A stretch of DNA of 58,632 nucleotides from Bryobacterales bacterium (lineage in GTDB: Bacteria > Acidobacteriota > Terriglobia > Bryobacterales > Bryobacteraceae), in contig JAFAQY010000076.1 of the NCBI GenBank assembly GCA_019261985.1, positions 1 to 58,632 of the forward strand, read 5' to 3'. Both the position numbers and the translations under genes were made by a program. A model generated the notes under the pieces. It had not been told where the DNA came from and ran no database searches. It was given only the letters and a program-made list of their open reading frames with translations. Position 1 is the stretch's first letter. Each line of letters starts with the position of its first letter. Positions 1 to 58,632 of this stretch are shown in pieces.

Positions 1-1
1 G

Positions 2-1024
2 TACGATCCCGACGCGAACCTGGTCTACGTGGGCACCGGTAATGCCGAGCCGTGGGTGCAAAAATTCCGCGGAGCGCAGAATGTGGACAATCTGTACACG
101 TGCTCCATCCTGGCGGTTGATGTGAATACGGGCCAGCTCAAGTGGTATTACCAGACCACCCCCAACGACAACTGGGACTTCGATAGCGTTCAGCAGCTTA
201 TGCTGCTGGATCTGACCATCGACGGCCGCCAGCGCAAGGTGATCACGCAGGCCGCCAAGAACGGCTTCTTCTATGTGCTCGACCGCGTGACGGGCGAGTT
301 CATTTCGGCCACGCCGTTCGTCCGCGTAAGTTGGGCGCTGAGCATCGACAAAAGCGGCCGGCCGGTTGTGAATCCCGAGGCGTACTACGACAAGGACCCA
401 ATCGCCGTTTATCCCACCGGTGGCGGCGCCCACAACTGGTCGCCGATGTCCTACAATCCTTCCACTGGTTTGGTTTACATTCCGGCATCGTACATGAGCT
501 TTCCGTACCAGGCGACGGAGGAACTGAAGCCGGGCACCACCGGCTACCTCCGCCCGAGCACCACTCCGCGGGTGATTGAACCGTCGATTGGCCCGATTGC
601 GCCGGAAGGTGTTCGCGGTGGTCTGCAGGCTTGGGATCCCGTGGCGAAGAAGCTGGTCTGGCGCGCGGACGGAGGCGGCGGCATCGGGGGAGGAACTGTA
701 ACCACCGCGGGCAACCTCGTGTTCCAAGTGATGAACGATGGCCTGTTTCGCGCGTACAGCGCGGACAAAGGCGAGAAGCTCTACGAGATCCAGACCGGAC
801 GCACCGGAATGGCTCCTCCGATCTCGTTTGACGCCGGCGGGAAACAGTACGTGGCATTCATCGGCGGCCTCGGCAGGCCCGCGAACTCGGTAGCGCCGAA
901 TAACGAGAAGATCGAGAACCCTCCGATGCTGTTTGTCTTCGGGCTGGATGGAAAGGCCGAGATGCCAAAAGCCGCGCCACCCCCGCCGCCGAGGAATCAG
1001 GGCCCGGCGCCGGAGCAGAATTGA
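2..1024 (+). CDS. PQQ-dependent alcohol dehydrogenase, C-terminal part (cut by window edge)
   Basis: The reading frame is open from the left edge, so this is the 3' part of a longer gene; the GTG at 29 is internal. The product resembles the beta-propeller quinoprotein alcohol dehydrogenases, periplasmic enzymes that oxidise alcohols with pyrroloquinoline quinone and pass electrons to cytochrome c. Propeller-blade (W-motif) features are visible: LVYVGTGNAEPW near the start, NDNWDFD, FFYVLDRVTGE, LVYIPA and a closing LFVFGLDGKAE. The tail is proline-rich (PPPPPRNQGP) and carries no CxxCH, so unlike quinohemoproteins it has no fused cytochrome at this end. The PQQ-binding N-terminal blades are outside the window, so the substrate cannot be judged. 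Confidence 0.85.
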   Translation, partial: YDPDANLVYVGTGNAEPWVQKFRGAQNVDNLYTCSILAVDVNTGQLKWYYQTTPNDNWDFDSVQQLMLLDLTIDGRQRKVITQAAKNGFFYVLDRVTGEFISATPFVRVSWALSIDKSGRPVVNPEAYYDKDPIAVYPTGGGAHNWSPMSYNPSTGLVYIPASYMSFPYQATEELKPGTTGYLRPSTTPRVIEPSIGPIAPEGVRGGLQAWDPVAKKLVWRADGGGGIGGGTVTTAGNLVFQVMNDGLFRAYSADKGEKLYEIQTGRTGMAPPISFDAGGKQYVAFIGGLGRPANSVAPNNEKIENPPMLFVFGLDGKAEMPKAAPPPPPRNQGPAPEQN

Positions 1025-1221
1025 AACATCTGTTTCGGCTGGTAATTGGCAAGCCGATCGAGGCCCCGTGCGTTGGAACTGGCCTAGTGGACGGTTGAAC
1101 AAACGCCGGCGCAGCGGTTAGCAACCCGCTGGCGGAGGCATTGATCCGGTGGGGTGCCTCGGGCAGACGGCAAACAGAGGATTGTCCGCCCGACTGGGCG
1201 GATTGGAACAAAGGCCGACCA

Positions 1222-1268
1222 AGCGGGTTGGCATGGCAACCCGCTGCAGGATGGCATCCTGCCCTACT
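1222..1268 (+). repeat. Paired palindromic element (copy 1)
   Basis: Two hairpins lie side by side: arms AGCGGGTTG/CAACCCGCT around a 6-base loop (1222-1245), then GCAGGAT-GGC-ATCCTGC (1246-1262), followed by the recurrent CCCTAC tail. A degraded related hairpin lies at about 1113-1130. The rest of 1025-1271 holds no gene that I can see. See the other copies at 5948, 12456, 14709, 14772, 42583 and 53067. Confidence 0.85.
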
Positions 1269-1271
1269 CGC

Positions 1272-1976
1272 CTACAGGACTCGGTCGGCTAGTTCGCCCA
1301 TATCGTCTATTAGGAAGTCGGGCGGTGCTTCCGCGAACGTTTCGGGCTGGAAGCCCCAGGCTACGCCGCAGGCCTGAGTGCCCGCATTTCTGGCCGTCCG
1401 GACGTCCACCGCGCTATCGCCGACCATTACGGAACGCTCCCGCGCCGCGCCCGATTCCGCCAGCAGCTTTTCCAGTCCAACGGGGTGCGGTTTTTTTTCC
1501 TCAAAACTGTTGCCGCCGTAAATGCGGAAGAAATGGCTCTGCAACCCGAGGCCTTCAATCAAGCGCTCGCTGAAGCGAACGGGCTTATTGGTTAGCACAG
1601 CCATAGGCACGCGCGCCTGATGCAGGCGATCTAGAGCCTGGCGAACGCGCGGATACAAGGTGGTCGCATCCAGCATATGCTCGCGGTAGTAGTCGAGGAA
1701 GTAGCGCAGCGCGCGCGGCAAGTCCTCCTCCGCGACTGCCGGCAGAGCGCGCCGGACCAGCATCGGCGCGCCGTCACCGACATAAGAATAGACGTGATCG
1801 TCGGGAATGGGCGGAAATCCCATCCAAGCGCGCATGGCGTTGACCGAATCGGCCAGGTCCCGCTTGGAATCGATGAGCGTGCCGTCGAGATCGAATACCA
1901 GCAAATCGGCATAACGAGCGGGACTAAAGTCCCGCGCAGGCTGAAAGCTGTCCCACCGGGCGCCTCCATCGGTCAT
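1272..1976 (-). CDS. HAD-family phosphatase, phosphoglycolate-phosphatase type
   Basis: A cytoplasmic HAD hydrolase that probably removes phosphate from a small metabolite such as 2-phosphoglycolate. Motif I is FDLDGTLIDS (about residues 28-37), motif II VLTNKP, and motif IV VGDSAVDVRTARNAG. The cap between motifs I and II has the helical C1 size usual for Gph/PpaX proteins. It is the last gene of the purC-cvpA operon; its ATG overlaps the cvpA stop (ATGA). The first 25 or so residues (WDSFQPARDFSPAR) are encoded by a palindromic repeat element and do not look like a normal HAD N-terminus, although the overlapping start favours their being translated. The exact substrate is not shown by the sequence. 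Confidence 0.85.
   Translation of the reverse strand: MTDGGARWDSFQPARDFSPARYADLLVFDLDGTLIDSKRDLADSVNAMRAWMGFPPIPDDHVYSYVGDGAPMLVRRALPAVAEEDLPRALRYFLDYYREHMLDATTLYPRVRQALDRLHQARVPMAVLTNKPVRFSERLIEGLGLQSHFFRIYGGNSFEEKKPHPVGLEKLLAESGAARERSVMVGDSAVDVRTARNAGTQACGVAWGFQPETFAEAPPDFLIDDMGELADRVL
1918..1957. repeat. Paired palindromic element inside the HAD gene
   Basis: A perfect hairpin GCGGGACT-AA-AGTCCCGC (1918-1935) is followed by an imperfect second one beginning GCAGGCTGAAAGC. It has the same two-hairpin layout as the intergenic elements but other stem sequences. It lies wholly within codons 7-20 of the HAD phosphatase. Confidence 0.75.
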
Positions 1977-2560
1977 GCGTCCGCCTTCTTCAATGGAACC
2001 TTATTGTCGTTCGCGGGCGGCGCCAGCTTTCTAACCCTCTCGTCCCAGAGTTTGCGAATCTCCGCCAGACTGTTATGAAACGCGTCCGTAACCGCCCTCG
2101 GCGCAACGGCCGTGGCGACGCTCGACGCACCCGCCACATAGGGAAGCAGCCTGGAGTCTACGATCCAGCCCGGCAATGGCCGTGGCGCGAAGGCGAGCAG
2201 GACGGAAACTAACGCAATGGAGACCAAAGCTCCGCGTACGATTCCGAATGCTCCGCCTAGCAGCCTGTCCAGCCAGGTGAGTCCCGTCCATTTAAAAATC
2301 TTCGCTAGGGCCGCGCCTACAAGCGCTCCGGCGACCACAAAAGCGAGAAAGACAACCAGGAAGCCCAGCAGATCCGAAGCCGTATCCGAATTCAGATACG
2401 TATTCATCCACGCCGCCGGGACCCCATAGAACCAATATCCGAACAAAATGCCGGCAATGACGGCACAGAACCCGACGCCGGCCCTGGCAAAACCCGCCGT
2501 GAACCCCGTGATCACCGAAGCCACGAGCACCAGGGCGAGCAGCAGGTCCAGAAAGCTCAC
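1973..2560 (-). CDS. cvpA: CvpA family inner-membrane protein
   Basis: A 195-residue protein with four hydrophobic segments (about residues 5-24, 28-47, 65-87 and 100-122) and a hydrophilic, lysine-rich C-terminus. This is the layout of CvpA, a membrane protein required for colicin V production in E. coli and often found near purine genes. The start is a GTG that shares one base with the purC stop (TAGTG), and its own stop overlaps the next gene, so the three genes are translationally coupled. Linkage to purC supports the assignment, since cvpA sits beside purF in enterobacteria. Its molecular role is unknown. Confidence 0.85.
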   Translation of the reverse strand: MSFLDLLLALVLVASVITGFTAGFARAGVGFCAVIAGILFGYWFYGVPAAWMNTYLNSDTASDLLGFLVVFLAFVVAGALVGAALAKIFKWTGLTWLDRLLGGAFGIVRGALVSIALVSVLLAFAPRPLPGWIVDSRLLPYVAGASSVATAVAPRAVTDAFHNSLAEIRKLWDERVRKLAPPANDNKVPLKKADA

Positions 2561-3471
2561 TAACGCGCGCTCTCCGTTTCGCGAGCTTCGGGAACCTTCA
2601 GGGTCCGTCCGGTAAGCGCGCGGTACGCTTCCTTATATTTCTCGCTGGTCTGAAGGGTGACGTCATCCGGCAGTCCGGGCGCGGGAGGCTGTTTGTTCCA
2701 ATGAATGGATTCGAGGTAATCGCGCACGTACTGTTTATCGTAGGAAGGCTGCGCCCGGCCGGGCTGATATTGGGCGGCGGGCCAGAACCGCGACGAATCC
2801 GGCGTCAAAACTTCATCCGCCAGCACGATCTGGCCGTTCACAAGGCCGAATTCAAATTTCGTATCGGCGATGATGATGCCGCGCCCGCGGGCATAGTCCG
2901 CGGCTCGTTTATAAAGATCCAGCGTGAGGTCGCGCAGCCTTGCCGCGGTTTCCGCGCCGACAACCTTGGCGGACTCCTCAAAGGAAATATTCTCGTCGTG
3001 GCCGGTTTGCGCCTTGGTTGCGGGCGTGTAAATCGGCTCGGGCAGAGCGTCGGATTCGCGTAATCCTTTCGGAAGCGCAATGCCGCAAACCCCGCCCGTC
3101 TTCTGGTAGTCCTTCCAACCGGAGCCGACAATGTAGCCGCGCGCGACGCACTCGATGGGGAACATCTCGGCGCGGCGCACCCACATGGAGCGCCCTTCGA
3201 ATTCGGGCGGCAGATCGCTGGTGTCGTCGCTCAGGAAATGATTGGGCACGACGGAACGCAGAAAATCGAGCCAAAAGAGCGTCATCTGCGTGAGAACGCG
3301 CCCCTTTTCCGGGATTCCCGTCGCCAGAATGAAATCGAACGCGGAAATCCGGTCGGTGGCGACAATGAGCAGCCGGTCGCCGTCCTCATACACATCGCGC
3401 ACCTTGCCCCGCGCAAAGGATTTGTAACGCGAAAAGTTTGTTTGTATTACAGGAGGGTTTGCCAAACCCAA
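2560..3471 (-). CDS. purC: Phosphoribosylaminoimidazole-succinocarboxamide synthase (SAICAR synthase)
   Basis: Catalyses ATP-dependent joining of CAIR and aspartate in de novo purine synthesis. Clear family motifs are GKVRDVYEDGDRLLIVATDRISAFD (split here as GKVRDVY and ATDRISAFD), RGYIVGSGWKDY, and IADTKFEFG for the ATP/Mg site. At about 300 residues it is the longer SAICAR synthase type. The start is uncertain: the TTG used here (3471) overlaps a TATAAT box, so the TTG at 3465, closer to where the family begins, is as likely. It is the first gene of purC-cvpA-HAD. Confidence 0.93.
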   Translation of the reverse strand: MGLANPPVIQTNFSRYKSFARGKVRDVYEDGDRLLIVATDRISAFDFILATGIPEKGRVLTQMTLFWLDFLRSVVPNHFLSDDTSDLPPEFEGRSMWVRRAEMFPIECVARGYIVGSGWKDYQKTGGVCGIALPKGLRESDALPEPIYTPATKAQTGHDENISFEESAKVVGAETAARLRDLTLDLYKRAADYARGRGIIIADTKFEFGLVNGQIVLADEVLTPDSSRFWPAAQYQPGRAQPSYDKQYVRDYLESIHWNKQPPAPGLPDDVTLQTSEKYKEAYRALTGRTLKVPEARETESAR

Positions 3472-3476
3472 TTATA
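3471..3476 (-). promoter_or_regulatory. purC: Possible -10 box of purC
   Basis: Read on the minus strand this is a perfect TATAAT. It overlaps the farthest upstream TTG start of purC. If it is used, transcription would begin only a few bases before the second TTG (3465), giving a very short or absent leader. No convincing -35 hexamer was seen. Confidence 0.4.
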
Positions 3477-3571
3477 CTTAGGAAACGGCCCGGTTAAGCC
3501 GAAAAGTAAACGCCTCGCGCGGGCTGCCTACGTGGGAGAAATTTTGTTGCCCGCACACCCCTGCGGGCTGG

Positions 3572-4984
3572 ATGTGCATGCTTTTATCCATACTGATTCC
3601 CGTTTACAACGAGCGAACCGTAGTGGAACAGAGCCTTCAGCTCGTGTTGGCCGCCCCGCTCCCGGAGAACATGGACCGCGAGCTGGTGATTGTGGACGAC
3701 CGCTCCACCGATGGCACGTGGGACATCTTGCAGCGCATCGCCGCGTCGGAGCCGCGCATCCGACTGTTCCGCCATCCCGTGAACCAAGGCAAGGGCGCCG
3801 CGGTCCGCACGGCCATCGACAAAGCCGAAGGCGACTTTTGCCTGGTGCAGGACGCCGATATGGAGTACGACCCTTCGGAATATCCAAGGCTGATGCGCCC
3901 GCTGGTTGACGGCCACGCGGACGCGGTTTTCGGGTCGCGTTATCTCGCAGGCGAACAGAGTCGCGTGCTGCCCTTTTGGCATTCCATGATCAACAAGGGC
4001 CTGACTCTGTTTTCCAATATGTTTTGCAATTTAAACGTGACGGACATGGAGACCTGCTACAAAGCATTCCGCACGGATTTGCTTAAGAGCATTCCGATCC
4101 GCTCTAACCGCTTCGGTTTCGAGCCGGAAATCACAATGAAGGTCTCCAAGCGTAAGCTCCGCGTTTACGAAGTGCCCATCAGCTACCACGGACGGACCTA
4201 CGAAGAGGGCAAGAAAATCGGCTGGAAAGATGGAGCGAAGGCCATCGGCGTGATCCTGTATTTCTGGCTGATCGATGATTTGTATGTTCCAACCTACGGC
4301 CGTGGATTTTTGAACAGCCTGACGGGAACTCCAAAATATCTGAGCTGGCTCACCAAGACTATCCGGCCGCATTTGCGAGATACGGTGCTTGAAATCGGCG
4401 CGGGTATGGGAAACATGACGGGCCGGCTGATGGGGAAAAAGCTGCGGTACGTTGCGGGGGAGAATGACCCGTTATATCTGCACGCGCTCCGTAACCGGTT
4501 TTTAAAAACGCCGAGCGTAACGGTATGCGAGCTTGACCCGGAAGATCCAGCGGATTTTGAGCCGTGGCAAGCCCGGTTTGAAAGTGTGCTGTGCGTGAAT
4601 CTGCTGGAGACCGTGGATAATCCAAAATCCGTGCTGGCTTGTTTGGCGTCTTGTTTACAACCCGGTGGCGTGATGGTGGTGCAGGTTCCCCAAGGTACGG
4701 GGTTATTCGGGACGCTGGATCAGGGAATGGGAACCAAGCGCCGCTTCGATGCCGCGGAGCTTCGCGGCATGCTGACGGAAATCGGGTTCACGGTGAAGCA
4801 GGAGTACCAAATCAACAAGATCGGCACACTGGGATGGTGGTTTTCCTCGCGCATCCTGCACCGCAGCCGCGTCAGCCGCCCGGCTCTTAAGCTGTGGGAC
4901 AAATCGGTGTGGCTTCAGAAACTGATTGACGGACTACTGCCGTGGCGCGGGTTGTCGCTGGTGGTGGTTGCGGAGCGCAAGTAG
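3572..4984 (+). CDS. Fused family 2 glycosyltransferase / SAM-dependent methyltransferase
   Basis: A 470-residue two-domain protein. Residues 1-240 are a GT-A glycosyltransferase of the dolichol-phosphate-mannose-synthase/GT2 kind: SILIPVYNE at the start, VDDRSTDGTW, and the metal-binding VQDADMEYDP (DAD at 94-96). Residues from about 255 form a class I methyltransferase with motif I VLEIGAGMGN near 272 and a later QPGGVMVVQVPQG. The start may be the ATG at 3572 or at 3578. The gene stands alone between divergent purC and a minus-strand gene, so its acceptor (polyprenyl phosphate, glycan or other) is not revealed by neighbours. Modification of a surface polysaccharide or lipid carrier is a reasonable guess. 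Confidence 0.85.
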   Translation: MCMLLSILIPVYNERTVVEQSLQLVLAAPLPENMDRELVIVDDRSTDGTWDILQRIAASEPRIRLFRHPVNQGKGAAVRTAIDKAEGDFCLVQDADMEYDPSEYPRLMRPLVDGHADAVFGSRYLAGEQSRVLPFWHSMINKGLTLFSNMFCNLNVTDMETCYKAFRTDLLKSIPIRSNRFGFEPEITMKVSKRKLRVYEVPISYHGRTYEEGKKIGWKDGAKAIGVILYFWLIDDLYVPTYGRGFLNSLTGTPKYLSWLTKTIRPHLRDTVLEIGAGMGNMTGRLMGKKLRYVAGENDPLYLHALRNRFLKTPSVTVCELDPEDPADFEPWQARFESVLCVNLLETVDNPKSVLACLASCLQPGGVMVVQVPQGTGLFGTLDQGMGTKRRFDAAELRGMLTEIGFTVKQEYQINKIGTLGWWFSSRILHRSRVSRPALKLWDKSVWLQKLIDGLLPWRGLSLVVVAERK

Positions 4985-5058
4985 GGCAAGCTTCAGCTTG
5001 TCCCCGCTTTTGACAAGCTGAAGCTCATCCCCGCTTTTGGACAAGCTGAAGCTCGTCC
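4984..5058. repeat. Three copies of an AAGCTTCAGCTT-type palindrome
   Basis: Palindromes with core CAAGCT-TC-AGCTTG or its inverse occur at 4984-5004, 5012-5030 and 5039-5058, alternating in orientation and separated by a CCCCGCTTTT spacer. They begin at the last base of the glycosyltransferase gene and fill the gap between two convergent genes. The same palindrome recurs at 7384 and 36368. Confidence 0.8.
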
Positions 5059-5076
5059 TACTACTTGCTCGGCGGC

Positions 5077-5982
5077 TCAGGTGGGGCGGGTGATGCGGCG
5101 GTGCTCCATTGTCTTTTCGTGGCCATCGCAGAAGACTTCCAGCAATTCGGTATCGGGAACCATCCGCAGCACGGTCTTCACGGTCCACGGCTTTAAGTAA
5201 GCTTTGGGATCGGAAATCGTGACCGCTAGCTCCATGTGGCCAACATCGGCTCGATGAAAGCGTTCGGTGACGTGCAATGCATCGCTGCTGGGGCGGCCTT
5301 TCAGGGTGTCGATCCAGCCTGCGTCTTTGAATCCCGCGCTCTCGACCACGAACGTATCGCCATCCCAACGGCCGACCGAGTAACCAAGCCAGGTCGGCTC
5401 GTTAACCGCAGGCAATGGCCGGCCATCGGTGAACACCTGCCGAAAGATCATGCCGACCAAACTTTCGTAGAGCAGCGCGGTGACGCCTGGCGTCTGCAAA
5501 ATCTTGAACGGCCCGCCGCCGAAGTCGATTCGCGGAACGCCCGGCGGCATGCAGTAGCCGTAGGGATCGTCAACATGATTTCGGCTCTCGCGCTGCTTCG
5601 CAATGCCGGCGGCCCACGGAGTCATCTGCACTTCCTCGGGCTTCACATCCTTCGCCAGATCGAAGAACAGGCTTTTTGTGAAGCATGCGTCGCGGCCGTA
5701 GATGGCGCATTCGGCGGCCCAGATGCCGGAGAGGTCGGGCTTGCCGTCCGCGAGGCGCGGCGCGGGCGCGGAGAGGTTTGGGGAACCGTCGGCCAAGCGC
5801 GGGATTGCGGGCGTGGGATAGTTGAGCCACTGCGCGTGGACCGGCGCTACTAAAAGCAGCAGGAAGGGGAGAATGCTGTGCTGCGCGCGATTGCCAGCCG
5901 AGCTGCGGCGCCTGGATACGCCCGGCCAAGCGAGTTTGCAACCCGCCGCAGGTTGGCAACCTGCCCCACTGGAAGCTTCCAT
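5077..5982 (-). CDS. Secreted protein of the 'LADGKPDLSGIW' family
   Basis: Function unknown. A hydrophobic stretch ending VAPVHA (about residues 37-50) looks like a signal peptide, followed by PRLADGSPNLS and LADGKPDLSGIWAAEC, a motif shared with the proteins at 47258 and 48054 in this window. Later shared features are GRWDGDTFVVES, DTLKGRPSSDALHVTERF and DPKAYLKPWTVK. The only usable in-frame start is the ATG at 5982, because the codons up to the signal peptide hold no other start. That makes residues 5-16 the product of a palindromic repeat (GAGCQPAAGC). The gene is divergent from the MFS transporter. Related proteins are common in Acidobacteriota, but I know of no proven activity. Confidence 0.75.
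   Translation of the reverse strand: MEASSGAGCQPAAGCKLAWPGVSRRRSSAGNRAQHSILPFLLLLVAPVHAQWLNYPTPAIPRLADGSPNLSAPAPRLADGKPDLSGIWAAECAIYGRDACFTKSLFFDLAKDVKPEEVQMTPWAAGIAKQRESRNHVDDPYGYCMPPGVPRIDFGGGPFKILQTPGVTALLYESLVGMIFRQVFTDGRPLPAVNEPTWLGYSVGRWDGDTFVVESAGFKDAGWIDTLKGRPSSDALHVTERFHRADVGHMELAVTISDPKAYLKPWTVKTVLRMVPDTELLEVFCDGHEKTMEHRRITRPT
5930..5968. repeat. Paired palindromic element at a gene start
   Basis: The hairpin GCAGGTT-GGC-AACCTGC (5948-5964) with CCCCAC tail is preceded by a decayed partner (about 5930-5947). A still older trace resembling the GCGCGATTGGC type lies near 5884. It is inside the first codons of the secreted-protein gene on the minus strand. Confidence 0.75.
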
Positions 5983-6013
5983 ACTGTGAGATTCTATCTG
6001 AAGCTACTCGCCC

Positions 6014-7381
6014 ATGGAAACGCCTGCCAGAGTGGACATTGCGCAACGGATCGATAACAGCAGGCTGGGCTCGTTCCAGCTCACCGTTTTCTTTCTTTGC
6101 GGACTTTGCCTGTTCATGGACGGGTTCGACACGCAGGCCATCGCATACGTCGCGCCAACCATCGTGCGCGAATGGAACATTCAAAGATCCGCGCTCGGCG
6201 TGGTGTTAAGCGCAGCGCCGTTCGGAGTTCTGATTGGCTCGCTGCTGTTCAGCATGATCGCAGACCGGATCGGACGGCGGCCGGTGCTTATCGGAGTCAC
6301 GCTGTATTACGCGATCCTGACGCTGATCACCGCCCGCGCCGCTTCGGTAAACCAGTTGTTGGCCATCCGGTTTATTGCGGGGATCGGGCTCGGCGGGATC
6401 ATGCCCAATGCCGTTTCGCTGGTCGGCGAGTACAGCCCTCGCCGCGCGCGCGTTCCCGTGATGATGGTGGTCGGCAATTGTTTTTCGGCGGGAGCCGCGA
6501 TTGGCGGATTCGTCGCGGCGCAACTGATCCAGAGCTATGGATGGCGCTCGGTGTTTTATTTCGGCGGCTCGATTCCGCTTGCGATTTCGCTGGTTATGCT
6601 GTTCGCGCTGCCGGAGTCTTTACACTTCCTCGCCGTTCGCGAAAAGAGCTTACATAAGATCCGCCGCTGGCTGCAGCGGATCGATCCTTCCGCGCCGGCC
6701 GGCGAATCGACTCGCTACGTGCTGACGGAGAAGGCTCATCGGGGCGTACCGTGGGTTCAGCTCTTCCACGAAGGCCGTGCTTTGGGAACCGTGCTGATCT
6801 GGTTGCTCAATTTCATGAACCTGCTGAACCTGTATTTCCTAACGCTGTGGCTTCCCACGGTGGTGGCCGATATCGGGTACTCGGCTCCCGTCGCCGTGCG
6901 GGTGGGCGCGACGCTTCAGCTTGCGGGCGCGATCGGCGCATTTCTGCAAGGCTGGCTGATTCACCGCTTCGGCTTCGTTCCGGTGCTCGCAACCGGCTTC
7001 GGGCTCGCGACTCTGAACATCGCGCTGATCGGGTATCCGGGAATTTCGCTGGCGCTCTTAGTGGTCGTAGTTTCGATTGCCGGATTAGGAGTGGTGGGGG
7101 GCCAGTCCGGAGTGAACGCTTTTTCGGCGACGTTCTATCCCACCGATATTCGCTCGACCGGAGTGGGGGCGGGGCTGGGCGTGGGGCGGGTAGGCGCTAT
7201 TGTGGGCCCATATTTAGGAGGGCAGCTCATCGCGCTGCACTGGACCAATCAGCAGTTGTTTTTGGCGTCAGCGGTGCCGGCGCTCATCTCCGCGATTGTA
7301 ATGGCAGCGCTGCATTGGGTGGTGAAGCCGAAGGCGGTCGCGGCGCCGCTAGTGGGACAGGCGTCGGCTTATCCAAATTGA
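6014..7381 (+). CDS. MFS transporter, aromatic acid:H+ symporter (AAHS) type
   Basis: A 455-residue inner-membrane carrier with about 12 transmembrane segments. The first helix ends in the AAHS-like MDGFDTQAIAYVAP, and the loop between helices 2 and 3 has the MFS signature ADRIGRRPVL (about residues 88-97). GNCFSAGAAIGG in helix 5 and the second-half motif IHRFGFVPVLATG also fit. Related members import benzoate, 4-hydroxybenzoate or similar acids with protons. A ring-cleavage dioxygenase gene exists in the window (23108, frameshifted) but is 16 kb away, so no shared pathway should be assumed. The start ATG is only 31 bases from the divergent secreted-protein gene. Confidence 0.85.
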   Translation: METPARVDIAQRIDNSRLGSFQLTVFFLCGLCLFMDGFDTQAIAYVAPTIVREWNIQRSALGVVLSAAPFGVLIGSLLFSMIADRIGRRPVLIGVTLYYAILTLITARAASVNQLLAIRFIAGIGLGGIMPNAVSLVGEYSPRRARVPVMMVVGNCFSAGAAIGGFVAAQLIQSYGWRSVFYFGGSIPLAISLVMLFALPESLHFLAVREKSLHKIRRWLQRIDPSAPAGESTRYVLTEKAHRGVPWVQLFHEGRALGTVLIWLLNFMNLLNLYFLTLWLPTVVADIGYSAPVAVRVGATLQLAGAIGAFLQGWLIHRFGFVPVLATGFGLATLNIALIGYPGISLALLVVVVSIAGLGVVGGQSGVNAFSATFYPTDIRSTGVGAGLGVGRVGAIVGPYLGGQLIALHWTNQQLFLASAVPALISAIVMAALHWVVKPKAVAAPLVGQASAYPN

Positions 7382-7383
7382 AT

Positions 7384-7403
7384 GGGCAAGCTGAAGCTTG
7401 CCC
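7384..7403. repeat. AAGCTGAAGCTT palindrome between convergent genes
   Basis: Perfect 20-base palindrome with arms GGGCAAGCTG and its complement, filling the whole space between the stop codons of the MFS transporter and tatD. It could act as a two-way transcription barrier, but no U-run follows on either side. Confidence 0.75.
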
Positions 7404-8173
7404 TACTTGATCAGCTGTTCGAAGTTCCGCGTCGTTTCTTCGGCGACGTTCTCCAGAGTTTCTCTGCGGAGCGCGGCTAATTTTCGCGCGGTCTCTACCA
7501 CAAATGCCGGCTCGTTTCTTTTTCCGCGCTTCGGCACGGGCGCTAGATAGGGCGCGTCGGTTTCCACCAGAATTCGATCGGGCGGCGCGGCGCGCGCGGC
7601 CTGCTGCACGTCGACGGATTTTGGAAACGTCAGGATGCCGCCGAAGCTGAGATAAAACCCGAGCGCAATGGAGCGCTCGGCTTCTTGTGGCCCGCCCGAA
7701 AAGCAGTGCATGATGCCGGGCAGTCCCGTGGGTTTCCAGTGCCGTTCAATGAGGGCCAGCGTGTCTTCCCAAGCCTCGCGCGTGTGGATGACGATGGGTT
7801 TTCGCGCGTCCGCCGCGATGCGCATCTGCTCGATAAAAACGTCGCGCTGGACGTCGCGCGGCGAAAAATCGTAATGGTAATCAAGTCCGATCTCGCCCAG
7901 CGCGACCACTTTGGGATGCTTCAATACTTCAGCTAATCGTCGGAATACTTCGGCGTCCGTCTTGGCGGCATCGTGTGGATGCACCCCGACGGTTGCATAG
8001 ATCGCGGCATGCCGATCGGCCAAACGAATTCCGGCTTCGAGATCGGGCGGACCCTCGCCCGTCCCGATCGCCAACATGCGATCAATGCCTGCTTCAAGAG
8101 CCCGCTGGATAACGGCATCGCGGTCTGGATTGAACTGCTCGTTGTCCAGATGGCAGTGGGAATCTACTAGCAC
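7403..8173 (-). CDS. tatD: TatD family metal-dependent hydrolase (DNase)
   Basis: A 256-residue TIM-barrel amidohydrolase-like enzyme; TatD proteins are Mg-dependent 3'-5' deoxyribonucleases thought to act in DNA repair or degradation. The metal ligands are visible: VDSHCHLD at the N-terminus (H6, H8), GEIGLDYHYD, PIVIHTREA, MHCFSG and ETDAPYLAP. The length is typical. It is the last gene of a minus-strand run that begins with the GH97 gene, 9 bases after the P-loop kinase gene. Despite its name it has no direct role in Tat export. Confidence 0.92.
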   Translation of the reverse strand: MLVDSHCHLDNEQFNPDRDAVIQRALEAGIDRMLAIGTGEGPPDLEAGIRLADRHAAIYATVGVHPHDAAKTDAEVFRRLAEVLKHPKVVALGEIGLDYHYDFSPRDVQRDVFIEQMRIAADARKPIVIHTREAWEDTLALIERHWKPTGLPGIMHCFSGGPQEAERSIALGFYLSFGGILTFPKSVDVQQAARAAPPDRILVETDAPYLAPVPKRGKRNEPAFVVETARKLAALRRETLENVAEETTRNFEQLIK

Positions 8174-8182
8174 TACTTTCCT

Positions 8183-8800
8183 TTACGCGCACAAGGTCGG
8201 GGCTCGGCCCGGACTCAAGTCCGAAAACTTCTTTCCGTTAAGCCGATCCATCACATGGCTGATGCACTGCTCCAGCGAAAGCTTGGAGGTGTCCAGTACC
8301 TCGCAACCGCATTTCCTGGCCTCGCGCCGTAAATAGCCTGCCCAATCCATCATCTCTTCATTCAGGAGTTCAGGCTGTTCTCTTTCGAATGAGAGCCTTA
8401 TTGCCCTGGTCCTATCGTCGCAGTCGAGGAGAATGGGCAGATAAGCAGCACCGGCAGCCTCGGCCCCCTCGGCAAGGAAGGAAAGGCGGGTCTGACCTTC
8501 GAACAGCAACGGGCGTGCCGATCCGCTGAGGCGTGCGAGGTTCGCCATCCACTCGATAGTCCTGGCGCGCTGCCACTCCTCGCCAGATCCGTACTCGGTG
8601 ATCATCTCCTCGATTGGCGGGACACCGATTCGATCGAAATAGAAGACTGCGACGTCATCCGGATAGCATTGCTCGATTGCCCATGCGATCGTCGTCTTTC
8701 CGGAACCCGAAGCACCGATCAGAACGACAAACGGCGTGGTGCTCCCCGACGCGGCGAACCGGGCACGTCCAAAGAGCTTTCGGTTGTTCTTCTGGCTCAT
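8183..8800 (-). CDS. P-loop kinase-like ATP-binding protein
   Basis: A 205-residue soluble protein with a clear Walker A, GASGSGKT (residues 29-36), within VVLIGASGSGKTTIAW, and LLFEGQTRL as the likely second strand. LLDCDDRTRAIRL could be the lid region. The layout is that of small nucleoside/shikimate-type kinases or of the uncharacterised AAA_33 proteins; the phosphate acceptor cannot be told. It lies between metG and tatD with short gaps, so it is probably co-transcribed. The last 14 codons (FSDLSPGRAPTLCA) run through a small inverted repeat (8199-8223), so the natural C-terminus may have been shorter. Confidence 0.6.
   Translation of the reverse strand: MSQKNNRKLFGRARFAASGSTTPFVVLIGASGSGKTTIAWAIEQCYPDDVAVFYFDRIGVPPIEEMITEYGSGEEWQRARTIEWMANLARLSGSARPLLFEGQTRLSFLAEGAEAAGAAYLPILLDCDDRTRAIRLSFEREQPELLNEEMMDWAGYLRREARKCGCEVLDTSKLSLEQCISHVMDRLNGKKFSDLSPGRAPTLCA
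8199..8223. repeat. Small inverted repeat at the 3' end of the kinase gene
   Basis: CGGACT-CA-AGTCCG (8210-8223) is a perfect 6-base-arm hairpin next to a GGGGCTCGGCCC near-palindrome. It recalls the GGACTTTAGTCC type of hairpin seen at 1918. Membership of that family is tentative. Confidence 0.4.
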
Positions 8801-8888
8801 GGCGTCCCAATCTTGGGTTGTTCCTCAAAATGTGTCATGCGCACAACGGAACGCCGCGGCAGTTCGGGCGCCGCGACGGTCCTGTGCG

Positions 8889-10829
8889 CTATTTCAGCCT
8901 TGCTCCAACTGGTGCGTCCTCAAGGAATCCAGCCAGCACCGGCGTGCCGTTGCCGATCGAAGCGGCGACGATCATACCCTGCGATTCCAAACCGCGCAGT
9001 TTGCGGGGCGCGAGATTCGCCACGATCACTACTTTTCGCCCCACCAGTGCGCCCGGTTCATACGCTTCGGCGATTCCGGCTACGATACTGCGGGGCTGCG
9101 GCTCGCCGATGTCGACCTGCAGATGCAGCAGTTTATTCGCGCCCTTTATAGCCACGGCGGATTTCACCAAACCGACTCGCAGGTCCACTTTCGCAAAATC
9201 GTCAATCGTGATTTGCGGGCCGCCGTTCGAGGCCGCGGCAGTAGTCGCAGCAGTGGGCTGCTTGCCAAGCAGCGCTTGCTGCCGCGCGAGATCTTCCTGC
9301 TCGTAGTCGCGCATCTTCATGATCGAAGCGTTGAGTTCCGCGCGCGGAAAAACACCTTCGACCGCTTTGAGCTGCTGCCCGGCCGGAAGGTGTCCCCAAT
9401 GCAAATCCGCAATGCGAACTTTTTCGATCGGGTCGTCAAAACCGAGCTGCCGCCAGATCCGTGCCGTGGATTCGGGAATTACCGGATAAAGCAAAGCGGT
9501 GACGATGCGCAAAGCCTCGGCCGCGGTGTACAGAGTCTCATTGAGAGCCGCTGCATCGACTTGGTCCTGGCTCTTGGCGAGCTTCCAGGGCGCTTGTTCA
9601 ACGATGTATTTGTCCACAGCCGCAATTAAGGCCCAGATGGTTTCGAGAGCTTTCGAAAAATCGAGGCGCTCGAAGGCATCCAGCGCGGCCGCGGCGGTCG
9701 CCCGGCCGATGTTCGCGATTTGGTCGGCCCCGCCTTGTTTTGCTTCGGGGATGACGCCGCCCCGGTATTGGTGAATCATGGACATGGTGCGGCTGGCCAG
9801 GTTTCCGAGGCCATTCGCCAGGTCGGAGTTGTAGCGCCCTACCAGGGCGTCGTAGCTGAAGCTACCGTCTTGTCCGAAAACGACCTCGCGCAGCAGGAAG
9901 TAGCGCAGCGCATCCGCGCCGAGCACTTTTTGAATCGGCGTGGCGCGCACCATGTTGCCGCGCGATTTGCTCATCTTTTCGTCTTCGATCAGGAGCCAGC
10001 CATGGGCAAAAATCTTCTTCGGAATCTCCAGGCCGGCGGCCCACAGAAAGGCGGGCCAGTAGACGGCATGGAATCGCAGAATCTCTTTGCCGATCAGATG
10101 CAGATCCGCCGGCCAGAGGTTTTCGCCTTCCACGGCGCTCATATATGTCGTCAGCGCGTCGAACCACACGTAGAAGACGTGCTTTTCGTCTTCCGGGACC
10201 GGAATGCCCCATTTGATCGTGGTGCGGCTGATGGAAAGATCCTGCAAGCCCTGCCGCACAAATGCCAGCACTTCATTGCGCCGCGTCTCCGGTTGAATAA
10301 AATCCGGCTGCTTTAAATACAAGTCAAGCAGGCGGTCCTGGAATTCGGACAGCTTGAAATAGTAATTCTCTTCGGTGACCGTTTCCGTAGGACGGCCGCA
10401 ATCCGGGCAGGGATCGCCAGGTTTGGCGTCGCTCACATAGAGTTCGCACGAAACGCAGTACTGGCCGGTGTAGCGGCCCTTGTAGATATATCCGTTTTTC
10501 TTGCAGCGCAGGAATAGATCCTGAACAGCCTTGGCGTGATTTTCGCCGGTAGTGCGCTGGAAACGGTCAATCGACAGACCGAGATGGTCCCACTGATTCT
10601 TAAACTCCGCTGCGATGATATCGGTAAATTCTCTTGGACTCTTGGCCGCGGCCGCCGCGGCGCGCTCGATTTTTTGGCCGTGTTCGTCGGTGCCAGTGGT
10701 GAGCACGGCATCATAACCCTGCATCGTCTTAAGGCGCTTGATGGTATCGGCGGCGATGGTGGTGTATGTGTGCCCAAGGTGCGGGGCCGCGTTCACGTAG
10801 TAAATCGGGGTGGTGAGATAGTATTTCAT
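8889..10829 (-). CDS. metG: Methionyl-tRNA synthetase with C-terminal tRNA-binding domain
   Basis: Attaches methionine to tRNAMet, including the initiator. The class I HIGH-like motif is HLGH (residues 17-20) and KMSKS is at 285-289. The zinc knuckle has two Cys pairs (C125/C128 and C141/C144). Residues from about 540 (ITIDDFAKVDLRVG ... PRKLRGLESQGM) form the OB-fold tRNA-binding domain that dimerises many bacterial MetRS. The start ATG overlaps the larC stop by one base (TGATG), so translation is coupled. Confidence 0.96.
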   Translation of the reverse strand: MKYYLTTPIYYVNAAPHLGHTYTTIAADTIKRLKTMQGYDAVLTTGTDEHGQKIERAAAAAAKSPREFTDIIAAEFKNQWDHLGLSIDRFQRTTGENHAKAVQDLFLRCKKNGYIYKGRYTGQYCVSCELYVSDAKPGDPCPDCGRPTETVTEENYYFKLSEFQDRLLDLYLKQPDFIQPETRRNEVLAFVRQGLQDLSISRTTIKWGIPVPEDEKHVFYVWFDALTTYMSAVEGENLWPADLHLIGKEILRFHAVYWPAFLWAAGLEIPKKIFAHGWLLIEDEKMSKSRGNMVRATPIQKVLGADALRYFLLREVVFGQDGSFSYDALVGRYNSDLANGLGNLASRTMSMIHQYRGGVIPEAKQGGADQIANIGRATAAAALDAFERLDFSKALETIWALIAAVDKYIVEQAPWKLAKSQDQVDAAALNETLYTAAEALRIVTALLYPVIPESTARIWRQLGFDDPIEKVRIADLHWGHLPAGQQLKAVEGVFPRAELNASIMKMRDYEQEDLARQQALLGKQPTAATTAAASNGGPQITIDDFAKVDLRVGLVKSAVAIKGANKLLHLQVDIGEPQPRSIVAGIAEAYEPGALVGRKVVIVANLAPRKLRGLESQGMIVAASIGNGTPVLAGFLEDAPVGARLK

Positions 10830-11986
10830 CAGTCCTTATTCAAGTATGCTTTAGCTGCCACGGCTAGCACTTCGCGCAGCGGCAGGCCGTTCTTTGCCGC
10901 AATTACACGGCAGTCCTCGTATTCAGGCGTAAATACGCCCAGCCCGGAGATTTTCCCGCGCACGTTTCCCCATGCGGTTTCGACTTCCACAATGCGGCGC
11001 TCCTCCACGCGGCGCTCGGCTGAATAGATCCTCAATCCCAGGGTGGACGTTTCCGCGAAAACGATCTGCGCCATCCGCTCCTGATCTTCGGGTTTTGCAA
11101 TCACGCGAAGCAGCGTCCCCGGCCGGTTCTTCTTCATCTGCAATGGGGAAAGCGAAACGTCCAAAGCGCCCGCTTCCATCAATCGCTCCAGGGCGTAGCC
11201 CAACACCTGCGGATTGGAGTCGTCGATGTTGGCCTCCATTACGCTTACTTGCGCCGCTTCCGCCGCTCTGGTTTTTTCGCCAATCAGGGCCCGCAAAACA
11301 TTGGCCTGCTGGACCAGATCGCGGTCCCCTGCCCCGTAACCGATGCTCGCAATCCGCATCGGTGGAAGCGGCCCGAATCCAGCGCCCAGCGCCGAGGCGA
11401 TGGCGGCGCCTGTGGGGGTGGTCAGCTCAAGTTCAGGCCCACGCGCATAGACAGGTTTCCCCGCGAGTAGAAGAGCTGTTGCCGGCGCAGGAATCGGGAG
11501 GATACCGTGCTCGGTCTGAACCGTGCCACTGCCGGTGTTGATGGGCGAAACATGTACCTCTTCGATGCCGAGGAGGTCCAACGCGATGCAAGCGCCAACG
11601 ATATCGGCGATGGAGTCCGCCGCGCCCACCTCATGGAAGTGGACTCTTTCTATCGAAACTCCGTGGACTTGCGCTTCGGCCTCCGCCAGTTTCGTGAACA
11701 CCGCGGAGGCGTTGGTTTTGGCTCGCGGCGTAATTCCGGACTGGTCGATCAGCCGCACTATATGCGACAAATGGCGATGCGCGCGCGACGAATCGCCGAG
11801 GTGGACGCGAAATTTGGAGGCCGCGATGCCGCGGCGTGAGGTCTTCTCGATTTCATAGCGCGCTCCTGTGTTGAGGCTGTTGAGCGCGTCGAGCAATGCG
11901 GCAGCGGGAGCGCCGGCATCCGCGAGAGCGCCGACTGTCATATCGCCGCTGATGCCCGAGAATGCGTCGAAGTAGCAGATCTTCAT
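10829..11986 (-). CDS. larC: Nickel-pincer cofactor biosynthesis protein LarC
   Basis: LarC is the CTP-dependent cyclometallase that inserts nickel into pyridinium-3,5-bisthiocarboxylate mononucleotide, the cofactor first found in lactate racemase. The product begins MKICYFDAFSGISGDM and has VHFHEVGAADSIADIVG, SPINTGSGTV, HGILPIPAPATALLL and ELTTPTGAA, all typical. At 385 residues it is one continuous frame, whereas in Lactobacillus it is split into LarC1 and LarC2 joined by frameshifting. The start is placed at the ATG overlapping the sirtuin stop (ATGA); an upstream extension in the same frame is only a shadow. LarB and LarE are not in this window, so the dependent enzyme is unknown. Confidence 0.92.
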   Translation of the reverse strand: MKICYFDAFSGISGDMTVGALADAGAPAAALLDALNSLNTGARYEIEKTSRRGIAASKFRVHLGDSSRAHRHLSHIVRLIDQSGITPRAKTNASAVFTKLAEAEAQVHGVSIERVHFHEVGAADSIADIVGACIALDLLGIEEVHVSPINTGSGTVQTEHGILPIPAPATALLLAGKPVYARGPELELTTPTGAAIASALGAGFGPLPPMRIASIGYGAGDRDLVQQANVLRALIGEKTRAAEAAQVSVMEANIDDSNPQVLGYALERLMEAGALDVSLSPLQMKKNRPGTLLRVIAKPEDQERMAQIVFAETSTLGLRIYSAERRVEERRIVEVETAWGNVRGKISGLGVFTPEYEDCRVIAAKNGLPLREVLAVAAKAYLNKD

Positions 11987-12765
11987 GGAAGTATTTGGGG
12001 CAGGATCTCGGCTGCGGCACCGCGCAGGGAGTAATCGACCCAGTTTGTCACAGGTGTTTCCGCGACGTTGATCTCTACGACCTTTGCGCCCGCGGATTTC
12101 GCCATACCGGCGAGCCCCGCGGCGGGATACACCAGCGCGGAAGTGCCAATGACTAGGAAGACTTCGGCCTGGGTAGCTGCGTACTGGGCGCGCGCGAGGA
12201 TTTCTTCGGGCAAATTTTCGCCGAACCATACGACGCCTGGCCGTTCCAGGCCTCCGCAGGAGCATCTTGGCGGAATTTCCGGCAGCGGCGTATGGGTTTC
12301 GTTTCGTTCGGCTCCGCAGGCGGTGCAGCGCTGAATCCAGATATCGCCGTGGAGCTTTAGAAGATTCCGGCTGCCGGCGCGGTTGTGGAGGCCGTCGACG
12401 TTTTGCGTGATGAGGGTGAATCGTTGCTGGTCGGGGCTGGTGGAATCTTCGGCAGGCGGGTTGGCAACCCGCCGCAGGTTGGCAACCTGCCCTACTTCGA
12501 GCTCGACTAAGGCGCGATGAGCTGCATTCGGCTGGGCGGACGCGATCTGGCCGCGACGCCAGTCGTACCACTCCCACACCAATTTCGGATCGCGCGCGAA
12601 TGCTCCGGGTGTGGCCAAATCCTCGGCTTTGAATGAGCGCCAGAGCCCGCCCGCGCCGCGGAAAGTCGGAATGCCGCTTTCGGCGGAAATGCCCGCGCCC
12701 GTGAGGACCGCGATGCGCGAAGCGGATGCGAGCAAATCGCGAACGTTAGCGTGCCGCATGCACAC
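11983..12765 (-). CDS. NAD-dependent protein deacylase, Sir2 family (SIRT5/CobB-like)
   Basis: A cytoplasmic sirtuin that removes acyl groups from lysine using NAD. Motifs: TGAGISAESGIPTFRG (22-37), TQNVDGLH (120-127), catalytic H139 in LKLHGD, zinc cysteines C147, C150, C168 and C170, and VVWFGENLP. The Y67-x-x-R70 pair (WEWYDWRR) is the mark of class III sirtuins, which prefer succinyl or malonyl groups. Residues 91-115 are an extra segment, VGQVANLRRVANPP plus a linker, encoded by a palindromic repeat. It sits between the helix AHRALVELE and the strand FTLITQNVDG, a surface loop in known structures. The gene overlaps GH97 by 20 bases and larC by 4. An alternative start is M3. Confidence 0.92.
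   Translation of the reverse strand: MCMRHANVRDLLASASRIAVLTGAGISAESGIPTFRGAGGLWRSFKAEDLATPGAFARDPKLVWEWYDWRRGQIASAQPNAAHRALVELEVGQVANLRRVANPPAEDSTSPDQQRFTLITQNVDGLHNRAGSRNLLKLHGDIWIQRCTACGAERNETHTPLPEIPPRCSCGGLERPGVVWFGENLPEEILARAQYAATQAEVFLVIGTSALVYPAAGLAGMAKSAGAKVVEINVAETPVTNWVDYSLRGAAAEILPQILP
12456..12495. repeat. Paired palindromic element inside the sirtuin gene
   Basis: Two intact hairpins, GCGGGTT-GGC-AACCCGC (12456-12472) and GCAGGTT-GGC-AACCTGC (12474-12490), are followed by CCTAC. Both stems are perfect, so the element looks recent or still under selection. It is translated in frame as VGQVANLRRVANPP. Confidence 0.9.
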
Positions 12766-14695
12766 GAATGGCGAAGCCGCCGCCGGGCGCTAGAGGCAGT
12801 TTCAACGTGGAGGCAGTCAGGGGCTTGCGCTCAATCGTGGTGTGCTTGGGATTTTGAGCGGAATCGGGCGCATCGGCATAGATGTCCGCCACGTAATCGC
12901 CTTTGCTTAAAAAAGTCAGCGGCAGCTCCAATTCCCTTGCAGTCCAATTCGTGATTCCGCCGATGTACCAATCGTCTCCACTCCGCCGCGCGATGACGGC
13001 GTATTCGCCGACGCGGCCGGCAACGAATCGCGTTTCATCCCAGCTTGCGGGAACCTGCTTGATGAACTCGAAATCGTTCTCGCCCTTATAAGACTCCGGA
13101 GCGTCCGAAACCATCTGAAGAGGGCTTTCGAAAATTACGTACAGCGCGAGTTGGTGCGCCCGCGTACCCAGGACCATCGGGTTTACATCGCGCGGGATGA
13201 ATTGAGCAGGCGTCGCGTTGTCGAAGCCTCCAGGAGTGTAATCCACGGGACCCGCGAGCATGCGCGTGAACGGCAATATCGCGTCTTGCGCGGGGTTCGG
13301 CCGCGCGCTGCTCTTTGAATACTCCAAACCCATAACGGCGCCCTGGGTGATCGCGTTCGGGTACGTTCGATCAACGCCGGCGGGTTTAAACGAGCCGTGA
13401 AAATCGACCATCAGGCGATGCTCGGCGGCGGTTCGGACCACGCGGTTGTAGAATCCGATCATCCGTTGATCGTCACGCTGGATGCCGTCAATGTAGACGC
13501 CGGAGACGCCCCATTTTTCGAACAAGGGAAACGCTTGATCCATCTGGCGATCAAGCGAGTTCCAGTCCTCCACCGTTAACCAAATGCCCACGTGCTTGGC
13601 CTTGGCGTGGCTTAGAACTTCAGGCAGATTAACGGCGGGCGAAGGCTTCGTAATATCGGGCGGCAAATCACCGCCGGCCGCCGCCCAGCCTGGTCCGATC
13701 AGGGCGTATTCGAGTTTCGATTCAGCGGCGAAATCGATGTAGCGCTCCAGGGTTGCGGTATTTGCAGGCGCCCCGGCCCACGCGTTCCAGGCGGCTTTGC
13801 CCGGCTTGATCCAGGACGTATCTGTAATAGCGCGAGGCGGATTCAGATTCATCACGATGTTCGATTCGATGAAACGCCCCGGATCGGTGCCGATCATCAG
13901 CACGCGCCACGGCGATACCAGCGGCGTTTTTGAATACACCGACATGGCAGACTCGTTGGGCCGAGGCGCGAGCGTCGCGATCAACCCGGTTCCGCGTGTG
14001 TGAGTGAGATACATCCCGGGGTAATTGTCCAGATGCGCTTCGGTGATCGCGACCCAGCCGATCCCCGGCTGCTCCAGCAAGAACGGCAACGCAATGACGG
14101 CCTCGGGATGAATGCCGCTCAAGGTAAGGCGGCTATATTCGTCCTCGTAGTTCGTCTGAAAATTGCGGAGGATGAGCGGGTAGGCTTCGCCGTCTCGGGT
14201 GAAATTGAATTCCGATAATTCGCGATCCACGCGCACTTCTGGCGTGGGAGTGGTGACGGGAATCGTGAGCCGGAACGCGATTCCGTCATCGTAGGCGCGG
14301 GCCTCCACGTGCAGCCGCCGGCCGAGCGAGCCGTTCTGCATGAACTCGGCGAAGAGCGCATTGTAATGGTTGCGGATGATCTTGGTTTTGCCCGCGGGGA
14401 CCGTGTATGTTTCGTCGACCGATTCGGTGGTCGAGGAGCTGAGGCCGATATTTTCCCCGAGCAGCGGAACCGGATCTTCAATTTCGTAGCCGAGATAAGA
14501 AGTGTCGATTAGGCGCTTGCCTTGAAAGTAAACTTGATAGCCGACTCGCGGCAGCGCGAACTCGGTCGGGGGCTGCGAGACCATTAGCCGGAATTCGATC
14601 TGGCCGTTGGGGGATGCGAGCTTTAGCAGATCGCCCTCGGCAAAAGCTGCCGGAGCCGATGCTAGGCAGAGCCAGATTGGGATGAATCTATGCAT
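12746..14695 (-). CDS. Glycoside hydrolase family 97 alpha-glycosidase
   Basis: A secreted enzyme that releases alpha-linked glucose or galactose. The start is set at the ATG at 14695, giving the signal peptide MHRFIPIWLCLASAPAAFA; a TTG eight codons upstream lies in repeat DNA. The N-terminal beta-sandwich (LKLASPNGQIEFRL ... GYQVYFQGKRLID) is followed by the TIM barrel with LEYALIGPGWA, VGIWLTVEDWNSLD, GVSGVYIDGIQRDDQ and LMVDFHGSFKPAG. The C-terminal sheet includes SGDDWYIGGITNW. The aspartate in VYIDG matches the nucleophile position of retaining members, so a retaining mechanism is likely but not certain. It heads the operon with sirtuin, larC and metG, an odd mix with no obvious shared pathway. 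Confidence 0.9.
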   Translation of the reverse strand: MHRFIPIWLCLASAPAAFAEGDLLKLASPNGQIEFRLMVSQPPTEFALPRVGYQVYFQGKRLIDTSYLGYEIEDPVPLLGENIGLSSSTTESVDETYTVPAGKTKIIRNHYNALFAEFMQNGSLGRRLHVEARAYDDGIAFRLTIPVTTPTPEVRVDRELSEFNFTRDGEAYPLILRNFQTNYEDEYSRLTLSGIHPEAVIALPFLLEQPGIGWVAITEAHLDNYPGMYLTHTRGTGLIATLAPRPNESAMSVYSKTPLVSPWRVLMIGTDPGRFIESNIVMNLNPPRAITDTSWIKPGKAAWNAWAGAPANTATLERYIDFAAESKLEYALIGPGWAAAGGDLPPDITKPSPAVNLPEVLSHAKAKHVGIWLTVEDWNSLDRQMDQAFPLFEKWGVSGVYIDGIQRDDQRMIGFYNRVVRTAAEHRLMVDFHGSFKPAGVDRTYPNAITQGAVMGLEYSKSSARPNPAQDAILPFTRMLAGPVDYTPGGFDNATPAQFIPRDVNPMVLGTRAHQLALYVIFESPLQMVSDAPESYKGENDFEFIKQVPASWDETRFVAGRVGEYAVIARRSGDDWYIGGITNWTARELELPLTFLSKGDYVADIYADAPDSAQNPKHTTIERKPLTASTLKLPLAPGGGFAIRVHAAR

Positions 14696-14708
14696 AAGCG
14701 CCTGTGGG

Positions 14709-14744
14709 GCAGGTTGCAAACCTGCAGCGGGTTGCTAACCCGCT
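14709..14744. repeat. Paired palindromic element upstream of GH97
   Basis: GCAGGTT-GCA-AACCTGC (14709-14725) and AGCGGGTT-GCT-AACCCGCT (14726-14744) are joined without spacer. The orientation is opposite to the copy at 14772, so the two elements face each other across 27 bases. Confidence 0.85.
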
Positions 14745-14771
14745 TCCCGACCTTTCTACCAACCCCGCCCA

Positions 14772-14812
14772 GCGCGATTGGCAATCGCGCGCAGGATGGC
14801 ATCCTGCCCCAC
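14772..14812. repeat. Paired palindromic element between GH97 and DUF4159 genes
   Basis: GCGCGATT-GGC-AATCGCGC (14772-14790), then GCAGGAT-GGC-ATCCTGC (14791-14807) and CCCAC. The exact inverse of this pair occurs at 42583-42618. Confidence 0.9.
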
Positions 14813-14882
14813 TTTCTTTCAGGCATCACCTGCGAGTGTAACCGATTCCGAATCCTGCAACGTTTATGATTAGGGGTACTGG

Positions 14883-15713
14883 ATGAAACGCGGGCTGATT
14901 TACGGAGCTGCGCTGCTGCTGATCTCGATCGCAGTGGTCGCGCAGAGAAGGGGATTCGGCGGCTTTTTCCCCGAGCCCGAAGGCGAGCAGGACTTCAATT
15001 TTCCGAAACTGGCCGATTTTCATTTTGTTCGCATGGAGTACGTCGATTTGCCGCAATTCCGCCGCGGCTTCGGCTTCGTATCCCGGCGCGGCCGCGCGAA
15101 CGGATGGTGGGCGCAGGATTGGCCGGATGCCGATAATCACTTCACCGCCGGAATCCAACGCCTGACCCGAATCGATATCGGCGAGCCGGTACACATCCCT
15201 CTTACGGACGATCGCATTTTCGATTACCCGTGGATGTACGTTACGCAGGCCGCGAATTGGGATTTAAGTAAGGCCGAAACGGATCGCCTGCACGAGTATT
15301 TAATGCGCGGCGGGTTTCTGGTAACCGACGATTTCTGGGGGCCGGATGAGTGGGATTACTTCGCCGAGGTGATGAACCGCGTGTTACCGAATCATCAGAT
15401 CACGGACATGCTGGAGACCGACTCCGTCATGCATGTGTTGTACGACATCCAGGAAAAAGATCGTACTTACATCCCCGGTTCGCGGCATTTGTATATGGGG
15501 CCGGGCGGGCAGGTTCAAATCGCGCAGCAGGCAAGCATGCCCGCCTGGCGCGCCATGTACGACGACAAGCAGCGGATGGTGGTGGCGGTAAACTTCAACA
15601 CCGATGTCGGCGACGCATGGGAATTCGCGGACGCGCCGTTCTATCCCGCGGCGATGACCACCCTCGCGTACCGCTACGGAATCAATTACATCATCTACGC
15701 TATGACGCATTAA
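14883..15713 (+). CDS. DUF4159 domain-containing exported protein
   Basis: A 276-residue protein with a signal peptide (MKRGLIYGAALLLISIAVVAQ). It is then almost all one DUF4159 domain: FHFVRMEYVD, WWAQDWPDADNHF, IFDYPWMYVTQ, YLMRGGFLVTDDFWG and a C-terminal YRYGINYIIYAMTH. DUF4159 resembles glutamine-amidotransferase-like folds that occur in membrane-linked operons of unknown role. No AAA, DUF58 or BatA-type gene, the usual partners, lies nearby. The function is not known. Confidence 0.85.
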   Translation: MKRGLIYGAALLLISIAVVAQRRGFGGFFPEPEGEQDFNFPKLADFHFVRMEYVDLPQFRRGFGFVSRRGRANGWWAQDWPDADNHFTAGIQRLTRIDIGEPVHIPLTDDRIFDYPWMYVTQAANWDLSKAETDRLHEYLMRGGFLVTDDFWGPDEWDYFAEVMNRVLPNHQITDMLETDSVMHVLYDIQEKDRTYIPGSRHLYMGPGGQVQIAQQASMPAWRAMYDDKQRMVVAVNFNTDVGDAWEFADAPFYPAAMTTLAYRYGINYIIYAMTH

Positions 15714-15726
15714 TAGGGCTTGACGA

Positions 15727-15752
15727 GATAGTTTAGTTTAAACTAAACTATC
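15727..15752. promoter_or_regulatory. Perfect 26-bp palindrome, likely operator of the ArsR-like gene
   Basis: The half-site is GATAGTTTAGTTT and the other half is its exact complement, with no spacer. It ends four bases before the ATG of the winged-helix regulator. An AT-rich dyad in this place is what a dimeric ArsR-type repressor would bind, so the regulator probably controls itself and the SRPBCC gene. Confidence 0.75.
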
Positions 15753-15756
15753 ATCA

Positions 15757-16107
15757 ATGTACATCGAGCCCGGTATTCTGGCCGCCATCGCCTCGCCGCG
15801 CCGGTGCGAAATACTGCGCCTGGTCTGGAACGAAGAACAGACTGCAGGGGCGATCCACAACGCAATGCCCGATGTAACCTTCGGGGCGATTTCGCTTCAA
15901 CTGCGATCGCTGCTGGATGCCGGCTTGATTGAGGCGCGGCTGGACAAGCGGAACCGATTCTATCGGGCTCGGAGGGAAACGCTTGGGCCGGTTGCCGGTT
16001 TGCTGGAACGCATGTGGGATGACGCGCTCTGGAAATTGAAGTTAGCCGCGGAACTGGAGCAAACTCGCCGTGGACCCAAGCCGCGCCCCAAAACCAAGAA
16101 AAAGTGA
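15757..16107 (+). CDS. ArsR-like winged-helix transcriptional regulator
   Basis: A 116-residue protein with one winged helix-turn-helix: ILAAIASPRRCEILRLVW, the recognition region VTFGAISLQLRSLLDAGLIEARLD, and the wing KRNRFYRARRE. The basic tail (RRGPKPRPKTKKK) is unusual. The protein has no ArsR metal-binding ELCVCDL motif, so it is of the metal-independent kind commonly paired with an AHSA1/SRPBCC protein, which is indeed the next gene six bases downstream. The palindrome immediately before the start is the obvious binding site. Confidence 0.85.
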   Translation: MYIEPGILAAIASPRRCEILRLVWNEEQTAGAIHNAMPDVTFGAISLQLRSLLDAGLIEARLDKRNRFYRARRETLGPVAGLLERMWDDALWKLKLAAELEQTRRGPKPRPKTKKK

Positions 16108-16113
16108 GGATCT

Positions 16114-16872
16114 ATGCCCGAACTGCCCTATCGTCTGGAGCGCACCGTATTAATTCATGCAAATCGCGAGACGGTGTTTCTTTATTTCTCGGATTCCGCG
16201 CGATGGGCCAAATGGTGGGGCGAGGGATCGACGATCGATGCGCGTCCCGGCGGCAAGGTCTACATCCGGCATCCCGGCGGCGTCGAGACAGTCGGGGAGG
16301 TCCTTGAAGCCGCGGCTCCGGAGCGAATCGTGTTCACGTACGGTTATGCGAGCGGCAATCCGATTCCTCCGGGAAGCTCGCAAGTAACCATCCGGCTGGA
16401 TGAAGATCCTAACGGCACGCGCCTTTATTTGCGGCACGATTTTGCCGAAGCGAACGCGCGCGATCAGCACATCCAGGGATGGAGATTCCAGCTTTCCGTT
16501 TTTGCGAACGTGGTCGCCAATGAAGCGCACGCCAACGCGGCGGCGACAGTGGATGCATGGTACGGGGCATGGTCCCTCACTGAGGATAAGGCGCGCGAAG
16601 AAGCATTTGCTCGGATCGTCACGCGCGGCATCCGCTTTCGTAACAGCTACAGCCTGCTGGACGGGCTTGAGGACCTCACGGCTCACACGGGCGCGGCGCA
16701 GCGGTTTATGCCGGGCATCACTCTTCGGCGCAAGGGCGAGGTCCGGCATTGCCAGGGGATGGTCCTTGCGGAGTGGATCGCGTCCGCGGCGGATGGAACT
16801 GAGCGAATGAGCGGTACGAGCGTGTTCGTGTTAACGCCGGACGGGCGCTTGGAGTCGGTGACCAGCCTGTAA
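16114..16872 (+). CDS. SRPBCC (AHSA1-like) protein fused to an NTF2-like domain
   Basis: A 252-residue soluble protein. Residues 1-150 are an SRPBCC/AHSA1 ligand-binding fold (VLIHANRETVFLYFSDSARWAKWWGEG; GGKVYIRHPGGVETVGEVLE; IVFTYGY; WRFQLSVFANVV). Residues 155-252 read as an NTF2/SnoaL-like domain (RNSYSLLDGLEDLTAHTGAAQRF ... GTSVFVLTPDGRLESVTSL). Both folds bind small hydrophobic molecules, so the protein may sense or bind a ligand for its regulator partner; that is inference. It is co-transcribed with the ArsR-like gene. Confidence 0.8.
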   Translation: MPELPYRLERTVLIHANRETVFLYFSDSARWAKWWGEGSTIDARPGGKVYIRHPGGVETVGEVLEAAAPERIVFTYGYASGNPIPPGSSQVTIRLDEDPNGTRLYLRHDFAEANARDQHIQGWRFQLSVFANVVANEAHANAAATVDAWYGAWSLTEDKAREEAFARIVTRGIRFRNSYSLLDGLEDLTAHTGAAQRFMPGITLRRKGEVRHCQGMVLAEWIASAADGTERMSGTSVFVLTPDGRLESVTSL

Positions 16873-16909
16873 ACGCAGGCTGAACCGTCGATCAGTCGTA
16901 TTATTACGC

Positions 16910-17273
16910 GCTCTGAGTGATTTCTTAATGACGCGTTACGTACCAAGTGAACCGCGGTGCTTTCGTTTTCGACGTCATTCGTGAAGAAGACGTGAGATGT
17001 GGAACCGCGTTTGGTCTTCAGGGAAAGGTCAACCCCAGGGCCGAGTCCCGCCACAGCGAGTCGATCATGCCCGTACATCGCACGAGAACAGTCCTCTGTC
17101 GGCGGTTGGGCGGTCGAGAGTGATGCGCCGTTCTGAGTAACTAAATATAGAGTGGCGTCTTGTTTCGCGAGTCGGATATCGCCATTTGGAACTTCTCTTG
17201 TACCATCACGCTCGGCGCAGTCTATCGCGCTGATATGGTCCAGATTGACCGCACATAGAAGTTTAAGGGTCAC
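16910..17273 (-). pseudogene. Possible gene remnant
   Basis: The minus strand here reads like protein (LDHISAIDCAERDGTREVPNGDIRLAK, then SLKTKRGSTSHVFFTND) and has a plausible amino-acid make-up. However, it lacks a signal peptide or family start and has no stop before it runs into the antisense of the SRPBCC gene. I read it as a fragment of an unrecognised gene whose ends are lost. It adjoins the decayed region at 17300, so this whole stretch may be an old insertion or deletion scar. Confidence 0.3.
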
Positions 17274-17299
17274 ATAGGATTTGGCTATGATCCGCTTGA

Positions 17300-17900
17300 A
17301 AGACTCTGGAACCGACCCGAAAATAATCGCAGTTCGTGCCCGGGATCCTCAGCAGCCTAAGCGCCTCTATCGCAGTTGCTCCATCTGGGCATATTCGGCT
17401 GCTCCAGCCAGGACGTGATGCGCTTCATGGGCAAGAAGGTCACGCGCACAGGCGATACGTGCGGCCCCATGGCCACGAAGTGTGAGCGATAGGAAGGCCC
17501 GCAGCGAGGGTGCGCATCAAGCACCGGCTCGGGAAAAATTCGATCAAGCTGTATGACAAGGCCTACACCCAGGTGGGCGCCGTGCTGCGTCCGGAGGTGA
17601 CTCTGAACGCCCCACAACAATTTCGTGTCTTCCGGCACAAAGCCGGCGAGCCGGAGGATGTACCCATACAATGGCGTCCCCTGCGGGCCGGAATTGCCGA
17701 TTTACATCGGTGCGCCGAAGTCTCGCAAAAAGCCCTCGACCGTTATTGCACCGCCTTGGCCCAGGTGGACGATACCACCACTCTGCGCGAACTGACCCAG
17801 TCCATCGAAAAACCAGTGCGTTGGAACGGCAGACCGGTCCGTGCTTTCCGCCGAACGCGCCACCTCTCAGCAGCTTACGGCTCAGGCCGCATGAAATCGT
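17300..17900 (+). pseudogene. Decayed copy of a 'RIKHRxxxNSIKxYDK' family gene
   Basis: Two frames carry adjacent parts of one protein. One holds LGIFGCSSQDVMRFMGKKV (from about 17376), ending at a stop near 17490. The other, from 17510, holds VRIKHRLGKNSIKLYDK, then VLRPEVTLNAPQQFRVFR and a helical stretch to about 17820. I recall this arrangement from a multi-copy protein of unknown function in Acidobacteriota and Planctomycetes. The frameshifts and missing start make this copy a pseudogene. No terminal repeats were found, so mobility is not shown. Confidence 0.5.
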
Positions 17901-17942
17901 CGCAGCGCGCAATGAAACCAGAGTCTAGTAATACACCGCGCT

Positions 17943-19382
17943 ATGCGCGATATTGAAAATATGTCGCTCGAAGACGACGTTTTTGAACAACGCTTGCGCC
18001 GAGCGCAGGACATCCAGGCTCTGGGCTTCCGCGCTTACGGGCAGCGTTTTGATTTCACCCACTCTATTCCGCAGATTGTCTCGAACTGGAACGCGTCCAC
18101 CGCGGTCGAACTGGAACAGCACAAGCCGCGAGTGGCCATGGCCGGCCGCATCCAAACCGTCCGGCGCATGGGCAAAGCCGGTTTCATGCACCTGCTCCAG
18201 TCCGGCGAGCGGCTGCAAGTCTACATTCGCAAGGATGCGGTTTGCGAGCGCGACTACAAGCTGTACGAAATTGTGGATATAGGCGATATCGTCGGCGTTG
18301 AAGGCTATCTGTTCCGCACGCGCACCGGCGAGCTGAGCGTGCATGCGGAGAAGCTGACGTTCCTGTCCAAGATTTTGCTCAACATGCCGGAGAAGTGGCA
18401 TGGGCTGGAAGATGTGGAGATCCGATACCGCCAACGATATCTCGATCTGATCGCGAATCCGGAATCGCAGAAAATTTTCCGCACGCGCGCGAAGATCATC
18501 GCGTCACTCAGGCGTCAACTGGAAGAGCGCGGGTTCATCGAAGTAGAGACGCCGATGATGCAGCCGCTCTACGGCGGAGCGGCCGCGCGGCCTTTCGTGA
18601 CGCATCACAACACGCTCGACATGGATCTGTACATGCGGATCGCGCCGGAGTTGTACTTGAAGCGTCTAATCGTCGGCGGGCTGGAGCGCGTGTACGAGAT
18701 TAACCGCAATTTTCGTAATGAGGGAATCTCTACCCGCCACAATCCGGAATTCACGATGCTCGAGTTCTATCAGGCGTACACGGATTATCGCGGCCTGATG
18801 GACCTTACAGAGGAACTGCTGAAGCAGACCGCGATTGACGCCACCGGATCTACCGTTTTCACATATCAAGGCAATCAGATCGACCTGGGCAACGTCCGGC
18901 GCATGTCCATGCAGGAAGCCGTCGGCGATCCCTGCCTGAAGGGGCACGCGCTGATGGAGGCCTTCGAGGCAAACGTCGAAGCCACGCTGATCCAGCCGAC
19001 GATTATCTACGATTATCCGGTTGAAGTTTCGCCGCTGTCTAAGAACAAGCCCGAAGATCCGGCCTTCGTAGAGCGCTTCGAAATCTACATCGGCGGCCTG
19101 GAGATGGGCAACGCTTATACCGAGCTGAACGACCCCAAGGAGCAATGCCGGCGGTTCGAAATGCAACTCGCGCTTGCGGCCGCGGGCGATGAAGAAGCCC
19201 ACCGCATGGACGAGGATTACCTTCGCGCCATGTCTTACGGCATGCCTCCCACCGGCGGCGAAGGCATCGGCATCGACAGATTGGTAATGCTGCTGACAGA
19301 TTCAAAATCGATCCGCGATGTGATTCTTTTCCCGCTGCTGAGGCCCGAGGGCGAGATCGGGATCAAGGACAAATTAAAGTAG
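17943..19382 (+). CDS. lysS: Lysyl-tRNA synthetase, class II
   Basis: Charges tRNALys with lysine. The N-terminal OB-fold anticodon domain ([21 protein letters not shown]) is followed by the class II core: motif 1 RSKIIA-like [23 protein letters not shown] (split), motif 2 [20 protein letters not shown], and motif 3 [15 protein letters not shown] with [10 protein letters not shown]. At 479 residues it is slightly shorter than the usual 490-500. The start may be the ATG at 17943 or at 17964 (MSLEDDVFE). It is transcribed toward the convergent NtrC-type gene. Confidence 0.96.
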
Positions 19383-19407
19383 GCTCTAGGCCATCACGCA
19401 CCCGCGC

Positions 19408-20778
19408 TCACAAGCCGTGTTTCTTCAGCTTGTAGCGCAGCGCGTCGCGGCCGATGCGCAGAAGGCGGGCGGCTTCGGATTGGTTGCCGCCCGCCGATTC
19501 CATTGCGCGTATGATGAGGTGTTTTTCCTGCTCCTCGAGAGTCCCGAAGTCTGCCCCATTGGCCGATGGAGCGGAAGTGACGGCGCTCTCGGCCGGCGAT
19601 CGCAAGTAAGGCGGCAGATCGGCGACATCGAGGGTATCCACCATGGTCATCATGCAGGCATGCCCGATGACGTTCTCCAGTTCCCGCACATTGCCCGGCC
19701 AGTTGTGTGCGGCGAGCACAATCTGGGCGCGCGCGGAAATGCCGCGAATCTTCTTGGAATACTGTGCCGAGAACTTCGCGACAAAATGCCGCTCCAGCAG
19801 CGGGAGATCCTCCTTGCGATCCGCCAGGCGTGGGACCTGAATTTCGACCATTGAAAGACGGTAGTATAGATCCTCCCGGAAGCGTCTTTCCGCGATTTGC
19901 ACGCGCAGATCGCGATTGGTTGCGGCAATCACCCGCACATCAACCTTGCGGGGTACGAGGGAGCCGACGCGCAGCACTTCCTGATTTTGAAGAACGCGCA
20001 GGAGCTTCGCCTGCGTCGCCAGCGGCATATCGCCGATTTCATCCAAGAACAACGTCCCGCCGTGGGCATGCTCGAATAAGCCCGATTTGTCCTGCGCCGC
20101 TCCGGTGAATGCGCCCCGTATGTGCCCGAACAATTCGCTTTCGAAAAGCGTTTCCACCACGGCGGAACAGTTCAGAACCACGTACCGGCCGCGCGAAGCC
20201 GGACTGAGCCTGTGAAGCGCCTGCGCGACCAGATCCTTGCCGGTTCCCGTCTCTCCGGTGACCAATACCGACCGGTAATGCGGCGCGATGCGCCGTATAC
20301 GGGAGAACATGTCCCACATCAGAGGACTGTTCCCGACAATGTTCTCGAATTCGGCGCTCTCCCGGAGCTCGTCTTCAAGCTGCAAAGCTCGATGGCGTTT
20401 GCGCGCGTTGTCCAGCATTTTGCCCACCCGCTCGCGCAGGGCGGCAATCGACACCGGCTTATTCAGGTAATCGGCGGCGCCTTTCTTTACGGCTTCCACC
20501 GCCGACTCGGTGGAATAATGCGCCGTCATCAAAATGACTTCCGTAGAGGGATCGAACTCCATGATCCGCTCCAGCACTTCCATCCCGTTCAAGCCCGGCA
20601 TCACCAGATCGGTAATGACGACCTGCGGATGCCGGCTGCGAACCAGGTCCAAGCCTTCTTCCGGATCTGAAGCCGTCAGGATCTCGAGGTCGGGCTGCGC
20701 AAGCGCACTGGATAGCATTTCCAGGCTGCCCGCATTATCGTCGATGACTACAAGGGAAAGAACGGCTTTAGCGGGCAT
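19408..20778 (-). CDS. NtrC-family sigma-54-dependent response regulator
   Basis: A 456-residue three-domain activator. The receiver domain (1-120) has acidic residues D13/D14, phosphoacceptor D57 (VVITDLVMPG) and NKP. The AAA+ domain has GETGTGKD (Walker A), GAFTGA (sigma-54 contact loop, intact), GTLFLDEIGDMP (Walker B) and NWPGNVRELENV. The C-terminus is a Fis-type helix-turn-helix (GGNQSEAARLLRIGRDALRYKLKKHGL, split). It should activate sigma-54 promoters after phosphorylation by the kinase encoded two genes upstream. The gap to the CheY gene is nine bases. Confidence 0.95.
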   Translation of the reverse strand: MPAKAVLSLVVIDDNAGSLEMLSSALAQPDLEILTASDPEEGLDLVRSRHPQVVITDLVMPGLNGMEVLERIMEFDPSTEVILMTAHYSTESAVEAVKKGAADYLNKPVSIAALRERVGKMLDNARKRHRALQLEDELRESAEFENIVGNSPLMWDMFSRIRRIAPHYRSVLVTGETGTGKDLVAQALHRLSPASRGRYVVLNCSAVVETLFESELFGHIRGAFTGAAQDKSGLFEHAHGGTLFLDEIGDMPLATQAKLLRVLQNQEVLRVGSLVPRKVDVRVIAATNRDLRVQIAERRFREDLYYRLSMVEIQVPRLADRKEDLPLLERHFVAKFSAQYSKKIRGISARAQIVLAAHNWPGNVRELENVIGHACMMTMVDTLDVADLPPYLRSPAESAVTSAPSANGADFGTLEEQEKHLIIRAMESAGGNQSEAARLLRIGRDALRYKLKKHGL

Positions 20779-20787
20779 CCCGACTCG

Positions 20788-21150
20788 CTATCGTAACAGG
20801 CGCTCCACCTCGCCTCGCAGGGCGCTCAAGCGGATTGGCTTCGTGATGTAGCCTGTGAAGCCGCAAGCCATCGCCCGCTCGCGATCGCCCATCATGGCGC
20901 TGGCGGTGAGGGCTATGATCGGGGTCGAGGCGAATTCGGCTTCTCGCCGCAGCGCTTGAATTACGCCGAAGCCGTCCAACCCCGGCATATGCAGGTCCAG
21001 TATCACGAGGTCCGGATGTGCGTCGTGCGCCTGTTTCACGGCCTCCACGCCGTCGGCCGCCTCAATCACCGTGTAGCCGCTGTTTTCGAGAACCGTGCGC
21101 ACCAGCTCGCGACCCGTGGCCTTATCGTCCGCGACCAAAACCGTTTTCAC
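20788..21150 (-). CDS. CheY-like single-domain response regulator
   Basis: A 120-residue stand-alone receiver domain: VLVADDK (D8, D9), phosphoacceptor D52 in [14 protein letters not shown], the ALTASAM switch threonine and the YITKPI lysine. There is no output domain, so it probably relays phosphate or acts by protein contact. Its ATG overlaps the histidine kinase stop (ATGA), and the NtrC-type regulator follows nine bases later. The order kinase - receiver - receiver/effector fits a phosphorelay or a branched pathway. Confidence 0.92.
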
Positions 21151-22352
21151 TTGCTTGAGCCTCTTTTTTTGATTGCGTTCAGCGGGATGGTGAACGTAAA
21201 CCGGCTGCCTTTGCCAGGCTCGCTCTCGAGCGTAATACGTCCGCCATGTTCTTCCACCAGGCGTTTGGTGATCGCCAAACCCAGACCGGTTCCCTCGCGA
21301 ATACCTTTCGTGGTCGCCCCTACCTGATAGAACTTATCGAAAACCGCCTGTTGAGCTTCCTTCGCAATACCGATGCCGGTGTCGCGCACGGACACGACCG
21401 CAAAACTTTCCCGCACCGCGCACTCGACGTCGACGCGTCCGCCCTCCGGAGTAAATTTCAAAGCATTGCTTAACAGATTTATGAGGATTTGTTTAAAACG
21501 GAGCCGGTCCGCCTCCACAGGCTGCGCCACCGCGACGTTCGCTTCAAGGGCAATCGACTTAGCCTGACTGAGCGTTTGAAATGCCGCGAGCGATTCCTCT
21601 ACCACCGCTTTGAGGTCGAAAACCTCGGGACGAAGTTCCAGGCGCCCCGATTCGATTTTGCTGAGGTCTAGAATATCGTTGATCAGCTCCAAAAGGTGAA
21701 TGGAGTCCTTGTGAATATGACTGACGAAGCGCTTTTGCCTTTCGTTTAAAGGCCCCTCCAATTCCTCGCCGAGAAGCTCCGAGAAGCCGATGATGGTGTG
21801 CAAGGGCGTGCGGAGTTCATGACTCATGCTGGCCAGAAACTCGCTCTTGAGGCGATTGGCCTGCTCAATCTCGCGGTTGCGCAGAGCCAGTTCGTGATTG
21901 GACGAAGTTAAGTCGCGAATATATGCTTCCTGGAGCTTGCGCAGCTTGTCTTCGGCGCGCTTACGCTCCGTCATATCGCGGATAATCGCTGTGACGCGCA
22001 GGCCTTGGTCTGTATGCGACGGACTCAGGCTGATCTCCACCGGAAAGCGGCTGCCATCGCGGCGCAAACCCGACAATTCCAGGCCGGAACCCATCGCGCG
22101 AGTCGAAGGATGAGCGCGATACTTGCCGCGATGTCCGGCGTGCGGCTCACGGTACTCGTGCGGGATCAGGATCTCAATCGGTTGGCCGAGCAGGTCCTGG
22201 CGTGAGTACCCGAACATGCTCTCCGCGGCCCGGTTCACCAGCAGAATGCTGCCCGCTTGATCGACTTGCATGATGGCGTCAGGCGCGGCCTCCAGCAGTT
22301 CGCGAAGCTGTTGGTCGGCCCGGGCATTTCCGGCTGGAGCGTGCGAGGTCAA
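21147..22352 (-). CDS. PAS-domain sensor histidine kinase
   Basis: A 401-residue soluble kinase with no transmembrane segment. The PAS domain is at about 15-130 ([22 protein letters not shown] ... PVEISLSPS) and a coiled-coil linker at 130-170. The HisKA domain has H178 ([13 protein letters not shown]), and the HATPase domain has the N box ([13 protein letters not shown]), the G1 box (VRDTGIGIA) and [18 protein letters not shown]. The signal sensed by PAS is cytoplasmic and unknown. It is the first gene of the three-gene signalling operon; a divergent promoter region of about 190 bases separates it from the hemerythrin gene. Confidence 0.93.
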
Positions 22353-22545
22353 GGTTCGGTCCCCTCTTACGCAATTTTCCCTCCGCCCTCGGCATCGAGC
22401 AAGATTTCAAAGCCCGAATGGCTTTTCAGTTGCGAACCTTCGAGTAGAGCAGCGCTGAATGCTGGATCAATGGGCTCCCGCCGGGCGATTCCACGCAAGC
22501 GGCTGCGTCGATTGCGCGAAAACACCCAAACGAGGAGAGATTCCT

Positions 22546-23097
22546 ATGATCTCGACTTTGAATGAAGCTCAAGCGGTTTCGCACACGCTCGAGTGCTGGC
22601 ACGCCGTTCCCATCCCACGATTAATTGCGTACTTATCTGAAACCCATATACGCTGGATCGAACAAGAGATGCCCTCGATCGAGAACCTTGCATACCGGCT
22701 GGAGCCCTCCAGGACAGCGCCGGCGGTCCGTTTCCTCCAGCGGCTCATCCGTCGAATTCAAAACGAAATGGCCGAGCATCTTCGAAAGGAAGAGGCCATT
22801 CTCTTTCCGGCGATTCTCAAACTGGAGCAAGGCGGCTCCGCGCCGATGCCGTTCGGCTCTATTTCGAATCCGATTGCGATGATGGAACAGGATCATGACA
22901 TCGAACGGATGCTTTGGGAGGAGCTGCGCACCCTCACGAATGGCTACCAAATAACCGCGGAGGCAGGCGAAACACTGAAGACGTTATACGAAGAGCTCGC
23001 GGCCCTGGCTCATGACGTTTCCGAACATGCAGCTTTGGAAAATCGCATTCTTTTCCCGCGAGCACGAAGGATGGAGCGGCTGGTCAATCCGCGATAG
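22546..23097 (+). CDS. Hemerythrin-domain protein, ScdA/YtfE-like
   Basis: A 183-residue four-helix-bundle protein with the histidine and glutamate ligands of a diiron centre: ETHIRWIEQEMPSIE, EHLRKEEAILFPAIL, MMEQDHD and SEHAALENRILFPRA. Spacing is as in RIC/ScdA/YtfE proteins, which repair iron-sulfur clusters or sense oxygen or nitric oxide; the N-terminal CxxC-type domain of ScdA is absent. The start is fixed by AGGAGAG seven to eight bases before the ATG at 22546; the frame is open further upstream but lacks a ribosome site. It is divergent from the histidine kinase operon, which may respond to related stress. Confidence 0.85.
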   Translation: MISTLNEAQAVSHTLECWHAVPIPRLIAYLSETHIRWIEQEMPSIENLAYRLEPSRTAPAVRFLQRLIRRIQNEMAEHLRKEEAILFPAILKLEQGGSAPMPFGSISNPIAMMEQDHDIERMLWEELRTLTNGYQITAEAGETLKTLYEELAALAHDVSEHAALENRILFPRARRMERLVNPR

Positions 23098-23107
23098 GAT
23101 TCCGGCG

Positions 23108-24249
23108 CTAACTCCGCAAACGGCGCTGCTCGGCTTGCAGGACATGCACGGCCATCAGTGCGCCAACCGGATGCGCGCCGAGATTCACCAGGGGCTCGGC
23201 GTCCAATGCAGGTTTATCGGTTCCGTTGTGCGGAAATGTACAAACTCTTTTCAAGACGTCGATCTCAGCCGGCGTCAACGCGTATTCTTCGCCCACGAGC
23301 GTGACGTCTTGCAGCATACGCAAGCGCAACTCACGTTTCCACCGCGAGTCATAGAGCAGCTTGTTCAGACGATACGACGCAATCGGCGGGTGCGTGTAGA
23401 AGGCGAAAGGATGATTCTCGAAACGATACGGCGACGGCTCTGGCGCCCCGGTGGGCGCTCCGGGATGAAAGATCGCCACGGCGTGCCCGTGATGTGCCGT
23501 GGGCTGGTACGACAGCAGTTCCATGTGCTGCGGCCCCCTCGCGCCTAGGACCGCGGCCCACGGCAGCATCTCGGTGTTCCCGACCTCGTCAAGCTGCTCC
23601 ACCGTCAGATCGAGGAACGAATGGCTATGCCCGTTTTCGAGCTCGTGGATGCACCAGCGATCGAACGCGAAGTCCGGTGTGTAGTATTGCGAGGTGCCAG
23701 GGTAATGCGACATGCCGCCGCTGGCGAGAACGGCAACCCGTTCGGGCCGCTGCTGGACAACGGCGGCGATGGCGCCGCCCAACGCTGCACACCGCCGAGG
23801 ACTTGGAAGAGGAGGCAGGTAGGTGTTTATGAAAATGGGCACGACGGGAATATCGCGTCCTCCGAGAACCCACTCGAACGGCGCCGCAAAGGAATGTCCG
23901 AGCTCGGCGTCCTGCGAGTACGCCATGTCGAAGTCCCGGCGGACTAGCTTTTCGAGAAGATCTTCTGCCAGCGGTTGATGAATGGCGGGTGACCAGGTTT
24001 TGCCCGCAAACACGGCATTCGCCGTATCACCGCAGACGATGGAAAACGTTGGAACGGATTTCAAGAAAAATGTTTCCAGATGATCGCTGGCGAAAACGAT
24101 CAGAGCGTCCGGCCTGCTCTCATCCAACACCTGCCCCAGCCGCCGCATGGCGCAACGCCCGCGTCGAGCTGCTTAGGGTCCTCTTCCGGAGGCCGCGTAA
24201 AGAGCTGCGGCGCGTGCATTGTGGCCCTTGCGGCGGCTATTTCTCCCAT
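23108..24249 (-). pseudogene. LigAB-type extradiol ring-cleavage dioxygenase, frameshifted
   Basis: The family opens aromatic rings (protocatechuate-type diols) using Fe(II). From the ATG at 24249, two bases after the cytochrome stop, the frame reads MGEIAAARATMHAPQLFTRP to about 24151. It then needs one extra base to continue as MRRLGQVLDESRPDALIVFASDHLETFF in the long frame that starts with the ATG at 24148. The N-terminal piece carries the first iron histidine (TMHAPQ), so a product starting at 24148 would lack a ligand. SDHLETF (second His), GGMSHYPG and a fused LigA-like tail (YALTPAEIDVLKR ... NLGAHPVGALM) are intact. Either a real recent mutation or a one-base sequence error explains this; the rest of the gene shows no decay. 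Confidence 0.8.
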
Positions 24250-24251
24250 GA

Positions 24252-24686
24252 TCAGTGCCTCTGAATTTTTTCTAAATACTTGGCGAGGTTGTACACGCGT
24301 ACGCGTCCCAGATCCTGGTCCCAGGCGACCTGCGAGAAGATCGGTCCCCACAACGGCATTTCGCGCGTTCCGTGCGCGTTCACTCCCGATTCGCCGGAAA
24401 TGATCTGTTGTACGCGTTGCAGCGGAAACATCCCGCGATTTCTTGCCGCGATGCGCGTCAAATCCGGCGGAGGCGTCTTTATCGTCCCGGCCATCGGGCC
24501 ATCGCCGCGCGCCTCTTTGCCATGACAAACCGCGCAATAGCTTTGATAAAGCTCCGCGCCTTCCAAAGAGGAAATCAAACGCGTCTCCTCGGATGTGGGC
24601 GGCGCTTTGGGAGGTGGAGCTTGAGCCTCTATCCAGCTTGCCGCCGCCAGCGCCCCAGCAGCCGCAATCTTAGTCATCTTACTCAT
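24252..24686 (-). CDS. Monoheme c-type cytochrome, exported
   Basis: A 144-residue protein with a signal peptide (MSKMTKIAAAGALAAASWIEAQA) and one heme site, YCAVCHGKEARGDGP, then GTREMPLWGPIF with the likely distal methionine. The start at 24686 has AGGAG at good spacing; upstream in-frame codons are not needed. It is an electron carrier of the periplasm. The next gene is the dioxygenase, two bases after its stop, so the two were one transcript. A link between the two activities is not established. Confidence 0.85.
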   Translation of the reverse strand: MSKMTKIAAAGALAAASWIEAQAPPPKAPPTSEETRLISSLEGAELYQSYCAVCHGKEARGDGPMAGTIKTPPPDLTRIAARNRGMFPLQRVQQIISGESGVNAHGTREMPLWGPIFSQVAWDQDLGRVRVYNLAKYLEKIQRH

Positions 24687-24713
24687 TGAACTTCTCCTGA
24701 TAGTTACAAACAT

Positions 24714-24968
24714 CCATCAAGTACCTACGTGCGGAAGCGAGGCTCGAGCCTGCGGCGGGCTTCCGCCGGGCTTCCGCCCGCCCAAGCGGTCCCGGCCACA
24801 ATCACCGGCGACCGAGAGCCCGAAGCGTAACGCGGCAATCATCCCCACCATCGCGCGTATTCGCAATCGCCGTTCCAAAATGCAAGTGGCCGGCCCGCTC
24901 TGGAACTCTCCGGCGAAACCGGCCACAGCCCGTGGACAGCGGTTGCTACCCCTGAACCACTGTTTCAG
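24714..24968. other. Intergenic, no gene seen
   Basis: No convincing coding frame. A GC-rich inverted repeat (GGCGGGCTT ... GCCCGCC, about 24751-24781) could form a hairpin after the 24969 gene. No T-run follows. Confidence 0.4.
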
Positions 24969-25520
24969 TCATTTGAATGGGTGCACCTCCAATTTCGCGC
25001 CCAAGCCCTCCATTCGTTCTTTCGCCTTCCCGTAATCCACGAAAACCGCGATCATCGCCGCAAGATCCGTCGCGTAATCCGCGTTTGCTTCGAGGAAATC
25101 TTTGTATTCGGCGAAGGTGTGTTTTGGCGCGCCATTGATGTGTTCGATCACCGCCAAAGTGTAGCCGTCCAGCTCGTCCAGATACGGTTCGATTCGGTCT
25201 ACCGCCGCCTTTTGCCATGGAGCAGCCGTTTCGCGCGCATCCTTAAGCTTGGTTTCGATTCTGCCCAAGGCATTTACGTGTTCCCTGATTTCATTGATCG
25301 CCGCGGCATGGCTCTCCACGCTGACATTGGCGCGAGTGAAACCTTCCATGGCAACCGCGTCCGCTTTCAATTGAGACGCCACGGACTTCGCTTCCGCCAG
25401 AAGTTTGGTGACAGCTTCGGAATCCCGAAACTCCGTCGCTTCGGCTGTGGAACTTGCGAGCACGCATCCGGCGAGGAATGGGGCTACTTTTCCCACCACC
25501 GTATTTTTGATTCTGTTCAT
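24969..25520 (-). CDS. Exported helical protein of unknown function
   Basis: A 183-residue protein with a signal peptide (MNRIKNTVVGKVAPFLAGCVLASSTAEA, split). It is then almost entirely amphipathic helix rich in Ala, Lys and Glu (TKLLAEAKSVASQLKADA; INEIREHVNALGRIETKL; YKDFLEANADYATDLAAMI). It looks like a four-helix bundle similar in outline to cytochrome b562/c' but lacks a CxxCH, so heme binding is not shown. The start is fixed by AGGAGGAAG upstream of the ATG at 25520. I recall similar unnamed proteins in Acidobacteriota. It is divergent from the decaheme operon. Confidence 0.75.
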   Translation of the reverse strand: MNRIKNTVVGKVAPFLAGCVLASSTAEATEFRDSEAVTKLLAEAKSVASQLKADAVAMEGFTRANVSVESHAAAINEIREHVNALGRIETKLKDARETAAPWQKAAVDRIEPYLDELDGYTLAVIEHINGAPKHTFAEYKDFLEANADYATDLAAMIAVFVDYGKAKERMEGLGAKLEVHPFK

Positions 25521-25929
25521 GACCACTTCCTCCTTTCTGAAGCCCGAACACCGCGGAAACAGCAAGCAGTCCGCCAGAAATGCCCAACGGCGAAAACGCA
25601 CCTGCCCCGCGTTCCCTACGTGCGCGCGATAGCTCAGATGGTGCGCGGCATGGCGCAAAAGATCTCGAGTTTGACGCCGGCTTTGCCATCGAGAGTCGGC
25701 GCTGGCCGCTCGGAATGCCGCGTGCATGAATCGCGCTCATGAACTTTACAATCCTCGCGGTCTTTTCAGAGAAACGAGCGTGCACGGGCGATTGCGCGCA
25801 TTGCGAAAATTCGCGAAATGACTCAAACCCGGTGAGTCAAAACACGCAGCATCCAATTTCGGCGCCGCCGCGGGCCAATGAATCAAGCGTTCGACCCTTG
25901 GAAGTTCGCGTGCGTAGCCTAAACCCAAC
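25521..25929. other. Divergent intergenic region before the decaheme operon
   Basis: 409 bases with no credible gene. It must hold promoters for both the helical protein and the cytochrome operon. Visible symmetry: GCGAA-AA-TTCGC (25803-25814) and TGACTCA ... TGAGTCA (25819-25839). Confidence 0.5.
25819..25839. promoter_or_regulatory. TGACTCA inverted repeat, possible operator
   Basis: Perfect 7-base arms TGACTCA/TGAGTCA around a 7-base centre, about 90 bases before the decaheme start. It is a good size for a dimeric regulator, and is not an FNR site (TTGAT-N4-ATCAA). The binding protein is unknown. Confidence 0.4.
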
Positions 25930-26961
25930 ATGCTGACGCCTCGCGCAAAGCTGTTCTTCCTTGCGTCATTATTTTCTGCTTGCTTCGGCCAGACACGGCC
26001 GTCCGCCGCTGAGCCGCCGTCGATCGCCGTAGCCCCACTGACTGCGCCCGAGGGTACGCAGTTTACCGGCTCCGATCGTTGCGCTTCCTGCCATCGCGCC
26101 GAGTCCCTCGAATACGCAAAAACCAGGCACGCCTCGCTGGCGGCCACTGCCAAAAACGCGATTGCAGATTGCGAAATGTGTCATGGACCGGGCAAAGCAC
26201 ACGCGGATGCCGAGGAAGGAGCTCACGGCGATGACGCCGAGGCCGCGGCTGGAGCGAAACTGATTTTCGCCTTTAACGCGAATCCGAAGCAGAATTCCGA
26301 GCGTTGTCTGCGTTGTCATCAAAGCAGCCGCGACCAGAAGGATTTCACCCACTCCACTCACGTGCTGCACGGAGTGGGTTGCAACGAGTGCCACTCGACA
26401 CACCTCGTCGACGCGGCGCGTAACCCGTCCAAAACGGCGCTGGGTTTGGCTCAAGCGAATTTCTTCTCCGTTCCCAAGCTCCCCGAACAGCAGCGCTGGC
26501 TGCACAATAGCCTGTTAAAAAAACCCCAGCCCGATTTGTGCTTCGGCTGCCACGGCAACATTCAGGCGCAATTCGCATTGCCCACGCATCATCGCGTTCC
26601 CGAGGGCGCCATGAAATGCACCGATTGCCACAATCCGCATGGCACGTCGAACCGCGCCACTCTGCGTCAAAGCGGATGGGAGACGTGCACGCAATGTCAC
26701 GTCGAGAAGCGCGGCCCCTTCGTTTTCGAGCACTCGGCGGTAAAGGTCGAGGGGTGTACGGCGTGCCATTCGCCGCATGGCAGCGTGAACCGCATGCTCC
26801 TGGTGCGCCGCGAGGAGCGTTTTCTTTGCCTCCAATGCCACGTCGACCCCAACGCGGTGAACGTGCCGCATGGCCGCCTCGGCTTTCAGACTCGAGGCGA
26901 TTGTACGCGATGCCACGCTGCCATTCACGGTTCGAACTTCGACGTCAATTTCCTTCACTGA
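25930..26961 (+). CDS. DmsE/MtrA-family decaheme c-type cytochrome
   Basis: A 343-residue exported protein with exactly ten CxxCH heme sites: CASCH, CEMCH, CLRCH, CNECH, CFGCH, CTDCH, CTQCH, CTACH, CLQCH and CTRCH. The stretches HRVPEGAMKCTDCHNPHGT, GPFVFEHSAVKVEGCTACH and AAIHGSN match the DmsE/MtrA/PioA family, whose members pass electrons across the outer membrane inside a beta-barrel. Size (about 330) and heme number fit MtrA. The porin gene follows eight bases later, as in mtrAB/pioAB. The signal peptide is MLTPRAKLFFLASLFSACFG. Confidence 0.93.
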   Translation: MLTPRAKLFFLASLFSACFGQTRPSAAEPPSIAVAPLTAPEGTQFTGSDRCASCHRAESLEYAKTRHASLAATAKNAIADCEMCHGPGKAHADAEEGAHGDDAEAAAGAKLIFAFNANPKQNSERCLRCHQSSRDQKDFTHSTHVLHGVGCNECHSTHLVDAARNPSKTALGLAQANFFSVPKLPEQQRWLHNSLLKKPQPDLCFGCHGNIQAQFALPTHHRVPEGAMKCTDCHNPHGTSNRATLRQSGWETCTQCHVEKRGPFVFEHSAVKVEGCTACHSPHGSVNRMLLVRREERFLCLQCHVDPNAVNVPHGRLGFQTRGDCTRCHAAIHGSNFDVNFLH

Positions 26962-26969
26962 GGCTCGCG

Positions 26970-28961
26970 ATGACACGACAAATTCTCGGAATTCTCGCGG
27001 TTTCAGTTGCGGCCTTCGCGCAAAACGATACCAAGCCTTTGACGTTCGACGGCTTTGAAAACCAGGGATCGGCTACCTTTGGCTACCGCTTTACGGATGT
27101 GAACGGCTACCGTCCGAAATTCGAAGAGTTGTTCGATCTCAATAGCGGCCCGCGGCTGCTCGATTTCAGCCTGTTCGGAAAAGCGAAAGAAGAGGAGGAC
27201 CGGTTTGCAAACGACTATTCGTTGAATCTTTTCGGCGTCGGCGGGGACCCGTACTCGACCGTCCAGGCGACGGTTCGGAAAAACAATCGGTATGATCTCC
27301 GCGTCGATTTCCGGCAAAGCCACTATTACTGGAACCGTAACGACTCAGCGATTCTGCCGAATGGCTTGGACGGGTTGACCAATAACCATAACTGGGCTAC
27401 GGTTCGCAAGCTCGGTTCGATAAATCTCCTAATCCATGCAACGAATAATCTTCGCTTCAGCTTCGAATACTATCGCAACACTCGCGATGGAGTGACCTTC
27501 ACAACGCGTTCGCTTGATTATTTCGGCTCTTCGGCAACGTGGGGTTCCTTCGCGCGCGCAAATCCCTACTACATGATCGCGCCGCTCAGCGAAGCGGCCA
27601 ATCGAATCACCGCCGGGGTGGATTACACGCACCGCGCGTGGACCTTGCACTACAAGCTCGGATACCAGCGCTTCAAAGATTCAATTAACGGGCAGAACGC
27701 GGCCACGGGCGAGCGGAGCATCAATATCGACGATCCAACCACTGCGCCGGAGCTGCTGAACGGAGCTTCGTGGTCGGATTCGCGTAACCTCTCAACACCT
27801 GTCAGCGAATTCTCCTACACGGGCCGTTTATCGGCTAACCTTGAGGCGCGCGGCGGTTACATCTTCTATCGATATCGCGGCCCCGCGGCTTTGGACATAT
27901 CCATGGATGGCATCGCTCGCGCGAACAGCGGCGGCACGGCGGACGCGCCTTACTCGGTCGCGCTCTCTACTCGCGCGAATGTCACCGAGCCGAATCAAGT
28001 CGTCGATCAGGGCCTCACCTACAAAGTCAAAGAATGGTGGCAGGTCCTGCTCGACTACCGCTATTCGCGGTTTACGGTCGATAGCGCGGCGCAGTTTCGC
28101 AGCGTCAACGCGGATATCGTCACATCCGGCACGGCGGATGACCAGTGGCGGATTTCGACCAATACTCTCGATCTAAATCTTGCATTCACACCGTCGGCGT
28201 CGCTGCTGGTGCGAGCGGGCGTGCGCCTCCAAAATAACGACGTCCTGGCCCTGGTTGACGGCGTGGTAGACGCAACCCGGACCAAAACGATCCATACGGC
28301 ATGGCCGATCGGCAGTATTTATTTTCAACCATCGAAGGTAATTAGCATCCGCGCCAACGTAGAGGAAATCAATAATGGGACCTCTTATACGCGCGTGACG
28401 CCTCATACGGATATCGGCGCCCGTTTCATCGTCCGCGTCCGGCCTACCGAAAAGTTCTATTTGGAAGACACGGCCATCGTCCGGAACCGGAAGCTGCTCG
28501 AGACCGATTATCGGAGCACGATCCGCAGCAACGCCGCGACAATCAACTACGAATTCAGTCCGCGTTTCACAGCTTTCGCCGGCTTCAGTTACGACAGTTT
28601 CTTCGCGGCGGATTTCGTGAATTTTCTGCGGGGACCTGCGCCGATTACAAATGTCGCCTTACGCGATCAGACGGTCGACCGGGTCTGGCAGGCAGGCCTT
28701 CGGGTCTTGCCTGTGAAGCGGCTGGGCATCGATTTCACCGGCAATTACGTCCGCTCGACAGGATTGGGAGAAATCTCCGGTGAAGCTCCGCTATACGGGC
28801 CTATGAAGTTTCCCTACGTCACTGGATCGCTATATTATGACTTCCCTGCGTTCGGGCGGTTCACGGTGCAATTACAGCGCACTTACTATGTAGAAGAAAT
28901 CGTGCCCGGGAACAATTTCGGCGCGAAGCTACTAATGATTGCGTGGACAAGGAGTTTTTGA
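26970..28961 (+). CDS. MtrB/PioB-like outer-membrane beta-barrel porin
   Basis: A 663-residue protein: a signal peptide (MTRQILGILAVSVAAFAQ) followed by many short amphipathic strands and a C-terminus ending in an aromatic residue (MIAWTRSF), the outer-membrane assembly signal. Early features GYRFTDVNGYRPKFEELF, NSGPRLLDFSLFGKAK, FGVGGDPYSTVQATVRK and RVDFRQSHYYWNRND match the barrel family that sheaths MtrA/PioA cytochromes. Length is near MtrB (about 700). The N-terminal CxxC of Shewanella MtrB is absent. The start is set at the ATG at 26970, eight bases after the decaheme stop; longer upstream frames overlap that gene and are shadows. Confidence 0.8.
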   Translation: MTRQILGILAVSVAAFAQNDTKPLTFDGFENQGSATFGYRFTDVNGYRPKFEELFDLNSGPRLLDFSLFGKAKEEEDRFANDYSLNLFGVGGDPYSTVQATVRKNNRYDLRVDFRQSHYYWNRNDSAILPNGLDGLTNNHNWATVRKLGSINLLIHATNNLRFSFEYYRNTRDGVTFTTRSLDYFGSSATWGSFARANPYYMIAPLSEAANRITAGVDYTHRAWTLHYKLGYQRFKDSINGQNAATGERSINIDDPTTAPELLNGASWSDSRNLSTPVSEFSYTGRLSANLEARGGYIFYRYRGPAALDISMDGIARANSGGTADAPYSVALSTRANVTEPNQVVDQGLTYKVKEWWQVLLDYRYSRFTVDSAAQFRSVNADIVTSGTADDQWRISTNTLDLNLAFTPSASLLVRAGVRLQNNDVLALVDGVVDATRTKTIHTAWPIGSIYFQPSKVISIRANVEEINNGTSYTRVTPHTDIGARFIVRVRPTEKFYLEDTAIVRNRKLLETDYRSTIRSNAATINYEFSPRFTAFAGFSYDSFFAADFVNFLRGPAPITNVALRDQTVDRVWQAGLRVLPVKRLGIDFTGNYVRSTGLGEISGEAPLYGPMKFPYVTGSLYYDFPAFGRFTVQLQRTYYVEEIVPGNNFGAKLLMIAWTRSF

Positions 28962-28963
28962 AA

Positions 28964-29287
28964 ATGACTCGAATGTTTATCAAGGCCGCCGCTGCAGCGG
29001 CCCTGTTCGCTTTAGGCGTGCTCGCCGCCTGGGGGCAGACAGATCCTAAGGACCTGTACCTGGATAAGTGCGCTTCTTGCCACGGTGCCGATGGCGCGGG
29101 CAAAACCGCCAAAGGCAAGAAACTCAACGTTCGCCCGGTGAAAGAAGCGGCCGCGAAATCCAGCGCCGCGGATATGGAGAAAACCGTAGAGAACGGCAAG
29201 GGCGTGGACATGCCGGCATACGGAAAAGAATTGAGCAAAGAACAAATTAAGGGAATCGTCGAATATTACCGGAGCCTGGCAAAATAA
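28964..29287 (+). CDS. Small monoheme c-type cytochrome
   Basis: A 107-residue class I cytochrome c: signal peptide MTRMFIKAAAAAALFALGVLAAWGQ, heme site KCASCHGADGAGK and a C-terminal methionine in GVDMPAYGKELS. The start at 28964 has AAGGAG nine bases upstream, inside the porin's last codons. Its stop overlaps the NapC-like start (TAATG). It is likely the soluble periplasmic shuttle between the inner-membrane cytochrome and the decaheme protein; that role is inferred from position. Confidence 0.9.
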   Translation: MTRMFIKAAAAAALFALGVLAAWGQTDPKDLYLDKCASCHGADGAGKTAKGKKLNVRPVKEAAAKSSAADMEKTVENGKGVDMPAYGKELSKEQIKGIVEYYRSLAK

Positions 29288-29913
29288 TGCCGAGTTCGCT
29301 GTTGATCGGATTATTTGCCATCGCGCTGGTTTTGGTTTTGTTGATCGGGCTGCGGCCCCGGCTGACGCGCTCGCGCGAAGGTAAAATCCTCGCGTTCGTT
29401 GCTTTGTTTATTGTGCCCGCAATCGCGGCGTGGGCCGGCTTCTCAATGCATATGGATCGTGCGCAATCCAGGGAATTCTGCCTCTCCTGTCACGTCATGA
29501 GCGATTTTGGAAAGAGCCTGTATGTAGACGACCCCAGCTATTTGGCCGCGCGCCATTTTCAAAACAATCGCGTGCCCCGGGACCGCGCCTGCTACACTTG
29601 CCACACCGATTACACATTATTCGGGGGCGTTAAATCCAAAATTCGCGGACTCCGCCATTTACAGGTTCAATATCTCGGCACGATTCCTAAACCCGCAGAC
29701 ATCAAGCTATACGAGCCGTATAACAATCGCGAATGCCTGCACTGCCACTTGGGCGCGCGCCGTTTTGAGGAATCGTCGGCTCACCGCCGCGATCCGGATC
29801 TGCTCAATACGGTCAAAGCGGGCCGGCGCTCGTGTTTGTCGAACGGCTGCCATGACATCGTGCATGAAGTGGGCTCGCTGAAAGATGCGACGTTCTGGAA
29901 ATCGAGTCAATAG
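29287..29913 (+). CDS. NapC/NirT-like membrane-anchored tetraheme cytochrome
   Basis: A 208-residue protein with two N-terminal hydrophobic segments (about 3-22 and 34-54) and then heme sites CLSCH, CYTCH and CLHCH, plus CLSNGCH, a CX4CH variant. NapC/NirT/NrfH/CymA proteins take electrons from quinol and hand them to periplasmic partners. SREFCLSCHVM at the first heme is characteristic. NapC usually has a single anchor helix, so the extra segment is unusual. Position after decaheme, porin and monoheme cytochrome supports a CymA-like role linking the quinone pool to the conduit. Confidence 0.82.
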   Translation: MPSSLLIGLFAIALVLVLLIGLRPRLTRSREGKILAFVALFIVPAIAAWAGFSMHMDRAQSREFCLSCHVMSDFGKSLYVDDPSYLAARHFQNNRVPRDRACYTCHTDYTLFGGVKSKIRGLRHLQVQYLGTIPKPADIKLYEPYNNRECLHCHLGARRFEESSAHRRDPDLLNTVKAGRRSCLSNGCHDIVHEVGSLKDATFWKSSQ

Positions 29914-29915
29914 AT

Positions 29916-30158
29916 ATGGAAGCTCCCGGCATCGAACGCAGAATCAAATGGGCGAGCAGCATGGTAGCCGCCGGGCTCCTCATCCAATTGTTATCGTTCC
30001 TGAAACTTCACCCCTTGGCATTCGTCGCCTTTATCGCTCTGGGTGTACCGTTAACCGCCGGCGGCGCTGTCCTCTATCTAATCAGCATCGTCGCGGCCCC
30101 GCATGCATCTGTGCCCGGGCCTGGGCCGCAAATCTTACCATCAAAGAATGTGGGCTGA
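29916..30158 (+). CDS. Small membrane protein at the end of the cytochrome operon
   Basis: 80 residues with two strongly hydrophobic segments (about 15-33, SSMVAAGLLIQLLSFLKLH, and 36-60). No recognised family. It starts three bases after the NapC-like stop, so it is translated from the same transcript and may stabilise the quinol-oxidising cytochrome. The last codons run into the heptamer repeat at 30155. Confidence 0.6.
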   Translation: MEAPGIERRIKWASSMVAAGLLIQLLSFLKLHPLAFVAFIALGVPLTAGGAVLYLISIVAAPHASVPGPGPQILPSKNVG

Positions 30159-30196
30159 AAACTAAGAACTAAAAACTGAAAATTGAAAACTGAAAA
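30155..30196 (+). repeat. Heptamer tandem array, unit CTGAAAA
   Basis: Six head-to-tail 7-base units: CTGAAAA, CTAAGAA, CTAAAAA, CTGAAAA, TTGAAAA, CTGAAAA. A second array of a closely related unit lies at 31729. It occupies the gap between the convergent membrane-protein and DinB genes. Confidence 0.85.
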
Positions 30197-30200
30197 CTGG

Positions 30201-30659
30201 TCACACCGGCCCCTCCGACCGCAGGGCCGACTCGATCTGTGCCAAGTGATGTTCGTTATGCCAGGCGACTTTGTCGAACTCTTCCTTGAGGGTTCGGATG
30301 CCCATCTCACTATGAACGAACTGTAGGTGGCCGCTTCTGTCATAGTGCAGACGCGCGTGGTAGATGACACCGGCCCGTACAGATTCGTAGATGCGGTGAG
30401 AGAGATCGAGCGGGATGTTGGAGTAGTCGAGGCCCCTTGCCCACGCATCCTGGTCGAACGCCCAAAGTACCTGCCGGGGTCCACTGATGATGCTGCGGAT
30501 TCGGTAGAATAGCACCGTCTCGGCATCCGCAAGGTGATGCAGAATGTGCCGAACGGGCCACTTGCCGGGCGCATAACTGCGATCGAGCGGGTCGCCGTTC
30601 AAGCCAAAGTAAGTCCGTGTCCGGTCTCTTGTCGCTTCCAGTCGCGCAACGATTTCCAT
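30201..30659 (-). CDS. DinB family (four-helix, metal-binding) protein
   Basis: A 152-residue DinB/YfiT-like protein. Metal-binding histidines appear at the usual places: WPVRHILHHLADAE near residue 40 and WHNEHHLAQIESAL at the C-terminus, with VIYHARLHYDRS between. Members are thiol-S-transferase-like or metal-dependent hydrolases, most of unknown substrate. DinB here is the damage-inducible fold of Bacillus, not DNA polymerase IV. The gene follows the NIPSNAP gene closely (six bases), suggesting co-transcription. Confidence 0.8.
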   Translation of the reverse strand: MEIVARLEATRDRTRTYFGLNGDPLDRSYAPGKWPVRHILHHLADAETVLFYRIRSIISGPRQVLWAFDQDAWARGLDYSNIPLDLSHRIYESVRAGVIYHARLHYDRSGHLQFVHSEMGIRTLKEEFDKVAWHNEHHLAQIESALRSEGPV

Positions 30660-30665
30660 AGGCCA

Positions 30666-30971
30666 TCATTCAAACACCGGTCTGAAGAAACTCCGATCCC
30701 ATCGTCGGATACAGGCAGTTTCCCGGGAATATTCATAAGCTGCTTGGCACTCAGGGTCATTTGCGGACGCACTTCGATACGACTCATAGGCACTCAGGTT
30801 TGGGAAAGTAAACGAAGCTAACGCAATATCGCTCGCGCCTTCCGCAGGCAGGAGATAGCCGTGGTGCGTACCACCAAATTTGTTCACCAAAGCGATCCAT
30901 AACCGCCCACAGTGTTCAAACTCTCTTACTTTGGCAGGGTCGATTTCGTAGCGCAGAAAGCAAGTCACCAT
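30666..30971 (-). CDS. NIPSNAP-domain protein
   Basis: A 101-residue ferredoxin-like alpha/beta barrel protein: VTCFLRYEIDPAKVREFEHCGRLWIALVNKFGGTHHGYLLP, then TFPNLSAYESYRSASANDPECQAA, a typical NIPSNAP/Dabb pattern. The start at 30971 gives a normal family N-terminus; codons upstream add a basic stretch (RRGYLRRRRG) and are unlikely. NIPSNAP proteins of bacteria are small dimeric proteins without a settled function. Confidence 0.8.
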   Translation of the reverse strand: MVTCFLRYEIDPAKVREFEHCGRLWIALVNKFGGTHHGYLLPAEGASDIALASFTFPNLSAYESYRSASANDPECQAAYEYSRETACIRRWDRSFFRPVFE

Positions 30972-31070
30972 AGCTTCAAAGTATAAGCCGCGCCGCCGCC
31001 TCAAATATCCGCGGCGAGGCATAAAATATCAGGTACTCACGAATCCGGCACGCGGTAGGCGCGCGGCAAT

Positions 31071-31346
31071 TTATATGTGACGCGAAACCGGCAACGGTAC
31101 CGCGGGCGCCCCTCGCAACAGACCTTCAGAGCTCAGATCTTCGTCCAACTCGGGCCAGTGGATGCCATATCCGCCGCCGCTAACCCGCCAATTCCGGAGC
31201 TGTTCTGGCGTGGCGTCTAACAGAGTCGGGTACCAGGCCAAAGGAACTATAATCGTCCGGCCATCCACCAGGTCCACCGCCATTGTATCCGCGGTGAAGC
31301 GTACATCCTTGATGCGTTCCCCCGGATTAGGTTCCGAACCTCTCAT
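31071..31346 (-). CDS. DUF2442 domain protein
   Basis: A 91-residue protein with the DUF2442 pattern: IKDVRFTADTMAVDLVDGRTIIVPLAWYPTLLDATPEQL and GYGIHWPELDEDLSSEGLLRG. It overlaps the DUF4160 gene by 20 bases, so the two are translated together. DUF2442 and DUF4160 genes are very often found as adjacent pairs in bacteria, in the manner of toxin-antitoxin systems, but no activity is proven. DUF2442 is the likely DNA-binding or antidote partner, by inference. Confidence 0.85.
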   Translation of the reverse strand: MRGSEPNPGERIKDVRFTADTMAVDLVDGRTIIVPLAWYPTLLDATPEQLRNWRVSGGGYGIHWPELDEDLSSEGLLRGAPAVPLPVSRHI

Positions 31347-31563
31347 TCCATTTCTCCAGAAGGCTCACTTCGTTTGTTTTCAGCATCTGCTGTATGCGGC
31401 GAAGCTCGGCCGGGCTAAAGCCAAGGTTACGCGCCAAGGCGACCGGGCTAAGCCAAAATTTCGCCGATTCGTCATCACGGTCGACATGCACGTGAGGTGG
31501 TTCGTTTGGTTCGTGGCTATAAAAGTACACGCGATAAGGCCCTGACCTTAGAACCGTCGGCAC
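31327..31563 (-). CDS. DUF4160 domain protein
   Basis: A 78-residue protein matching DUF4160: MPTVLRSGPYRVYFYSHE, NEPPHVHVDRDD, SAKFWLSPVALARNLGFS and LRRIQQMLKTNEVSLLEKWNE. It comes first of the pair with DUF2442 (20-base overlap). The conserved EPPHVHV histidines suggest a metal or nucleic-acid site. It may be part of a toxin-antitoxin-like or mobile small module. Confidence 0.87.
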   Translation of the reverse strand: MPTVLRSGPYRVYFYSHEPNEPPHVHVDRDDESAKFWLSPVALARNLGFSPAELRRIQQMLKTNEVSLLEKWNERFGT

Positions 31564-31866
31564 GGACTAGTATTACACACGACCTCCCGCTCGCGTGCCT
31601 TATCTAAAAATGATTGCGTTCTATATCAGTCGTGGGCACCCCCCGGATTACGTTCCCACTTCGCCCCGGCCGTCGCGCATGAATCTTGTTCTGCAAGCGA
31701 TCAGCCGCCACAAACTTTCAGCGATCAGCTGAAAACTGAAAGCTGAAAGCTGATAGCTGAAAGCCGACAGCTGACCGCTGCCACTATGCCACATGGCAAA
31801 CCCCTAAAACGGCGCGCGGTAGTAGACACTTCCCGACCCCTCACGGTTAAATAAAAGTAAGTACGT
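31564..31866. other. Intergenic region with heptamer array
   Basis: 303 bases without a gene, between the divergent DUF4160 and RND genes. It contains the CTGAAAG heptamer array (31729-31777) and an AT-rich stretch (GGTTAAATAAAAGTAAG) just before the RND start where a promoter or ribosome site would be. Confidence 0.6.
31729..31777 (+). repeat. Heptamer tandem array, unit CTGAAAG
   Basis: Seven units in register: CTGAAAA, CTGAAAG, CTGAAAG, CTGATAG, CTGAAAG, CCGACAG, CTGACCG. The first unit is identical to that of the 30155 array. Similar bits (ATCAGC) continue upstream from 31699. Confidence 0.85.
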
Positions 31867-34800
31867 ATGTGGATTGTCCGGCTAGCACTGCGCCGCCCTT
31901 ACACCTTCATTGTCATGGCGTTAGCGCTGGTACTCGCGGGCGGGCTCGCGATCGCCCGAATGCCTGCCGACATTTTTCCGGAAATTGATATTCCGATTGT
32001 CAGCGTCGTTTGGCAGTATAACGGCCTGGACCCGGACCAAATGGCGGACTTGGTCACCACGCGCAGCGAGCGCGGCATGACCACCACCGTGAACGATATC
32101 GAGCGCATCGAGTCGCAGACTCTCGCCGGCATCTCCGTAATTCGTATCTACTTTCATCCGGGCGCGAAGATCGAAGCCGCCATCGCCCAAATCGGCGCGC
32201 AGACCAACACTCAGCTTGGCTATCTGCCGGAAGGTTCCCGTCCGCCCAACATTCTTCGATACAACGCCGCTACGGTCCCCATTCTTCAGCTCGGCCTTTC
32301 GAGCGACACGCTCAGCGAGCAGCAGATTTACGACTTGGGGTCCAACTTCATTCGGACGCAGCTGGCGACAATTCAAGGCGCGAGCGTGCCCCCGCCTTAC
32401 GGCGGCAAGCAGCGGCAAATCATGGTCGATATCAATCCGCAGCAGCTTTTTGCCCGGGGGCTCTCGGCAGGCGATGTATCCACCGCTCTTAACGCCCAGA
32501 GCGTCATTTTGCCCGCCGGGAGCGCGAAGATTGGCTCCCGCGAATACCGTATTGAGATGAACAACACGCCGCAAATCGTGGAGGCGTTCAATCGTCTTCC
32601 GATCAAGACGGTAAACGGCGGAACTATCTTTATGAGCGACGTTGCGCAGGTGCGCGACGGGTATAGCGTCCAGACCAATATCGTGCGCCATAACGGCGAG
32701 CGTGGCGCCCTGCTAACAGCGCTCAAAAACGGAAGCGTTTCCACGCTCGAAATCGTGCGCCGCGTGAAAGATGCGCTGCCCCGCATCGCGTCCACTTTGC
32801 CCCCGGGGCTTCAAATCAGGACGTTGTTCGATCAGTCCATTTTTGTCCGCGCCGCGATTCAGGGCGTAATCAAAGAAGCGCTCGCCGCCGCGGCTTTAAC
32901 CGGGTTGATGATCATGCTGTTCCTGGGAAGCTGGCGCAGCACTCTGATCGTTTGCATCTCGATTCCGCTTTCGATATTCACCTCGCTTGCGATTCTGTAT
33001 GCGTTCGGAGAAACGATCAATATCATGACGCTGGGCGGGCTGGCGCTCGCGGTGGGAATTCTGGTGGATGACGCCACGGTGGAAATCGAAAATATTCACC
33101 GGAATTTAGGGATGGGCAAGGGAATTATTCAGGCCATTCTCGATGGCGCCAGGCAAATCGCGGTGCCCGCATTTGTCTCCACGCTTTGCATTTGTATCGT
33201 GTTCGTGCCTGTCGCATTTCTTACCGGAACCGCCAAATACCTGTTTACGCCTCTCGCAATGGCCGTCGCGCTCGCGATGGGCGCATCGTATCTCCTTTCG
33301 CGGACCCTGATTCCCACCATGATCCGTTTCCTTTTGCCCGCCGAGCTGCACCGCTATCGCGGGCCGGAGGGTCACGCCGACGTGCACGACAAAAGCGTGC
33401 TATGGCGTTTGCATCAGGGCTTCAACGGGGGGTTTGAAAAGCTGCGCGATTCCTACTCGGGCATCCTCGAATCGGCGCTGCACCATCGTGCTATCGTGCT
33501 CGCCGCTTTTGTGATTCTTTCTGTCACGAGCCTGGCGCTTTACACTGTGGTCGGCAGCGATTTTTTCCCGCTGGTGGATGCGGGCCAAATCCGGTTACAT
33601 GTCCGCACTCCCACCGGGACTCGCGTCGAGGAGTCCGAAGCGCGGTTCGGGCAAGTGGAGCGCAGCATTCGGCAAATCGTTCCGTCGAATGAGCTAAACG
33701 ACATTCTCGACAACATTGGGCTTCCCACCTCGGGATTTAATCTGACCTTCGGCGACAGCACCACTTTGGGGACCTTCGATGGCGAGATTCTTGTATCCCT
33801 AAAGCCGGGCGAGCACCGGTCCACATGGGAATACGTGCGTGAGATGCGCAGCCGCCTTCCACGCGAGTTTCCGGATCTGGCTTTCTTCTTTCAGCCCGCC
33901 GATATCGTGAGCCAGATCCTGAATTTCGGTTTGCCGGCGCCCATCGACGTTCAGATCGCCGGGCCGCTCCGCAACGTCGCGAAGAATTACCAGCTCGCGG
34001 CGGAGATGTCGGCCCGTTTGTCCGCAATTCCCGGAACCGCGGATGTACACGTCCATCAGTTGCGAGACGTGCCGTTGATGCGTGTTGACGTCGATCGCGA
34101 TCGCGCCAGCGAGTTGGGTTTCACGCAGCGAGATGTAGCCAGCGGAATGTTGACTTCTTTAAGCGGCTCATTCCAGACGGCCGCGAACTGGTGGGTCAAC
34201 CCCGCTAATGGAGTCGACTACACCGTTATCGTCCAGACCCCGACATACCGCGTCGATTCGCCGGATGCGATCATGAGCACGCCCATACGATCCAGCGATT
34301 CGCAATCCACGCAGTTGCTTACCAATGTGGCTCAGGTTAAGCGCGGCCAGACCGCCGCTGTTGTCAGCCATTACAACGTCCAGCCCGTCTTCGACGTCTA
34401 CGCGAACGTTCAGGATCGCGACCTTGGGAGCGTCGCGGCGGATGTGGACAAGGTCATCGCCGAATACACGAAGAAGCTCCCGGCCGGCAGCTATATCGAT
34501 ACGCGCGGACAAGTAGAAACAATGAGAGCGTCTTTTCTGGGGATGTCTTATGGCCTGATATTCGCGATTATTTTGGTTTATTTCGTCATGGTGATTAACT
34601 TTCAATCCTGGACGGATCCGTTTATTATTTTGATGGCAATTCCAGGCGCGTCGACGGGTATTTTGTTGATCCTGTTTTTCACCCGCACCACCATTAGTGT
34701 TCCCGCGCTGATGGGCGCTATTATGAGCATTGGCGTCGGCACCGCGAATAGCATCCTGCTTGTGACGTTCGCCAACGATCTGCGCCGCGAAGGCGTGGGC

Positions 34801-35070
34801 GTCCTGGAAGCCGCATTCCAGGCGGGAAGAACTCGCCTCCGCCCCGTGATCATGACTGCCATGGCGATGCTGGCGGGAATGATCCCCATGGCTCTGGGCT
34901 TCGGCGAGGGCGGCGAGCAGAACGCTCCGTTAGGCCGCGCTGTGATCGGCGGCCTGCTACTGGCCACCGTCGCAACACTGTTTGTGGTGCCGGTGGTGTA
35001 TAGCCTGCTGCGCAAGACGCCGCCGAAAACATTCGATCGCATTGAAACTATGGAAGCGGATTTGGATTGA
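31867..35070 (+). CDS. RND efflux transporter, AcrB/HAE1-like inner-membrane pump
   Basis: A 1067-residue proton-driven pump with the two-fold RND layout: TM1 (PYTFIVMALALVLAGGLA), a large periplasmic loop, six helices, a second loop and six helices. The proton-relay aspartate pair in TM4 is present (GILVDDATVEIENIHRN). FPEIDIPIVSVVWQYNGLDPDQM and RRVKDALPRIASTLPPGL are typical of the porter domain. The adaptor gene overlaps its stop (ATGA). No outer-membrane TolC-type gene is nearby, so a channel encoded elsewhere must be used. The substrate cannot be told from sequence; the periplasmic domain is diverged from drug pumps of enterobacteria. Confidence 0.94.
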   Translation: MWIVRLALRRPYTFIVMALALVLAGGLAIARMPADIFPEIDIPIVSVVWQYNGLDPDQMADLVTTRSERGMTTTVNDIERIESQTLAGISVIRIYFHPGAKIEAAIAQIGAQTNTQLGYLPEGSRPPNILRYNAATVPILQLGLSSDTLSEQQIYDLGSNFIRTQLATIQGASVPPPYGGKQRQIMVDINPQQLFARGLSAGDVSTALNAQSVILPAGSAKIGSREYRIEMNNTPQIVEAFNRLPIKTVNGGTIFMSDVAQVRDGYSVQTNIVRHNGERGALLTALKNGSVSTLEIVRRVKDALPRIASTLPPGLQIRTLFDQSIFVRAAIQGVIKEALAAAALTGLMIMLFLGSWRSTLIVCISIPLSIFTSLAILYAFGETINIMTLGGLALAVGILVDDATVEIENIHRNLGMGKGIIQAILDGARQIAVPAFVSTLCICIVFVPVAFLTGTAKYLFTPLAMAVALAMGASYLLSRTLIPTMIRFLLPAELHRYRGPEGHADVHDKSVLWRLHQGFNGGFEKLRDSYSGILESALHHRAIVLAAFVILSVTSLALYTVVGSDFFPLVDAGQIRLHVRTPTGTRVEESEARFGQVERSIRQIVPSNELNDILDNIGLPTSGFNLTFGDSTTLGTFDGEILVSLKPGEHRSTWEYVREMRSRLPREFPDLAFFFQPADIVSQILNFGLPAPIDVQIAGPLRNVAKNYQLAAEMSARLSAIPGTADVHVHQLRDVPLMRVDVDRDRASELGFTQRDVASGMLTSLSGSFQTAANWWVNPANGVDYTVIVQTPTYRVDSPDAIMSTPIRSSDSQSTQLLTNVAQVKRGQTAAVVSHYNVQPVFDVYANVQDRDLGSVAADVDKVIAEYTKKLPAGSYIDTRGQVETMRASFLGMSYGLIFAIILVYFVMVINFQSWTDPFIILMAIPGASTGILLILFFTRTTISVPALMGAIMSIGVGTANSILLVTFANDLRREGVGVLEAAFQAGRTRLRPVIMTAMAMLAGMIPMALGFGEGGEQNAPLGRAVIGGLLLATVATLFVVPVVYSLLRKTPPKTFDRIETMEADLD

Positions 35071-36368
35071 TGACGGGAGCGACGAGTCAACCCCCGGAGC
35101 AGGGGAGCGTGAAAAAGTCCGCTCCGGGAAAAAAACACTACGGGTTTTTGATCCTGCTGGTCGTGGTTGGGATCGCGTTGGGAACGGCCATCGCCTATGA
35201 GCTTTCTCAGCGCAAGGCACAGGAGCACGCCCTTGCCGCGAGTATCGGCGAAACCACGGCTTCCAGCGCGCTGAACGTAAATGTTGCGCGCGTTCGCTTT
35301 GCGGCTTCGGAAGCCACGGTGGAGCTGCCCGGCCAAACCATGGCGCTGGTCGAGACGCCGATTTATGCGCGCACCGACGGATACATCCGGCAGCGCTATG
35401 TCGAAATCGGCGACCGCGTGAAGAAAGGACAGATGCTGCTGGATCTGGATACGCCCGATCTCGATCAACAGATCGATCAGGCGCGCGCAACGCTGGCGCA
35501 GTCAAAAGCAGCCCTGGCGCAGTTACAGGCCAACTTGCAAGCCTCGCAAAGCAGTTTGAAGCTCGCGAAGATCACCGCGGAACGAACCGGCGCCCTGGCC
35601 GATCAGGGAGTCTTATCGAAGCAGGATAGAGACAACTCCAACGCTGCTCTCGAAAATGGCCAAGCGAATGTTCATGCGGCGGAAGAGGCGATACGCGCTC
35701 AGGAAGCCACGATAGCCGCCAATGAAGCGAATTTGAAGCGGTTGATCGAGACCAAGAACTATGCGCGCATGGAAGCGCCGTTCGATGGCGTCATCACCTA
35801 CCGCAATCAGGCCGCTTCGGATGTTGGCACGCTAGTGACGTCCGGCAGCGGCTCCGCCGTAAAGGAGGTGTTGCGAATTTCACAGCTCGGCAAATTGCGA
35901 ATTTTCGTCAACGTTCCTCAGACGTATGCCCCGGTGATTCGCGTCGGCCAGCCGGCGCAACTTGTCTTCGACGAGTTCGCAGGCCGCGTTTTTCCGGCGC
36001 AGGTGACCAGCGCCTCCGAATCCGTCGATCCGTCCTCGCGAACGATGCTAACGGTGCTCGAAGTCGACAACTCCGGTGGGGGGCTGCTGCCGGGTATGTT
36101 CGGAAAAATTCGCTTCCGCTTGCCGCACACGGTAAATATCCTTCGAGTTCCCGCCGATGCGTTGATGTTCCGCGCCGACGGGACCTATGTGGCGGTGGTG
36201 GATCGGGAGCACAAAATTCATCTTCGCCAGATCGTGCTGGGGCGCGATTACGGCGGCGAGGTCGAGGCGACCTCGGGGCTGGAGCCGATGGATATGGTGG
36301 TTCTGAACCCCACGGACGCGATACGCGAAGGCGTACTGGTGGAACCGAAGGAACGCGCGGCAAAGTAG
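35067..36368 (+). CDS. RND efflux periplasmic adaptor (HlyD/AcrA family)
   Basis: A 433-residue membrane-fusion protein. One N-terminal anchor (YGFLILLVVVGIALGTAIAY) is followed by a lipoyl half-motif (ETPIYARTDGYIRQRYVEIGDRVKKGQMLLDLDTPDLD) and an alpha-hairpin (about 130-235, rich in Ala/Gln/Leu). Then come the second lipoyl half (RMEAPFDGVITYRNQAASDVG) and beta-barrel and membrane-proximal domains (VNVPQTYAPVIRVGQPAQL; GMFGKIRFRLP). It connects the RND pump to an outer-membrane channel. It is translationally coupled to the pump gene. Confidence 0.94.
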   Translation: MMTGATSQPPEQGSVKKSAPGKKHYGFLILLVVVGIALGTAIAYELSQRKAQEHALAASIGETTASSALNVNVARVRFAASEATVELPGQTMALVETPIYARTDGYIRQRYVEIGDRVKKGQMLLDLDTPDLDQQIDQARATLAQSKAALAQLQANLQASQSSLKLAKITAERTGALADQGVLSKQDRDNSNAALENGQANVHAAEEAIRAQEATIAANEANLKRLIETKNYARMEAPFDGVITYRNQAASDVGTLVTSGSGSAVKEVLRISQLGKLRIFVNVPQTYAPVIRVGQPAQLVFDEFAGRVFPAQVTSASESVDPSSRTMLTVLEVDNSGGGLLPGMFGKIRFRLPHTVNILRVPADALMFRADGTYVAVVDREHKIHLRQIVLGRDYGGEVEATSGLEPMDMVVLNPTDAIREGVLVEPKERAAK

Positions 36369-36459
36369 GACAAGCTTCAGCTTGTCCAACGAAGGACAAG
36401 CTTCAGCTTCTGCAAAGTAGGACAAGCTTCAGCTTGTCCAAGCGCAAGCCGGTGCTTGC
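36368..36459. repeat. Array of AAGCTTCAGCTT-type palindromes
   Basis: Copies of GGACAAGCTT-CAGCTTGTCC at 36368-36387 and 36420-36439, a damaged copy at 36394-36411, and a related GCAAGC-CGGT-GCTTGC at 36444-36459. The arrangement parallels the array at 4984 and again starts at the stop codon of the preceding gene. Confidence 0.8.
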
Positions 36460-36522
36460 CCTGCGGAATCCGAAACTTCCCCATTCCGCCAGCCGTCACA
36501 ATATTAACCACGGAGCAATTAA

Positions 36523-37887
36523 TTGCCACTGCTAACCGGCGAAGCAGCGGTTTCCGCGCAGCTTTATCGCGAACACGTAAATCCGCAGTGGGCGCGTCTG
36601 TTGGACGTGCTCCAAATGAACGTCCGCTACCAGCGGTGTGTTGGAGCGGAACTCTTCAGCGACGACGGCAGGCGCTTTCTCGATTTTTTGTCGGGCTACT
36701 GCGTCCACAACACCGGCCATAACCATCCCTACCTTGTCGAAGCGCTTCAACGGGAGCTCGAAAAATCCGGCCCGGCCATGGTCCAAAGCCACGTCGCGGA
36801 CTTGGCCGGAGAGCTGGCCGCGCGGCTGATCGCGCAGGCTGGAGGCCGCCTCGGCAAAGCGTTTTTTTGCAGCTCAGGGAGCGAAGGAGTCGAAGCGGCG
36901 ATTAAATTTTCCCGCGCGCACACGGGGCGGAACGGGCTTTTGTATGCTCGCGGCGCATTCCATGGACTTACCTGCGGAGCGCTCTCCTTGATGGATCGGC
37001 CGTTCTGGCGCAAAGCCTTCGGCCCCCTGCTTCCCGGCACGGAGTCGGTTCCTTTCGGCGATTCGATCGCCCTGGAAGAGAAACTACGCACGCGCGAAAT
37101 TGCGGCATTCATCGTGGAGCCGGTGCAATCGGAAGCGGGCGTTCGATTGCCCCCGCGCGGTTATCTACAAGGGGCGCAAGCGGCGTGCCGGAAGTACGGA
37201 ACATTGTTTGTCCTCGATGAAGTTCAGACGGGCCTGCATCGCACGGGAGGCTTTTTAGCGGCGCACGATTACGGGCTGGATCCGGACATGGTGGTGCTGG
37301 CGAAGGCGCTGAGCGGCGGGCTGATTCCCGCCGCTGCGGTTCTGCTTTCAGATGCTATTTACGACTCGGTATATGGCTCGTTGGAGCGCGCCATTGTCCA
37401 CACCTCCACATTCAGCGAAAACGGCCTTGCCATGCGCGCCGGATTGGCGACGCTCGACGTCCTGGAGCACGAGCATCTGGGCGAGCGAGCGAACTCCATG
37501 GGAGTATATCTGCGCGAGCGCCTGCGCGAAGCGCTTTCCGGTTATGAAATGGTCAAAGAAATCCGCGGCAAAGGCCTTCTGAACGGCATCGAATTCGCCC
37601 CGCCATCGACGCTGCGCCTCCGAGTCTTCTTCGAAGTGTTTGCTAAGATCCACTCCGCGATGTTCGGCCAAGTGCTGGTCATGCGCCTTTTCCGCGATGA
37701 AGGCATTCTCACCCAGATCTGCGGCAACAATTTCATGGTCCTAAAAGCCGCGCCGCCGTTAACGATCGAGGAGCGTCATATCGACAGTTTCGTGAGATCG
37801 ATCACACGCGTAGTCGATCTGATGCACACCTCCGGGTCGTTCTGGACCGAAGCGATCGGCTTAGCCCGCCGCACAGTCAAGATCTGA
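36523..37887 (+). CDS. PLP-dependent class III aminotransferase
   Basis: A 454-residue fold-type I aminotransferase. Visible: GHNHPYLVEAL, the phosphate-binding CSSGSEGVEAAIKF (about 116-129), FHGLTCGALS, FIVEPVQSEAG, LDEVQTGLHRTG (D232) and the PLP lysine K261 in VVLAKALSGGLIPAA. It resembles ornithine, acetylornithine or putrescine aminotransferases; the amino donor is not determined. The start is a TTG with GGAG eight bases upstream; no ATG fits. It is probably its own transcription unit after the palindrome array. Confidence 0.9.
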   Translation: MPLLTGEAAVSAQLYREHVNPQWARLLDVLQMNVRYQRCVGAELFSDDGRRFLDFLSGYCVHNTGHNHPYLVEALQRELEKSGPAMVQSHVADLAGELAARLIAQAGGRLGKAFFCSSGSEGVEAAIKFSRAHTGRNGLLYARGAFHGLTCGALSLMDRPFWRKAFGPLLPGTESVPFGDSIALEEKLRTREIAAFIVEPVQSEAGVRLPPRGYLQGAQAACRKYGTLFVLDEVQTGLHRTGGFLAAHDYGLDPDMVVLAKALSGGLIPAAAVLLSDAIYDSVYGSLERAIVHTSTFSENGLAMRAGLATLDVLEHEHLGERANSMGVYLRERLREALSGYEMVKEIRGKGLLNGIEFAPPSTLRLRVFFEVFAKIHSAMFGQVLVMRLFRDEGILTQICGNNFMVLKAAPPLTIEERHIDSFVRSITRVVDLMHTSGSFWTEAIGLARRTVKI

Positions 37888-37893
37888 CAGCAG

Positions 37894-40800
37894 CTAGCCC
37901 GTCGAGGAACGCGGCTTCTGCACGGCGCCGAGTACTTTCCATAACGCTTCCAGTCCGGTCGCTAGCACCGTCAGCACACCAGTGGCGCTCTTCAGCCACG
38001 TTTGCCCTGTGCTGGTAGCGAACGCAAGTCCCAAAACCATAAGCACCGGGAAGATCCATCGCGTTCCGCGCCAGCCTATCGATCGAGCCGGGCGCTCCCA
38101 TTCTTTCACCTCCTCGGTCCTTGCGCGTTCGTGGGCGAATCTCTCGATCCTTTCGTTCGTGACCTCCAGGCCGGGATCGAAGCGTAAAATGCCCTTTCTG
38201 AGCAGTTGCTGCATCGCAAGCTCGTTACGTGGGTTTGCGAATCCTTCTTCAGCCACCTGGATCAAAATCAACTGCTCCTCTCTGGACAACTGCCTCCAGA
38301 GCACTTCGCTCGCGGGCATGGCAAGTGAACGGGGTGAGCTAAGGCTCGCGCTGGCTGTAAGCCGCTTTAGAGCCGCGGCCCAGCGCTGCTGCTGTTCCTG
38401 ATCCGTCGAAGGGGCGGGCGACCCTTCTCGTTCCAGCAGTGATAGGGGGTCGCTCTGCGCGAGCACCACTACCCACCGGTCCGGCTGTTGCAGCGCCTCC
38501 TCCAGCGCTTCCAGGTCCTCGCGGCGTTGATCGTCGTCCTTTTCAAAGGATGCCTCAAAATCGATCACCAGGTCCTTACATGAAACAAACGAACTCGCTC
38601 CCCCTGCCCCGGCCGCGGTGGAAGCGGCAACAGCCCGGGGCCGCTCCAGTAGTCCTCGCAAACAGCGTTTTTCGGCGGCCGATTGCGCAAGCACCAGTAG
38701 ACAATGCTGAGTCTCTGTTTCCTCGGCCGTTTCCGGACAGCTTATAGACATCCAGAACAACCTCTGAATATGGATACGCAGCCACGCATAAGCCGCCGCC
38801 GCCGCTGCTAAGCACGTAATCGCGGACAGCCAACTGAAAAACCACGCGCCAGATTGATCGCTCGCCCGGATCGGGCCCTCGCCGGACGAGGGAAGCTGAA
38901 AACGGAACGACTCCACCGGCTCATCGTAGAACGGAAGGTTCCGGTCGAGCCAATCTTCGAGCCACGTCTGCTCAAGTCCTGACGATGCACCGGAATAATC
39001 GACCCCGAACTGCATCATCTGCTTTCGCCTGTAAACATAGAACCGATTTTCGTTTTCGCCTTTATGGGCGTCATCGGCGGCGACTTCAATGTTTTTCTCT
39101 TTGTAAAGCCAGCGATCTCGCGCGTTCCAATCTTCCGCGCGTGCCTGCTGCTGACGAGTTTCAAACCCGCTCAACTTGTCCAGCGCGTGATGCCAGCTGT
39201 ACCGGTACACTCCCACGGCCGGCACGATCGCAAACGTGGCCCATAGGCTCGCGGCAGCTAGGGTGTACCATGTTGCCCGGGCTTGGGGCGGCGCCAAGTT
39301 AAATCTTGAGGCCAGTCCTACCAGGACCAACACCGTCCAAGGAAAACCGCAAGAGAACACGAATAATGCCTGGGAACTTGCGCGCGGCCAGAAGCTTATG
39401 GAGATTAGGCCTACTGCAAAAAGCGAGCACGCTGTCCAGAACAAAACGCAATAGAAGCCAGCCCGATCAGGGCTGGGCCACAGGGATCGCAGAATGCTCT
39501 TGCCCCTCAATACAACCCATGCGGCGAAGGCGATTAGCATCGGTGCCCACGCCGCCAGACACCACGCCGTGGCGTGAACGAGCGCTTCGGTATTGGCCGC
39601 TTCCAGCCAGCGCCGGTCGCGCAATGTCACTAGGAACCAGTGGGGACCTGCCCACCCGATTTTGCGCACCTGCAAATCAACCGGAGCCCGTCCGTAGGTC
39701 GTCCGGATGACATGCGAGAGCTCATCTCCGGGTCGGAGGCTCTGAATGGCGGCGTGAAGCGGCTCTGCGCCGGCCACTTGTGAAAAAAAATCCTCTTTCA
39801 GGGTCCGGCGCGCATCGGAGTGATACAGAACCTGGCCATCCGCCGCAATCACGGCGAAGTTGTATCCAGCCGGCAAGCTCGGATGTTCCACGAACAGCGG
39901 CGCCATCGAGATCGCGGCGATGTAGTCGTTGCAAACCTGCGACTGCATCGACAACACTGTGGTGAGTTCGCCGGTACTATTATTGTGAAGCGACTGGACG
40001 AAGAAGCCCGTTTTGTCCTGACGATCAAATTGCCACAGTCGTCCCTGGCTCGGCTCACGAAAATAGGGCCGGTCTGGAAGTTTCTGCCGCGAGGTCGCCT
40101 CGGAATGGACGTCGGCCTTGAACACCTGCGCTCCATTCCGGTCGATCCACCACAGTGAGGCGAGATCCCGATAGATGGTCGGCACCGTCGGCCCCTGAAT
40201 CTTCAGGAATTGAGCGATATCTTCATTTACAGCGATTGTTTTCTCGCCGGCTGGGACTCCGTTCGGGCAACTCCTCTTCAGTGTTTCGGCGAAGACTATC
40301 TCGGACGCCATCAGCTGGCTTCTGGCCGTCGCCAGTTCGGCCGTCATCTGAGCTTCGACATATCGGGAGAGATCTTTAAGTCCACCTCCAGCCAGATCAT
40401 CGAGCTGGTCGTGAGCGCCCCACGCTAGCAATAGTACCGTCGCGATCATCAACACGAGAATGGCGCTGGGAACTAAAATGCAGGCGTCGACGAAGCGGAA
40501 CCTTTCGTTGGGTTGGAGCAGGAACAGTTTAAACATCGGTACGGCGGCGAAACCGAGCACCAGAACCAGTACAATCACCAGCGTTACTCGCGGGGACAAG
40601 GTTGCCGCCTCGGTCCACATGCGCGCAGGATCCACAAGCCCGCCGACGATCCAAGTCTGTTCTTTGGTCTTAACATCAGTGCAAGGGCCGGCGGAACCGA
40701 TCTGGATCGGATACGCAAACAGTTCATAGTTCTTTGTACCCAGGATGACGGGCTGGCTTACGCTCGACAGTGCGAGATCGCTCGCCTTAAGCCGTTCACC

Positions 40801-41388
40801 ATTCGCTCCTAAGAGCCCACCGACATTAGGAAGGCTGATCACCGGGTGGTCGCGGTTATCGTGCTCGCGAGAACGGCTGTCGATCCAACCCAAGCCGTTT
40901 CGGTGCCGAGAGGCCTCACCGTGCTCGATCGCGAACACCACCGTGCCGTCTGCTTTCGATATAAATAGATACTCGAAGGTCTCGCTGATCGCGATATCGT
41001 CGATAATCGCGGTGGTATCGACATCGAGTGTTACTCCCCCCATCGTGATCTGGCGCGGGTTTTCCAAATATGCGCAAACGCCCTTCAACCCTGTCACTGA
41101 TTGCTTGTTGTTATCTGCCGCGGTGTCTTCGATGTAAGGATTACGGTGAGCAAAACTCCTGATGGATTTGGGACCGCGCTTTTCCGGCTCGACGAAATAT
41201 GCTGAGGCGGAGGACGTCAGTCCGGACAAGATGCTCTTCAGGTCCCGTCCGGCTTGAGCGATCTCCCGCCGGGTCTGTTCCTCGAGCCGGAGCCGCTCGG
41301 AGGACAAGTACAGATATCCCAGCCCCGCTGCTCCAAGCACCGCGCCAACGACGAGGCCTGCCGACGGAACAACTTGCCGGAATTGCAT
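37894..41388 (-). CDS. Giant multi-pass membrane protein with two Cache-like domains and a degenerate NTPase-like tail
   Basis: 1164 residues from the ATG at 41388 (28 residues more if the farther start is used). Segments, numbered from that farther start: TM 38-56; extracellular Cache-like domain 57-292; TMs 296-318 and 329-351; second Cache-like domain 352-630 (with LPDRPYFREP, as in dCache); TMs near 635-655, 670-695, 702-722 and 733-757; an extracytoplasmic stretch 758-873; TM 875-898; cytoplasmic region 900-1135; two TMs 1138-1182. The cytoplasmic part has a Walker-B-like CKDLVIDFE, then RWVVVLAQSDPL and a winged-helix-like WRQLSREEQLILIQVAEEGFANPRNELAMQQLLRKGIL. The expected Walker A place (LLVLAQSAAEKRC) has no GKS/T. 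It may be a membrane receptor; the ligand and output are unknown. Confidence 0.75.
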   Translation of the reverse strand: MQFRQVVPSAGLVVGAVLGAAGLGYLYLSSERLRLEEQTRREIAQAGRDLKSILSGLTSSASAYFVEPEKRGPKSIRSFAHRNPYIEDTAADNNKQSVTGLKGVCAYLENPRQITMGGVTLDVDTTAIIDDIAISETFEYLFISKADGTVVFAIEHGEASRHRNGLGWIDSRSREHDNRDHPVISLPNVGGLLGANGERLKASDLALSSVSQPVILGTKNYELFAYPIQIGSAGPCTDVKTKEQTWIVGGLVDPARMWTEAATLSPRVTLVIVLVLVLGFAAVPMFKLFLLQPNERFRFVDACILVPSAILVLMIATVLLLAWGAHDQLDDLAGGGLKDLSRYVEAQMTAELATARSQLMASEIVFAETLKRSCPNGVPAGEKTIAVNEDIAQFLKIQGPTVPTIYRDLASLWWIDRNGAQVFKADVHSEATSRQKLPDRPYFREPSQGRLWQFDRQDKTGFFVQSLHNNSTGELTTVLSMQSQVCNDYIAAISMAPLFVEHPSLPAGYNFAVIAADGQVLYHSDARRTLKEDFFSQVAGAEPLHAAIQSLRPGDELSHVIRTTYGRAPVDLQVRKIGWAGPHWFLVTLRDRRWLEAANTEALVHATAWCLAAWAPMLIAFAAWVVLRGKSILRSLWPSPDRAGFYCVLFWTACSLFAVGLISISFWPRASSQALFVFSCGFPWTVLVLVGLASRFNLAPPQARATWYTLAAASLWATFAIVPAVGVYRYSWHHALDKLSGFETRQQQARAEDWNARDRWLYKEKNIEVAADDAHKGENENRFYVYRRKQMMQFGVDYSGASSGLEQTWLEDWLDRNLPFYDEPVESFRFQLPSSGEGPIRASDQSGAWFFSWLSAITCLAAAAAAYAWLRIHIQRLFWMSISCPETAEETETQHCLLVLAQSAAEKRCLRGLLERPRAVAASTAAGAGGASSFVSCKDLVIDFEASFEKDDDQRREDLEALEEALQQPDRWVVVLAQSDPLSLLEREGSPAPSTDQEQQQRWAAALKRLTASASLSSPRSLAMPASEVLWRQLSREEQLILIQVAEEGFANPRNELAMQQLLRKGILRFDPGLEVTNERIERFAHERARTEEVKEWERPARSIGWRGTRWIFPVLMVLGLAFATSTGQTWLKSATGVLTVLATGLEALWKVLGAVQKPRSSTG

Positions 41389-41676
41389 AAGTACTACCGC
41401 TCTGCAATGCGAAAAGCCAGCACATTTACCGCCAATACCGCGTCCAATTGAAATCTGCGATTTCGAGGGCACGCCGTAGCGGGTGCCTCACCATTCGGCT
41501 AGGCCGCTAACCACGGAGCGACAAACGAGGCGCGTCCCTATCAGAGGAGTATTAAGCCAATCGCGTACCCGCCGGAATCGCGTTAGCCGGACGCATCTTT
41601 AAGCCGAGACGAAACCCGTGCGATCCGTACGGCCCGCTCTCTTGTGATATGCTGCATCGCTGGAGGAGTCCCTCAA

Positions 41677-42570
41677 ATGGAACGAAAGAAAGCATCCGAT
41701 TATCCGCAGGAGTTGCTCAACCTCTTCGACCTGTACGTTCATGGCGAGATCGATCGCCGTGCTTTTCTGGATGGCGCCCAAAAATTCGCAGTCGGCGGCG
41801 TGACCGCCACGATGATCTGGGAGAGCCTCCGCCCCAACTACGCTTGGGCGGATCAGGTTCCAAAAGACGACAAGCGCATCAAGGTCGAGACCGTGATGAT
41901 AGATTCGCCGCAAGGAAATGGGAAAGTCAACGGCTACCTTGTCCGGCCCGCGAACGCGACCGGTAAACTGCCCGGAGTTTTGGTCGTGCACGAAAATCGG
42001 GGCCGCAATCCGTACATCGAAGATGTGGCGCGGCGCTTGGCAACTGCGAACTTTATGGCGCTTGCGCCGGATGGGCTCACCAGCGTTGGAGGGTATCCCG
42101 GCGATGAAGAGAAAGCCGCGGCGGCCTTCCGTACAGTGAACGGCCAGAAAATGACCGAAGATTTTGTCGCGTCCGCGATGTATTTGAAGAATCGTTCCGA
42201 TTCCACCGGAAAAATCGGCGTCGTCGGGTTCTGTTATGGCGGGGGAATTGCGAACACGCTGGCCGTGCGGTTGGGATCGGATCTCTCGGCGGCGGTGCCT
42301 TTCTACGGCGCGCAGCCTCCGGCCGCCGACTGCGCCAAAATCAAGGCTCCTATTCTGGCTCATTATGGTTCCGAAGATGCCCGCATCACAGGTGGATGGC
42401 CGGCGTACGAACAGGCATTAAAAGCGAACAACGTCACCGTCGAAGGGTATGTCTACCAAGGCGCCCAGCACGGCTTCCACAACGACACGACCCCGCGCTA
42501 CGACAAAGCCGCCGCAGAGCTGGCATGGCAGCGCACGCTGGACTTCTTCAACAAATACCTCAGATCATAA
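41677..42570 (+). CDS. Dienelactone hydrolase family protein
   Basis: A 297-residue alpha/beta hydrolase with the DLH triad: nucleophile C186 in GVVGFCYGGG, D234 in YGSEDARITGG and H265 in GAQHGFHND. The N-terminus carries DRRAFLDGAQKFAVGGVTA, a twin-arginine-like export segment (about 26-45) preceded by a short helical region; members with this extension are usually predicted as Tat-exported. The start at 41677 has GGAGGA upstream; the frame is open 11 codons further but lacks a ribosome site. DLHs hydrolyse dienelactones in aromatic degradation, though many act on other esters. Confidence 0.88.
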   Translation: MERKKASDYPQELLNLFDLYVHGEIDRRAFLDGAQKFAVGGVTATMIWESLRPNYAWADQVPKDDKRIKVETVMIDSPQGNGKVNGYLVRPANATGKLPGVLVVHENRGRNPYIEDVARRLATANFMALAPDGLTSVGGYPGDEEKAAAAFRTVNGQKMTEDFVASAMYLKNRSDSTGKIGVVGFCYGGGIANTLAVRLGSDLSAAVPFYGAQPPAADCAKIKAPILAHYGSEDARITGGWPAYEQALKANNVTVEGYVYQGAQHGFHNDTTPRYDKAAAELAWQRTLDFFNKYLRS

Positions 42571-42582
42571 GTCCGCTGTGGG

Positions 42583-42618
42583 GCAGGATGCCATCCTGCG
42601 CGCGATTGCCAATCGCGC
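42583..42618. repeat. Paired palindromic element downstream of the hydrolase gene
   Basis: GCAGGAT-GCC-ATCCTGC (42583-42599) and GCGCGATT-GCC-AATCGCGC (42600-42618), the exact inverse of the pair at 14772-14807, 28 kb away. A decayed further copy may lie at 42650-42680. Confidence 0.9.
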
Positions 42619-42879
42619 TGGGCGCGAGTGGAAGAAGCGGCCAGGTGGGTGAGCAACCGGCGGCACGTTGACAACCCGGTTTTTAAGCCTAGTTATCGGC
42701 TTCGTGCGCTGGTCCTGCCAGCCTTCTTTACTGCCCGGCTCCCGTTCGCTGATCCGCGTGTCCGCGCGGCGAGCGCGCCTGCCATGACAACGCCGAGTCG
42801 ACTTCGCGTACCTGCCCGAGAATTCGTGTCTGCCACCCCCGTATAGAACAAGATTCGCGCCTGGATTTTCAATTTCCTC

Positions 42880-42906
42880 TTGACAGATCCGCTTTCTCCC
42901 TATAGT
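42880..42906 (+). promoter_or_regulatory. Promoter candidate of the TonB-receptor operon
   Basis: A perfect -35 TTGACA (42880-42885) and TATAGT at 42901-42906 (spacer 15); TAGTCT at 42903 gives the preferred 17-base spacer. The next bases (CTATCTATTAAGTAG) are a partial dyad that a repressor might use. The start site would lie near 42915, about 100 bases before the leader ORF. Confidence 0.5.
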
Positions 42907-42968
42907 CTATCTATTAAGTAGTATTTACGGCAGCACTTAAACAGCACCTTGAGGTTGCTCGCTGGCCA

Positions 42969-42987
42969 GGTCGCTATGACTGCGACC
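42969..42987 (+). promoter_or_regulatory. Hairpin in the 5' leader
   Basis: Arms GGTCGC/GCGACC around a 7-base loop TATGACT, located about 55 bases after the likely transcription start and 31 before the leader ORF. It could be part of an attenuator or an RNA-protein site; the two-hairpin, six-base-loop ANTAR target is not matched exactly. Confidence 0.35.
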
Positions 42988-43018
42988 GTTCCACTCAACT
43001 AACTAAGGAGCTATCTCT

Positions 43019-43096
43019 GTGATCGGCAAAACGATTAATCTCTCTCCCCAAGCCACGGCTCCCGCGATCGCGCCTTGTTGTTGTCGCCGCGGTTAG
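43019..43096 (+). CDS. Possible Cys-rich leader peptide upstream of the TonB receptor
   Basis: A 25-codon GTG-started frame with AAGGAG eight bases upstream. It encodes MIGKTINLSPQATAP then AIAPCCCRRG and a stop, i.e. three consecutive TGT cysteine codons right before the end. It stops 56 bases before the GTG of the TonB receptor. Runs of one amino-acid codon near the end of a short leader are the hallmark of ribosome-mediated attenuation, and polycysteine leaders controlling sulfur genes are known in mycobacteria. The downstream genes here include a rhodanese-like and a sulfite-oxidase-like protein, which fits cysteine-responsive control. Too short for certainty. Confidence 0.5.
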   Translation: MIGKTINLSPQATAPAIAPCCCRRG

Positions 43097-43152
43097 CTTC
43101 CACCGTCCGCTAAAAAGTCATTTAATTCAGATCCTCATTACTGGAGGGAGTA

Positions 43153-46100
43153 GTGTCTTTAAACCCAACTCGATATTTTTCTATCCGTCTGCCGATTTCC
43201 AAAACAGCCATACGCGGGCTATTACTGGCGGCGATTGTGCAGGGCGTTTTCGCTCAGCAGGTCGATAACGCCGTCGTCGTCGGAACCGTGTTGGATTCAT
43301 CCCACGCGGTTGTTTCCGGAGCCGCGGTCAGACTGACGAATCTGGCCACCAATGCCGCGACGGAAGTGCACACGGATCTGCGCGGTGAATTCCGCACGCC
43401 ATCGCTGAAAATTGGCGAGTATGCGATCGACGTCGAGGCTGAAGGGTTCAAGCAATCGGTTCAGCGGGTGGTGCTCGAAATCGGCGACGTTCGCAAGGTG
43501 GACGTTGTCCTGGAAGTCGGCCAAACCTCCGAGTCGGTGAACGTGACGTCCGACGCGCCGTTACTGCAGGTCTCCGATTCTACGGTCGGGGACGTTATCG
43601 GTAACAAGCAGATCGAGGATTTGCCGCTCAACGGGCGCGATTATTTGCAACTCGCCAATCTTTCATCCGGGACGAATCCCACGAGCCAAGGCGTGGGCAT
43701 CGGAGGACAGGCCGGCACTCAAGTCGCCTTCCTGCTGGATGGACAAGACAACAACAATCAACAAATTTCCACTGGCCATTCCGGCCAGAAGGAAGTCGTG
43801 AAGCCTTCGGTCGATGCCATTGAAGAGTTCAAGGTCGTCACGAACGGATACTCCGCCGAATATGGCCGTTCCTCATCCGGCGTCGTTAGCGTCGCCATCA
43901 AATCGGGGTCGAATCAGTTCCATGGCAGCGCGTTCGAATTCATTCGCAACGACGTAGTGGATGCCAAAAACCTGTTCGCGACCTATAAGCCTCCTTACAA
44001 GCGAAACCAGTTCGGCGCCAGCGCAGGCGGCCCGGCCATTCGCAATAGGACGTTCATCTTCGGCGATTTCGAGGCCGCTTATATACGCCAGTCCACGACA
44101 ACGCTCAGCACTGTTCCCACTGCTGCGCAACGCGCTGGATCTTTCTCCTCCACCATCATCGACCCCCTGACGGGCGCGGCGTTTCCAGGAAATCAAATTC
44201 CGCTCAATCGTCTCGATCCCATATCGCAGAAGGCTCTCTCTTTCGAGCCGTTGCCGCAAACCAGCGCCACCACCAGCAACTACAATTACCAAAGCCCCGC
44301 CAATCAAGATAACCATCGATGGGATCTGCGACTCGACCAAATCGTCAGCGACAAGCAGAATTTATTCTTCCGCTTTAGCGATCAAGTGGTGGACAACGGC
44401 GTCTCATCCCCGCTGCCGCCATCCAATGGCCAATACTATTCGGGCGAAGGGGCCACCGAAGCCGACAGCAAAAGCTTCGTGCTCGGCCACAACATGCTGT
44501 GGACGCCGTCGATTGTCAGTTCCATTCGCGCTGGATGGAACAATCTGGCCTGGATAAACTACCTGCCGAATCAAGCCTTGACGGGCTTAGGAATTCCGGG
44601 TGTCCTGGCGACGAATCCCGGATTTTCGCAGATGGTCATCACGGGCTATCCTTCGCTCGGCGTTAGCAATGTCCCGAATTCCGATGACTCGCAGGACCGG
44701 CAGCTCTCCGGCGATGTGACCTGGACCAAGGGTAGGCACACAATGAAGTTCGGCGTGCAGGCGTATTGGCTGCAAACCAACTTCCTCAGTTCTCAGCGCA
44801 GCAGCGGGATTTTCAACTTCAACGGCCAGTACACTAAAAACCCTCTCGCGGATTTTCTGCTGGGCACTCCTTACACGCAAAGCCTCTCCAACTATTCGTA
44901 CCTTTCGCTCCGCGCGCCTTGGACCGATTTCTTCGTCCAGGACGATTGGAAGGTCAATACCAGGCTCACTTTAAATATCGGCCTACGGTATGAATTCGAT
45001 CCTCCTCCGGTTCAAAAGAACAACACCATTTCCAATTTCGATATGGACACCAATCCCGCGCATCCGGTCCTTGTTCCGGCCGGATCTGAGGGGGATGGTA
45101 TTGCCGGGCGGGCGCTTCAGAATATCGACTACAGGCAGTTTGCGCCGCGGATCGGATTGGCGTATAGCCTCGATAGCAAGACCGTTATTCGCGCGGGCGC
45201 CGGCGTTTTCTATTCGAATTTGATCACCGAAGGGGGCATGCAATCTTTAGAGGTCAATCCGCCGAACAACGTTCGTGTTAGCTTCACAACCAACAAGGCC
45301 GCGGCTCCTACGCTCTTTTTAAGCCAGGGATTTGCCCCCAACGCTCTGAGTTTGGCGAACGCGTCGAACGTCGAATTGGTGTCATATGACCGCAAGGGTG
45401 TGACTCCCGCGGATTATCAATGGAATTTCAATATCCAGCGCGAATTACCGGGCGGAATTCTCCTGGAAGCCGGTTACTACGGCAACAAGCTGGACCATAT
45501 GTGGCGTCAGATCGATGGCAATCCCGCCCCGCCCATACCGGGCAACATCAACTCGAATCGCCGCTTTACGAGCACCGTTGTGCCGGGGACCGGATACGCG
45601 ATCACGCTCGCTGATGTCGTGCGACTTCAAAAGGACGGTTGGAGCGCCTACAACGCCCTGCAAGCCAAGCTCGTAAAGCGTTACCGCAACGGGCTCACGT
45701 TCATCGCATCGTACGCCTACTCGAAAGCCATCGCGCTGGGCGACACCTCCGGAGTGCAGAACCAGCTTGACTGGCGAGCGGACATAGCTGTCTCCAGCCT
45801 TGATATGAGGCAGCACTTCGCCGGTAGCGCCGTTTATCAGCTTCCCGTTGGAAGAGGGCGTCAATTCGGTTCCAACTGGAACCGGGTGACGGATGTCTTC
45901 CTGGGAGGATGGAGCTTCGCGCCCATTGTAACTGTCAGTTCCGGGATGCCTCTGAATGTCACAGTCAACGGCAGCCCTTCCAATACCGGAGCAACGACCA
46001 GCGTGGACAGGCCGAATGTCGTAGGCAACTGGCATCTGCCGAGTCCCAGCGTCACCGAGTGGTTCAATACAGCGGCGTTTCTTGCGAACGCCCCATACAC

Positions 46101-46353
46101 CTACGGCAACGCCGGCCGCAACATTATTGTCGGACCGGGTTTGGCGAATATTGATCTGGCGCTACACAAATCCTTCCAGATTACCGAGCGCGTGAGCGCG
46201 CAGATTCGCATCGAGTCCTTCAATGCAACGAATACGCCGGCACTGGGCGCTCCGAACACGGTGCTCGGAAATCCACTATTCGGGCAGCTCACATCCACGG
46301 CGCCTGGGACGCAGGCCAGAGACAACCAATTGGGACTGAAGTTTGTTTTTTAA
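43153..46353 (+). CDS. TonB-dependent receptor, Oar-like, with carboxypeptidase-regulatory domain
   Basis: A 1066-residue outer-membrane transporter. A signal peptide (to about VFAQ) is followed by a CarboxypepD_reg-like Ig domain (VVGTVLDSSHAVVSGAAVRLTNLAT ... GEFRTPSLKIGEYAIDVEAEGF). The plug comes next (VGDVIGNKQIEDLPLNGRDYLQLANL; AIEEFKVVTNGYSAEYGRSSSGVVS), then a long beta-barrel ending in LGLKFVF with terminal phenylalanine. This type is abundant in Acidobacteriota and imports or binds large substrates with TonB energy. The start is a GTG with GGAGGGAG upstream. It is the first large gene of a co-directional run to 51555, downstream of the Cys-rich leader, so an organosulfur or related compound is a possible substrate (inference). 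Confidence 0.93.
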   Translation: MSLNPTRYFSIRLPISKTAIRGLLLAAIVQGVFAQQVDNAVVVGTVLDSSHAVVSGAAVRLTNLATNAATEVHTDLRGEFRTPSLKIGEYAIDVEAEGFKQSVQRVVLEIGDVRKVDVVLEVGQTSESVNVTSDAPLLQVSDSTVGDVIGNKQIEDLPLNGRDYLQLANLSSGTNPTSQGVGIGGQAGTQVAFLLDGQDNNNQQISTGHSGQKEVVKPSVDAIEEFKVVTNGYSAEYGRSSSGVVSVAIKSGSNQFHGSAFEFIRNDVVDAKNLFATYKPPYKRNQFGASAGGPAIRNRTFIFGDFEAAYIRQSTTTLSTVPTAAQRAGSFSSTIIDPLTGAAFPGNQIPLNRLDPISQKALSFEPLPQTSATTSNYNYQSPANQDNHRWDLRLDQIVSDKQNLFFRFSDQVVDNGVSSPLPPSNGQYYSGEGATEADSKSFVLGHNMLWTPSIVSSIRAGWNNLAWINYLPNQALTGLGIPGVLATNPGFSQMVITGYPSLGVSNVPNSDDSQDRQLSGDVTWTKGRHTMKFGVQAYWLQTNFLSSQRSSGIFNFNGQYTKNPLADFLLGTPYTQSLSNYSYLSLRAPWTDFFVQDDWKVNTRLTLNIGLRYEFDPPPVQKNNTISNFDMDTNPAHPVLVPAGSEGDGIAGRALQNIDYRQFAPRIGLAYSLDSKTVIRAGAGVFYSNLITEGGMQSLEVNPPNNVRVSFTTNKAAAPTLFLSQGFAPNALSLANASNVELVSYDRKGVTPADYQWNFNIQRELPGGILLEAGYYGNKLDHMWRQIDGNPAPPIPGNINSNRRFTSTVVPGTGYAITLADVVRLQKDGWSAYNALQAKLVKRYRNGLTFIASYAYSKAIALGDTSGVQNQLDWRADIAVSSLDMRQHFAGSAVYQLPVGRGRQFGSNWNRVTDVFLGGWSFAPIVTVSSGMPLNVTVNGSPSNTGATTSVDRPNVVGNWHLPSPSVTEWFNTAAFLANAPYTYGNAGRNIIVGPGLANIDLALHKSFQITERVSAQIRIESFNATNTPALGAPNTVLGNPLFGQLTSTAPGTQARDNQLGLKFVF

Positions 46354-46392
46354 GCAAATAGATTTTTATTCCAAACCAAAGAGGAAAGCACA

Positions 46393-46833
46393 ATGAAAAC
46401 ACTGCTATTGATCATGCTGGCGGCGGCTGCGGTCGCATTCAGCCAGTCCGAAGCAAAACAAGTCAAGCAAAAACAGGCATCGCAGGCGAAGGTGCTCACA
46501 CGCGCCGAGATCGATGAACTCCTGAGCAAGCCGGACCAAGTCTTGATTTTGGACGTGAGACGGCCCGACGAGATCAAGGATATCGGCGGATTCCCGGTCT
46601 ACTTGAACATCCAGATGGATGATCTGGAAAAAAGCCTGGTGTGGATTCCAAAGGGCCGCACGATCATAGCGGTCTCGAACCATGCTGCTCGCGCCGGCCG
46701 CGCGGCCGATCTTCTCGCCAAGAACGGCTTTAAAGTAGCGGGGGCGGCCGGAGCGCAAAATTATGAGTCGGACGGCGGCAAGCTAACCAGGATCGCGCCT
46801 CCGCCGCCGAACGTTAACGCCAAAAAGCAGTAA
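46393..46833 (+). CDS. Exported rhodanese-like protein lacking the active-site cysteine
   Basis: A 146-residue protein with signal peptide (MKTLLLIMLAAAAVAFSQ) and one rhodanese domain: LILDVRRPDEIKDIGGFPVYLNI, then IIAVSNHAARAGRAADLLAKNGFKVAGAAG. In active sulfurtransferases the strand ends in Cys (CxxGxRS/A); here the position is S95 (AVSNHAAR). It is therefore probably unable to carry a persulfide and may bind sulfur compounds or protein partners instead. It lies 39 bases after the TonB receptor in the same run. The proline-rich tail PPPPNVNAKKQ is unusual. Confidence 0.85.
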   Translation: MKTLLLIMLAAAAVAFSQSEAKQVKQKQASQAKVLTRAEIDELLSKPDQVLILDVRRPDEIKDIGGFPVYLNIQMDDLEKSLVWIPKGRTIIAVSNHAARAGRAADLLAKNGFKVAGAAGAQNYESDGGKLTRIAPPPPNVNAKKQ

Positions 46834-46853
46834 TCCCACACGGAGGAACTCAA

Positions 46854-47261
46854 ATGAAATCGCAATCTTTTCGCGTACTGAGTGTCGCGTTCACTCTCGC
46901 GAGCTTGCCGCTGTCGGCCCATCACGCCTTCTCCGCCGAGTACGCCGCGGATAAGCCGATCACGCTCAAAGGGACGCTGACCAAGGTGGAGTGGGTGAAC
47001 CCGCACGGCTGGGTCTACCTGGATGTGAAGGAAAGCGACGGAAAAGTGGTCAACTGGGCTGTTGAATTCGGTTCCCCCAATGCCCTGTTACGGCGGGGAT
47101 TGAGGAAAAGTGATTTTCCTCCTGGACTCGAGGTCGTCGTGGACGGTTACCGAGCCAAGAATGGGTCGGCGACGATCAACGGGACTAGCGTTAGGCTCCC
47201 GGATGGGCGTGATCTATACACCGGTTCATCGAATCCGAATGCCCCAGGAGCCGAGAAGTGA
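46854..47261 (+). CDS. DUF6152 family exported protein
   Basis: A 135-residue secreted protein: signal peptide ending LPLSAHH, then FSAEYAADKPITLKGTLTKVEWVNPHGWVYLDVKE, the DUF6152 pattern, and a C-terminal OB-like part (PPGLEVVVDGYRAKNGSATING). It overlaps the next gene by four bases (GTGA). DUF6152 genes commonly sit beside 'DGKPDLSG' secreted proteins in Acidobacteriota and some Gammaproteobacteria, as here. The function is unknown. Confidence 0.85.
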   Translation: MKSQSFRVLSVAFTLASLPLSAHHAFSAEYAADKPITLKGTLTKVEWVNPHGWVYLDVKESDGKVVNWAVEFGSPNALLRRGLRKSDFPPGLEVVVDGYRAKNGSATINGTSVRLPDGRDLYTGSSNPNAPGAEK

Positions 47262-48046
47262 ACACTCGCGCTGCCGTCCCGCTTGCAATCCTCGCGCTTG
47301 CTTTATCGGCGCTGTGCGCCACGGCGCAAGCGCAACCGCGCACTCCGAGTGCGGCGATTCCGCGCGGCGTCGATGGAAAGCCGGACTTCTCCGGCGTTTG
47401 GCAATCGCTGAGCGCGGCCGACTACGGTCTAGAGCCGCATCTCGCCAGAACTAAAGAAGAGCCGCCGGGCATGGGCGTAGTGGAAGGTGACGTAATACCG
47501 TACACGCCGGCGGCGCTCGAGCAGCGCGCGAAGAACTTCGCCGCGCGCGCCACCGCCGATCCGCGCACGAACTGCTACACCCTGGGCACTCCGCGCGGCA
47601 TCTATGGCAATGAGCCGTTCCAGATTTTCCAACGGCCTCGCGATTTGACGCTGATGTTCGAGTTCGGCCATCCCGTTCGCACCATCCACACCAATAACAC
47701 CGAGCACCCGGACGGACACATCGACTTCTGGCTGGGCGACTCTCGTGGCCATTGGGACCGCGACACTCTTGTCGTGGACGTGACCGACTTTAATGGTGAA
47801 ACCTGGCTGGATCGCGCCGGCGACTTCAACAGCGACGAACTCCACCTAGTAGAACGCTGGAGCTTTGTCGACCGGAACACCGTCCGGTACCGCGCTACCT
47901 TTGAAGACCCCAAAGTGTACACACGGCCGTGGACGCTCGAAGTGCTGCTTTACCGGCGTCTCGAAAAGAACGTTCAGCTGATCGAAAACTACTGTTCGAC
48001 TCTGGACTACGGCGAATTCTATCCGCTCCCGCATTCGGGTAATTGA
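47258..48046 (+). CDS. Secreted 'VDGKPDFSGVW' family protein
   Basis: A 262-residue exported protein (signal MNTRAAVPLAILALALSALCATAQA). The motif PRGVDGKPDFSGVWQ is near the N-terminus, GTPRGIYGNEPFQIFQ follows, and the core shared with its neighbour is WLGDSRGHWDRDTLVVDVTDFNGETWLDRAG, HLVERWSF and YTRPWTLEV. It is a paralogue of the genes at 5077 and 48054. The start is a GTG overlapping the DUF6152 stop. No catalytic motif was recognised; the repeated SRGHW-D-TLVVD pattern suggests a beta-rich binding or enzyme domain. Confidence 0.8.
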   Translation: MNTRAAVPLAILALALSALCATAQAQPRTPSAAIPRGVDGKPDFSGVWQSLSAADYGLEPHLARTKEEPPGMGVVEGDVIPYTPAALEQRAKNFAARATADPRTNCYTLGTPRGIYGNEPFQIFQRPRDLTLMFEFGHPVRTIHTNNTEHPDGHIDFWLGDSRGHWDRDTLVVDVTDFNGETWLDRAGDFNSDELHLVERWSFVDRNTVRYRATFEDPKVYTRPWTLEVLLYRRLEKNVQLIENYCSTLDYGEFYPLPHSGN

Positions 48047-48053
48047 GGTGGCC

Positions 48054-49004
48054 ATGAGAAACTTTGCACTTCCCATTTTTTTCGGCGCTCTCGCCCTCGC
48101 TTCGAACGTCGCGTTCGGACAAGGCATGCGAGGGTGGCGCGAGACATCGTTCGTTCCTACGCCGAGAGGCGATTGGGCTGGCGAGCGTCTTCCCGATGGA
48201 CAGCCCGACGTCTCCGGGCACTGGTCGAATACGATCGGCAATCACAACAATCTCACCGACCCGCAAGGTCCGCTTGGCGTCGATGACGAAGCGCCGCGCC
48301 AGAATTCGCGGCAGAACACAAGAGAGCCGAAGCCGCGCAGCGAGCGCGCTCCCAGCCGCGTCAGCGATCCGCCTGACGGGGAGATCCCACTGAAGCCGTG
48401 GGCGCGCGCGAAGCAGCGGGAATTTCTGAAGTATCTCAACAATCCCATCAAGCCGGAATATGTTGAGCCATTCGCGCGCTGTGCTCCCGGCGGCCCCTCG
48501 AAGTCGTTTATGTGGCATGGCTACGAAATCCGCCAGTTTCCCGGATACGTGGTGTTCCTGTTCGACTCCGGAAACCGGGTGATTCACCTGGATGGCAAGC
48601 CTCACCTTCCCGCGAATTTGAAGCTGTGGAACGGCGATTCACGCGGCCACTGGGAGGGCAACACGCTCGTCGTCGATACAACCAACAACAATTCGAAGGC
48701 GCGGCTCGGCCGCACCGGCGAGTTTGTCAGCGAGAACGCGACGATTCAGGAGTTCTTCATCTTCGACCCGAACGGCAATAGGTTCACATATCAGGCCGCC
48801 TACACCGATCCGACGGTGCTCACCAGGCCGTTCACCATCACCATACCCAACCGCAGAATAACCGACAAGACCCCGGCCGATGACTGGAACAATCTGACAT
48901 TTCCCGCCAAGCACGCCGGGAATGAGCCGGTCATCGAAGCCTATGAACGCATCTGCGTTGAAGGCAACGGCAATCACGGGCAGCCCGCCGCTGCAACGCA
49001 TTAG
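48054..49004 (+). CDS. Secreted 'LPDGQPDVSGHW' family protein
   Basis: A 316-residue exported protein: MRNFALPIFFGALALASNVAFG signal, RLPDGQPDVSGHWSNTIG, FPGYVVFLFDSGNRVIHLDG, then NGDSRGHWEGNTLVVDTTNNN and TQEFFIFDP-like segments (TIQEFFIFDPNGNRF). It ends with LTRPFTITIPNRR and a short Cys-containing tail (YERICVEGNGNHG). The ATG at 48054 is chosen over the GTG at 48048. It is adjacent to its paralogue, which points to an old duplication. The function is unknown. Confidence 0.8.
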   Translation: MRNFALPIFFGALALASNVAFGQGMRGWRETSFVPTPRGDWAGERLPDGQPDVSGHWSNTIGNHNNLTDPQGPLGVDDEAPRQNSRQNTREPKPRSERAPSRVSDPPDGEIPLKPWARAKQREFLKYLNNPIKPEYVEPFARCAPGGPSKSFMWHGYEIRQFPGYVVFLFDSGNRVIHLDGKPHLPANLKLWNGDSRGHWEGNTLVVDTTNNNSKARLGRTGEFVSENATIQEFFIFDPNGNRFTYQAAYTDPTVLTRPFTITIPNRRITDKTPADDWNNLTFPAKHAGNEPVIEAYERICVEGNGNHGQPAAATH

Positions 49005-49092
49005 TAGAGCGACTAGGTTACGCATAAAAAACGCGACCAATAATGAAGATAGAGCAGGCGCCGCAGAATCGCTTGCCGTAGGAGACCCGAAA

Positions 49093-50463
49093 ATGAATAC
49101 TCGCCGCCAGTTCTTCGCGATCGCAGCCGGGGGCTTGGCCTGGGCGCAATCGCCGAATCCGGACCGCCCCAAGCAGGGCATGATCGTTCGATCGGTCAGG
49201 CCGGAAGACCTGGAAATGCCTCCTTCCGGCTTCGACGATTACATCACCCCGATCGAGCACTTTTACGTTCGCACGCACGTGCTGGTTCCTCAAGTAAACC
49301 TGCGCGATTGGCGGCTGAAAGTCGAAGGGCAAGTGCAAACGCCGCTGACCCTCACCATGGATGAAATCCGAAGAATGCCGGCCACCGAGTTGGTGAGCGT
49401 TCTTGAATGCGCGGGAAATGGAAGGTCGCTCTATAGCCCAACAGTTGCCGGCGTGCAGTGGGTCAACGGAGCTGTTGGAAATGGCCGCTGGCGCGGAGTC
49501 CGCCTGGCCGACATTCTTAAGCGCGCGGGCATTCAACAGAACGCCGTCGATATAGCGTTCGACGGCGCGGACACTCCAATCGGGAGCATGGAAGATTTCC
49601 AGCGTGCTCTGCCGCTCGCAAAGGCGATGGATCCGAATACGCTGCTGGCTTATGAGATGAACGGTGAAAGTCTGCCGGGCAAACATGGCTTTCCGCTTCG
49701 AGTCGTGGCGCCCGGATGGGCCGGCGATCACTGGATGAAATGGGTCACATCGGTGCGCGTGCTGGACAAAGAGTTCGACGGCTGGTGGGTCAAGAATGCC
49801 TACCGGCATCCGGGCAAGCCGGTTGTCCCTGGAACGGCGTTGGCTCAAGATGCTATGACTCCCCTGCGAAGCCTTCGAGTGAAAAGCGTGATCTCTTCGC
49901 CGGTGGACGGCGCCCAAATCTTGGTTGGGAAGGCGGTCACAATTCGCGGAGCGGCCTGGAGCGGAGACGGCGGACCTGTAACGGGAGTAGAGGTCAGTGT
50001 AGATAACGGCCGCTCTTGGAAACGGGCGGAGCTTGGCTCGGAACAGTCCAGATTTGGCTGGAGGTTGTGGCGAGTCACGTGGACCCCCGCAACCGAGCAG
50101 TTTTATACCGTGCTGGCCAGAGCGCGCGATACCAGCGGCGACTTGCAGCCATTGACACAGGAGTGGAATCCGTCGGGTTACCTGTGGAATGCCGCTGCTC
50201 GCGCAGGTGTCGAAGTAGGGCGGGAAGTCCGTGCGCCCGCTTCGCCGCCATCGGCTGCGAGCTCTAATCTTGAAGAGCCGCCCCGATTCCGCTCGGCCTG
50301 CCTCGCCTGTCATGAGGCGGATTTAATTCAACAGCAACGTCTGACACGCGCGCAGTGGGACAGGGAGATTAATAAGATGACGGGTTGGGGCGCCTCGGTG
50401 GCGCCGGAAGAGCGCGACAGCTTCCTAAATTTTCTGGCCGGCAAATTCGGTCCACGCCCTTGA
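49093..50463 (+). CDS. Molybdopterin sulfite-oxidase family enzyme fused to a cytochrome c tail
   Basis: A 456-residue Tat-type exported enzyme (MNTRRQFFAIAAGG). The Mo-binding domain has the ligand cysteine C106 (LVSVLECAGNGRS), FYVRTHVLVPQV, LRVVAPGWAGDHWMKWVTSV and a C-terminal dimerisation domain (VTGVEVSVDNGRSWKRAEL ... YTVLARARDTSG), all of the SoxC/SorA/sulfite-oxidase family. Residues from about 400 hold a heme site CLACHEADLI and a short helical tail like the SorB cytochrome. The catalytic and electron-accepting subunits thus appear joined in one chain. The likely reaction is sulfite to sulfate in the periplasm. The start at 49093 has GGAG upstream. Confidence 0.87.
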   Translation: MNTRRQFFAIAAGGLAWAQSPNPDRPKQGMIVRSVRPEDLEMPPSGFDDYITPIEHFYVRTHVLVPQVNLRDWRLKVEGQVQTPLTLTMDEIRRMPATELVSVLECAGNGRSLYSPTVAGVQWVNGAVGNGRWRGVRLADILKRAGIQQNAVDIAFDGADTPIGSMEDFQRALPLAKAMDPNTLLAYEMNGESLPGKHGFPLRVVAPGWAGDHWMKWVTSVRVLDKEFDGWWVKNAYRHPGKPVVPGTALAQDAMTPLRSLRVKSVISSPVDGAQILVGKAVTIRGAAWSGDGGPVTGVEVSVDNGRSWKRAELGSEQSRFGWRLWRVTWTPATEQFYTVLARARDTSGDLQPLTQEWNPSGYLWNAAARAGVEVGREVRAPASPPSAASSNLEEPPRFRSACLACHEADLIQQQRLTRAQWDREINKMTGWGASVAPEERDSFLNFLAGKFGPRP

Positions 50464-50466
50464 AGG

Positions 50467-50865
50467 ATGACAGCGATGAAGGAAAGATATCTTTTGGATG
50501 AAATCAGCCGGCGCGTGCGCGAGGCCGCCGGTTTTGCGGACGCGCTCGAATCAATTCGCCTTCTATTGGAAGAAGAAGCCGGCCGCGCGATTCTACTGGT
50601 TCGCTTCGCGAAGACCGCGGGATCGCATCTCCGCGAAAAGCCCATCGCGGATTTGCTCGAATCGCGAGAATTCCCCGTGCGTTCGGTGTACACCTCGAGG
50701 TTCGATGCGGGCGGAGACCGGAAGGCAGTCTTGATCGGGTGCTTCGGGTCGTGGGGCGCTTCAGGAGATATGTTGGAGCGCGCCACTGCTCACGCCGCCG
50801 CACAACTCGGCGCCTTTTTGGCGCGGACGAATCGCGAGGTATTTCTCGATAACGAGGCGGCCTGA
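50467..50865 (+). CDS. Small protein paired with the ANTAR regulator
   Basis: 132 residues, no signal peptide. A helix (YLLDEISRRVREAAGFADALESIRLLLEEEAG) is followed by alternating strands (AILLVRFAKT; FPVRSVYTSRF; KAVLIGCFGSW), an arrangement that looks GAF-like but is not a confident match. It starts three bases after the sulfite-oxidase stop and ends 21 bases before the ANTAR gene. By analogy with NasS/NasT and AmiC/AmiR it may be the sensor partner of the ANTAR protein. An alternative start is the ATG at 50476. Confidence 0.65.
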   Translation: MTAMKERYLLDEISRRVREAAGFADALESIRLLLEEEAGRAILLVRFAKTAGSHLREKPIADLLESREFPVRSVYTSRFDAGGDRKAVLIGCFGSWGASGDMLERATAHAAAQLGAFLARTNREVFLDNEAA

Positions 50866-50886
50866 AGCGATAGCCTTTGGATAAAA

Positions 50887-51555
50887 ATGCGGAACTGGGA
50901 AGCGCAGCCATTTCGAAATAGCCTTTCTGCTCTGGCTTCCATCGCAATGCGGGAGTCCGGTGCGGACGGGTACGCTTACTTCGGACCGCAGCGCCTGGAC
51001 GGGGGCGGAGTCGTGATCGAGGAGAATGCGATTGCGGGCCCGTCGACTGGCGTGCGTGTGTATCGCTTAGGTGAGGCGCTCCTTGCATTTTCATTCTTCA
51101 GTTCCGCGCGGCTTCAGGAATCGGCAGCGCGTTTGGACCGGATGGTCGATACGATACGAATGGTTTGGACGGCATCCGAGAGTGCTGAGCATTATTCCGA
51201 CTTGATTGGCCGCGTGAATGAGCTTGAAACTCGGCTTCTCGATTCCAAAATTGCCGACCGCGCGCGCGGCTTTCTATCGGCTGCGAGCCAGTCGGACCTG
51301 GCCGGCGCAATCTCGAAGCATGTAGGGACCATATTGCGTCCCACCGAGACCAGGCGCGTTCTCGAAAAGATTGTCCAAGACCTCGAAGAGGAAGTTGAAG
51401 AACGCCGGGTCGCGGCGCTCGCGAAGGGAATCCTGCAAGGAGCCGCGGGATTAACCGAGGAGCAAGCGCACGCGCATTTGCGAGCCCTCAGCCGCCGGTC
51501 GCGCAAGCCGCTTAAAGATGTGGCTCTGGATCTGATCCAGGGGCGCGCCCGCTGA
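50887..51555 (+). CDS. ANTAR-domain RNA-binding regulator with GAF-like N-terminus
   Basis: 222 residues. The C-terminus (about 168-220: EEVEERRVAALAKGILQ, GLTEEQAHAHLRALSRRSRKPLKDVALDLI) is a clear ANTAR domain. Such three-helix domains bind paired hairpins in nascent RNA and prevent termination. Residues 10-100 (SALASIAMRESGADGYAYFG ... GEALLAFSFFSS) resemble a small GAF-like sensor, with a coiled coil between. No receiver domain is present. The gene closes the co-directional run containing the TonB receptor and the sulfite-oxidase fusion, so this operon is a plausible target. Confidence 0.82.
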   Translation: MRNWEAQPFRNSLSALASIAMRESGADGYAYFGPQRLDGGGVVIEENAIAGPSTGVRVYRLGEALLAFSFFSSARLQESAARLDRMVDTIRMVWTASESAEHYSDLIGRVNELETRLLDSKIADRARGFLSAASQSDLAGAISKHVGTILRPTETRRVLEKIVQDLEEEVEERRVAALAKGILQGAAGLTEEQAHAHLRALSRRSRKPLKDVALDLIQGRAR

Positions 51556-51562
51556 AAGCAAG

Positions 51563-53239
51563 CTAACGAGCCGCGGTCTGGGAGCTGCTGCCACCGTTGC
51601 CCTCGACGCCTCCAAGCTTCTTAATCAGCGCGGCGGTAGTGTCGTGCGGGACCGGCAACTGCGACACGATGTTTTTTCCGAGCGCGTAGTCGAGCGGCGT
51701 GAAGCCGGATTTGGTTTTGGCGTCCAGCTTCGCTCCATGCTCCACCAGGAACTGCACGACTGAGTCCGCACCCCTGCCGGCAGCGCCGTGCAAAGCGGTC
51801 TCTTCGCGATTGTTCTTCTGGTTAATGTCCATTCCCTTGTCGAGGCACACCTTCACCGCTTCGATCGCCTCAGCTTCCGTGCCCCGCGTGTTCTTGTCGC
51901 GGTAACCGACGCCGGCCGCGAAAAGCAGAGCGGTGTTGCCGTCTCTAGTCGTTAGTTTCAGATCGGCTCCCTTTTCGATGAGCAATCGCATAACGGGCGC
52001 GTCGCCGGAACGCGCGGCGCGCATTAACGGAGTGGCGCCCTCATCCAGGGTCGTGTCCCCCGAATCCATGCCACTTTTGCCCGGAAGATTCTTGACCAGG
52101 CGGGTATTGACGTTCGCGCCGTGAGCCAACAGCGCTTCGATCAACTCCAGGCTGGGCAGCGGATCGTCTTCCTTACGGACCGGCAGCGTGGACCAATCCT
52201 GGTCCCGCGCGTCGATTGCAGCATAGAGAGCGGCGCGGCCGTAACCGTCCGTCACGTTCGGATCGGCTCCGCGATCCAGAAGGAATTTCGCGAAGCTGTA
52301 GTGTTTATTCAGCGCGGAGACAACCAAAGCGCTGGTATTATCGACATCGCCTTGATCGATGTCGACGCCATGGTCGAGCATCACCTTTGCGGTTTCGATA
52401 TCGCCCTCGCGCGCGGCGAAGAGGAACGCGGTGAGGCCGCCGCGAGCGAACGGCGTTACCGACGATGCCGCGCTTAGCTTGGGCAGCCTGGTCTCGCGCG
52501 ACACCGATTGGATGCGCCAATCCGCGCCGTGATCGAGCAGTATTTTCACAATCGCCGCGTGGCGTTCGGCGGCGGCCCACATCAGCGCGGTTTGGCCGCG
52601 ATAGTTTTCCTTCGCATTGACGTCCGCGCCATGATCGAGTAACGCCTTTACCACTTCGATATTGCCGGCACGCGCCGCTGTCATCAGCACGGTTTCGCCA
52701 TCGGCGGTGGTCAGCGTCTTTGCGTCCGCGCCGGCTCTTAGCAGCGCTTCGACAATTCGGGCGCTTCCGGCCGCCGCGGCTTCGGATAGCGGAGTTGTAC
52801 CGTAACGGTCGGCTGCATTCGGCTTTGCTCCGGCGGCGAGGAGCACGTTCACGGATTCCAGGTCGTTCCAGTGGGCCGCCCAGTGGAGCGCGGTTGCGCC
52901 GTCGGGTTGGGGGGTGTTGACGTCGGCGTGCTTCTGGATCAGGGCGCGGAGGGCTTCCTTGTCGCGGTGTTCGGCGGCGGTGGCGATTTCGGAGGGGGCG
53001 GCTTGAGCTAGGGCGGATGCTAGGAGGGATAGTAGCGCTACTGCGAGTTGGGTTGAAAACCGACCAGGCGGATTGGCAATCCGCCGCAGGCTGGCAGCCT
53101 GCCCCACACGCTGCATTGCAGTGATGCAGGCAGGCTGCATTGCAGAGATACTGGCAGACTGCATTAAAGAGACAGGGACAGTCTGGATGGCAGAGATCGG
53201 GACGGTCTGCATGGCAGAATTACTGGAGCGGAGTTTCAT
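51563..53239 (-). CDS. Exported ankyrin-repeat protein
   Basis: 558 residues. The first 58 residues come from two repeats: a 24-base tandem repeat (MQTVPISA, IQTVPVSL, MQSASISA, MQPACITA) and a palindromic element (RVGQAASLRRIANPP). A signal peptide (TQLAVALLSLLASALAQA) follows, then about 13 ankyrin repeats (ADVNTPQPDGATALHWAAHWNDLESVNVLLAAG and so on). The ATG at 53239 has GGAG upstream and overlaps the DUF1552 stop, so it is the coupled start, though each tandem unit offers another ATG. Periplasmic ankyrin proteins bind partner proteins; here the neighbours are DUF1592 and DUF1552. Confidence 0.85.
   Translation of the reverse strand: MKLRSSNSAMQTVPISAIQTVPVSLMQSASISAMQPACITAMQRVGQAASLRRIANPPGRFSTQLAVALLSLLASALAQAAPSEIATAAEHRDKEALRALIQKHADVNTPQPDGATALHWAAHWNDLESVNVLLAAGAKPNAADRYGTTPLSEAAAAGSARIVEALLRAGADAKTLTTADGETVLMTAARAGNIEVVKALLDHGADVNAKENYRGQTALMWAAAERHAAIVKILLDHGADWRIQSVSRETRLPKLSAASSVTPFARGGLTAFLFAAREGDIETAKVMLDHGVDIDQGDVDNTSALVVSALNKHYSFAKFLLDRGADPNVTDGYGRAALYAAIDARDQDWSTLPVRKEDDPLPSLELIEALLAHGANVNTRLVKNLPGKSGMDSGDTTLDEGATPLMRAARSGDAPVMRLLIEKGADLKLTTRDGNTALLFAAGVGYRDKNTRGTEAEAIEAVKVCLDKGMDINQKNNREETALHGAAGRGADSVVQFLVEHGAKLDAKTKSGFTPLDYALGKNIVSQLPVPHDTTAALIKKLGGVEGNGGSSSQTAAR
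53067..53107. repeat. Paired palindromic element inside the ankyrin gene
   Basis: GGCGGATT-GGC-AATCCGCC (53067-53085), GCAGGCT-GGC-AGCCTGC (53086-53102) and the CCCAC tail. It is translated on the minus strand as VGQAASLRRIANPP, the same frame as the copy in the sirtuin gene. Confidence 0.9.
53117..53212 (-). repeat. 24-base tandem repeat at the 5' end of the ankyrin gene
   Basis: Four units of 24 bases (eight codons each), diverged but aligned: each starts ATGCAG or ATCCAG and ends with CTCTGCA/CC or close variants. A fifth partial unit (ATGCAGCG) leads straight into the palindromic element. Several copies of CTGCATTGCAG lie at the joints. Confidence 0.8.
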
Positions 53240-53241
53240 TT

Positions 53242-54594
53242 CTATAGCTCCGTGAGCATGCCTGTGCTGTCGCCTACGCTCTGCTGCGGCACGCCGGCCT
53301 TATCCAATATGGTCAGCAGAAGGTTCGACATTGGCGTTTCATCCGGGTACTTCAGATGTCGGCCGCCCTTCATCTTTCCGGCCGCGCCGCCTGCGACCAA
53401 AACAGGAAGCGGGGAATGGTTATGCACGTTGCTGTTGCTCATGCCGCTGCCGTAAAGAATCAGCGAATGGTCCAGCAAATTGCCGTCGCCGTCGGGCGTG
53501 GATTTTAAGCGCTCGAGTAAATGCGCGACCAGACTCACGTGATACGTGTTGATCTTCGTCAGGTTTTCCAGGCGCTCCGGGTTGTTTTGATGATGCGACG
53601 CCGGATGGAAACCCTCCGAAATGCCGAGCATCGGGAACGTCCGGTAACTCACTTCGCGCGCCATCATAAACGTCGAAATGCGAGTAATATCGGCCTGGAA
53701 TGCGATCGCCATTAAATCGAACATCAGTTTCGAATGCTCCTGATGATCGTCTGGAATGCCGCTGGGCGTCGCGGGCACGGCCAGAGTGGAGTTCTGGTTT
53801 TGTTTTTCGGCAAGCTGAATGCGCCGCTCGATTTCGCGGACGGTATCCAAATACTCCGCTACGCGATTGCGATCCGTGGGGCCGAGATTGCCCTCCAAGC
53901 GCTGCACCTGGCCGGTGACGGCGTCGAGAATACTGCGTTCCTGTTGGATGCGGTCGAGCCGTTCTTCCGCCGTGGCGCCGTCGCCAAAAAGGCGGTCGAA
54001 CACAACACGGGGGTTGATCTCCATCGGAAGCGGAACGGTCGGAGTCCGCCAGGAAATCGTATTCATGTAGGTACAACTGAAGCCGACGTCGCAATTGCCG
54101 ACCAGTCCGCTATAGTCTTCGGTTGCGAGCTCAAGCGACGGCAGCGGCGTTTCCTGACCGATCTTCGCGGCTGCGATTTGATCGATCGTCGTGCCGGCCT
54201 GAATGTCCGCGCCATCGGTACGCTTCGGGTGCACGCCGTTCAGAAACACGGCCGGCGAGCGCGTGTGATCGCCGCCGTTGTCGCCCGGCCCGGCGGGCGC
54301 GGCCATTTTGTGAGCCAAATTGCTGATCACCACCAGCCGGTCCTTGTACGCTTCCAGCGGCTTCATGGTCCGATTGAGCTTGAAATCCGTGCCGTCTCCG
54401 ATGGGGGTCCAATTGCCGATAACCGCGCCATGCGGGATGAAGCAGAGTCCAAGCCGCAGATTCGGCCTGGCCGCGGTTTTGGCCAAGGGCGTTTGCGCCG
54501 GAATCATGGAATCGAGGAGAGGAAGCGACAAACTTACGCCTAAACCGCGCAGTAACGTGCGGCGCGAAATGTGTTTTTTCGTGACGATTCTCAT
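53242..54594 (-). CDS. DUF1552 domain-containing exported protein
   Basis: 450 residues. The N-terminus has a twin-arginine motif (KKHISRRTLLRGLGVSLSLPLLDSM), and the rest is the DUF1552 domain: LRLGLCFIPHGAVIGNWTP, GDGTDFKLNRTMKPLEAYKD, SNLAHKMAAPAG, GDNGGDHTRSPAVFLNG, PSLELATEDYSG, CDVGFSCTYMNTISW and SLILYGSGMSNSNVHNHSPLPVLVAGG. These features resemble the sulfatase/alkaline-phosphatase-like DUF1501 group. It is coupled to the DUF1592 gene upstream (ATGA) and to the ankyrin gene downstream. The pairing of DUF1552 with DUF1592 is widespread in Planctomycetes and Acidobacteriota, but no reaction has been proved. Confidence 0.92.
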   Translation of the reverse strand: MRIVTKKHISRRTLLRGLGVSLSLPLLDSMIPAQTPLAKTAARPNLRLGLCFIPHGAVIGNWTPIGDGTDFKLNRTMKPLEAYKDRLVVISNLAHKMAAPAGPGDNGGDHTRSPAVFLNGVHPKRTDGADIQAGTTIDQIAAAKIGQETPLPSLELATEDYSGLVGNCDVGFSCTYMNTISWRTPTVPLPMEINPRVVFDRLFGDGATAEERLDRIQQERSILDAVTGQVQRLEGNLGPTDRNRVAEYLDTVREIERRIQLAEKQNQNSTLAVPATPSGIPDDHQEHSKLMFDLMAIAFQADITRISTFMMAREVSYRTFPMLGISEGFHPASHHQNNPERLENLTKINTYHVSLVAHLLERLKSTPDGDGNLLDHSLILYGSGMSNSNVHNHSPLPVLVAGGAAGKMKGGRHLKYPDETPMSNLLLTILDKAGVPQQSVGDSTGMLTEL

Positions 54595-56993
54595 TGTTGG
54601 GTCCTTAGAGCGGCTACGGTGGCCGCGGCGGGTTTGGGGCCTGGCCCGCTCATCTTCATTTCAAACGGAGTGCTGTTTACGATGCCCAGCACCAGCGACG
54701 AAAAACGGAAATTCTGGACCGACGCATCGCGGACGACTCTACGGACGGCGGGCATATCGTAATACTCGACGCCCCGGCCGAGGGCGTAGGTCATCATCTT
54801 TTCTGTCATCACTCCGACGAATGTTTCGGGCCGGCTGCTCAACATTTGCCGGAGAGCGACCGCGCCATCCACCTTTGCTCCGTTGAATAATGTGCCGGAA
54901 GCATCGATGACCGCGCCGTCATCCATGGTTCGCCAGCGCCCGATGGCATCGAAATTTTCGAGCGCGAAGCCGATGGGGTCCATTACTTTATGGCAGCCCG
55001 CGCAAACCGGGTTGGCGCGGTGGGCCTCCATGCGCTCGCGCAAGGAGTGCTTGGCGCCCTCCTCGTTTTCCTTGAGGGCCGGAACATCCGGCGGCGGCGG
55101 AGTCGGCGGCGTGCCTAGAATGTTCGCGAGAATCCATTTGCCGCGCTGCACGGGCGAGGTTCGATTGGGATACGAAGTGACGGTAAGAATGCTCGCCTGC
55201 CCTAACAGACCGCGGCGCGCCGGGTCGGAGACCGGCACGCGCCGGAATTGGCTGCCGTAGATCCCCGGGATCCCGTAGTGTTTCGCCAGCCGCTCATTCA
55301 AGAAGGTGTAATCGGCATTCAGCAGGTCCATCACATTGCGGTCTTCATGGACGATGCTATCGAAGAACAGCTTGGTTTCCTGCCGCATGGCTTGGCGGAG
55401 ATTGTCATCGAAATCGGGAAAATCCTGGAGGTCCGGAGCGGAGCTTTTCAGGTTTCGCAGGAACAGCCACTGCTCGGCGAAGTTGTCGATCAGGGCTTCC
55501 GATTTTGGATCGGAAAGCATGCGTTTCACCTGCGCTTCGAGAATGGCCGGCTCATGCAGCCTGTTCTTCGCGGCGAGATCGAGGAGTTGGCCGTCAGGGA
55601 TACTGCTCCACAAGAAGAATGAAAGCCGCGATGCCAAAGCCATATCGTTGATGCGGTATACCGAACCTGGCGGCGTGTTGGCCGGATCGGGCTCGAAGCG
55701 GAAGAGGAATTCGGGGCTGGCGAGGATGAACTGAAGCGCGGACTCGATGCCCGCCTCGAAGCTGCCGCCGCCATTGCGCCGGCGCTGATAGAAGCTGAGC
55801 GGCGATTCGAGGTCGCCGTCTTTCAGTGGCCGGCGGTAGGCGCGGCGCATGAGCGTGGAAAGAATCCGATTCGCGCACGGCAATTCGTCTTTTTCGGTGG
55901 CCGGTTTGCAGAGGAAGATTTTGCGCCGCGAAGGCGTGTCGCCGGCTCCGGCTGCCTTGAACGGGCCTTCGATGCTGATGCGGTCGACCGAGGGATCGCC
56001 CGTGATATCCAACCCATCGATGGTCGTCCGCATGAAGGGCTTGATCAGGTCGTCTTTTTGCGCGTGGCTGCGGAGGATGGTGGCGGCGTAGACGGCGTGC
56101 TGGCCGGCCTTTACGGGAATGCGGACGGTCAGCTTTTGATCCAGCGCGGCTCCGAACGAGCCCGGGTTTTGCGCCATCGCGACAAAGTCGTCTTTTCCGC
56201 CCGCCGTCACCAGCGCGACACGCTCGCCATCGATGCCGACTTCGATCTGATGCTGATCCTCCATGCCGCGCATGAGATCGAAGGTGTTGCGCCACAGCCG
56301 GACCTTGACGATGTATTCGGCATCCACGGGAAAGTTATGCTGCACCAGCATGCCGCCGCGGGTGCCCAGCGGCAGGCCTTCAATGTGCTGATCTTGAGAA
56401 AGATCGGGACGGACGCGGTAGACGGCGGTTGCGGGCGCAATAGTCGTGTTGCCTACGGCGAGGCGGCTGATGTTCCAGGAAGCGGACAAATAGCGCTCCA
56501 TCAGCGAGGGCGACATGCGCAGGACGTCGGCGATGTTGTCGAACCCGCTGCTTTCATCATCCGGCGGGAGCAGCGCGGCGGTGTCCACCTCCACACTGAG
56601 CAGGTCGCGAATGGCGTTGGCGTACTCGGCGCGATTCAGCCGGTGCATGCCGGCATGGCCGGGATTGGGCTTTTCCTGCGCGGCCTTGTCGAGAGCGCTT
56701 TCAAAAAAAGACGCAAACTGATCGAGCGAGGCAGCGTCCGGCCGCGGCATTCCCAGCGGCGGCATGGCGCCGACGCGAACTTTACGGATGACTTTTTCCC
56801 AGGTTTCGGCGCCTTTTGGCACGTCGGTCAGGTTCGCGGACTTAAGCGAAAGTCCGCCCGAGAGAGCTTTTTCGTTATGGCAGGAGACGCAGTACTTGTC
56901 GATCAGGGCGCTGGGTTGCGAGAGGCCGCTGGGCTGCGCCAGCGTAAGGGCGGCGGCGCAGCAAAGAAGGGTCAGCGACCTAGGGACGGACAT
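54591..56993 (-). CDS. DUF1592-family exported heme protein (DUF1587/1592/1588/1585)
   Basis: 800 residues. A signal peptide is followed by a heme-binding planctomycete-type cytochrome motif (DKYCVSCHNEKALSGGLSLKS) and GAETWEKVIRKVRVGAMPP. Next are the DUF1587 (NRAEYANAIRDLLSVEVD), DUF1595, DUF1592 (YRINDMALASRLSFFLWSSIPD), DUF1588 (YGSQFRRVPVSDPARRGLLGQASILTVTSYPNRTSPV) and DUF1585 (EKMMTYALGRGVEYYDMPAVR) stretches; a second CxxCH (CAGCHKVMDPIGFALENFD) precedes DUF1585. The start at 56993 has GAGGAGG just upstream; the TTG 12 bases before it would bury the ribosome site. It heads the three-gene coupled operon. Confidence 0.92.
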   Translation of the reverse strand: MSVPRSLTLLCCAAALTLAQPSGLSQPSALIDKYCVSCHNEKALSGGLSLKSANLTDVPKGAETWEKVIRKVRVGAMPPLGMPRPDAASLDQFASFFESALDKAAQEKPNPGHAGMHRLNRAEYANAIRDLLSVEVDTAALLPPDDESSGFDNIADVLRMSPSLMERYLSASWNISRLAVGNTTIAPATAVYRVRPDLSQDQHIEGLPLGTRGGMLVQHNFPVDAEYIVKVRLWRNTFDLMRGMEDQHQIEVGIDGERVALVTAGGKDDFVAMAQNPGSFGAALDQKLTVRIPVKAGQHAVYAATILRSHAQKDDLIKPFMRTTIDGLDITGDPSVDRISIEGPFKAAGAGDTPSRRKIFLCKPATEKDELPCANRILSTLMRRAYRRPLKDGDLESPLSFYQRRRNGGGSFEAGIESALQFILASPEFLFRFEPDPANTPPGSVYRINDMALASRLSFFLWSSIPDGQLLDLAAKNRLHEPAILEAQVKRMLSDPKSEALIDNFAEQWLFLRNLKSSAPDLQDFPDFDDNLRQAMRQETKLFFDSIVHEDRNVMDLLNADYTFLNERLAKHYGIPGIYGSQFRRVPVSDPARRGLLGQASILTVTSYPNRTSPVQRGKWILANILGTPPTPPPPDVPALKENEEGAKHSLRERMEAHRANPVCAGCHKVMDPIGFALENFDAIGRWRTMDDGAVIDASGTLFNGAKVDGAVALRQMLSSRPETFVGVMTEKMMTYALGRGVEYYDMPAVRRVVRDASVQNFRFSSLVLGIVNSTPFEMKMSGPGPKPAAATVAALRTQQ

Positions 56994-57005
56994 AATCCTC
57001 CTCAA

Positions 57006-57712
57006 CGCGATTTGTACAACTGCCTTCGATTGTAACTGTTTTGTTCGTGGATCGTTGGAGGTGTATCAAGGGGTTGATGGGGGTGCAACCGCGCAGACGG
57101 CAGATGCCAGACGCTACGGCAGCTGATGCCAGACGCCAGACGGCCCGCCAAACGCCAGTTTGGGTTCGTATTTGGGTTCGCTCAAAATCGCGATCCTTTG
57201 TTTTCAGTGAGTTGTTGGGTTCGTCTCGCAAAAATGTGTTTTTCGCGGCCGTTTTTCGTTGGTTTCCTTTCGGGGCCGCATGAAAATGGAAAAGCGCAAA
57301 GGGTGAGGTTTGGTTGCCATCATATCGGCAGTTTAGCCATATGTCACGGGGCGCGAGATCTGGGTGTGAAGTGGAAACATTAGATAAATTGGCATGTTTC
57401 CGAAAACGCTCGTAAATACTGGCGGCGTCGGACGACTACTCTTTAGCGTGGATGCGCTGTGTTCTTGCACGAAATCACCCTTTTTGGGTTTTCGTATCGG
57501 TATCCCTCTGCTTGGCGGTCGCGGAGCCCATACTAGAAGAAATGGCAGTGAATGCCAATGTAAATTGAGGCGGCGTTCGCTGGCACTGGCAATGGAAGCC
57601 CTCAGAAATACTCCAAGCCGAGTTAACGTATGCGCGGTAAGCCGAATCCCTCCTCGGGTGACGTGGCCCCGCTTCCGCCCGGTACGCGAGCTCCGCGTTT
57701 CGCTGCCGGGTT
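57006..57712. other. Intergenic region with short direct repeats, no gene supported
   Basis: About 700 bases between the DUF1592 start and the end of the WG-repeat gene. Long open frames exist on both strands from 57394 to 58026, but they mirror each other and show no family features. The region is less GC-biased (57200-57420 has many T runs such as GTTTTTCG) and may be a transferred or decayed segment. Confidence 0.4.
57103..57136. repeat. 12-base direct repeat GATGCCAGACGC
   Basis: Two exact copies, 57103-57114 and 57125-57136, 22 bases apart, with further partial copies (CCAGACGG, AACGCCAG) to about 57158. No flanking gene explains it. Confidence 0.6.
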
Positions 57713-58632
57713 TTACGCTGCAACCGGTGGCGACTGCACCATCGCGCCCGGCTCAGATGTCCACACAGCTTCTCCGTCCCGCCGGAGGTAACAGTAAGTA
57801 TCACCCCTGCGGACAACGGCCAGCTTCCCGAAGAATCGATAACAGCGGTCGAACGCTGGCTCGATGGCCCATGATCCATTGGCTGAGACGAATCCTGTCT
57901 TGCCCCTAAGCTTTGCAGGGGCCATCCCTCCGTCAAGTTCTCCGAGGTCGTCAAACTGAAAATCCGCAACCAGGATTCCGTCCAGATTGATAAGACCCCA
58001 TTTTCCCTCGCGCCGCACAGGGGCACACCCTTCCGAAAAGGATTTTAGGTCTTCGTACTCTGGCTTGATTACAAAGTTGCCACAGTGATCTACAAACCCC
58101 CAGCGTCCATCGATTTGAACACCAGCGATTCCGGAGCGAAATCCCTGTACTCGCACTCCTTCAAAAACTTGAGGAATCCTGATCTGTCCGCCGTGATCGA
58201 TGTAACCCCATCGGTCATCATGACAGACGCCGGCTAGACCTTCACTGAAAGAGCGGCATTGCTGGAAATCGGGACGGATAACGGTATCACCCCGCAGATC
58301 GATGAACCCGAACGTTTCACCGTCAAGTGAGACAAACGCGCAACCCTCTGAAAAATTACTCGCCACGAGAAAACGCGGCTCGATCAGCCACTCACCAGAG
58401 TGGTCGATGAAGCCGCCATTTATCGAGCACAGGCCATTCCTGAACTTTCCGAGACCTTTGAAGCGGCAAGGTATCACCAGCTCGCCAAGGTCATCGATGA
58501 ACCCAGACTTCCCGTTCCAATCGACTACGGCAGCTTTGCCCTCGGAGAAGTAAGAACCACCTGCGTAGCAGGGCCGAACGACTACATGGCCCTCGGCGTT
58601 GATGAAGCCGATCAGATCTTCTGCGCTGTTCG
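57713..58632 (-). CDS. WG-repeat protein (5' end beyond the window)
   Basis: The frame is open to the right edge; translation of the last 155 bases gives LIGFINAEGHVVVRPCYAG and GKSGFIDDLGELVIPCRF, which continue the repeat, so the GTG at 58477 is not the true start. Visible are six or more WG (KWG) repeats of about 35-45 residues: GFIDHSGEWLIEPRF, GFIDLRGDTVIRPDF, WGYIDHGGQIRIPQVF, WGFVDHCGNFVIKPEY and WGLINLDGILVADFQF. Each is followed by FSEG-type segments. WG repeats form beta-strand scaffolds of unknown binding role. The C-terminus (TSEPGAMVQSPPVAA) is not repeat-like. Confidence 0.88.
   Translation of the reverse strand, partial: NSAEDLIGFINAEGHVVVRPCYAGGSYFSEGKAAVVDWNGKSGFIDDLGELVIPCRFKGLGKFRNGLCSINGGFIDHSGEWLIEPRFLVASNFSEGCAFVSLDGETFGFIDLRGDTVIRPDFQQCRSFSEGLAGVCHDDRWGYIDHGGQIRIPQVFEGVRVQGFRSGIAGVQIDGRWGFVDHCGNFVIKPEYEDLKSFSEGCAPVRREGKWGLINLDGILVADFQFDDLGELDGGMAPAKLRGKTGFVSANGSWAIEPAFDRCYRFFGKLAVVRRGDTYCYLRRDGEAVWTSEPGAMVQSPPVAA

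Follow-up and report, generated by a model that had tools for sequence, protein, structure and literature searches.

A conserved two-hairpin RNA and a cysteine-codon leader ORF precede TonB-receptor operons associated with ANTAR genes in Bryobacterales

At the start of a TonB-receptor operon in a Bryobacterales soil bacterium (GenBank assembly GCA_019261985.1, contig JAFAQY010000076.1; 'the window' is the whole stretch of 58,632 nt analysed here) we identified a conserved folded RNA followed by a short ORF with a run of cysteine codons, an arrangement which suggests control of the operon by cysteine supply together with an RNA-binding regulator protein. The RNA, made up of two hairpins (P1 and P2), is a conserved, covarying element, and the leader ORF is conserved in place and type and favours UGU. 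With middling confidence we read the two as a dual-input leader, in which the leader ORF senses cysteine supply and the hairpins are probably bound by an ANTAR protein.

All eight plus-strand ORFs described in a sequence-only reading of this DNA were recovered, at the spacings that it gave (39, 20, -4, 7, 88, 3 and 21 nt). The first encodes a TonB-dependent receptor (TBDT) of 1066 aa (43153..46353), which is Oar-like in carrying a CarboxypepD_reg domain (PF13620, 3.1e-16) and a PF25183 barrel (7.8e-237), its Plug domain scoring just below the Pfam cut-off (23.5 versus 23.9). It is followed by a secreted rhodanese-like protein in which Ser takes the Cys/Sec position (46393..46833; PF00581), a DUF6152 protein (46854..47261; PF19649, 7e-30), the secreted protein DGK1 with a DGKPDxSG motif (47258..48046) and a second protein of this type, DGK2, which begins at 48048 or at the ATG at 48054 (the start that gives the gap of 7) and ends at 49004; DGK1 and DGK2 have no matches in Pfam or NCBIfam. 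Next come a SorA-like sulfite dehydrogenase (49093..50463; PF00174 and PF03404) with a twin-Arg-type N terminus and a C-terminal CxxCH cytochrome part, whose mechanical ORF start, 48922, lies upstream of the assigned one, then the small protein P0007 (50467..50865), without an assigned family and without matches in Pfam, NCBIfam or PDB, and finally the ANTAR regulator P0008 (50887..51555; PF03861, 4.1e-15).

The receptor, rhodanese, DUF6152, DGK1 and DGK2 genes recur together with an ANTAR gene in relatives, one of them congeneric. Orthologues are 61-79% identical for the TBDT (L062, L083, L148, L165 and L184), 49-84% for DGK1 and 40-82% for DGK2 in relatives, while homologues of P0007 (32-38% identical) lie upstream of ANTAR genes in g41 genomes. 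On sequence comparison, the recurrence of this core gene order and of the leader type is beyond chance. The sequence-only reading was to fall if neither gene order nor leader proved to be conserved in relatives; both are, and to that extent it survives. Its full series, from leader through receptor, rhodanese, DUF6152 and sulfite oxidase to ANTAR, holds for the core, the leader and the ANTAR gene, but the exact eight-gene order was found in no relative read and is unique to the window. The sulfite dehydrogenase is sporadic and lies outside the conserved core; of the clusters read, the window and G207 alone have it next to that core, and this part of the sequence-only reading is not supported.

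The two-hairpin RNA (42927..42988, plus strand) is placed between the promoter and the leader ORF; RNA-level control had been proposed before, with the leader ORF as we find it, but this RNA had been missed. In the window, P1 has an internal loop and a GCACC loop, and P2 pairs GGUCGC with GCGACC. Covariance model searches found 14 sites scoring at least 33 bits, spread over eight of 237 family genomes, and a weaker 15th in G218 (L184, 30.6 bits with model R3); the window site scores 54 bits with R3 in a whole-genome search, the window being part of the R3 training set. The models were built without leader sequence, R1 on four of the 14 sites and R2 on three more, so that seven sites were new to R2. 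Changes on both sides occur at nine of 16 pairs, a result matched by none of 500 shuffles and with slid controls far lower, and P2 differs by group, with GGUC/GACC or near it in g73, a GACC/GGUC-like stem in three g41 genomes and GGCC/GGCC in G218. None of the 4227 Rfam covariance models matched the window at the gathering score or positions 42870-43200 at E<=1, and the two sub-threshold Rfam matches at L062 and L083 do not fall at the elements.

These compensatory changes argue against an ordinary receptor operon whose leader and hairpins are merely an inherited 5' UTR of little regulatory role, as does the repetition of Cys-Cys ORFs in one constant position next to genes of different kinds (P0007/ANTAR genes and receptors). 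Such a 5' UTR, which we hold to be very improbable, would account for the unremarkable folding energies of single sequences (z of -0.33 for the whole window leader and of -1.27, -1.10, -0.68 and +0.95 for four elements) and for the absence of the Cys leader from six of the 15 element sites, all in genus g73, where one of the seven sites has it. The minimum free energy fold of L063 does not show the element.

The first model gave 20 places, of which seven were kept, one of them at 35.8 bits and the others at 52 or above, and 13 dropped (27.8 bits or less); with R2, 14 of 19 were kept and five dropped (32.2 bits or less); with R3, 14 of 15 were kept and one, in G008 (29.5 bits), was dropped; and when genomes outside the family were included, R3 gave seven places, two own-genome sites being kept and five others dropped (best 35.2 bits). 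All 22 dropped loci fall within frames that stay free of stops for 184 to 799 codons. The kept sites lie mostly in short frames, those of L148 and one L165 site continuing into the receptor frame. The score gap is not clean, since matches in coding frames reach 35.2 bits outside the family (G494, R3) and 32.2 bits within it (R2), and the case for L184 (30.6 bits, R3) and L170 (33.6 bits, R2) therefore draws in addition on the leader and on the receptors that follow these sites.

The leader ORF, MIGKTINLSPQATAPAIAPCCCRRG (43019..43096, plus strand), has a GTG start preceded by AAGGAG, a TAG stop and three UGU Cys codons near that stop; this 25-codon frame ending in CCCRRG had been noted between promoter and receptor and is present as described. 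An SD-led short ORF with a Cys/Arg cluster lies 15-35 nt past the element at nine of the 15 sites (window included), with Cys-Cys in eight of the nine and CR in the ninth. The background for this type of leader is 160 in 156,000 positions (0.10%), giving a binomial probability of 8e-21, or of 2.7e-10 given a short ORF, and UGU makes up 27 of the 34 Cys codons in 12 leaders versus 167 of 570 in genes (p 7e-9). Further ANTAR loci carry leaders with CCCC (L065), CC (L181) and CCC (L183), although R3 reported no element at these three (L065 reaches 9.2 bits at best with R1). As in polycysteine leaders, then, there is a short upstream ORF, kept in relatives, in which Cys codons stand side by side close to the stop.

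The same ORF could be an arrest peptide or a translational coupler that works through its Arg-rich end or its position and senses no cysteine. Runs of Arg do occur in the leaders, with Arg codons flanking the Cys codons in most of them, the L167 leader has a single Cys, and in L065, L181 and L183 the leader frame overlaps the start of the next gene. We nevertheless think such a role quite improbable given the adjacent cysteines in so many leaders at element sites, the UGU bias and the precedent, in the excerpts available from that literature, of Cys-codon runs in the leaders of mycobacterial cys operons (PMC1262725; Canestrari 2020 as cited in PMC13236596 and PMC9094748). The Cys-codon string TGYTGYTGYYGYCG was rejected as a leader finder, as it occurs in 150 of 150 genomes, with counts comparable in order of magnitude to those of the reversed control among the matches listed. 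Thirteen TGT-rich loci were read, and 12 of them resemble unrelated coding or antisense sequence by eye; at the thirteenth, L117, a CCCC ORF stands ahead of another gene.

Upstream of the element, a promoter candidate in the window (42880..42906, plus strand) combines TTGACA at 42880 with TATAGT at 42901 across a 15-nt spacer. The pattern TTGAC-N17/18-TAnnnT-..GAT, with 17 or 18 nt between the boxes, fits 12 of the 15 aligned element sites, the misfits being the window, one L062 site and L170; a simple promoter scan of 42600-43300 listed none. Terminator hairpins had been suggested between 43096 and 43153, but no intrinsic terminator was found there, and the window leader thus lacks the terminator that follows the hairpins in canonical ANTAR targets; the switch is here probably Rho-dependent or located at the translation start. 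Terminator-like stems occur at two of the 15 sites (L148 and L168), where shuffles give 0.3-0.5 each.

Evidence on the protein that might bind the hairpins comes from P0008 and from its neighbourhood. Its ANTAR domain scores 55.7 bits against a Pfam cut-off of 27.3, and its profile matches include NasR (4akk), AmiR (1qo0) and Rv1626 (1s8n). All eight genomes of the 14-site search belong to the 19 (of 237) in which P0008 has relatives at E<=1e-12, a co-occurrence which relatedness and linkage exaggerate, and the element stands immediately ahead of ANTAR genes (L062, L063) or ahead of an ANTAR operon (L165, L166-L169). This association, along with the lack of a matching Rfam family, weighs against a small-molecule riboswitch, for example for a sulfur metabolite, with which the ANTAR gene merely travels and independently of which the Cys leader works. 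A riboswitch would suit the GCACC loop and AG linker, which are conserved and unpaired beside conserved stems, as well as those element sites ahead of receptors where the sequence read contains no ANTAR gene (G000:C82, G152:C603 and G112:C143). It would also suit the absence of canonical ANTAR hairpins (C:G-closed hexaloop with A1 and G4) from all 15 elements in a scan for unbroken three-pair stems and exact hexaloops. On balance we regard a riboswitch as unlikely and prefer binding by ANTAR. The P2 loop is closed by C:G and has G at position 3 or 4 in 14 of 14 cases, with U or C at position 1 in 13 of 14. One canonical ANTAR hairpin match occurs inside the leader ORF of L168.

Hints of sulfur metabolism come from the products of the operon. 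The SorA-like protein matches PDB 2blf (1.4e-76) and, by NCBIfam, scores 328.8 bits for SorA against an equivalog cut-off of 600 and 27.6 bits for SorB, also below cut-off. Its active-site letters are kept, VRTH, ECAGNGR and KNAYR aligning to VRYH, QCSGNSR and KTAYR of 2blf, residues which we take to comprise the Moco-ligand Cys and the substrate-site Arg, His, Arg and Tyr. The rhodanese-like protein (PF00581 at 23.1 bits, cut-off 22.2) had been called cysteine-less and can be placed more closely: all five aligned operon sequences, window included, read SNHAAR, with Ser where a catalytic rhodanese has the Cys or Sec of its active-site loop, and four relatives have an in-frame TGA at the same position, so that to judge by its sequence it is a Ser-for-Sec paralogue of a selenoprotein family. 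In G207 SorA adjoins rhodanese and ANTAR, and the G157 operon includes PIG-L deacetylase, redoxin and DsbD_N proteins.

In the dual-input reading, a transcript from the conserved promoter would carry two stacked control elements ahead of the TonB-receptor operon. P1-P2, near its 5' end, would be bound by the ANTAR protein of the operon, whose N-terminal part would sense a signal, while scarcity of charged tRNA-Cys would slow the ribosome at the Cys codons of the leader and raise expression of the receptor operon. The output would be the outer-membrane receptor and its secreted partners (the pseudo-rhodanese, the DUF6152 protein and the two DGKPDxSG proteins), here with the sulfite dehydrogenase, and their most likely role would be to take up a sulfur-containing compound and handle it in the periplasm under cysteine shortage, where we infer both the substrate and the cysteine response. 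More tentatively, and with some doubt, we propose that this two-input RNA unit has not been described before and joins, in series, a new class of ANTAR target RNA to a leader ORF that senses cysteine, such that outer-membrane uptake would open only when the ANTAR signal and cysteine shortage coincide. The features that would set the class apart are a P2 loop that mostly begins with U or C and has G at position 3 or 4, and recognition by ANTAR proteins of a subfamily that bears a basic SRRSRR stretch. Soil Acidobacteriota have many TonB receptors, most of them without an assigned substrate; a cysteine-linked leader on receptor operons, if real, would offer a way to link some of these receptors to sulfur acquisition without cultivation. 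With its tie to an ANTAR subfamily, the covarying RNA provides a new candidate target of ANTAR that lies beyond nitrogen metabolism and can be put to the test, and its union with a Cys leader would, if true, be an unusual two-signal attenuator.

Each part of this arrangement has counterparts among known systems. Like the polycysteine leaders of mycobacteria and other Actinobacteria (as far as the excerpts of PMC1262725 go), the leader is a short ORF upstream of an operon with a Cys run near its stop and no conserved terminator hairpin; it differs in belonging to Bryobacterales-type Acidobacteriota, in lying upstream of TonB receptors and of ANTAR operons instead of cys biosynthesis genes, and in being SD-led behind a conserved two-hairpin RNA, whereas the start in mycobacteria is leaderless to judge by the title of the cited paper. 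The uORFC-8-2 motif upstream of cysS in Rhodobacterales likewise ties tandem Cys codons in a uORF to RNA structure but, in the parts of PMC8632094 consulted, the codons are themselves part of that structure, a U run closes it, and UGC dominates. With the antitermination systems of NasR, EutV and AmiR, as excerpted from PMC3369931 and PMC7496416, our element shares an ANTAR protein, two tandem 5' leader hairpins, and the C:G closure and G of the P2 loop; it departs from them in the U or C that usually opens that loop, in a long, interrupted P1 with a larger loop, in the rarity of terminator-like stems and in an output of receptor operons, not nitrogen genes. The sulfite dehydrogenase resembles SorAB (2blf) in its Moco domain, active-site letters and cytochrome CxxCH part, but is a single fused chain below the equivalog cut-offs. 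The rhodanese-like protein, finally, which matches NF041203 of NCBIfam weakly, shares a rhodanese-type domain and a secreted-looking N terminus with the selenoprotein rhodanese-like family of the same bacterial family, from which it differs by Ser in place of Sec and by SNHAAR instead of UNRGGR or UNRGAR.

The eight plus-strand genes of 42880..51555 and their short spacings are present as the sequence-only reading described them, as is the 25-codon leader ORF ahead of the first gene (43019-43096, ending CCCRRG). Family matches were found for the Oar-like TonB receptor (TBDT; PF25183, PF13620), the DUF6152 protein, the ANTAR protein (P0008, 50887-51555) and the Moco protein, which is SorA-like with a SorB-like C-terminal cytochrome part. 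That of the rhodanese-like protein (P0002, 46393-46833) is marginal, and the two DGKPDxSG proteins (DGK1, DGK2) and the small protein P0007 (50467-50865) had none in the window protein searches. The upstream neighbour of the operon (41644-42570) encodes a YghX-like dienelactone hydrolase whose NCBIfam score, 434.5, falls slightly short of the cut-off of 460. The genome comprises 6.49 Mb in 138 contigs.

The core of the operon and its tie to ANTAR recur in relatives, as an expectation of conserved gene order had it, while the exact eight-gene order appears in none of the relatives' loci read. A genome of the window's genus, G218, carries TBDT(67%)-rhodanese-DUF6152-DGK1(84%)-DGK2-ANTAR, and G148 carries ANTAR-TBDT(78%)-rhodanese-DUF6152-DGK1-DGK2. 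In G112 the genes are spread over three contigs, one with TBDT-rhodanese-DUF6152-DGK-DGK, one with rhodanese-DUF6152-DGK1-DGK2 and one with a TBDT (79%). The G207 cluster reads TBDT-DUF6152-DGK1-DGK2, with rhodanese-ANTAR-SorA(43%) and then a CxxCH ORF divergent on the same contig. SorA is a sporadic neighbour: of all clusters read, none but those of the window and G207 has it alongside. P0008 has matches at E<=1e-3 in 123 of 150 family genomes, mostly through the ANTAR domain alone, and at E<=1e-16 in eight; three of the 150 carry an orthologue of P0002 at 60% identity or above (own genome counted in both cases). The ANTAR gene at L166 4244-4911 (G150:C242) appears interrupted in the assembly, in two pieces with one unreadable residue, and a second, uninterrupted copy lies on C120 of that genome. 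Look-alike proteins (QGYIPF..NYRSxDLxDPV) follow a receptor or ANTAR gene at L168 11748-13127 and L065 9578-10801; the former has no Pfam match and is followed by a redoxin-domain protein.

Two RNA-level control elements had been proposed for the operon; the leader is there, and a structured RNA absent from that proposal is additional to it. This two-hairpin element (P1 and P2; 42927-42988) is common to the leaders of the G148 receptor, G148 ANTAR, G112 ANTAR and window receptor genes, four sites that made up a first covariance model, R1. In 150 genomes R1 found three new sites, one in the window's own genome (G000:C82:212665-212731). Its successor R2, trained on seven sites, was applied to 237 family genomes and scored 14 sites at 33 bits or more in eight of them (seven of the 14 new to it), a lower bound given the strict filters. 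R3 returned the same 14 sites and one coding-frame match from 40 chosen genomes, and a 15th site from the G218 stretch (30.6 bits, E 7e-4). Across 396 genomes of the phylum, under strict filters, every match lay in a coding frame except the two sites of the window's own genome. Because one coding-frame match in that search reaches 35.2 bits, the weakest accepted sites (L184, in G218, and L170) are not settled by score alone; they were accepted also because they precede receptor genes and have a Cys leader.

The element is a covarying RNA. Pairing holds in 95.9% of the cells of the 14-site alignment, and nine of 16 pairs show changes on both sides, counts that lean towards structure because the alignment was fitted to it; none of 500 shuffles reaches these values, and sliding the partners destroys the signal. 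That P2 changes from GGUC/GACC to GACC/GGUC and GGCC/GGCC is evident from the sequences themselves. Taken singly, the leaders have unremarkable folding energies, and a search of Rfam gave no match for the element.

The leader type is likewise conserved. At nine of 15 sites the element is followed, after 15-35 nt, by the start of an SD-led ORF of 15-50 codons; eight of these leaders contain Cys-Cys and the ninth Cys-Arg. The background, at 156,000 positions drawn at random from the retrieved loci, is 2.1% for any such ORF and 0.10% for one with Cys-Cys. The chance of at least eight Cys-Cys leaders among 15 is 8e-21, or 2.7e-10 given any short ORF, values that overstate independence in that the sites are related; the leaders nevertheless differ in sequence and length, and precede different genes. 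All six sites without a leader belong to genus g73, which has one at one of its seven sites. Three further ANTAR loci (L065, L181, L183) have leaders with CCCC, CC and CCC respectively, whose frames overrun the start of the next gene (that of L181 is stop-free in the 45 codons printed); R3 reports no element at these three. UGU makes up 27 of the 34 Cys codons in 12 leaders vs 167 of 570 in genes (mechanically picked ORFs of at least 200 aa from the same loci). UGU is read by wobble, and the preference fits either a codon so read or an RNA constraint. The second element of the window's own genome (L150 7666-14934, G000:C82) has a leader (MFVRHQDLINFHFSLCQARAFAARCCRRCR) followed by genes for a paralogous receptor, a PSCyt2/PSD1 protein and a DUF1501 protein. 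Nothing but short ORFs follows the element and leader (MIVRPFLICAARCCRPRNCN) at L149 8481-8883 (G112:C69), and the 15-kb stretch there contains no match to a receptor.

At 12 of 15 sites TTGAC-N17/18-TAnnnT, then GAT and AGTAG, precede the element, an arrangement that probably puts both element and leader at the transcript's 5' end. In the window all these parts are present, the spacer being 15 nt long; no such promoter was seen at one L062 site and at L170.

Only hints point to a sulfur role for the operon, whose putative substrate had been supposed to contain sulfur. The active-site letters of SorA are conserved relative to 2blf, and SorA, rhodanese and ANTAR genes adjoin in G207. A leader-bearing operon of G157 encodes a redoxin, a DsbD_N protein and a PIG-L deacetylase (best NCBIfam match BshB2, far below cut-off). 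The rhodanese-like protein reads AVSNHAARA where four relatives (L186-L189) read T(A/L)UNRG(G/A)RA, U being an in-frame TGA whose position was checked in those four; many matches of the P0002 search hold one in-frame TGA. The protein is a Ser-for-Sec paralogue, unlikely to act as a sulfurtransferase since Ser replaces the TGA, and may instead bind or scaffold.

In the mechanism we propose, the ANTAR protein would bind the element RNA and the leader would respond to cysteine; we infer both this response and the direction of its effect. The suggested terminator between leader and receptor did not materialize: the window leader contains no intrinsic terminator, which makes Rho-dependent termination or translation control the likely routes there. 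Rho has been proposed for mycobacterial cys leaders (PMC1262725). Elsewhere, terminator-like stems with a T tail were seen at two places: at L148 3458-3472 (minus strand), after the element of a receptor leader that lacks a Cys ORF, and at L168 5872-5890 (plus strand), after the Cys leader that heads an ANTAR operon. Each alone is weak, as shuffling the stretches yields 0.5 and 0.3 such stems respectively. Among the open-access papers listed on ANTAR proteins with TonB receptors, polycysteine and short-ORF attenuation, cysteine-codon leader peptides and leaders of Acidobacteri or receptor genes, none describes this element-leader unit.

Relatives of P0008 at E 1e-12 or better occur in 19 of 237 family genomes, including G218 and all eight R2 element genomes (Fisher 3e-10 for genome co-occurrence, which does not count as independent where the ANTAR gene lies next to the element). 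At four element sites (G000:C82, G152:C603, G112:C143, G112:C69) the stretch read contains no ANTAR gene. Of the ten remaining ANTAR genomes, two (G124 and G160) carry a leader of this type, their hairpins being recognized only by eye; contig ends truncate the loci of G164 and G156; and the element was not found in G034, G226, G140, G039, G137 and G058. Canonical ANTAR target hairpins, as described in PMC3369931 and PMC7496416, have A1 and G4 in the loop and a closing C:G pair, and an exact scan for them found none in the element. Like them, P2 is C:G-closed with G at loop position 3 or 4 at all 14 aligned sites; unlike them, its loop starts with U or C at 13 of the 14. This ANTAR subfamily carries a basic SRRSRR-like stretch, which might conceivably alter RNA preference.
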